A stretch of 34,197 nt of DNA, from assembly GCA_016190255.1 (NCBI GenBank), contig JACPQX010000134.1, positions 1 to 34,197 on the forward strand, written 5' to 3'. Made by a program: the position numbers and the translations under genes. Source of the stretch: Candidatus Methylomirabilis oxygeniifera (lineage in GTDB: Bacteria; Methylomirabilota; Methylomirabilia; Methylomirabilales; Methylomirabilaceae). Numbering within the stretch: position 1 is the stretch's first letter; each line of letters opens with the position of its first letter. Under the pieces are notes generated by a model. It did no database searches. It was not told where the DNA came from and saw only the letters and a program-made list of their open reading frames with translations. Of this stretch, positions 1 through 34,197 are shown in pieces.

Positions 1-47
1 AGTACGGTTGCATATGCGTAGACGTCATCGCTACCCCCTACCTCACA

Positions 48-665
48 TTATAACAGAAAGACGAAGGTGAACACCAGAATCCAGACCAAGTCCACGAAGT
101 GACAGAACAGCGCTGCGATCTCAATCGCATTCGCGCTCCCCCGGTCGAGTCGCTTTCGGAGCGCCTGGACGAGATAGCAGGACAGATAGATCACACCACC
201 GGTGACGTGCGCGCCGTGGAACCCTGTAATAATGAAGAAGGTGGTCCCGAACAACACAGCCCCGAATGGATTACCCGTAAGCGTGAGCCCTTCGTGGATC
301 AGGTGTGTCCATTCGTAGGCCTGTAGACCCAGGAACAACAGCCCACCCAAGACGGTTAGCGATAGGAATCTCCGCAGTCCCTGCTGATCCCCCCTCTGGA
401 TCGCCGCCAGCGCGAGAACCATCGTCACGCTGCTACAGATCAAAAGGAACGTCATGAAGGCGGTCAGACCCACGCCCAGCACGCTCGATGGCAACGGCCA
501 GTCAGCGCTTCCATATCGCAGCGCGCCGTAGCCGGCCAGCAAGGCCCCGAACGACATCGCATCCCCGGCAAGAAAGATCCACATTCCAAGCTTGCCCCAA
601 CTCTCGGGCGTGAGGGGCGATTCTGCCGGTTCGACAGCCGTATGGAAGGCGGCGACTTGGCTCAC
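48..665 (-). CDS. Cytochrome c oxidase subunit III-like protein (second copy); GTG start at 665 preferred over the longer tracked ORF
   Basis: SWGKLGMWIFLAGDAMSFGALLAGYGALRYG... and HGAHVTGGVIYL match heme-copper oxidase subunit III; GGAGAG SD upstream of GTG; start overlaps the TGA of the upstream gene. Confidence 0.85.
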   Translation of the reverse strand: MSQVAAFHTAVEPAESPLTPESWGKLGMWIFLAGDAMSFGALLAGYGALRYGSADWPLPSSVLGVGLTAFMTFLLICSSVTMVLALAAIQRGDQQGLRRFLSLTVLGGLLFLGLQAYEWTHLIHEGLTLTGNPFGAVLFGTTFFIITGFHGAHVTGGVIYLSCYLVQALRKRLDRGSANAIEIAALFCHFVDLVWILVFTFVFLL

Positions 666-979
666 TGTACGCTCTCCTTCTGGATCAGTTGTGGCGTGGC
701 AAGAGGCCGGTCTGATGCTGGCCGCTGACCTTGGGCCTTGGATGAATGTCGATACTTGTACGCCAACCAGCCCCCGATCGAACCCACGATGGTAAACGGC
801 ATCGCCATCAAAAACAGGATGGCCCAGTAGATACCACGTGAAAGCGGTTGATCCTCCGATGAGCCCCAGCACACCGCGCACCCCTGAGCGACATCCGGAG
901 TCAGGACTGCGACAGCCCAGATGAGGACCATTGCACTTACCGCGAGACGCAGATACCGATCATTCAGGGGAGACAGCAC
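662..979 (-). CDS. Small membrane protein with a CAVCWG (CxxC) motif, cox-operon associated; start (GTG 979 or ATG 931) uncertain
   Basis: Same frame as tracked ORF 662..1279; MVLIWAVAVLTPDVAQGCAVCWGSSEDQPLSRGIYWAILFLMAMPFTIVGSIGGWLAYKYRH has two hydrophobic segments; stop overlaps the next start. Confidence 0.65.
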   Translation of the reverse strand: MLSPLNDRYLRLAVSAMVLIWAVAVLTPDVAQGCAVCWGSSEDQPLSRGIYWAILFLMAMPFTIVGSIGGWLAYKYRHSSKAQGQRPASDRPLATPQLIQKESVQ

Positions 980-1029
980 GTTGGGCCTTCGCCTTCGACA
1001 TGGTGTTGGCACTTCAATCTGCTGAAGAT

Positions 1030-1737
1030 TTAACTCAAGTACACAAGCGCGAAGAGAATGGGCCAGAGCGCAACGACGAAGTACCAGTACATCCCACAGA
1101 GCTCGACGCCGACCTGTCGGCGCGCCGAGAAGCGCGTGTCTCGTGACCCGACACGAACGATCAGCAGCCAAATGACCGCCCCGAGCACGTGGAGGCCATG
1201 GCATCCGATCAAGGTATAGAAGGTGGCCCCGTAGATCCCCGCCGACAGCGTGAGCCCATGCCGGACGAGGCGAAACCATTCGGACCCCTGGACGATGAGG
1301 AAGATGGTGCCGAGCATCGCCGTCCCCGATAGGCCGGTAGTCAAGCCATTGCGGTCGCCCATCCGCATGGTTCGTAGCGCATAGCGCATCGTGACGCTGC
1401 TGAAGAGCAAGATTGCCGTATTGGCCCAGGTGACCAAGATCGGCAGGCGCGGCTGGCCAACCGGGGGCCAGGGCTGACTTCCGAAACGAAACACAAGGAA
1501 CGCCCCGATCAGTCCGGCGAAGAACATCCCCTCAAACGCCAGGAAGATCACCATCCCGAGCCGGGCGTTGCTCACCGGCGGCCCAGTCCTGGGATCTGGC
1601 GACGGGGGAAGCGGATCCTCGCCGGTGGGAGGCGCCGTGAATGGCGGCGGCCGTCGCGCACCAAGGCGCACCGACGCCTCGATTCGCTGCTCTGTCTCCA
1701 CGTTCACAACGGGACTTACAGCTTCCGTGCGCGGCAT
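1030..1737 (-). CDS. coxC: Cytochrome c oxidase subunit III
   Basis: 235 aa; NARLGMVIFLAFEGMFFAGLIGAFLVFRFGS...GCHGLHVLGAVIWLL subunit III signature. Confidence 0.9.
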   Translation of the reverse strand: MPRTEAVSPVVNVETEQRIEASVRLGARRPPPFTAPPTGEDPLPPSPDPRTGPPVSNARLGMVIFLAFEGMFFAGLIGAFLVFRFGSQPWPPVGQPRLPILVTWANTAILLFSSVTMRYALRTMRMGDRNGLTTGLSGTAMLGTIFLIVQGSEWFRLVRHGLTLSAGIYGATFYTLIGCHGLHVLGAVIWLLIVRVGSRDTRFSARRQVGVELCGMYWYFVVALWPILFALVYLS

Positions 1738-1775
1738 GTCACGCCTCTTCCACGAGCCGCTTCGCGGCTCCCATC

Positions 1776-1898
1776 CTAATGGCTGACCACGACAAAGACC
1801 ATTGACCCCACATAGAGCACGAGAAAGACACCCACCAGGAATAGCCCCAGGCGGAGATTTCTCTTTCTCACGAACAGCTCAGGTCCGGTGCGCATCAT
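1776..1898 (-). CDS. 40-aa single-TM peptide (cytochrome oxidase small subunit/assembly-like), absent from the ORF track
   Basis: Manual translation: MMRTGPELFVRKRNLRLGLFLVGVFLVLYVGSMVFVVVSH*; sits in the ctaB-coxC gap, co-directional. Confidence 0.65.
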   Translation of the reverse strand: MMRTGPELFVRKRNLRLGLFLVGVFLVLYVGSMVFVVVSH

Positions 1899-1900
1899 GC

Positions 1901-2806
1901 CTAAAATGGAACCTTGTCAAAGGCCATCAGCGCGAGCAGCATGGGAAGGTACACCAGCGACGCGAACAAGAGGCGCCGCGCATCTGCTATCGAGCGCGAG
2001 ATGGCGAGCGCAAACCCGCACCCGAGCAGCCCAACACCGAGCGCGAATGCGCCGAGGAAATAGACCGCCCCCGCCAGCCCGATAAGCGTCGGCAGGAGAC
2101 CCACCACGAGAAGCGCCAGGCAGTTACTGACGATCTGGCGTCCGGTGCTCCTGCCGTCCGGATCGATCACAGGCAGCACTCGAATCCCCGCCCGGGCGTA
2201 GTCGTCCCGGTAGAGCGTGCCGATGGCCAGCGTGTGAGGGAGCTGCCACAGAAAGAGAATTGCAAAGAGGACCCCAGCCTCGAGCCCAAGCTCGGCCCTG
2301 GCCGCCGCCCACCCGATGACCGGCGGCAACGCTCCTGGAATCGATCCCACGACCGTGCAGATCGCCGACCTCCGTTTGAGCGGGGTGTAGACAAAGAGAT
2401 AGCTGCTCACGACGATCGCCGCCAGCAGTGAACTTAGCGCGTTCACGGCAATGGCGAGGAACAGGAGCCCCGCCACGGTCATCACCGTTCCGAACCACAG
2501 CGCCTCGGTGGGCTCGAGTCGCCCATCGGGGAGCGGTCGGAGCCGTGTCCGTTCCATCCGTGAATCAACCTCGCGCTCGAGAAACTGGTTCAGCGCGAGG
2601 CTTCCCGCCGCCGCCAGCCCGACGCCGACGAGCGTCTGAACGAGCGCCACATAGTCCGGCGTGCCCCGTGAGCCGAGATAAAAGCCCACCAGGGCCGTGA
2701 CCAGGACCATAAGAACCACCCGAGGCTTCGCGAGCGCCGCAAAATCTGCCGCTCGCCGCCGCGCGCGGATCAGCTCGATGTCCAACGTCCCCGTTCGAAT
2801 CATCAC
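1901..2806 (-). CDS. ctaB: Protoheme IX farnesyltransferase (heme O synthase)
   Basis: 301 aa UbiA-family: AKPRVVLMVLVTALVGFYLGS, NQFLEREVDSRMERTRLRPLPDGRL, YTPLKRRS. Confidence 0.95.
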   Translation of the reverse strand: MMIRTGTLDIELIRARRRAADFAALAKPRVVLMVLVTALVGFYLGSRGTPDYVALVQTLVGVGLAAAGSLALNQFLEREVDSRMERTRLRPLPDGRLEPTEALWFGTVMTVAGLLFLAIAVNALSSLLAAIVVSSYLFVYTPLKRRSAICTVVGSIPGALPPVIGWAAARAELGLEAGVLFAILFLWQLPHTLAIGTLYRDDYARAGIRVLPVIDPDGRSTGRQIVSNCLALLVVGLLPTLIGLAGAVYFLGAFALGVGLLGCGFALAISRSIADARRLLFASLVYLPMLLALMAFDKVPF

Positions 2807-3768
2807 GCGGGCACCCCCTCCGGGGCGATTACCCGGCCAGCGACGCGAGTGACCGACGCGGCACGTCGATGCGCTCGCAGAGCCAGGATCAGACAGGTCG
2901 CCAGCATCAGCGCTCCAGTGATCCTGTGGGTGATTGGAAGCGCCAATCCAGTCAGGGCAACGTGGGGCAATTCAAAAGACATGAAACGCCCCATATACGA
3001 TCCCAGACCCAGGAGGAGTTGGAGGCATAACAGGCTGCAGAGCACGATCACGGGGTGAACGAGCTTCCCCTGATCTCGATGGCGTCTCAAGATCCGTCCC
3101 GTAAGCACGGACACATGAATGGTCACAAGCGCAGCGAGCAGCAGATGAGCATTCAGCAAAAGACCGGCGTGCGTCAGCACCGCCCCGACGATGATCTGCA
3201 AGGCAATCAAGCCGGTCGTGAGGAGACAGAGACGTCTCAGGGGGCCGGCCTCTGTACCGGTGATCTGTTCCGGCTCCTCTTTCCACTCCCGAGAGGTGAA
3301 CAGCGCCATACTCACGGTGAGGGCAAAAAAGGCCTGCGCGAGGCAACCATGGATGATGGCGATCGTCGCTCCGGCGGAGAGCAGGATCACGCGGAGCCCA
3401 CCCAGCATCCCCTGGACGATCACCGCCATGAGGGCGGCGACCCCCAGCCACCGAAGCCATCGTCGCGGTTCTTCGATCCATATCCAAACGGCCAGGGTCA
3501 CGGTCAGGATGCCGACGACCGAACCGATCAGGCGATGACTGTGTTCGTAGAAGACGCCTCCGACCATCTTCGACCATGGGTACAGGAACATGTTGTACCC
3601 GAATGTCGTCGGCCAATCCGGCACCGCCAGCGCCGAGCCGGTATTGGTCACCAGCCCCCCAACAAGGATCAGCACGAGGGTGACGCTCGCCGTCAAGAAC
3701 GCGAGCCGATGGACCCAGAGGCCGGCTGTTCCCTCGCGGCGGATGCAGGCGGGAGCCTGAGCCGGCAT
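2803..3768 (-). CDS. ctaA: Heme A synthase (COX15/CtaA)
   Basis: 321 aa polytopic; GGLVTNTGSALAVPDWPTTFG, YEHSHRLIGSVVGILT, HRITGALML; overlaps the ctaB start by 4 nt. Confidence 0.92.
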   Translation of the reverse strand: MPAQAPACIRREGTAGLWVHRLAFLTASVTLVLILVGGLVTNTGSALAVPDWPTTFGYNMFLYPWSKMVGGVFYEHSHRLIGSVVGILTVTLAVWIWIEEPRRWLRWLGVAALMAVIVQGMLGGLRVILLSAGATIAIIHGCLAQAFFALTVSMALFTSREWKEEPEQITGTEAGPLRRLCLLTTGLIALQIIVGAVLTHAGLLLNAHLLLAALVTIHVSVLTGRILRRHRDQGKLVHPVIVLCSLLCLQLLLGLGSYMGRFMSFELPHVALTGLALPITHRITGALMLATCLILALRAHRRAASVTRVAGRVIAPEGVPA

Positions 3769-3779
3769 TCGCTCCGCTC

Positions 3780-5516
3780 CTAGTGCGCCGCCGCGCGCTG
3801 CGGCACGATTTGCCTGTTCTGGGGCAAGTAGTCCTCTGTGACCTCTGGCGAGCTATACTCGTAGGGGCCGCGATAGACGACAGGGATCGCGTCGAAGTTG
3901 CCGTGCGGGGGTGGGGACGGGGCAACCCATTCAAGCGTGTTCGCCTTCCAGGGATTCCGCTCGGCTTTCTTTCCGGCGAACAGGCTCCAGAAGAAATTAA
4001 TCACGAAAGGGATCTGCGCGAGCCCGAGCGCCACCGCGCTCACGGTGATAAATATGTTGATCTGCTGTAGCGGTTTTAGAAACTCATACTGCAACGGATT
4101 ATAGATCCGCCTCATCATCCCACCTACGCCAAGGATGTGCATCGGGAAAAAGGTGCAGTTGTACGCAATGAAGGTTGCGAAGAAGTGGATCTTCCCCAGC
4201 GGCTCGTTCATCATGCGCCCGAACATCTTCGGGAACCAGTAGTAGATGGCGGCGAAGAGGCCGAAGACGCTGCCGCCGAAGACGACGTAATGGATATGGG
4301 CCACGATGAAATACGTGTCATGGATGAAAATATCGACAGGCGTCGAGGCCATGAAGATGCCGCTCAGACCCCCGATGACGAACATGGAGACGAAGGCCAG
4401 CGCGTTCAGCATCGGCGTCGTGAACCTGATCGAGCCACCCCATATCGTGCCAAGCCAGTTGAACGTCTTGATCGCCGACGGCACGGCGATCACCATCGTC
4501 GTCACCATAAAGCTGAAGCCGAGCGTCGGGCTCATCCCGCTTTGAAACATGTGATGGCCCCAAACAATCCAGCTCAGGAACGCGATCCCGATCATGGAGA
4601 AGGCCATCGCCCGGTATCCAAAGATCGGCTTGCGGGAGAAGACGGACAGGATGTCGGAGGCGATCCCCATGGCCGGCAGGATCAAGATATACACTTCGGG
4701 ATGGCCAAAGAACCAGAATAGGTGCTGCCACAAAAGCGGCTCTCCCCCGCCCTCGGGAAGAAAGAAGCTTGTCCCGGCCATTCGATCCAGCAAGAGCATG
4801 GCCAGCGCCGAGGTTAGCACCGGGAGCGCGAGCAAGAGCAGGACGGCGACGATGAACAGAGACCAGATCACGAGCGGCAGACGAAAGAAGGTCATGCCGG
4901 GCGCCCGCATGTTGATGATCGTCGTGATGTAGTTGATCGAGCCCATAAGGGACGAGATGCCGAGGATGATGAGGCCCATGCACCAGAGGTTCTGCCCCCA
5001 GTTCACGCCCGTGTACTGAGTAACGGCGGTAAGAGGGGCGTATGAGGTCCAGCCACCGGCCGCATGGCCCCCGGGGACGAAGAAGCCGGCCAACATGACG
5101 ATGCCCGACACCGCACCAACCCAAAACGAGAGCATGTTCAGTACGGGAAAGGCCATGTCCCGCGCGCCGATCATGAGGGGGATCAGAAAATTTCCGAAAC
5201 AGCCCACCAAGATCGGCATAACCACGAAGAAGATCATGATCGTGGCATGCATGGTGAAGAGCGTGTTATAGAAGGCAGGATTCATGTACCCGTCGGTCAT
5301 GTTCGGCCCCGGAATCCACCGGGTACCCGGGACCTGGGTCTCCGGCCAGGCCAGTTGCCAACGGAGCATGAGCGCCATCAGGCCGCCCAGGATCATCATG
5401 AACAGACCCAGGAACAGAAACTGCTTGGCGATCATCTTATGATCGGTCGAAAAGACGTAGGTACGCCACAACCCTAGTTCTTCATGCACAGCATGCGTGG
5501 CAACAGCCTCGCTCAT
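3780..5516 (-). CDS. coxA: Cytochrome c oxidase subunit I
   Basis: 578 aa; STDHKMIAKQFLFLG, WFFGHPEVYILILPAMGI (CuB/Tyr-His and Glu), HDTYFIVAHIHYV. Confidence 0.97.
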   Translation of the reverse strand: MSEAVATHAVHEELGLWRTYVFSTDHKMIAKQFLFLGLFMMILGGLMALMLRWQLAWPETQVPGTRWIPGPNMTDGYMNPAFYNTLFTMHATIMIFFVVMPILVGCFGNFLIPLMIGARDMAFPVLNMLSFWVGAVSGIVMLAGFFVPGGHAAGGWTSYAPLTAVTQYTGVNWGQNLWCMGLIILGISSLMGSINYITTIINMRAPGMTFFRLPLVIWSLFIVAVLLLLALPVLTSALAMLLLDRMAGTSFFLPEGGGEPLLWQHLFWFFGHPEVYILILPAMGIASDILSVFSRKPIFGYRAMAFSMIGIAFLSWIVWGHHMFQSGMSPTLGFSFMVTTMVIAVPSAIKTFNWLGTIWGGSIRFTTPMLNALAFVSMFVIGGLSGIFMASTPVDIFIHDTYFIVAHIHYVVFGGSVFGLFAAIYYWFPKMFGRMMNEPLGKIHFFATFIAYNCTFFPMHILGVGGMMRRIYNPLQYEFLKPLQQINIFITVSAVALGLAQIPFVINFFWSLFAGKKAERNPWKANTLEWVAPSPPPHGNFDAIPVVYRGPYEYSSPEVTEDYLPQNRQIVPQRAAAH

Positions 5517-5619
5517 GTGTTGTCTCCTAGTCTAGTCAGCACTCACTATCAGCCCTCAGCAACAGTGGGGAGCGGAAAACCTGGCCCCCGTACCTTCCTG
5601 ATAGTCAATCGCTAATCCT

Positions 5620-6279
5620 TTAGGATGACGGCCACTGTTCCTTCACCCATTTGTCGTAGTTATCGGCGGTGTGAACGGTCAAATGACCGAGCATGCCGGA
5701 GTGGCCGAACCCACAGAGTTCGGCGCAGGGGAGTTCATATCGGCCGGGCTTAGTCGCCTCGAACCACGCCTGGATCTCCCGTCCCGGGACGGCGTCCTGC
5801 TTCAGGCGCAGGTTCGGAAGGAAAAAGCTGTGGATGACATCCTTTGCCTTGAGCGTGACCCGAACGACCTTGCCCACCGGCACGTGCAGCTCGTTCTCCA
5901 TTTGGAGATCATCCGCTGTTCCGATCTTGCCGTCTGGACCAGGGTACAGGATCTCCCAGTTGAACTGCTTAGCCGTCACCTGGACGTGAATATCCGAGGG
6001 CGGCACACGGCCCTTGATATGTCCCCATGACGCCTGGCTCATGAACGACAGGACGACAAGGATGATTGCGGGAACGATCGTCCAGATGACCTCGAGAGTG
6101 GTGTTGCCGTGCACATAGGTCGCCCGGCGCCCCTCGCGCTGACGATAGAGAATCAGGAAGATCACGAGGGCGCCCGTGACCAGAAGAAAGGTCGTGCCTG
6201 TGATGTAGTAGATGATATAAAAAAGGCGGTCAATGTCCTTGCCATAGGTCGATACGTTTTCCGGAAGCCAACCCATCAT
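5620..6279 (-). CDS. coxB: Cytochrome c oxidase subunit II
   Basis: 219 aa; CuA motif CAELCGFGHSGM; VIWTIVPAIIL; AKQFNWEILYPG. Confidence 0.95.
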   Translation of the reverse strand: MMGWLPENVSTYGKDIDRLFYIIYYITGTTFLLVTGALVIFLILYRQREGRRATYVHGNTTLEVIWTIVPAIILVVLSFMSQASWGHIKGRVPPSDIHVQVTAKQFNWEILYPGPDGKIGTADDLQMENELHVPVGKVVRVTLKAKDVIHSFFLPNLRLKQDAVPGREIQAWFEATKPGRYELPCAELCGFGHSGMLGHLTVHTADNYDKWVKEQWPSS

Positions 6280-6318
6280 GGGGAGTTTTCCTTTCTTGCT
6301 TCCCTACAATACCGGTTC

Positions 6319-6355
6319 GAGGATAAAGGCCGATGTCGGCTCGGCCTTTATCCTC
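6319..6355 (-). other. Perfect 15-bp inverted repeat in the coxB 5' leader
   Basis: GAGGATAAAGGCCGA-tgtcggc-TCGGCCTTTATCCTC, arms read directly. Confidence 0.85.
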
Positions 6356-6436
6356 TCCCTCGAAGCTGATTCCTGACGTGATGGACGGGATACGAAGAGG
6401 CCAGGGTCGTGCCCTCCGTTCTTCCAAACGCCACGG

Positions 6437-6465
6437 AGTCTAGCCGAGCCACGAGGCGAAGTCAA
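6437..6465 (-). promoter_or_regulatory. Candidate sigma70 promoter for the cox operon
   Basis: Minus strand TTGACT-N17-TAGACT, upstream of coxB. Confidence 0.5.
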
Positions 6466-6496
6466 CCCTCAAAACGACACCTCGACCGGGGTTACA

Positions 6497-6557
6497 GGTT
6501 CACCGTTGACAGTACACAGACCACAGATAGGGCCGTGTGCTGTGTCAACGGTGAACC
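6497..6557. repeat. Long inverted repeat in the cox/bc intergenic region
   Basis: GGTTCACCGTTGACA (6497-6511) and its exact reverse complement TGTCAACGGTGAACC (6543-6557); further partial pairing outward to about 6571. Confidence 0.85.
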
Positions 6558-6588
6558 GTTAACCGTGAACCCCCTCTTTGAGGAACTG

Positions 6589-7314
6589 CTACTTCTTTGC
6601 AAGCTCGATGTTGAGCTTGGCTTCCTCTTTTGGCTTCAGGGTGACCGTCTTCTCCGACTTGCCAAGCGTCTCATGCCAGATCTCGACCTTGTACTTTCCC
6701 GCCGGCACATCCTTGAGCGAGAACGCCCCCTTCTCGTCCGTGACCGCAACATATGGATGGTCGGATACGATGACCCAGCCGCTCATCCACGCGTGCGCAT
6801 CGCAGGTCACCTTAATGACCTCAGGCTTCGTGAACTTCTCGGTCAGCTCCTTCTTAAACTTCGGCTGTGCCTTATTGATCGACGCATTCAGCTTGCTATA
6901 GGTATGGATGTTGTGAAGGATCCCGTCGCTGTTCAGGATCTTCAGGTCACCGCCTGCCGGCACTACCACGACATGAGGCTTATAGATGCAACCTTTCTGA
7001 TCCAGGACGGCCTGCGTGCTTGCCCATTTCTTCCCCTTACTGATGTCAACCAGGCGGATCACCGCATTTTCAATCCCTTTGTCGGAGCCAACGATGAGAT
7101 CCAGGCTCTGGTGTTTCTCCTTTCCGCAGACCTCCTTGTCCTTGGTTACTTCGAGCGCTTTTCTCGCGGGCGGCGCCCCGGCGAACTTCACCGTGCCGGA
7201 GATCGTCCCTCCATCCTTCACCTCCACCGCGTCGTAGGCCTGGGCTCGCGCAGCAACTCCAACCAGCAAGCCCGCCACCATCACCACTGCGGCCACTTCC
7301 CGTGTCTTTCCCAT
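6589..7314 (-). CDS. Secreted cupredoxin-like / carboxypeptidase-regulatory-like domain protein
   Basis: N-terminal signal peptide; GGTISGTVKFAGAPP, ILHNIHTYS, CDAHAWMSGW, KGAFSLKDVPAGKYKVEIWHE. Confidence 0.75.
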   Translation of the reverse strand: MGKTREVAAVVMVAGLLVGVAARAQAYDAVEVKDGGTISGTVKFAGAPPARKALEVTKDKEVCGKEKHQSLDLIVGSDKGIENAVIRLVDISKGKKWASTQAVLDQKGCIYKPHVVVVPAGGDLKILNSDGILHNIHTYSKLNASINKAQPKFKKELTEKFTKPEVIKVTCDAHAWMSGWVIVSDHPYVAVTDEKGAFSLKDVPAGKYKVEIWHETLGKSEKTVTLKPKEEAKLNIELAKK

Positions 7315-7387
7315 GGTTACACCGCCTCCTTTCGAGGGTCTGTCCCTCTAGAATGATCTACGCCTTCACCGGAACCGAGGATACGCG

Positions 7388-10111
7388 TTACCGCTCACCC
7401 AGGTGCATCAGATAATCGGTGATGGCCTGGATCTGTCGGTCTTCTTTGCCGCCGAGGACATCGTCCGGACCGCCCGGATAGTAGCTCGGCATCTTGGTCC
7501 CAGGCTGGACCTTCTGCGGGTCCTTCAACCACTTGGCGATCCAGACTGGACGCAGACGGCGCTTGGCCAGGCTCAGATCCGGCGCCCATCCCTCCGGCGG
7601 ACCCTCGGGCTTCTTCTCACCCTGCTGGTGACAACTGAAACAGTCGAAATAGTCTTTGGACATCAACAGGCGACCCGCTCTCAGATGCTCCCCTGCCGGC
7701 TCCTGCAGCGCGACATACTCATAGGGAACCCGCTGCTTGCCCATCACCGCGAAATACTTCGTCAAGGTGGTGGCGTCCTCGATGCTGATTCCGAAGGTCG
7801 GCATCCGAACATCAAGCCACGGCCTGAGCGGCGTCGGTCGCCCCAGGAATTGGTAGAGCCACGTGGCCTGGACCTTCTCGCCCTCATGCAGCCCCCCAAC
7901 CTCAAGCGGCGGCGGGATCTTGGTCTTGTCGGCATAGAAGGCGGTAATCGCGCCGCCCTGGCCCTCGATGACGTGGCAGCCGTTGCAGTTGTATCGCTTG
8001 ACAAGGCCCCTTCCATTCTGAATGGCAAGCTCTTCGTCAGAGAGCTTACGCTCAAACTGGGCCTGTGGTCGCTGGGTGCTCATGCTCCTCAGGAAGACCC
8101 GTAGCGTCCTGGCCTCTTCGTCGGTGAAGCCGAAATTGGGCATCAATTGCTCGACGCGCTCGGTGGCATAGATCTGAGGGTTCTTCAGCTTCCAGAAGGT
8201 GAAGTCCTCCCAGGTCTGTTTGACCTCGACCGCCTCCCCGAAAAACAGCTCAAGCAGCCGCTTGTGGCCATAGCTGCTCAGATCCGGCGCGATCTTTTCG
8301 GCCGTCTCAAACCCCTTGATGTCGTGACATCCGAAGCAGCCACGCTTTCTAACCAGGCGCTCCCCCGCGGCGACCCGCGCGGCCTTTTTCACCTCTTGGT
8401 CCACGCCCGCAATCGGCCGCTTTTGCCCCAACGTCATCAGGAAGGCCGAAACGGCCCTGGCCTCGTCGTCTGACAGGCGCAGGCTGGGCATGCGGGTCGT
8501 CGGACGGAAGTGTCTTGGATTTTTCACCCAGGAGAAGAGCCAGTCCGCATTCACCTTGCTGGCGATCTTCGAGAGGTCGGGCGCGAAGTCCTGATTTTCT
8601 GGCGGGGGTGGCGGCGCCGTCAGCCGTGCCCTCGCAGGTTTTGAGGCCCGCTCTCCGAGCGCCACAATCGGTGCCCCCGTCTCGTCCTGCGACGGCGTTG
8701 CAGCGGAGCTGCTCGGTGGCACGGCAGACGGCCCCTCCGAAGGCTGCCCTTTCGGTTCCATGCCGGCGATCCTATGGCAGCCGAGGCAACCGACCCTGCT
8801 CACAACGTCCCTTCCCCGCTCGACGGAACCGCCGGCCTTGAACGCGCCCCGTAATTCCGGCATCGGCTGAGAAGCGCTGAGCAGATAGGCGGCGATGTTC
8901 AGGACGTCCTCATCAGAGAGCTGGAAATTGGGCATCTTCGTCTTGGGAAGATAGGCTCTCGGCTCTTTGATCCAGCGAAATAGCCAGCTCGGATCGACCT
9001 TGCTTGCGATCCGGGTGAGGTCCGGCCCCACCCTTGGGAGCTTTTCGAACCCCGGCACGTTGTGACAGCCAAAGCAACCGAGCTCCTCTACCATCTGCCT
9101 GCCCTGCGAATAGACGGGCGCCAGCAGGACCTCTCTCTCCTCGACATGGCACGTGCGACAGGAGGCCTGAACGAAGTTGCCCCGGAGCAACGGGCGCTCC
9201 CAATGCTTCTCCTCGCCATGTGCGGAATCAACCTCTAGCGCGGAGCCCTGACCCTGATGGCAGGATGTGCAGCCGAACAGGGCGATCGGATGCTTTCCGA
9301 ACAAAATCTCCCGGTGCGGATGAGCGCGGAACGGCTGTTTCATCTGCTCGAATCCAGCCCGATCGATTCCAAGATGGCACGTGGTGCACCGATCAACCGT
9401 CAGGATCGGCTCCTTGAACTCGTTTATCGCGAGGCCCTTTACGACAACCTGTTTCACTTCAGGAGAACGCACTTTGATGGAGGCCAGCCGCCGCTCCAAG
9501 GCAGTGACCGGGGCGACCAGCTCGTTGATCTTGGCCTGCATCGTATCAACGTCGGCCCGAAACCGCCGCACTTCCGCCTGAGCTTCATCCATCCGTGTGC
9601 TGACGGCGTCCACTTTCGGCGTCATCTCAAGCAACTGCTTCTCCATGCTCATTGCCGTGGCCTTGGGTCTTTTCGTATCTTTCTTCTCGTAGATCGCGTG
9701 CTCAACCCAGTACAAGGCCTCCTCCAGCTCGCTCTTGATAAATTGCGCCCTCAGGTTAATATCCGCGTACTCGGCCTGCCGTGCTGCGAGGCGCTTTTGC
9801 GCCTTAGAGTACTCGGGGCCTGCCAGGCGCGCCTGCGCCGCTTGCAAATCTCCCTGGAGCTTCGCACGGACGGCTCGGACTTCAGGGGTATCGAGCTTGG
9901 ACCTCTCCGCGGCAAGATCCTGCAAGACCTGCTGATACTCCAGGCGATTGAACTCGCCCTGGTACTCTTTCCAGGGCCGACGTGTCGCTTCTTCGTTCCA
10001 GATCGCCCAGCCAGTGACCACGACGAACATCATGCTGGAGACGAAGAACACAACTCGAAGAGATTGTTCTTCGGCTAACTTCTTTCCGCGCCCTCGCCCC
10101 CACCATCGCAC
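7388..10111 (-). CDS. Membrane-anchored octaheme c-type cytochrome associated with the bc complex
   Basis: 907 aa; N-terminal TM, long charged helical region, eight CxxCH motifs (CTTCH, CTSCH, CRTCH, CFGCH, CLGCH, CFGCH, CNGCH, CFSCH). Confidence 0.92.
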   Translation of the reverse strand: MRWWGRGRGKKLAEEQSLRVVFFVSSMMFVVVTGWAIWNEEATRRPWKEYQGEFNRLEYQQVLQDLAAERSKLDTPEVRAVRAKLQGDLQAAQARLAGPEYSKAQKRLAARQAEYADINLRAQFIKSELEEALYWVEHAIYEKKDTKRPKATAMSMEKQLLEMTPKVDAVSTRMDEAQAEVRRFRADVDTMQAKINELVAPVTALERRLASIKVRSPEVKQVVVKGLAINEFKEPILTVDRCTTCHLGIDRAGFEQMKQPFRAHPHREILFGKHPIALFGCTSCHQGQGSALEVDSAHGEEKHWERPLLRGNFVQASCRTCHVEEREVLLAPVYSQGRQMVEELGCFGCHNVPGFEKLPRVGPDLTRIASKVDPSWLFRWIKEPRAYLPKTKMPNFQLSDEDVLNIAAYLLSASQPMPELRGAFKAGGSVERGRDVVSRVGCLGCHRIAGMEPKGQPSEGPSAVPPSSSAATPSQDETGAPIVALGERASKPARARLTAPPPPPENQDFAPDLSKIASKVNADWLFSWVKNPRHFRPTTRMPSLRLSDDEARAVSAFLMTLGQKRPIAGVDQEVKKAARVAAGERLVRKRGCFGCHDIKGFETAEKIAPDLSSYGHKRLLELFFGEAVEVKQTWEDFTFWKLKNPQIYATERVEQLMPNFGFTDEEARTLRVFLRSMSTQRPQAQFERKLSDEELAIQNGRGLVKRYNCNGCHVIEGQGGAITAFYADKTKIPPPLEVGGLHEGEKVQATWLYQFLGRPTPLRPWLDVRMPTFGISIEDATTLTKYFAVMGKQRVPYEYVALQEPAGEHLRAGRLLMSKDYFDCFSCHQQGEKKPEGPPEGWAPDLSLAKRRLRPVWIAKWLKDPQKVQPGTKMPSYYPGGPDDVLGGKEDRQIQAITDYLMHLGER

Positions 10112-10133
10112 CGAAGCACCTCAGCTAAGCATA

Positions 10134-10946
10134 TCAGATATTGAACCATGGCGTCACCCAGACATACTTGATATTAAAGGCCAAGCGGAGGAAGATCTTG
10201 AGGGGGAGACCCATCATCGTCAAAAAGAGCACGGCAACGATCCCGTACCGCACCGGGCCCAACTGACGGATGGTCTCGTTCGTGTCCCGCTTCCAATAGT
10301 AAAAGATGACCGCCGTGCTCAAGTAGAGCACAGTCAATACGAGCCCGATGACCTCAACACCGAAGATCGTGGGGTTGCCCAACCACTTGAACGGGCCCCA
10401 GGCGGGGAGATCGACGTTCGTCAAGGCAATGACCATGTGGGGGTCCCATGTCTCCCATGGCCAAAACAGATTCCAGCCGGGCCCACGGAAGAAGACGCCG
10501 GTGATGATCAAAGAAACCCAGAGGAAGATGAACCCAAAGAGAAAGGTCGAGATGGCGAATGGCCGCTCCTTGAAGGTGTAGTAGCCGTTCCCTTTGGGAT
10601 TGATATCGATGTAGGGGATGACCATCAGCCCAACGATGATCAAGCTCGGCAGAACCACGCCGGCAAACCACGGATCGAAATAGACCAGCATCTCCTGAAG
10701 GCCGAGAAAATACCAGGGCGCCTTACTGGGGTTCGGGGTTTGAGTGGGATTGGCCGGTTCCTCGAGAGGCGCATCGATCGTGATGGACCAGACGGTGAGG
10801 ATCACCCCCACGATGATGGTGCAGATGAATTCATTGCGGACGAGATAGGGCCAGACATGGACCCGATCGGCGACTGCTGGCTTGGTGGCTGCGGCCGGTT
10901 GAGCCATTCGCTTGGTCGTTGCCCCGCCTTCTGTTGCGTCAGCCAT
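10134..10946 (-). CDS. Cytochrome b C-terminal / PetD-like subunit
   Basis: 270 aa; NPSKAPWYFLGLQEMLVYFDPWFAGVVLPSLIIVGLMVIPYID aligns with the subunit IV Qo region. Confidence 0.88.
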   Translation of the reverse strand: MADATEGGATTKRMAQPAAATKPAVADRVHVWPYLVRNEFICTIIVGVILTVWSITIDAPLEEPANPTQTPNPSKAPWYFLGLQEMLVYFDPWFAGVVLPSLIIVGLMVIPYIDINPKGNGYYTFKERPFAISTFLFGFIFLWVSLIITGVFFRGPGWNLFWPWETWDPHMVIALTNVDLPAWGPFKWLGNPTIFGVEVIGLVLTVLYLSTAVIFYYWKRDTNETIRQLGPVRYGIVAVLFLTMMGLPLKIFLRLAFNIKYVWVTPWFNI

Positions 10947-11039
10947 TCCTATCGCTCAACCCTCTCACGCACACACGCCTCTCTTGAGGGCGACCCCCCC
11001 CGTGCAAGGCACCGCGCTCTTGGCTCGCCCGCGGTACAC

Positions 11040-11810
11040 CTACATGGGGCCAGAGATCCCCCCGTCTTTCCTGATCCTCCAGAAATGGACGATCATCAGG
11101 AGGCTGGCCAGGATGGGAAGGAAGATACAGTGAAGAACGTAGAACCTGAGAAGCGTGGGAGGACCGACGAGCGTCCCTCCCAGGAGGAAGGCCCTGGCGT
11201 CGTAGCGGGGGGTCACCCCAACCACTTGGGCAAAAGGGCCCTCGGTGCCGAGCAGCGGCGTCGCTCGGGCCATATTCGTCCCGACCGTCACGGCCCAGAT
11301 AGAGAGCTGGTCCCACGGCAGGAGATAGCCGGTAAAACTCAATAGCAGCGTGATGGTCAGCAGGACCACCCCCACAACCCAATTAAACTCCCTCGGGGGC
11401 TTGTATGAGCCCGTCATGAAGACGCGGAACATATGAAGCCACACGGTGATCACCATGCCGTGCGCGGCCCATCGATGCATGTTGCGGACGATCATACCGA
11501 ACGGGACATCGAACTTCAGGTACTTCATATCGGCGAAGGCGTATTCGGCCACCGGACGGTAATAGAACATCAGGATCACGCCCGTGACAACGGTGCTCAG
11601 GAACATCAAAAACGTGACACCTCCCATGCACCAGGTGAATCGGATCTTGATGGCGTGGCGCCGGATCTTGGGCGGGTGGAGGTGAAGCCACACGTTGGCC
11701 ATGATCTGGAGGACCCGGTTGCGAGGGGTGTCCAGATAGTCGTGACGGAACATCGACCGCCACAACTGCGATTCTACGACCTTCTGTTTGAGGGCCTTCA
11801 AACTGATCAT
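11040..11810 (-). CDS. Cytochrome b N-terminal / cytochrome b6-like subunit
   Basis: 256 aa; [67 protein letters not shown]. Confidence 0.93.
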
Positions 11811-11831
11811 CTGCGAGCCTGCCCTTTCGGC

Positions 11832-12392
11832 CTACGCCTTCAGCTTGAGAAACGCATCTGACTTGGTCCAATCCCCATTCTCGTACCGGAATAGGACGCT
11901 CTTGTCGATCAACAACTGCCCATCATCGGCCAGGGCGATCTTGACCCGCTCGAGCGGCCGTGGCGCCGGACCCTCGAAGTTGATCCCGGTCCTCCGAAAT
12001 CCGCTCCCATGGCATGGACACTTGAACTTATTCTCTGCGTTCAGCCAGTTTGGCGTGCATCCGAGGTGCGTGCATACGGCGAGGAGGGCGTAAAACCCGT
12101 CCGCCTCGTGCACGATCCAGACGCGCTGGTCCTGCTTCCAGCGTTCGCTGACCGTCCCGACCGGATACTCTTCCGGCATGCCCGCCTTGAAGGTAGGCGA
12201 CGGCTCGAAGAGGACCCTCGGAAACATAAAGCGGCCGAAGGCCAATCCGCCGGCGGCAAGAGCTGCCAGTATCCCGCTCCACCCGGCCAACGAAAAGAAA
12301 TCCCGCCGCGACCAGATCGTCGCGTCGCCCTCCTCGGCCTCGACGATCAGACGATCCGTCTGACCACTCTTGGCAATCAGCTCATCGGCCAT
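11832..12392 (-). CDS. Rieske [2Fe-2S] protein
   Basis: 186 aa; CTHLGCTPNWLNAENKFKCPCHGSGF; N-terminal TM preceded by RRDFFSLAGW. Confidence 0.95.
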   Translation of the reverse strand: MADELIAKSGQTDRLIVEAEEGDATIWSRRDFFSLAGWSGILAALAAGGLAFGRFMFPRVLFEPSPTFKAGMPEEYPVGTVSERWKQDQRVWIVHEADGFYALLAVCTHLGCTPNWLNAENKFKCPCHGSGFRRTGINFEGPAPRPLERVKIALADDGQLLIDKSVLFRYENGDWTKSDAFLKLKA

Positions 12393-12417
12393 TGCGCACC
12401 TGTGCGAGTGACGTCAC
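12382..12417 (-). CDS. Possible 11-aa leader ORF overlapping the Rieske start
   Basis: AAGGAGGAAAC-GTG ACG TCA CTC GCA CAG GTG CGC AAT GGC CGA TGA (MTSLAQVRNGR*); stop lies within the Rieske 5' coding sequence. Confidence 0.4.
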   Translation of the reverse strand: MTSLAQVRNGR

Positions 12418-12449
12418 GTTTCCTCCTTCACGGCAAGCCAACGCTCAGC

Positions 12450-12478
12450 TTTATAGTATAGCGATCTATACCTGTCAA
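12450..12478 (-). promoter_or_regulatory. Sigma70-like promoter of the bc-complex operon with a palindromic spacer
   Basis: Minus strand TTGACA-GGTATAGATCGCTATAC(17)-TATAAA; the spacer holds GTATAG-ATCG-CTATAC. Confidence 0.7.
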
Positions 12479-12696
12479 GGTCAAAAAACCGATATGAAAA
12501 AGATTTCTCACACCAAGAGCCCATCCCACCTGACGTTGTCGCGCGCAGCACCTCAACATCAGGATGCGATCAACGCAACCGCGAGATCGTTCCGGGGACC
12601 CCACCCCCCACTGCCCGATCATGACCGCCGACCCCGCTGGCCCCCAACCACGAAGGCGGCCTTGGCCATCTCGCCTGGGAGCGCTCCTGCTCCGGG

Positions 12697-14871
12697 CTAT
12701 GGGCGGGAGAAGGGTGCGATGGCCACCCCCTGGAAGGCGAATCCACCGTTCGAGCTGTTGCTGCCGAGGCTCCACAGGTTGCCGGAGGGCCCGGCCTCCG
12801 TCGGCATCGCCCCGAAGAAGGCGACGTACTGCCCCGGCGGACCGGAGATGGGCGTGGAGAACGCCTGGGTAGGCGGTAAGGACGCTCCCGGGTCGGCTTC
12901 GACCCCGCTGAGGAAGGAGATGAAACTCTGCGGGTTGTTCAGATCTCCCGCGCTCTGTCCGAGCCCCGGCCCCAGGAAGGTCAGGACCCCGTCGGGCCGC
13001 AGGTAGCCGAAGTAGGCGTCGGCGAAGAGCGTGGGCGCGCCGGCGGGCGGGTTCGGGTAGGTGAAACTCACGGTCCAGTTGAGCTGGCCCGACCCGCCGG
13101 GTTGCACGCTGAGCCCGAGCGTCGGCTGATTCACTCCCAACTGGGTCGAGGCGAAAGCGTCGAGCCGGCCAAACCCGAACGTGTTGTTCGGAAACGGGGT
13201 CCCGAGGTCGAAGGTGGGGGCCACCATCATGGCGTAGAGCTGCGTGGGGATGAGCGATGGATTGGCGCTCAAGACCAAGGCCGCCACGGCGCCCGCGTGC
13301 GGCGCCGCCGCCGAGGTGCCGCAGAAGGTGGAGGGGAACCCCCCGTTGCCCGTCACCGAGACACAGTCCGGCGCGACGACCTCCGGCTTGAGGCGCCCGT
13401 CGAGGGTCGGCCCCCGCGAGCTGTAGCTCTCGATCTGATCCGGCGTCTCCCAGTTGACGGCGCCCACGGAGAAGGCTTTTTTGGCATCGCCGACATTCGG
13501 CAGGCTATGGTCGCTGACGCGATGCTGCAACAGGACGACATCGCTCACGAGAAATAGCTCGATCTGCCGCGGCTGGGCCTTCCCCTCGAAGTTCTCAATG
13601 ACGATCCCGAGTTTCCGCGTGCTCCCGCTCTTGTCGGTGAAGCACATCGTTTCCCGAGGATCCTGTGTTCCGCTCTGCGCATTGCGGCCCCCGGACACCC
13701 CATCGGAGGCTGCCAGGAACTTGTCGGCATCGCGGTCGAACAGGCGCGCGTCGTAGTCGTTTCCGGAGGCGCTCCAGGCATCGTTCCATTGCACATGTGC
13801 GCAGAAGGTGCCGTTCCCCTGAACCTGGATATCCAGGACCTCATCCGCAACGCCGGTGCCGCAGGACGGGGTATTGAAGTTGTGGAAGTTGCTCCCCGGG
13901 CAGGAGCCATAGAACCCACGCCAGTGTCGCTCGGCGTAGTTCCCGGCAGACGTATAATAGAGGACACCGCGATCGACTGCGGCCGTTATCGCCCGAGAGA
14001 GCGCGCTTGAGCCGTCGTATGGCCCGAGGTTGAAAAAACTGATGTCGTCCACGATGATGTCCACCCCTCCCGGGGTGCCCCGCCGAGGATTCGGCCCGCC
14101 CGCGACATCGGCCAGCCAGTTGACGGCCGCGATCATCTCCAGGTCGGTGCTAAATGAAACACCAAAGAGCTGCGCGCCTGGCGCGAGATCGTGGATCAGC
14201 TCCAGCATCGCCGTTCCTTCGCCCCCAACGCCAGGGAAGTTCGCATCCGACCTCGTCGTGAAGGTCGTGATCCCGCCGGGCAGGTCCCCACTCGCCTGGC
14301 TGTCGGCGATACCCAGAAATCCAAGCTGGATCACTCCGATCCGGACCCCGCTCCCATTGACCCCCAGGGTTGATCGGACCACATTTGCCCCGAGGATCCC
14401 ATCCGCCTGGCTCAACTTGGAGCCGACGTTCGAATAGGGCCGGTTGGGCTCCTGGACAAACCGCACAAAGGGAAGCTGCGCGATCGCCTCCAAGCGGCCC
14501 GCCGGGACCCGGGCCTGGATGACCTTGAGGGAGGGCTCGATCATCTCGATCCGCACGCCCATCTGGGTGAGCTCGCCGACGTGGGTTTCCTCGTAGTCAT
14601 TCAGGTAGATGTACACCTGGATCCCATCGGCGTTAACGCTGACCTGAGTGGCATCGGCGACTGGCTGCCCCTGTCGGTAGGCCGCGTCGGCCTGCCGAAG
14701 GGGCCCGCTGATCTTCGGGTGCTTGGGCGCAGGCGCCTCGCGCCCCTCCAACACCGTCCGGTCGAGAACCTGAGCCGAGCCGATCTGCGGGAACGCCCCG
14801 CCGAGCACCGCGAGCGCGATTACCTTACCCCATGGGATGCGTCGCCACACTATCTGCAAGGGAGCCATCAT
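12697..14871 (-). CDS. Secreted subtilase-fold (S8/S53-like) serine peptidase
   Basis: Signal peptide; GVRIGVIQLGF, EGTAMLELIHDLAPGA, SAGN, CGTSAAAPHAGAVAALVL. Confidence 0.8.
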   Translation of the reverse strand: MMAPLQIVWRRIPWGKVIALAVLGGAFPQIGSAQVLDRTVLEGREAPAPKHPKISGPLRQADAAYRQGQPVADATQVSVNADGIQVYIYLNDYEETHVGELTQMGVRIEMIEPSLKVIQARVPAGRLEAIAQLPFVRFVQEPNRPYSNVGSKLSQADGILGANVVRSTLGVNGSGVRIGVIQLGFLGIADSQASGDLPGGITTFTTRSDANFPGVGGEGTAMLELIHDLAPGAQLFGVSFSTDLEMIAAVNWLADVAGGPNPRRGTPGGVDIIVDDISFFNLGPYDGSSALSRAITAAVDRGVLYYTSAGNYAERHWRGFYGSCPGSNFHNFNTPSCGTGVADEVLDIQVQGNGTFCAHVQWNDAWSASGNDYDARLFDRDADKFLAASDGVSGGRNAQSGTQDPRETMCFTDKSGSTRKLGIVIENFEGKAQPRQIELFLVSDVVLLQHRVSDHSLPNVGDAKKAFSVGAVNWETPDQIESYSSRGPTLDGRLKPEVVAPDCVSVTGNGGFPSTFCGTSAAAPHAGAVAALVLSANPSLIPTQLYAMMVAPTFDLGTPFPNNTFGFGRLDAFASTQLGVNQPTLGLSVQPGGSGQLNWTVSFTYPNPPAGAPTLFADAYFGYLRPDGVLTFLGPGLGQSAGDLNNPQSFISFLSGVEADPGASLPPTQAFSTPISGPPGQYVAFFGAMPTEAGPSGNLWSLGSNSSNGGFAFQGVAIAPFSRP

Positions 14872-15017
14872 TCTCCTTTCCGCGGTCTCCATCTCCCTCG
14901 CGGTCCCACGCGATGGGCGATGGCGCGCGAGTCACACCCCCGAATCGAAAAGACGCGCCACTGTCCCTCATCTATCGAACTGAGATATTAGCCAGGAGTC
15001 CGACGGTGTCAAGAAAT

Positions 15018-15052
15018 TTCTCCCCTCCCCCTTCGATCGGGGAAGGGGAGAA
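15018..15052. repeat. GC-rich imperfect palindrome downstream of the DUF3501 gene (possible terminator)
   Basis: TTCTCCCCTCCCCCTTCGATCGGGGAAGGGGAGAA. Confidence 0.6.
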
Positions 15053-15124
15053 GACGAACACCCATGGGACTCTCACGTACCGGGCCCGTGGGCACCGCAG
15101 AAGGTACCATCCGTCGGCGCCCTT

Positions 15125-15709
15125 TTAGCTGAAATCGGCGATCAGGCTCCGGCGTGTGTCTCCCTCGATCTTCGTCTGCCCCTTGTAACGGGAATGATCG
15201 ACAACCAGTTCGACCGGCTCCCGCCAATCGAAAAACGCGTCACGCGCGGAATCAGAGAAGGGGAACTTCACGAAGTGCACGGCACTGATCTTCTCCTCAG
15301 TGCTTCGCCCGCCTTCAAAGATCCCCGGAACCTCGAACCGTCCCCCGATCTGCAAGGCGACGCTGGAACCCCGATCGATCCCTTTCAAGCGATCCAGCAC
15401 CTCCCGGACCCGCCCCGGATCATCGACCTCGATAAACATGGTGGCGCTCAACTCGCGCTCTCCTGGGATCAGGTCGTTGTAGGTCTCGATCTCCTCGAGG
15501 ATCTTCCCCTCCTCCACCATCCGCTCAGTCCGGATCATTTCCTGAACTTGAAAGAGTACGGTGTCGCGGTTTTCGAACAGAAACGTCAGGCGGTCACCGA
15601 CCGGCACGCGGCGCCTTCGTTTTAAGGCGATCAGCCGACGGCGCATCTCATCCCGGACCTTCTCGTACTGACCCAGATCCCTCACATCATCTCTTAGAAT
15701 CTTTTGCAT
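15125..15709 (-). CDS. DUF3501 family protein
   Basis: 194 aa; RRLIALKRRRRVPVGDRLTFLFENRDTVLFQVQEMIRTERM...ELSATMFIEVDD; beside the CCG-domain/rubrerythrin genes. Confidence 0.8.
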   Translation of the reverse strand: MQKILRDDVRDLGQYEKVRDEMRRRLIALKRRRRVPVGDRLTFLFENRDTVLFQVQEMIRTERMVEEGKILEEIETYNDLIPGERELSATMFIEVDDPGRVREVLDRLKGIDRGSSVALQIGGRFEVPGIFEGGRSTEEKISAVHFVKFPFSDSARDAFFDWREPVELVVDHSRYKGQTKIEGDTRRSLIADFS

Positions 15710-15738
15710 CAGGCCTCTCCACTACTCTGAACTACGAA

Positions 15739-17040
15739 CTATGAACTGGTTTCACTCCCGTCCGGCGCCTCCCCGCCCAACCCGTAGGCCTCATGCAGCA
15801 CCTGCACGGGGTGGACAGGGCGCCTGCCGGTCCCCTGAAAAATGCGGAGGGCGGACAGGGGACAATCCGTGGCGACGAGATCGGGCTTCGCTGCCTCCAC
15901 GGCGTTCAGCAGCGGCTTGGCCCATTTCAGCGACAGCTCATGGTACTGGGCCTTCATGCCCCAGGTCCCGTCCACCGCCGAGCATTTCTCGATCAGATCG
16001 ACCTTTGCCCCGGTGAGCTCCATCAGATCTCTCGACTTGAAACCGATGTTCTGGGCTTTCAGGTGACATGGAAGCTGATACGCAATGGTCCCCGGCCTGC
16101 TGCAAAACTCCGTGCTCAGCCTCCCCTGGCCATGTAGTCGCATCAGATACTCGCTGAGATCGAAGGTGTGGGCTGACACCTGCCGGCTGGCCTCATCTTC
16201 CAATAGGGCTGGATACTCCTGTTTGAACATATAACTGCACGTCGGTCCCGGCACGACGACATCGAACCCGGCCTTGATCCGCTCGCCCAGGACCCGGACA
16301 TTGGCCCGGGCAGCCTCCAGGGCCGACTTCAGATCGCCTCCGTCCAGGGCCGGCATGCCGCAACACCGTGGGTATTCGACCGCGACCTCAATCCGGTTCT
16401 TGGTCAATACCCGGGCGGCGGCCTGACCCACGGCGACGTCGGTATAATTGACTGAACACGTCGGGTACAAGACGACCTTGCCCTGGGGGAGGCCGCCAGT
16501 CACGCCCGCCCGCTTGCCTTCCCGGCGGAACCAGCGATCGAACGGCTCCGACGCGTATCCCGGGAGCGGCCACTCTCGGTGAATCCCAAGAGTCGCTTCC
16601 ATGAGGCGGCGGCTCCATCGTGCTCGGTTCAACCGGTTGAACAACGGGGCAGACACGGCGGCCAGTCGCCCGATCAGATCGGCCCGCCCCAGGAACCTGT
16701 CTTGGAGGGAGACGCCTTCTTGTCTCGCGTGAACGACCTTTTGCCTGAGCATCAGACGCGGGAAATCGATGGCCCACCGGTGCGGAGGTGTATAGGGGCA
16801 GTGGTTATAGCACAGTTTACATTGATAGCATTCGTCTCCCACCATCCGCAGATCCCCTGTCCCAAGCTTGTCGGCCTCGCCATCCACCTGTTCATCATCG
16901 AGGCGGCGAAAGAGGGTGTTGAACGACGGGCAGAGGGGATAGCACCGCCGGCAGCCGTTACAGATATCGAAGACCCGGCGCAGCTCCTTGTCTAGAGCCG
17001 ACCCGCTCCAGAACTGTTCCGATGTCAGGTTGAAACCCAT
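15739..17040 (-). CDS. Fe-S oxidoreductase with 4Fe-4S and CCG domains (GlpC/HdrD-like)
   Basis: CNGCRRCYPLCPSF, CYQCKLCYNHCPYTPPH, YPRCCGMPALDGGD, KCSAVDGTWGMK; GGGAGA SD before MGFNLTSEQ at 17040. Confidence 0.88.
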   Translation of the reverse strand: MGFNLTSEQFWSGSALDKELRRVFDICNGCRRCYPLCPSFNTLFRRLDDEQVDGEADKLGTGDLRMVGDECYQCKLCYNHCPYTPPHRWAIDFPRLMLRQKVVHARQEGVSLQDRFLGRADLIGRLAAVSAPLFNRLNRARWSRRLMEATLGIHREWPLPGYASEPFDRWFRREGKRAGVTGGLPQGKVVLYPTCSVNYTDVAVGQAAARVLTKNRIEVAVEYPRCCGMPALDGGDLKSALEAARANVRVLGERIKAGFDVVVPGPTCSYMFKQEYPALLEDEASRQVSAHTFDLSEYLMRLHGQGRLSTEFCSRPGTIAYQLPCHLKAQNIGFKSRDLMELTGAKVDLIEKCSAVDGTWGMKAQYHELSLKWAKPLLNAVEAAKPDLVATDCPLSALRIFQGTGRRPVHPVQVLHEAYGLGGEAPDGSETSS

Positions 17041-17180
17041 GTCGGTGTCTCCCTGCTTACCGTCCACACTCCCCGAAAGACTGTGCTATTCGATCCCCCT
17101 CGCCCCTGGCCGGAGGAGAGTGAAAGGCGGTTGGAGCAGATGGTCCTGCTGCCCCAACCGCCAGCAATGAGTGGTTCGCT

Positions 17181-17627
17181 CTAAATAGCGGCCGCGGGCT
17201 CCTTGCCCGAGATCTGGGTGAACCCCTTGGTGAACCGGCCCGCATGGGATTTCTCCGCCTTGGCCAAGGTCTCGAACCACTCCGCCAGCTCTTCAAAACC
17301 CTCGGTTCGAGCGGTCTTAGCCATCCCGGGGTACATCTCTGTGTATTCGTAGGTCTCCCCCTCAATTGCGGACCTGAGATTCTTCTCCGTGCTCCCGAAG
17401 GGGACATTGGTCACGGGGTCGCCCACTTCCTTGAGGAAATCCATGTGGCCGAAGGCGTGGCCCGTTTCTGCCTCTGCCGTGTCGCGGAAGAGGCCGCCTA
17501 TGTCGGGGTATCCCTCGATATCCGCGACCCGAGCGAAATAGAGATAGCGGCGGTTCGCCTGTGATTCGCCTGCGAAGGCGTGCTTCAGGTTTTCCAGGCT
17601 CTTGGTTCCTTTCAGTCCTTTTACCAT
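17181..17627 (-). CDS. Rubrerythrin-like diiron protein without a rubredoxin domain
   Basis: [32 protein letters not shown]...[14 protein letters not shown]...[17 protein letters not shown] before ATG 17627. Confidence 0.92.
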
Positions 17628-17756
17628 GATCGTCTCCTCCTTGGTTGTTTTCGGATTGAGCGTGTGTCGGCAAGGCGGCGGGCGGGGATCCTCGGCACTT
17701 CCTCTCCACTCGCGATTCACCCCATTGTTCGCCGGCCAGCCAGTTCGGTTGAGCCC

Positions 17757-18200
17757 TCAGTGATTCATTGCCCCTGATGATCGACAGTCAGCGCAATAGC
17801 CGTAAAATTCCACTCGATGACCCAGTACTTGGAACCGATCCTTCACCGCTGCTCGCGGGAGCTTTACCCGGCCTAGCGCCGCCTCGAAGACATCGATAAT
17901 GCGCTTACAGGCGATGCAGACGGCATGGTGATGAGGTACCGGGTCGGTCTCGTAACGAGCCGCCTCGAGACCATGGCCGACGGGTGAAACGACCTTCAGG
18001 CGCACCAGCGCTTCCATGGTCTGGTAGACGGTGTTCAGAGAGATCATCGGAAACCGCTGGCGGACCTCCTGGTAGATCTGATCGACCGTCGGGTGGCCAC
18101 CACGTTCACAGATAGCCTCGAAGACCGCGACTCGCTGAGGCGTGACCTTTCGACCCGATGCCCTGAACCGTTCTGTGATCGTCCTGACAGTCAGCTTCAC
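17757..18200 (-). CDS. Fur-family regulator (PerR-like)
   Basis: 147 aa; KVTPQRVAVFEAICERGGHPTVDQIYQEVRQRFPMISLNTVYQTMEAL...PHHHAVCIACKRIIDV...YGYCADC. Confidence 0.92.
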   Translation of the reverse strand: MKLTVRTITERFRASGRKVTPQRVAVFEAICERGGHPTVDQIYQEVRQRFPMISLNTVYQTMEALVRLKVVSPVGHGLEAARYETDPVPHHHAVCIACKRIIDVFEAALGRVKLPRAAVKDRFQVLGHRVEFYGYCADCRSSGAMNH

Positions 18201-18241
18201 CGTCTTACCCCCGCCTCTCTCGTTCCCCGGTCGTTTGGTGG

Positions 18242-18288
18242 ATGATATTACTAGGAATCATTATTATTAAGGAGCGTTTACTTGTCAA
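18242..18288 (-). promoter_or_regulatory. Promoter plus Fur/PerR-like operator upstream of the Fur-family gene
   Basis: Minus strand TTGACA (18288-18283)-N17-AATAAT (18265-18260); ATGAT-N10-ATCAT palindrome 18242-18261, containing an AATAATGAT half resembling the Fur consensus. Confidence 0.6.
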
Positions 18289-18481
18289 GAAAAAATCTGC
18301 TACCTGATCAGATTAGTTCGCCCAAGTTCTAAGCATCGGCAAATTCCTTTGCCTATTTCACAGTCAGTACAGAACCAACGAGAAGCGCCTAGAGTGCGCC
18401 TTGCCCTGTTCGGAGACCGCACCAGTCTTGAATTTACCGGAGTTTTCATCTGCCTGTGCAAGGTCAGACCATTTCTGATGA

Positions 18482-18498
18482 CTGGCACAGAACCTGCT
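18482..18498 (+). promoter_or_regulatory. Sigma54 (-24/-12) promoter candidate upstream of amtB-1
   Basis: CTGGCACAGAACCTGCT against YTGGCACGRNNNTTGCW; GG-N10-GC spacing exact. Confidence 0.7.
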
Positions 18499-18591
18499 CA
18501 CCCATCATAGTCGGGTATTTTCTACAGAAATGTACCGACCGACTCATGCAACACTCGATCTCGATTTCCCACACAGGGAGGAGGAACACCA

Positions 18592-19971
18592 GTGCGAAAA
18601 CGACAGATGATGAAGGCTTCGATCCTGCTTCTCCTGGGCGCAGCACTCCTCATCGCGCCGGCGATGGTTCTCGCACAGCAGGCCCCGCCTCCAGCCGCTC
18701 CCTCCGAAGCGCCGGCAGCCGCGTCGGCCGTATCGGCGCCCCCAAAGATCGACTCGGGAGATACCGCTTGGATGTTGACCTCTTCGGCCCTGGTCCTGCT
18801 GATGACCGCGCCCGGGCTCGCCCTCTTTTACGGTGGACTTGTCCGCCGAAAGAACGCGCTCGGCACGATCATGCACAGCTTTATCATCCTGGCGCTTATC
18901 ACCATACAGTGGGCGTTGTGGGGGTACAGCCTCGCCTTCGGACCGGATAGGGGGGGCATCATCGGCAGTCTGGCTTGGGTCGGCCTCCGCGGCGTGGGGC
19001 TTGACCCCAATCCCGACTATGGGGCCACCATTCCCCACCAGGCCTTTATGGTCTATCAGATGATGTTCGCCGTGATCACCCCGGCTCTCATTACCGGGGC
19101 CTTCGCCGAGCGAATGAAGTTCAGCTCCTTCCTGGTCTTCACTCTCCTGTGGGCCACCTTTATCTATGACCCGCTGGCGCACTGGGTCTGGGCCATCGGT
19201 GGGTGGATACGCAAGATGGGGGCGCTTGACTTCGCCGGCGGAACCGTCGTCCACATCAGTTCAGGCGTGTCGGCCCTCGCGGCTGCCATGCTCATCGGGC
19301 GCCGCCGCGGCTACCCGCAGGAGCCGATGCCGCCACATAACCTGACGATGACGGTGACGGGCGCCTCCCTGCTCTGGTTCGGCTGGTTCGGATTCAACGC
19401 AGGGAGCGCCATCGCCGCCAACAAGCTGGCGACGAACGCCTTCGTGGTCACGCATCTCGCGACAGCGGCCGCAGCCCTGGCCTGGATGCTCGCAGAGTGG
19501 AGTTCCAGGGGCAAGCCCACCGTCCTCGGCGCAGCGAGCGGCGCGGTCGCCGGACTCGTGGCCATCACGCCGGCGTCGGGATTTGTCGGCCCGATGCCGG
19601 CCATCGCCATCGGGGCCGGCGCGGGGGTGTTTTGCTACTCCGCCTGCATTCTGAAGACGCGTCTGGGCTACGACGACTCGCTTGACGTGGTCGGCGTCCA
19701 TGGCGTCGGCGGAACGTGGGGGGCCCTGGCGACGGGGCTGTTCGCCTCCAAGGCAGTCAACCCTGACGGGGCGGATGGGCTGTTCTTCGGCAATCCTGGC
19801 CAGTTGGGGATACAGGCGATCGCCGTCCTGGCCACTTGGGTCTTCGCGTTCGTCGGGACGATTATCCTATTGAAGATCGTCGATGCGATCATGGGCCTCA
19901 GGGTCAGCCAGGATGAAGAGCAGGTCGGAATCGATTTGAGCCAGCACGACGAGAACGCCTACGCCTTGTGA
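18592..19971 (+). CDS. amtB: Ammonium transporter (copy 1)
   Basis: 459 aa; [78 protein letters not shown]. Confidence 0.95.
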
Positions 19972-20042
19972 GCATGCGACCCCGGCACGCGGCGCCCCCC
20001 TCGCCACCCGGAATGGGCGCTGCGTACCGGGGGGGAGCTTGA

Positions 20043-20789
20043 GTGGGACTACCCAGTATGGCAGTGCGGAGCGAAAAGGTCAGGCTTGACCAGAAGACCG
20101 TCGGGTTCAGTGCCCTCTACGAAATTACCAAGATCTTGGGGGACCCGATGGATCTGCCGCAGGGGTTTACAGCCATCCTCAGAATCCTCAACTCATTCAT
20201 GGGGATGACCAAAGGCGCCCTCAGCCTGTATGACCTAAAACGCCGCGAGCTCAGCATCGAAGCCGCATTCGGCATGACGGACGAGGAGCAGCATCGTGGT
20301 CGCTATCGTCTCGGAGAAGGGATCACCGGAAAGGTGATGAAGCTTGGCATCCCGATGGCCATTCCCGATATCAGCAAGGAGCCCCATTTCCTGAACAAAA
20401 CCCGGGCCCGCGAGGCTCGCGATTTGCACGGGATCGCATTCATCTGTCTGCCCATCAAGATCGCCGGGGAGATTCTGGGGGTTCTCAGCGTTGAACGCCC
20501 TTCCCGAGACGCACGAGCATCGGTGGAAGAGGATCTCCGGGTGTTGACCGTGGTCGCCTCGCTGATCGGTCACGCGGTAAAGCTTCGCCGTGAGCAGGCC
20601 CGCAACCTGGAGGCATTGGACGGCTGGAAGGGGTTGCGCGATCTCGAACGGGAGTTGGTCATGATGGCCCTGAAGGAGACCGCCGGTGTGCAGGTGAAGG
20701 CCGCCGCCCGGTTGGGCATCACGCCGAGGCAGCTCGCCTACAAGATGCAGAAGCACCGGATCATCAAAGAGTTCCGGATCGAAAGCTGA
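20043..20789 (+). CDS. GAF-domain + Fis-type HTH protein (NifA-like sensor lacking the AAA+ domain)
   Basis: 248 aa; NifA-like GAF (YEITKILGDPMDL...RYRLGEGITGKVMKLGIPMAIPDISKEPHFLNKT) joined to an HTH (ERELVMMALKETAGVQVKAAARLGITPRQLAYKMQKHRI); no GAFTGA or Walker motifs. Confidence 0.88.
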   Translation: MGLPSMAVRSEKVRLDQKTVGFSALYEITKILGDPMDLPQGFTAILRILNSFMGMTKGALSLYDLKRRELSIEAAFGMTDEEQHRGRYRLGEGITGKVMKLGIPMAIPDISKEPHFLNKTRAREARDLHGIAFICLPIKIAGEILGVLSVERPSRDARASVEEDLRVLTVVASLIGHAVKLRREQARNLEALDGWKGLRDLERELVMMALKETAGVQVKAAARLGITPRQLAYKMQKHRIIKEFRIES

Positions 20790-21107
20790 CCGTCCCCGCC
20801 CCTCGCCACCCCCTATTAATCCAGGTAAATCTTACATGTCTCGGGATGCGGATTCCGGTATCTTCTTGCGGCGATTTGAGCATTTGGTCAGATTCACACA
20901 GCCCGCCTCCGCGTGAAAATTTCCAACCTACTCCAATAGTTAGCCATCGCTAGACCACCCTATCGGGCACTTAGGCACCTGGATTGCCTTTGTATAGAGT
21001 TGGAACCTATGCCACGCTTCAGTTATGACAGAAGCATGAGGAGTACAATAGGTGCGGCGTCTCGGCTGAGTGGGTTTCAAAGTGAACCGGCACAATCTAA
21101 AGGAAAG

Positions 21108-22160
21108 ATGATGTTAAGAGACAGGCTGGTCTCAGCCATTATCAAGGTTCTCACCAAGCCGTCGCAGAAGGGGCCGACTTGGCCCTACAACGACCTGGAG
21201 AGCCTGAAACGGCACATCCGGAAGGGGGATGTGCTCCTGGTCGAGGGCGACCAGAGGGTCAGTGAGGTCATCAAATACCTCACCCAAAGCATCTGGTCTC
21301 ACGCCGCCCTCTACATCGGAGACAAGTTGCTGCGGGAAGTGCACGGGTACAGGACCACGGTGCTCCGGCAGTTCGGCGAAGAGGCGAAGTATCTGGTCAT
21401 CGAGGCACTGCTCGACGAGGGGGTGGCGGCCTCCCCCCTTTCCAAGTATATCGACTCCACGATTCGCGTCTGCCGTCCCCACGGCTTGAAACCCGAAGCG
21501 CTCCAGACCACCCTCAACACGGTGATCGGCCATCTGGGGGACCAATACGACACCAAACACATCTTCGACCTTGCCCGTTATTTCTTCCCGGTCAACCTGA
21601 TCCCGAGGAGATTCCGAAAGGCGGCCCTCCATCTTGGAAGCAGCGTCCCCACCCAAGTCATCTGCTCAAGCCTGATCGCAGAGGCCTTCCAGATGGTGCG
21701 CTTCCCCATTCTGCCCGAGAGGCTTTCCGGAGAGCCGCTGTCGGATCGACGGAGGCTATCCCTGCGGGAGGCGATATTCAGACAGGGGAGGCCGGAATAC
21801 GCCGGCATCTTTCGGATGCCGCATCCGACCCTTATCACCGCGCGCGACTTCGACCTCTCGCCCTATTTTGAGACCATCGAGTTCAATCTCATCGAAGGGG
21901 CCAAGTTCGACTACCGGCGGCTTATCTGGGCTGATGAGCAGTGTCCTCCGACACCTCAATTGCCCTCGCCGGAACCCCGCAAGCCGGACCTTCCTATGAG
22001 GTCGATCTTTCACGGACCAGGGGCACACCGGGCCTGGAACCAGATGAACGAGCTGGTGGGGGGCGGGATGAGGCTGTGGGGGCGATGCTTGATGAAGAGC
22101 CGTCGTACGGTCTTCTCATGGACTCGGAGGATCAGGTCGTCTCATACCCAACGAGCCTAG
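21108..22160 (+). CDS. YiiX-like permuted NlpC/P60 (papain-like) hydrolase
   Basis: KGDVLLVEGDQRVSEVIKYLTQSIWSHAALYIGD...VICSSLIAEAF (His and Cys motifs in permuted order). Confidence 0.7.
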   Translation: MMLRDRLVSAIIKVLTKPSQKGPTWPYNDLESLKRHIRKGDVLLVEGDQRVSEVIKYLTQSIWSHAALYIGDKLLREVHGYRTTVLRQFGEEAKYLVIEALLDEGVAASPLSKYIDSTIRVCRPHGLKPEALQTTLNTVIGHLGDQYDTKHIFDLARYFFPVNLIPRRFRKAALHLGSSVPTQVICSSLIAEAFQMVRFPILPERLSGEPLSDRRRLSLREAIFRQGRPEYAGIFRMPHPTLITARDFDLSPYFETIEFNLIEGAKFDYRRLIWADEQCPPTPQLPSPEPRKPDLPMRSIFHGPGAHRAWNQMNELVGGGMRLWGRCLMKSRRTVFSWTRRIRSSHTQRA

Positions 22161-22198
22161 CGATGTCGGTCCTGGGTCGTGGGTCGTAAGGCATCCAC

Positions 22199-22227
22199 TT
22201 GACATGCTGTGACTCGAATGGTAATGT
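22199..22227 (+). promoter_or_regulatory. Candidate promoter upstream of the metal-efflux cluster
   Basis: TTGACA-N17-TAATGT; weak -10. Confidence 0.35.
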
Positions 22228-22263
22228 CTACTTGAGATTGGAGCGCTCAAAGGTCAGTGTAGG

Positions 22264-22563
22264 ATGCGGCGATCACGTAGGCTAAGTCGGGCACTTTTGA
22301 GATGCTTCGCGATCAGCGCCACAGTCGCGATTGCTCTCGCCTGCCCCGTCGGCATGGTGGCTCATGCTCATATGTCGCAGATGATGGGCCACGAAATGCC
22401 CACCCAGGGTCCGGAGGCGATGTGTGGTACGCTGTGTGGCGTTCTCCCAGATCCTGTCGGCGTTGAGTCGCAAGGATTTCTCCTCGGACAGATTCCCGTT
22501 CCCCCAGCTCCAAATCCATCTTCGTCGGTCCGGCCGATCTTCCACCCCCCTCCTCTCGCCTGA
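22264..22563 (+). CDS. Small secreted His/Met/Cys-containing protein upstream of the RND cluster
   Basis: 99 aa; signal peptide then HAHMSQMMGHEMPTQGPEAMCGTLCG. Confidence 0.6.
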   Translation: MRRSRRLSRALLRCFAISATVAIALACPVGMVAHAHMSQMMGHEMPTQGPEAMCGTLCGVLPDPVGVESQGFLLGQIPVPPAPNPSSSVRPIFHPPPLA

Positions 22564-22657
22564 TCTCTCTCTACAAGATCTGAACGCTTCCGGTCGCCAC
22601 GCCCACGCTCGGGCCGCTTGACGCGCTGTTGCCGGCGTATTCTTCCCCTCACCCTAA

Positions 22658-22681
22658 CCCTCTCCCCAGCTGGGGAGAGGG
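22658..22681. repeat. Perfect 24-bp palindrome (intergenic repeat type)
   Basis: CCCTCTCCCCAGCTGGGGAGAGGG. Confidence 0.8.
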
Positions 22682-22822
22682 GACAATACGGGAGCCCTCT
22701 CTCCACCCCGGGGAGGGGGAACGGTGCGGAAACCCTCTCGCTCGCGGGAAAAGGCGAGCAGCGGGCGCTGGCGACCACATATGCCAATCCGATTTCTCGA
22801 CACTCGTTCGAGAGGTGAAGCG

Positions 22823-24112
22823 ATGCCTCATCGGAACTCTCTACTGACTGGAACTCTGCTCCTGCTGTTAGCGATCACGCCTTGCGCTGCGCAGCAATCG
22901 CTGACGTTGACGTTGGAAGCCGCACCAACGCTCTCCGACCTGATCACAGAAGCGCTCAGGTCGAACCCCTTGATCCTTGCAGCCCGCAAAGCAGTTGAGG
23001 CCGCTCAGGCCAGGATCATTCCAGCCCGATCTCTCGACGATCCTGAGCTGAATCTCGAAAGTTGGGCCATTCCCATCAGTCAGCCTACGAACCTGAATCA
23101 GGCCAATATGCACATGGTGAACCTCCGCCAGCGGTTCCCGTTCCCCGGCAAGCTTCGACTACGCGGAGAGGTGGCCTCCCAGGAGGAGACCATGGCGGTG
23201 GCCCGCTACCGAGCAAAGGAGCGAGAGGTCATCGCTGCGGTCAAAAAGGGCTACTACGATCTGTTCATGGCGGATCGGAACATTCAGATCACCAACGAAC
23301 AGCTTGAGATCCACGAACGGGCCCTGCGAGCGACCGAGGCCAGGTACACCGTTGGTAAGACCTCTCAAGCCGATGTAGTGAGGGCGCAGGTAGAACACAG
23401 CGATATCATCAACCGCCTGATCGTCGCAGAGCAGGAGCGGGAATCGGCCGAGGCGAAACTCAACGTGCTGCTCAACCGCCCGACCGATGCGCGGATCGGC
23501 AGGACCGCTGAGCTGGAGCCGTCACCCGCCACGACACTTGAGCAAAATGAGCTCTACCGGCTCACGATCGAGTCAAGCCCGGAGCTCCGAGAGGCCGCCT
23601 CTGGCGTGAAGCGTGCAGAGCTTTCCCATGAGCTGGCAATACGAAATCAGAGATACCCCGACTTCATGCTCGGCCTCGGTTACTGGTACACCCCACAGGG
23701 GAACTTCCAGCACACCTATTCTGGGATGCTCACCCTGACGATTCCATTCTTCTGGACGAAGGCCAAGCACGACAAAGAGGTCGAAGAGGCATCCGCGCAG
23801 ATCGGCAGAGCGGAGGCCGGCTACCGGGCCATGAAAAACCTCGCGTTCCTCGAGGTCCGGGACAACCTGCTCAAGTTGAACGCCGCCCGGAAATCGCTGA
23901 CCCTGTATCGGACCGGCTTGCTTCCCCTGACCGAGTTGTCGTTGAAGGCCGCCGAGGCGGCCTATCAGACCGGTCGCCTGGAATTTACCGGGTTGCTGGA
24001 GGCCGAGCGCGCCCTTCGGGATGTCCGTCTTGGCTACTATCGAGCCGTTGTCACTCTCGAACAAAGTCTGGCCGATCTCGAGCGGGCGGTTGGCCGCGAC
24101 ATCTTTCAGTAG
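22823..24112 (+). CDS. TolC/CusC-family outer-membrane efflux protein
   Basis: TLSDLITEALRSNPLILAARKAVEAAQARIIPARSLDDPELNLE...; start MPHRNSLL preferred over the tracked 22724 start. Confidence 0.9.
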   Translation: MPHRNSLLTGTLLLLLAITPCAAQQSLTLTLEAAPTLSDLITEALRSNPLILAARKAVEAAQARIIPARSLDDPELNLESWAIPISQPTNLNQANMHMVNLRQRFPFPGKLRLRGEVASQEETMAVARYRAKEREVIAAVKKGYYDLFMADRNIQITNEQLEIHERALRATEARYTVGKTSQADVVRAQVEHSDIINRLIVAEQERESAEAKLNVLLNRPTDARIGRTAELEPSPATTLEQNELYRLTIESSPELREAASGVKRAELSHELAIRNQRYPDFMLGLGYWYTPQGNFQHTYSGMLTLTIPFFWTKAKHDKEVEEASAQIGRAEAGYRAMKNLAFLEVRDNLLKLNAARKSLTLYRTGLLPLTELSLKAAEAAYQTGRLEFTGLLEAERALRDVRLGYYRAVVTLEQSLADLERAVGRDIFQ

Positions 24113-24126
24113 GGAGGAGGATCATC

Positions 24127-25740
24127 ATGGACAGGAAGAGATGGCAGACCCCCGCGTTCATTGTTCTGGTTGCCCTTGCGGCTGGCTGCAACAGGGGAGA
24201 TCAGCCGAAGGGCGATCAGGCACGGGCAGGCCGGGAGGTGACGGAGCCCGCGAAGGAGATGGCCGGGATGCAGACGAAGGACATGCCCGGAATGGCGATG
24301 TCGGGGGGCGAGGTTATGGTTGACCCGGCCAAGCAGCAGCTCATCGGGATGCGAATGGTCGAGGCGACCTATCAGCCCCTTGAAAAGACGATCCGGACAG
24401 TGGGGAGGGTCGATTACAATGAGCGGAAACTGAAGCAGATCAACGCGAAGACCGAAGGATGGATCGAGCGCCTCTACGTGGACTTCACCGGCCAATTGGT
24501 CAAGCGAGGCGACCCCCTCTTCACCCTCTACAGCCCGGAGCTCGTCTCGACCCAGGAAGAATATCTCCTTGCGCTACAGGCGAAGCAACAGACCAGTTCC
24601 AGCCCATTCCACCACGTTGCGGCAGGTGGGAGCTCCCTTCTGGAGGCGGCCCGACGGCGGCTTCAACTCTGGGACGTCACCCCGGAGCAGATCGCTGACC
24701 TCGAGCGGAACGGCCGGCCGTCCAAGACGCTGACCTTAGTCTCGCCCATCGATGGCTTCGTGATTGAGAAGACGGCGCTCGAAGGAATGCGGGTGGAGCC
24801 CTCGATGGTTCTGTATAAGATCGCCGATCTCTCCAGCGTCTGGATCTATGCCGACATCTACGAGTACGAGCTTCCGCTCGTGCGCGTGGGACAGCAAGCC
24901 ACCGTGCGCCTCTCGTACGAGCCCGGGCGGACGTTTCAGGGGCGGGTCGTGTACGTCTACCCCTATCTCGACAGCAAGACCAGAACGGCCAAGGTTCGCC
25001 TCGAACTCCCGAACACAGGTGACCGGAGGCTGAAGCCGGGGATGTTCGCAGACATCGAGCTGAAGGTGGCGCTGGGACGACGGTTGGCCGTCCCTCAAGA
25101 AGCGATCCTGGATTCGGGGACAAGACAGATCGTGTTTGTGGAAAAAGGCAAAGGTCACTTCGAGCCGAAGGAGGTGACGCTCGGTCTCAGGGTCGATGGC
25201 CGTCAAGAGATCGTCTCAGGGCTCACGCCGGGGACCCAGGTGGTGGCCAGTGCGAACTTCTTTCTCGACTCGGAGAGCAGACTTCGCGAATCGATGGGGC
25301 TCATGGCCGGCATGGCCGGCATGGAACGGATGCGGACAGGCGGGATGGAAGGGATGCAGGGGATGGAGAAGACTGAGCCCGGCGCGCAGATGACCGCGAA
25401 GGCTCCCACAGGCCCGCAAGAGAAGCGGGTTAACGACATTACCCTCACCTTCTCGACCGTCCCCTCGCCCCCCAAGGTCGGCCAGAACCTCCTGCGAGTT
25501 CGGTTGACCGACAGCACGGGCGAGGTGATCAGGAACGCCAAGGTCTCGTTCAGCTTCACCATGCCGATGCCCGGGATGAGCGCAGTCAAAGCCGATGGCT
25601 CCCTCACCAAAGACGGGTCCTTCGAGACCAAAGCCCTTCTCGGGATGGGCGGCACCTGGCAGGTGACCGTGAAGGTGACCATCCCGGGCAAGCCTGAGAT
25701 CGAACAGATGTTCGCCGTAGGTGCAGGAGGCGGGCAGTGA
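24127..25740 (+). CDS. CusB-like RND periplasmic adaptor lipoprotein with Met-rich linkers and a C-terminal FixH/YtkA-like domain
   Basis: Lipobox LAAGC; INAKTEGWIERLYVDFTGQLVKRGDPLFTLYSPEL; MGLMAGMAGMERMRTGGMEGMQGMEK; Ig-like tail. Confidence 0.9.
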   Translation: MDRKRWQTPAFIVLVALAAGCNRGDQPKGDQARAGREVTEPAKEMAGMQTKDMPGMAMSGGEVMVDPAKQQLIGMRMVEATYQPLEKTIRTVGRVDYNERKLKQINAKTEGWIERLYVDFTGQLVKRGDPLFTLYSPELVSTQEEYLLALQAKQQTSSSPFHHVAAGGSSLLEAARRRLQLWDVTPEQIADLERNGRPSKTLTLVSPIDGFVIEKTALEGMRVEPSMVLYKIADLSSVWIYADIYEYELPLVRVGQQATVRLSYEPGRTFQGRVVYVYPYLDSKTRTAKVRLELPNTGDRRLKPGMFADIELKVALGRRLAVPQEAILDSGTRQIVFVEKGKGHFEPKEVTLGLRVDGRQEIVSGLTPGTQVVASANFFLDSESRLRESMGLMAGMAGMERMRTGGMEGMQGMEKTEPGAQMTAKAPTGPQEKRVNDITLTFSTVPSPPKVGQNLLRVRLTDSTGEVIRNAKVSFSFTMPMPGMSAVKADGSLTKDGSFETKALLGMGGTWQVTVKVTIPGKPEIEQMFAVGAGGGQ

Positions 25741-28700
25741 TCGAGCGCCTGATCGCCTGGAGCGCCAGGAACCGTTTCTTTGTCGTTCTCAGCGTGATCT
25801 TTCTGTCGCTCTGGGGGGTCTATGCGATTCGAGGCGTCCCACTCGACGCGATCCCGGATCTCTCCGACGTCCAGGTCATCGTCTTCACCGACTGGCCCGG
25901 CCGAGGCCCCGATCTGGTCGAGGACCAGATCACCTATCCCATCATCAGCAAGCTCATCTCTGCTCCCCAGGTCAAGTTCGTCCGAGGCCAGTCCTTCTTC
26001 GGTCTCTCCTTTGTCTATGTGATCTTCGAGGACGGAACCGACATCTACTGGGCTCGCAGTCGGGTCCTCGAATACCTGCAAGGGGTCGCGGGCAGGCTAC
26101 CCGAGGGGGTCGTCCCGACCCTGGGCCCTGACGCCACCGGGGTTGGGTGGGTGTATCAGTATGCCGTCATCGACCGGAGCGGACGGTATGACCTCTCGCA
26201 ACTGAGAAGCCTCCAAGATTGGAACCTCCGCTACGCACTGGCGAGCGTTCCCGGCGTCGCCGAGGTGGCGAGCGTGGGAGGCTTCGTGAAGCAGTACCAG
26301 GTGAACGTCAATCCGAATGCCCTGCTGGCTTATAACACCCCACTCAAGGAGGTCATCGAAGCGATCCGCCGCAGCAACAACGACGTCGGCGGGCGAGCCA
26401 TCGAAGCGTCGGGAACCGAATACATGGTGCGGGGACGGGGATATATTCGGTCGGTGGCTGACCTCGAGAGCGTCCCCATTGGAACCGGCGGCCAGGGGAC
26501 TCCAATTCTGCTGCGAGATATCGCGAAGGTCCAGATCGGCGCCGACATGCGGCGGGGGATCACCGACTACAACGGCGAGGGCGAGACCGTCGGGGGCGTG
26601 ATTGTCATGCGGTATGGCGAAAACGCCCTCACCGTGATCAACGCTGTCAAGGCAAAGCTCGAGCAGATCAAGCCGGCCCTGCCTGAGGGCATCGAGATCG
26701 TCCCGGTCTACGATCGCTCCAGTCTCATCCAGCGTGCCATTGCCACGCTCAAAGAGAAGCTGATCGAGGAGACGATCATCGTCAGCCTGGTCTGTATCGT
26801 CTTCCTCTTCCATCTGAGGAGCGCGCTGGTGGCGATCCTCATCCTCCCGATCGCCATCCTCCTCTCCTTCATCCCGATGTACTACATGCGCCTCACGTCC
26901 AACATCATGTCCCTAGGGGGGATCGCCATCGCCATCGGGGCCATGGTCGATGCGGCAATCGTCATGATTGAGAATGCGCACAAACATCTGGAGCGATGGG
27001 AACACGAGGGGAAGCCGGGCAATCGCGCCCAGGTCATCATCGAGGCGGCCAAGGAGGTCGGCAAGCCGCTCTTCTTCTCGCTTTTGGTCATCACGGTCTC
27101 CTTCATCCCGGTCTTCACCCTGGAAGCGCAAGAGGGGCGCCTGTTCAAACCGTTGGCCTATACGAAGACCTTTTCCATGTTCTTCGCCTCCCTCCTGTCG
27201 GTCACCCTTGCCCCGGGCCTGATGTTGTTCCTCATCCGGGGGCGGATCGCCCCCGAATCAAAGAATCCCATCAATCGGATCCTGATCCGGCTCTACCATC
27301 CGGCTGTCAAGGCTGTGCTTCGGTTTCCCAAGACCACGCTCGTGATCGCCCTGATCGCCCTTGCCTCAACCATTCTCCCCTTCCTCCGGCTCGGCTCAGA
27401 ATTCATGCCGCCGCTCCACGAAGGGACGATCCTCTACATGCCCTCGGCCCTACCCGGACTCTCCGTCACTCCAGCGGCCCGCATCCTTCACATTCAAGAC
27501 AAGCTTCTCCGCCGATTCCCCGAGGTGCAGTCGGTCTTCGGCAAGATCGGCAGAGTCGAATCGCCGACCGACCCGGCCCCGATCATGATGGTGGAGACCC
27601 TTGTCGAGCTCAAGCCGGAGTCGGAATGGCGCAAGATCGGACGAAATCGGTGGTATTCGCGCTTCACGCCCGAGCCCCTGAAGAAGCTCCTCAGGCCGAT
27701 CTGGCCCGAGGATCGCGCCATGACCTTCGACGAGCTGGTGGACTCGATGGACGCCCAGATGCGCTTCCCCGGCATGCCCAACGTCTGGTGGATGCCGATC
27801 CAGACCAGGACCGAGATGCTTGCCACCGGATTCCGGAGCGTGCTCGGGCTCAAGATCTTCGGTCCCGACCTGCGGGTAATCGAGCAGATCGGAAAGGAGA
27901 TCGAGTCGGCCATCGGGATGGTCCCGGGAACCCGGAGCGTCCTGTCAGAGCGAACGACCGGTGGTTACTTCATCGACTTCTCCGTTCGACGTCAGGAAGC
28001 CGCGCGTTACGGCCTGCAGGTGATGGATGTAGAGGACCTGATCGAGACCGCCATCGGTGGAAAGGAGATCTCGATGACCATTGAGGGGCGGGAGCGGTAT
28101 CCTATTCAGGTCCGGTATCCCCGCGAGCTGCGGGACGATATCGAGGCGCTCAAGCGGGTTCTGGTCCCCACTCCTATGGGGGCTCAGGTCCCGATGGCTC
28201 AACTGGCCGACCTCAGGATCACGACAGGTCCGCCCTCGATTCGGGACGAGGGCGGCGCCCTGGTAGGCTATGTCTTCATCGATGTGACGGGGCGTGACCT
28301 GGGTGGCTATGTGGATGAAGCAAAAAAAATGATCGCTCAGATGGTCAAGATCCCCAAAGGGTATTACTTGAGCTGGGCGGGGCAGTTCCAATACTTCGAG
28401 CGCGCCAAGGCTCGTCTCGCCATCGTGATCCCTCTGACCCTGATGATCGTATTTGTCCTTCTCTACCTCAGCACGCGAGTGGTGACCAAGGTCTTCATCG
28501 TGCTGCTGGCGGTCCCCTTCTCCCTGATCGGGGCGATCTGGCTCCTCTATCTCCTCGGGTATAACCTGAGCGTGGCGGTGTGGGTCGGGATCATCGCGCT
28601 CGCCGGCGTCGATGCCGAAACCGGAATCGTGATGCTTCTCTACCTGGACAACGCCTATGAAACACGACAGCGCGAGGGGCGCATGACAAACAAGGCAGAC

Positions 28701-28973
28701 CTTCTGGAGGCGATCGAGGAGGGGGCTGTGCAGCGGATCAGGCCCAAAATGATGACCGTCATGGCGATCCTCATGGGGCTGCTCCCGATCATGTGGAGCC
28801 ACGGGACCGGGGCCGACGTGATGAAGCGGATCGCCGCTCCGATGATCGGCGGGATCGTGACCTCGTTCCTTCTCGAGCTGTTGATCTACCCGGTCATCTT
28901 TGAGATCTGGCGAGGCTGGCAAAACAGGAAAGCCTTCAACGCAACTGAGCAAGGGCGACCGGTGGCGATCTAA
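25737..28973 (+). CDS. Heavy-metal efflux RND transporter (CusA/CzcA family)
   Basis: 1078 aa; GVPLDAIPDLSDVQVIVFTDWPGRGPDLVEDQITYPI, GGIAIAIGAMVDAAIVMIENAHKHLE, AGVDAETGIVMLLYL. Confidence 0.96.
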   Translation: MIERLIAWSARNRFFVVLSVIFLSLWGVYAIRGVPLDAIPDLSDVQVIVFTDWPGRGPDLVEDQITYPIISKLISAPQVKFVRGQSFFGLSFVYVIFEDGTDIYWARSRVLEYLQGVAGRLPEGVVPTLGPDATGVGWVYQYAVIDRSGRYDLSQLRSLQDWNLRYALASVPGVAEVASVGGFVKQYQVNVNPNALLAYNTPLKEVIEAIRRSNNDVGGRAIEASGTEYMVRGRGYIRSVADLESVPIGTGGQGTPILLRDIAKVQIGADMRRGITDYNGEGETVGGVIVMRYGENALTVINAVKAKLEQIKPALPEGIEIVPVYDRSSLIQRAIATLKEKLIEETIIVSLVCIVFLFHLRSALVAILILPIAILLSFIPMYYMRLTSNIMSLGGIAIAIGAMVDAAIVMIENAHKHLERWEHEGKPGNRAQVIIEAAKEVGKPLFFSLLVITVSFIPVFTLEAQEGRLFKPLAYTKTFSMFFASLLSVTLAPGLMLFLIRGRIAPESKNPINRILIRLYHPAVKAVLRFPKTTLVIALIALASTILPFLRLGSEFMPPLHEGTILYMPSALPGLSVTPAARILHIQDKLLRRFPEVQSVFGKIGRVESPTDPAPIMMVETLVELKPESEWRKIGRNRWYSRFTPEPLKKLLRPIWPEDRAMTFDELVDSMDAQMRFPGMPNVWWMPIQTRTEMLATGFRSVLGLKIFGPDLRVIEQIGKEIESAIGMVPGTRSVLSERTTGGYFIDFSVRRQEAARYGLQVMDVEDLIETAIGGKEISMTIEGRERYPIQVRYPRELRDDIEALKRVLVPTPMGAQVPMAQLADLRITTGPPSIRDEGGALVGYVFIDVTGRDLGGYVDEAKKMIAQMVKIPKGYYLSWAGQFQYFERAKARLAIVIPLTLMIVFVLLYLSTRVVTKVFIVLLAVPFSLIGAIWLLYLLGYNLSVAVWVGIIALAGVDAETGIVMLLYLDNAYETRQREGRMTNKADLLEAIEEGAVQRIRPKMMTVMAILMGLLPIMWSHGTGADVMKRIAAPMIGGIVTSFLLELLIYPVIFEIWRGWQNRKAFNATEQGRPVAI

Positions 28974-29084
28974 CCGAATCGTAGTCAACAGCGATATTTG
29001 ACCCCCAGCGGATTTTGCTCTATTCTAATTTTCGGGTTGATAGGGCACCAGGCGACACCTTGCGGAAGAGAAAGGGACCGACAC

Positions 29085-29630
29085 ATGCCAAGATACCTCT
29101 CCGGCTCATCGTCGATACGGGCGGCCAGCTTGTTGCTATTGGCCCTAGCGTTTGGGGTGGTCGCTGGAACACCCGATTCACCGGCCAATGACCCACGACC
29201 AGAGGAGGGACACCCGGCGCCTGATTTTGCGCTCAGGACGCCCGAAGGAAAGACCGTCCGACTCTCCGACCTTCGGGGCAAGAAGGTGGTGCTCATCAAC
29301 TTCTGGGCCACCTGGTGCCCCCCCTGCCGGCTGGAGATGCCGACGATGCAACAGATCTACACCGAATACAGGGGGAAGGGGTTCGAGGTTCTGGCCATCA
29401 ACATCGAGCCTGACGCGAAGGAGGAGATCGGGGACTTCATGAAAGAGCTTCGCCTCACCTTCCCGGTGCTACTCGATTCCGACATGAAGGTTACTCGCAC
29501 GTACCGACTCATCGGCCTTCCCGTCTCGATGCTGATCGACCGCCAGGGGATCATACGCTCCAAGGAGATCGGATACCACGACTGGACCGACAAAGAGTCG
29601 AGGAAACGCGTTGAGAGCCTCCTGAAGTAG
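29085..29630 (+). CDS. TlpA/ResA-like thioredoxin-fold protein
   Basis: NFWATWCPPCRLEMPTMQQIY; signal peptide; GLPVSMLIDRQG. Confidence 0.93.
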   Translation: MPRYLSGSSSIRAASLLLLALAFGVVAGTPDSPANDPRPEEGHPAPDFALRTPEGKTVRLSDLRGKKVVLINFWATWCPPCRLEMPTMQQIYTEYRGKGFEVLAINIEPDAKEEIGDFMKELRLTFPVLLDSDMKVTRTYRLIGLPVSMLIDRQGIIRSKEIGYHDWTDKESRKRVESLLK

Positions 29631-29954
29631 CCCGAGCCTCCAGGGCCCCTCGCCTTCTTTCCTCGTCAACCTGGCGCCTGGAACCCGGAACATGGAACGG
29701 CCCCTCGGGCTGCGCCCCTCTTGAGCATCACCTCCTCTCCCATGCCTAGAAGATAACCAATCGTCAGAACATCGATTCTCACATTTTTGTCGGTTTCGCT
29801 ATTTTCGTATCACGGTGTTGGTTGCTCAAAGCCCCTGCACCACCCGCTGTTCCTTCTGCTTAGCCTCATAACTTTCTGTCTTTCCAGGACAATATGACCA
29901 TTGCCCCGTCTCGCCTCTTCAAGTCCTCCCATCGCCATGCGCCGCTCTCCTGCC

Positions 29955-29971
29955 CTGGCTCGCTTCTTGCG
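29955..29971 (+). promoter_or_regulatory. Sigma54 promoter candidate upstream of the HTH-porin-amtB-2 region
   Basis: CTGGCTCGCTTCTTGCG; GG-N10-GC spacing exact, TTGC at -12. Confidence 0.6.
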
Positions 29972-30046
29972 AAGTTGATAGGCGACGATCAGGCAATCGA
30001 TCGCTGAATGTCGATGGGAAGACAGAGCGTGAAGGGAGGGTGCGAA

Positions 30047-30235
30047 ATGCTCCAGGGTTGGGTTGACGAGGTCGAATCAGAGGTCTTGCAACATCTTCGC
30101 GGCCACGAACCCGTCAGCCTCCAGGCACTTGCCTCTGTGATGAACATCTCTGAGGCGCTCGCGCTCTCCTACATCGCGATCCTTGCCCGTGAAGGCAAGG
30201 TGACCATTGGCGGGCTGGGCATCCGCGATAGTTGA
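30047..30235 (+). CDS. Small winged-helix/HTH-like protein
   Basis: MLQGWVDEVESEVLQHLRGHEPVSLQALASVMNISEALALSYIAILAREGKVTIGGLGIRDS; GAAGGGAGG SD. Confidence 0.6.
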   Translation: MLQGWVDEVESEVLQHLRGHEPVSLQALASVMNISEALALSYIAILAREGKVTIGGLGIRDS

Positions 30236-30344
30236 GATCGCCTCATTGTGAGTCCGACAGAGTCAGTCAAAGCGTTCTTCGCGCTCGAGGCAGGCACCAC
30301 CGAGTCGGCTTAGCTCTGTAACCAACGTGAAAGGGGGGGCGACA

Positions 30345-31682
30345 ATGAATTTGAGCTTGCCACATCTGATGATTGCCAGGGTGTTGATCGGGGGAGCGTT
30401 CCTCGTGGCCGCGGTCACCGGCATCCCGGCCGCATGGGCGCAAGACGCAAGGGACAGGGAGATCCAAGAGCTCAGGCAGCGGCTTGACCGCTTGGAAAAA
30501 GAGCTTAGCGTCAGGAAAGAAGCGCCTCCTGCCCCGGCGGCCGCGCCCGCGGAGGCACCACAAAGTATCGGCGACCGGATCAAGACGTTGGAGGAAACGA
30601 TCAAGAGCACCCCGCTCTTCGCCGTAATCAAGGATTGGAACTTCGGGGGGCATGCCGCCGTCTCCTATAACTATAACTTCAATAACCCGAATAGCCGGAG
30701 CAACGCGGCAGCCGACAACCTCTTCTTTCGGGTCTTCGACGATAAGGCGAACCAATTCACCATCAACCAGGCGGAGCTGTGGATCGACAAGCCAACCACG
30801 ACAGAATCGCCCATCGGCTTCGGCGTCGATTTCATCACCGGAAGAGACGCCAAGAAGATTCATTCCCTGGGACTCGGCGATTCCGAGGATGTTTTCGACT
30901 TGACCCAGGCCTACGTGACTTACAAGGCTCCGATCGGCAAGGGTCTCGACCTGAAAGCCGGCAAGTTCGTGACGCTGCACGGAGCTGAGGTGATCCGGCG
31001 GACCGGCAATTTCAATGTCTCCCGTTCGATCCAGTTCGGCAATGCCATCCCGTTCACTCATACCGGCGTCACGGCGACTTACCCCTTCACAGACTGGCTC
31101 ACGGTGACGGCCGGCATCGTCAACGGTTGGGACAACTCTGACGACAACAATAACGAGAAGTCGTTTCACGGAATGGCGACGATCACACCCCTGAAAGATT
31201 TGACCGTGATTCTCGGGGGCACCTGGGGAGCGGAGCAAACCGACAGGACCAGTCCGAAACGAGGGTTGCTCGATTTCCTCGTCACGTATAAGCCCATCTC
31301 GCCCTTGACCCTCACCGTCAACTACAACTATGGCTCCGAAGATGAGGCATCCGGAGTTGGAACGCCGACAGCCACCTGGCACGCCATCTCGGGATATGCG
31401 GTCTACGACATTACCGACAAGGTTTCTGTCGGCGTCCGTGGGGAGTATTTCAAGGATGAGAATGGGTTCCGGCTTGGATTAGATCCCAATACGGGAACGC
31501 CATTTGACGTCTGGGAGTTCACGCTGACCGGCCGCTATAAACTCTTCGATCACGTCTTTGCCAGCGTCGAATACCGACACGACCAAGCGACGGATTCCGC
31601 GAAGGTCTTCGATGACGGCGATGGGAAGTTCAACGCTAGATCGCAGGACACGATCGCGTTCGAGTTGGTCTATCAGTTCTAG
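30345..31682 (+). CDS. Outer-membrane beta-barrel porin (BBP2-like)
   Basis: Signal peptide (AWAQ), coiled coil, alternating beta-strand pattern, C-terminal VYQF. Confidence 0.75.
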   Translation: MNLSLPHLMIARVLIGGAFLVAAVTGIPAAWAQDARDREIQELRQRLDRLEKELSVRKEAPPAPAAAPAEAPQSIGDRIKTLEETIKSTPLFAVIKDWNFGGHAAVSYNYNFNNPNSRSNAAADNLFFRVFDDKANQFTINQAELWIDKPTTTESPIGFGVDFITGRDAKKIHSLGLGDSEDVFDLTQAYVTYKAPIGKGLDLKAGKFVTLHGAEVIRRTGNFNVSRSIQFGNAIPFTHTGVTATYPFTDWLTVTAGIVNGWDNSDDNNNEKSFHGMATITPLKDLTVILGGTWGAEQTDRTSPKRGLLDFLVTYKPISPLTLTVNYNYGSEDEASGVGTPTATWHAISGYAVYDITDKVSVGVRGEYFKDENGFRLGLDPNTGTPFDVWEFTLTGRYKLFDHVFASVEYRHDQATDSAKVFDDGDGKFNARSQDTIAFELVYQF

Positions 31683-31697
31683 CGAAAGCGGGTGATG

Positions 31698-31741
31698 GCA
31701 GCCGGGGGAGGCTGCTGCACGTCCCACAATGGCGTCGGGAC
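31698..31741 (+). promoter_or_regulatory. Tandem hairpins in the amtB-2 leader; candidate ANTAR target
   Basis: GCAGCC-GGGGGA-GGCTGC then GTCCCAC-AATGGC-GT(C)GGGAC; the second hexaloop has A1 and G4. Confidence 0.35.
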
Positions 31742-31761
31742 ACACACTCAGGAGGTGCAAC

Positions 31762-33306
31762 GTGTTGGTAAAGAACAGTACACTTCGGTTAGTGATGGGG
31801 GCGGTCCTTGCGTTGATGCTCGTCGGCACTGCAGGCATGCTCTGGGCTGAAGAGGCGGCCCCGCAGGCCGCCGCGGCACCTGTCGCCGCGGCAGTCGCCT
31901 TTACGAAAGAGATGGCTGATGCCATCAAGGACTACAAGATCGCGATGGACACCATCTGGGTTCTGGTGACGGCGTTTCTGGTTTTCTTCATGAACCTCGG
32001 CTTCGGCATGGTCGAGTCGGGGCTCTGCAGGGCCAAGAACGCCGTGAACATCCTCTCGAAGAATTTCATCGTCTTCGCCATCTCCTCCCTGGCCTTCTAT
32101 ATCATCGGCTGGGGGCTGATGTTCGGAGACGGCACGGGGCTCCTGGGCCTGAAGGGCCTGTGGTTCGTGAGCGGAGCCGACAACAGCCCCGCCATGGGTG
32201 ACGCCTATCAGGGAGTCTACTCGGCGATCAACTGGACCGGAGTCCCGATCTGGGCGAAGTTCTTCTTCCAGCTCGTCTTTGCCGGGACGGCAGCCACCAT
32301 TGTGTCGGGGGCGGTGGCGGAGCGGATCAAGTTCGGCTCCTTCATCCTCTTCTCGTTTGTCATGGTAGGGATCGTCTACCCCGTGGTCGGCCACTGGGTC
32401 TGGGGCGGTGGGTGGCTGCAGAAGCTCGGCATGTGGGACTTCGCCGGGTCAACGGTGGTCCACTCGGTCGGCGGATGGGCGGCGCTGGCCGGAATCATCA
32501 TGCTCGGACCGCGAATCGGAAAGTACACGAAAGATGGAAAGGTCAATCCCATCCCTGGCCACAATATGACATCCGCCACGATCGGCTGCTTCGTGCTCTG
32601 GTTCGGGTGGTTCGGCTTCAATCCCGGCAGCACCATGGCCGCATCCTGGGGCGACATCGCCCGAATCGCCGTCACCACAAACAGCGCGGCGGCCGCGGCG
32701 GCCTTTAGCGCCACCCTCGCGGCCTGGTTCACGCTTGGGAAACCCGATCTCTCGATGACACTGAACGGCTGCCTTGCAGGATTGGTGGCGATCACCGCAC
32801 CCTGCGCCTTTGTCAGTGTCGGCAGCTCTGTGATCATCGGCTTGATCGCCGGGGTCGTGGTCGTCTCTGCGGTCCTGATGTTTGACAAGGTGAAGATCGA
32901 TGATCCCGTGGGAGCCACCTCAGTCCACTTGGTCTGCGGAATCCTCGGCACGCTGTTTATCGGCCTCTTCGCCCAGGACTCCATCATGCCCAAGACGACC
33001 GGAAACGGGCTCTTCTTCGGCGGGGGGCTGACACTGCTCAAAGCCCAGGCGATTGGCGTGGTCGCCGCGGGCGCCTTCACGTTCGCCATATCTCTGGTCG
33101 CTTGGGCGCTCATCAAGATGGCCATGGGAATCCGCGTCAGTGCGGAGGAAGAGTTGGAAGGGCTCGACTATGGCGAGCACGGCATGACGGCCTATCCGGA
33201 CTTCCAGGCGGTGACGACCTCGCTGGGGACGGGGCGCCCTGCGGTGGCCTCGGGGTACGAAATGAGCGCGGTGACAGTCCCGAAGAAAGCTCCAGCGCAC
33301 CGATAG
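31762..33306 (+). CDS. amtB: Ammonium transporter (copy 2), with signal/N-terminal and C-terminal extensions
   Basis: GFGMVESGLCRAKNAVNILSKN, DFAGSTVVHSVGGWAAL, FGWFGFNPGSTMA, VGATSVHLVCG; AGGAGGT SD before GTG 31762. Confidence 0.93.
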   Translation: MLVKNSTLRLVMGAVLALMLVGTAGMLWAEEAAPQAAAAPVAAAVAFTKEMADAIKDYKIAMDTIWVLVTAFLVFFMNLGFGMVESGLCRAKNAVNILSKNFIVFAISSLAFYIIGWGLMFGDGTGLLGLKGLWFVSGADNSPAMGDAYQGVYSAINWTGVPIWAKFFFQLVFAGTAATIVSGAVAERIKFGSFILFSFVMVGIVYPVVGHWVWGGGWLQKLGMWDFAGSTVVHSVGGWAALAGIIMLGPRIGKYTKDGKVNPIPGHNMTSATIGCFVLWFGWFGFNPGSTMAASWGDIARIAVTTNSAAAAAAFSATLAAWFTLGKPDLSMTLNGCLAGLVAITAPCAFVSVGSSVIIGLIAGVVVVSAVLMFDKVKIDDPVGATSVHLVCGILGTLFIGLFAQDSIMPKTTGNGLFFGGGLTLLKAQAIGVVAAGAFTFAISLVAWALIKMAMGIRVSAEEELEGLDYGEHGMTAYPDFQAVTTSLGTGRPAVASGYEMSAVTVPKKAPAHR

Positions 33307-33330
33307 TGTGTCGCCTCCACCATTAGATCC

Positions 33331-33933
33331 ATGCGCAGAAGGGTGGTGATCATCGACGACAGCCTCGATTCGCGAGCTACGCTCAGAAAGGCGCTAGTAA
33401 AGCTCGGCTTCGACGTGATCGGAGAGGGGGCGAGGGGCTCCGAAGCGATTCGGCGCGCACAAGAGTTGGAGCCCGACGCGCTCTTCCTCGCGGTGGGTCT
33501 CCCGGATATGGACGGGCTGAGCGCAGCCGCCCAGATCCTGGAGGCCCATCCCCTCCCTATCATCATCCTGAGCGGCCAACTCAGCCCGGAGCTGGTCCAG
33601 CGCGCAAAGGAGGCCGGGGTCATGGCCTACATGGTGAAACCGCTTCGAGAAGAAGAACTGCTACCGGCGATTGAATTGGCGGTTTCCCGATTCGAGGAGT
33701 TCATGGCCCTGCGGAAAGAGAACGCGGACCTGAAGCGGACTCTTGAGGATCGGAAACTCATCGAACGCGCAAAAGGCGTCCTGATCGAACGGGACAAGAT
33801 CTCGGAACAACAGGCATTTGCGAGGATCCAAAGAGCCAGCATGAACACCCGGCGACCGATGGCTGAGATCGCCCAGGCCATACTGCTCAGCGAAGAGACC
33901 GTCGGAAGGAGCTCCGAGCGACCCCAGCGGTGA
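33331..33933 (+). CDS. ANTAR-domain response regulator (AmiR/NasT family) with degenerate receiver
   Basis: REC VVIIDDSLDSR...LFLAVGLPDMDG...ILSG...VKPL; ANTAR RKLIERAKGVLIERDKISEQQAFARIQRASMNTRRPMAEIAQAIL. Confidence 0.93.
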   Translation: MRRRVVIIDDSLDSRATLRKALVKLGFDVIGEGARGSEAIRRAQELEPDALFLAVGLPDMDGLSAAAQILEAHPLPIIILSGQLSPELVQRAKEAGVMAYMVKPLREEELLPAIELAVSRFEEFMALRKENADLKRTLEDRKLIERAKGVLIERDKISEQQAFARIQRASMNTRRPMAEIAQAILLSEETVGRSSERPQR

Positions 33934-33984
33934 ATGCCGCGGGTCGCATGAAGTCACGTCGCAGGCCTGACTCATGAACTGATC

Positions 33985-34076
33985 GGAATGCGCTGACGCA
34001 TTCCTCCACACGGCAAGGGCGCCGTTCCCCAAAGAAGGGGCGGCGCCTTCGTCTTTTCAACCCTCCGTATGGGAGG
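33985..34076 (+). promoter_or_regulatory. Structured nirA leader: three consecutive hairpins, middle one terminator-like
   Basis: H1 GGAATGCG-CTGA-CGCATTCC; H2 GGCGCCG(TT)CCCC-AAAGAA-GGGGCGGCGCC followed by TTCGTCTTTT; H3 CCCTCC-GTAT-GGGAGG covering the SD. Confidence 0.7.
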
Positions 34077-34080
34077 CGAG

Positions 34081-34197
34081 ATGAACAAGATCGAGGAGTA
34101 CAAGCGAGAGAAAGACGGCCTGGATGTCGGCAAGGAGATCGACACGTTCGCCGAGCAGGGCTGGAAGGCCATCCCTGAGAGCGACGTTGAACGGCTC
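34081..34197 (+). CDS. nirA: N-terminus of probable ferredoxin-nitrite (nitrite/sulfite) reductase, truncated by the window
   Basis: MNKIEEYKREKDGLDVGKEIDTFAEQGWKAIPESDVERL resembles NirA N-termini; follows an ANTAR regulator. Confidence 0.6.
   Translation, partial: MNKIEEYKREKDGLDVGKEIDTFAEQGWKAIPESDVERL

Follow-up and report, generated by a model that had tools for sequence, protein, structure and literature searches.

A variant ANTAR-type attenuator as the probable switch in the nirA leader of Candidatus Methylomirabilis oxygeniifera

The amidase system AmiR-AmiC is run by an ANTAR regulator that acts independently of phosphorylation, under the control of a partner protein. In the RNA targets of EutV, NasR and AmiR the second of two hairpins, P2, is hidden within a terminator (PMC3369931, PMC8934654, PMC7496416). 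EutV is a REC-ANTAR protein that is activated by phosphorylation of Asp54 (PMC3369931, PMC8934654); changing the A at loop position 1 of its target reduced both induction and binding (PMC3369931), and in the EutV structure the G at loop position 4 is the sole base-specific contact (PMC8934654). For nitrogen metabolism two systems are described. NasR of Klebsiella senses nitrate by its own NIT domain, and its gene is followed by the nasF leader, with two hexaloops and a terminator, and then by nitrate-assimilation genes (PMC7496416). In the NasT-NasS system of Paracoccus and Bradyrhizobium a REC-ANTAR protein acts on the leaders of nitrate genes, nirA among them, in which a hairpin is followed by a terminator (PMC3795266, PMC5424462, PMC6759348), and the dissociation of NasS from NasT driven by nitrate or nitrite is established in Paracoccus (PMC3795266). 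A limited text search for papers on regulation by ANTAR proteins in Methylomirabilis or Rokubacteria found none.

Here we analyze a DNA stretch of 34,197 nt (the window), which makes up the entire contig C123 in an 80%-complete genome of the Methylomirabilis type. The leader of the nirA gene at its end is very probably an ANTAR-type transcription attenuator.

Gene order and elements of the leader

At the end of the contig a porin gene, an amtB-type gene, a REC-ANTAR gene, the leader and nirA follow one another on the plus strand (Table 1). The initial annotation had named the two neighbours of the leader correctly, as judged by Pfam for the regulator upstream and by identity to the product of a relative, G007, for the nirA-type gene downstream. 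The contig holds 39 codons of nirA, and over these 39 aa the identity to the full-length G007 product is 90%; that product in turn matches the ferredoxin-nitrite reductase model PRK09566 at E 4e-170, with 566.6 bits, slightly below the cut-off of 594. The in-frame ATG at 34069 was rejected as the nirA start, because G007 has ATA there and the start MNKIE is common to both.

Table 1. Positions of the genes and RNA elements at the end of the window.
Feature	Position	Strand	Basis
BBP2/OmpL-like porin gene, upstream neighbour	30327..31682	+	Pfam PF07642, E 2e-80
Ammonium transporter gene, amtB type, immediately 5' of the ANTAR gene	31729..33306	+	Pfam PF00909, E 2e-123; TIGR00836
REC-ANTAR regulator gene, presumed antiterminator	33331..33933	+	Pfam ANTAR and Response_reg
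P1 hairpin, GGAATGC [GCTGAC] GCATTCC	33985..34004	+	Folding; covariation in 12 leaders
Linker between P1 and P2, 5 nt	34005..34009	+	
P2 antiterminator hairpin, ACGGC [AAGGGC] GCCGT	34010..34025	+	Folding; conserved in relatives
Intrinsic-terminator hairpin	34016..34049	+	Folding; excludes P2
Interrupted U tract TTCGTCTTTT, 3' of the terminator stem	34048..34057	+	
H3, weak hairpin CCTCC [GTATG] GGAGG over the Shine-Dalgarno sequence (34072-34076)	34062..34076	+	Folding; common to G007 only
nirA start, ferredoxin-nitrite-reductase type, truncated where the contig ends	34081..34197	+	Identity to G007 nirA product

From the stop codon of the ANTAR gene to P1 there are only about 50 nt, a stretch of the window in which neither a sigma-70 nor a sigma-54 site was found; transcription of nirA may therefore start further upstream. 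A single transcript would then yield the transporter and the regulator at all times, and nirA when it is needed. Sigma-54-like sites (TGGCAC-N-TTGC/CTGC/TCGC) were seen 5' of six nirA leaders of relatives (L119, L120, L125, L126, L127 and L128), as in the leaders of NasR and NasT. The window also holds a second ammonium-transporter homologue, near 18760 and thus about 14.6 kb 5' of the ANTAR gene, which is 37% identical to the one in Table 1. In the complete Methylomirabilis genome G006, which has no full nirA of the same type, there are nirA-like fragments at C1:1454779-1455069 and C1:672512-672694, namely 97 aa at 72% identity and a 61-aa piece containing a stop; fragments also occur in G008 and G014, and those in G006 suggest gene decay.

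P1 has the arms GGAATGCG and CGCATTCC and can be drawn with 8 bp and a tetraloop, or with 7 bp and the hexaloop GCTGAC at 33992-33997, which has G at positions 1 and 4 and a C:G closing pair; its energy is -11.1 kcal/mol (z -5.7). The 5-bp stem of P2 carries the hexaloop AAGGGC at 34015-34020, with A at position 1 and G at position 4. The terminator hairpin reaches -23.8 kcal/mol and is followed by TTCGTCTTTT. Both P1, in its 8-bp and 7-bp forms, and the terminator-like hairpin had been described in the initial annotation, and both are borne out by folding. The annotation had missed P2, however, and had taken the second ANTAR hexaloop to be AAAGAA; this is the apical loop of the terminator and was rejected as an ANTAR site, being no conserved hexaloop in relatives.

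P2 and the terminator are mutually exclusive, because the 3' half of P2 doubles as the terminator's 5' arm, with positions 34018-34025 common to both. In folding, an RNA that ends at 34027 adopts the two hexaloop hairpins P1 and P2 at -20.0 kcal/mol, and the complete leader adopts P1 and the terminator at -40.9 kcal/mol. By default the nascent RNA would form P1 followed by the terminator (34016-34057), so that transcription would stop before nirA. When active, the ANTAR protein encoded upstream would bind P1 and P2 and keep P2 closed; the closed P2 would occupy the 5' arm of the terminator, and RNA polymerase would read on into nirA. The protein would be freed or activated under nitrogen demand, the inducing condition probably being nitrogen need or nitrate/nitrite.

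As defined for dual-hairpin ANTAR targets (PMC3369931), hexaloop hairpins paired over at least 3 bp are joined by a short linker, and here P1 has 7 bp, the linker 5 nt and P2 5 bp. G is found at position 4 of both GCTGAC and AAGGGC, P2 overlaps the terminator in the shared segment, and the fold switches between truncated and full RNA. The A at position 1 is present in the loop of P2 and absent from that of P1. We class the leader as a variant rather than a textbook member, with good confidence that it works like an ANTAR attenuator.

Conservation in relatives and rarity of the arrangement

The same module, with differing stem sequences, is found in nirA leaders of relatives whose products are approximately 58-62% identical to G007 NirA; these leaders come from other genera and families, plus one record labelled Deltaproteobacteria. 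P1, P2 and the terminator covary across 12 leaders, 11 of them upstream of nirA and one upstream of urtA. The P1 stem is paired in all 12, with changes on both sides in four of its five pairs. For P1 and P2 together 96.7% of cells are paired and there are 20 two-sided changes, where shuffles give 5.1; pairing drops to 38-53% when the arms are slid. P1 and the terminator behave in the same way under this test. All 12 leaders keep G4 in both loops and the C:G closing pairs; the P1 loop begins with G in seven leaders, with A in four and with C in one. The rule for position 1 thus appears relaxed for the first hexaloop, whereas the rules for G4 and the closing pair are kept, which is consistent with G4 being the only base-specific contact in the EutV structure.

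No Rfam release 15 covariance model matched the window or the leader at its gathering score or at E values up to 10, and we therefore built our own. A model from nine leaders that included no Methylomirabilales sequence finds the leader of the window at E 1.6e-8 in 46 kb. A match on the minus strand at 34008-34076 is the near-palindromic terminator read backwards and was disregarded. The arrangement is also rare by a rule set that demands P1 of at least 5 bp with a C:G closing pair and an RNNGNN loop, P2 of at least 4 bp with a C:G closing pair and an ANNGNN loop, and overlap of P2 with a terminator: on both strands of the window the only match is exactly this leader, and 20,000 dinucleotide shuffles of 33934-34080 yield no match. 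A simpler pattern, GGCANRGGCGCC-N-GGCGCC, was dropped for its many chance matches in GC-rich genomes.

Related structures were seen at several other loci. In G007 a degenerate copy of the leader (L002, 3640-3720) lies directly 3' of the ANTAR gene, about 500 nt 5' of the intact nirA leader, with a remnant of P1 and an intact terminator with TTGTTTT. Five other Methylomirabilis loci (L037, L066, L069, L072 and L073) have, just 3' of the ANTAR gene, two conserved hexaloop hairpins of the types CCGCAGC[GCTGTK]GCTGCG and CGATC[AACGRT]GATCG with a linker of about 16-19 nt and no terminator, followed by a conserved, membrane-protein-like gene; this is possibly a terminator-less ANTAR target. Rokubacteria-type loci, including L024, L027, L030, L041 and L061, have dual hexaloops between the ANTAR gene and urtA, for example GGAC[AACGGC]GTCC and GGGCGGC[AGCGGC]GCCGCCC, with no visible U-tract terminator.

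Regulon, regulator and alternative explanations

A model with all 12 leaders as seeds was run over 99 genomes, the names of downstream genes resting on similarity of their products. Beyond the seeds it matches upstream of nrtA at seven loci, of glnB/K-type PII genes at three, of porin genes of the kind found in the window at two (relatives L155 and L170), and, more weakly, of FAD-dependent oxidoreductase genes at two; urtA was added by one separately fetched locus. Judged by sequence, the leaders before nirA, nrtA, glnB/K, porin and urtA genes in relatives form a coherent nitrogen regulon. Some nirA genes stand directly behind another gene with no leader; in these cases several nrtA leaders lie approximately 6 kb 5' of nirA on the same contig, and nrtA and nirA may share a transcript. 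In the 80%-complete genome of the window itself no credible target was found beyond the nirA leader, the next match having E 0.56. Weak matches (E 0.1-0.2) 5' of ANTAR/GAF-type genes in Methylomirabilis (L071 and L074) are possibly self-regulated ANTAR leaders.

The model was also run on described systems. On a Rhizobium rhizogenes plasmid (L208) it detects the nasS-narK intergenic leader at E 2e-5, and in Pantoea deleyi it weakly finds the leader between nasR and an nrtA-type gene, at E 0.013 and outranked by another match in the same locus; by eye, loops with A1 and G4 are present in both leaders.

The REC-ANTAR protein is the only ANTAR protein detected in the 80%-complete genome, so far as this goes a unique partner for the adjacent leader, and is 71-77% identical to proteins from other members of the genus and from Ca. 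Methylomirabilota records. Its ANTAR domain scores 75 bits against PF03861 (cut-off 27.3). Seven of the 11 RNA-contact residues of EutV are identical (Arg142, Lys143, Lys149, Glu160, Met172, Asn173 and Arg175), and the others are changed (Tyr164 to Phe, Lys147 to Arg, Arg168 to Gln and Arg177 to Pro). The phospho-acceptor Asp54 (EutV numbering) is replaced by Ala; without it, control of the regulator most likely lies with a protein partner or a ligand and not with a histidine kinase. Most members of this Ala54 subfamily have the motif AVGLP at the site. Among 70 ANTAR proteins collected around this genome, a urtA, nirA, PII, amtB or porin gene lies within 2.6 kb for 44 of the 47 with Ala54 versus one of the 19 with Asp54 (Fisher p 3.5e-12, with kinship ignored and some loci short).

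Antitermination of nirA by an ANTAR protein, as first put forward in the initial annotation, is thus strongly supported by conservation, covariation, the model built from distant relatives only and the coherence of the regulon. Counted against it are the G at position 1 of the P1 loop, the interrupted U tract, the Gln and Pro in place of Arg168 and Arg177, and the weak match to the NasR-nasF leader of Pantoea. The strong hairpin with its U-rich tail would also suit a plain intergenic terminator of the amtB-ANTAR transcript, with nirA expressed from its own promoter and P1 and P2 incidental. This explanation is most improbable, as P1 and P2 are conserved and covarying, with invariant G4 and C:G pairs, at leaders with differing upstream genes, and as the short interval after the ANTAR gene offers nirA no recognizable promoter. 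Very unlikely, too, is the dual control proposed in the initial annotation, in which the ANTAR protein binds P1 and the apical loop of the terminator while H3 also masks the Shine-Dalgarno sequence. The apical loop AAAGAA does have A1 and G4, and G007 has AAAGAC at the same place, but across relatives it is P2 that carries the conserved hexaloop, and binding to a closed terminator would not stop termination. A hairpin over the Shine-Dalgarno sequence does exist, though not with the 6-bp stem CCCTCC/GGGAGG described for it, which is not complementary over 6 bp; the stem has 5 bp. It is kept between the window and G007, its closest nirA relative, despite differing loop and flanks, but is missing from the other nirA leaders except for a long-looped possibility in L117, and CCTCC within 38 nt 5' of this Shine-Dalgarno sequence is expected in 10% of shuffles. 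A translational role of H3 is therefore unproven, and control of both transcription and translation is not supported.

How the attenuator is switched is a separate matter. In a NasS-NasT system proper, a NasS-type nitrate-binding protein, its gene normally a neighbour of nasT, would hold the ANTAR protein until nitrate or nitrite freed it to antiterminate the same leader. The output genes nirA and nrtA and the architecture of the leader match the NasT-NasS plasmid locus, and the release of NasT in Paracoccus gives a precedent. However, no protein of NMT1_2, which we take to be the Pfam family of both NrtA and NasS, was found in the 80%-complete genome of the window or in G004, G009 and G013, three genomes of Methylomirabilis that are 99% complete. 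No NrtA-like gene directly adjoins the ANTAR gene in the collected loci (in G007 such a gene comes after nirA), and the two NasT proteins compared keep Asp where the subfamily of the window has Ala. We regard this system as unlikely here; with Ala54 and no NMT1_2 protein found in these genomes, control by a kinase or by NasS is unlikely in Methylomirabilis. By neighbourhood, PII and AmtB are candidate sensor partners; when PF13433 was used to look for a sensor of the AmiC/UrtA kind, several proteins of the family turned up, none of them a clear candidate. A speculative extension, which we hold to be rather improbable, is that a class-wide Ala54 subfamily of ANTAR proteins with a phosphorylation-dead receiver could read nitrogen status via a partner other than a kinase or NasS, perhaps the adjoining PII or AmtB, and switch the leaders of nirA, nrtA, glnB, urtA and porin genes.

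If the attenuator reading is true, nitrite-dependent methane oxidizers and their relatives in soil are predicted to have a nitrogen-acquisition regulon, one that covariation supports and whose leaders can be tested. The way in which an ANTAR regulator senses nitrogen with neither a phospho-acceptor Asp nor a detected NasS also becomes open to a direct test.

Comparison with described ANTAR systems

The locus shares features with each of the described systems and is identical to none. With AmiR-AmiC it would share an ANTAR regulator that works independently of phosphorylation and under a partner protein, and in Rokubacteria an Ala54 ANTAR gene lies directly 5' of urtA, whose product we take to belong to the same broad substrate-binding family as AmiC. 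The urtA-type proteins start with twin-arginine-type signals, however, and look exported, and the protein of the window has no identified AmiC-like partner. With NasT-NasS, compared in the Rhizobium rhizogenes plasmid, the window has in common the REC-ANTAR regulator, the nirA leader and the order of hairpin and terminator, but it has no adjacent nasS, nor was one found in the three near-complete genus members, and Ala replaces Asp. With EutV-EutW it shares the REC-ANTAR regulator, most of the contact residues and the dual hexaloop with P2 overlapping the terminator, and its 5-nt linker falls within the 5-12 nt of the eut leaders (PMC3369931, PMC8934654); it departs from that system in Ala54 and in the G at position 1 of the P1 loop. 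NasR and nasF, compared in the Pantoea deleyi plasmid NZ_CP071407 (L206), have the same succession of ANTAR gene, dual-hexaloop leader with terminator, and nitrate-assimilation genes. The sensing domain differs, being NIT in NasR and an N-terminal receiver with no phospho-acceptor Asp in the protein of the window, as does position 1 of the P1 loop, which is A in nasF and G here. The hexaloops of Pantoea nasF are AACGGC and AAAGGC, and the latter is also found in P2 of several leaders of the Methylomirabilota class.
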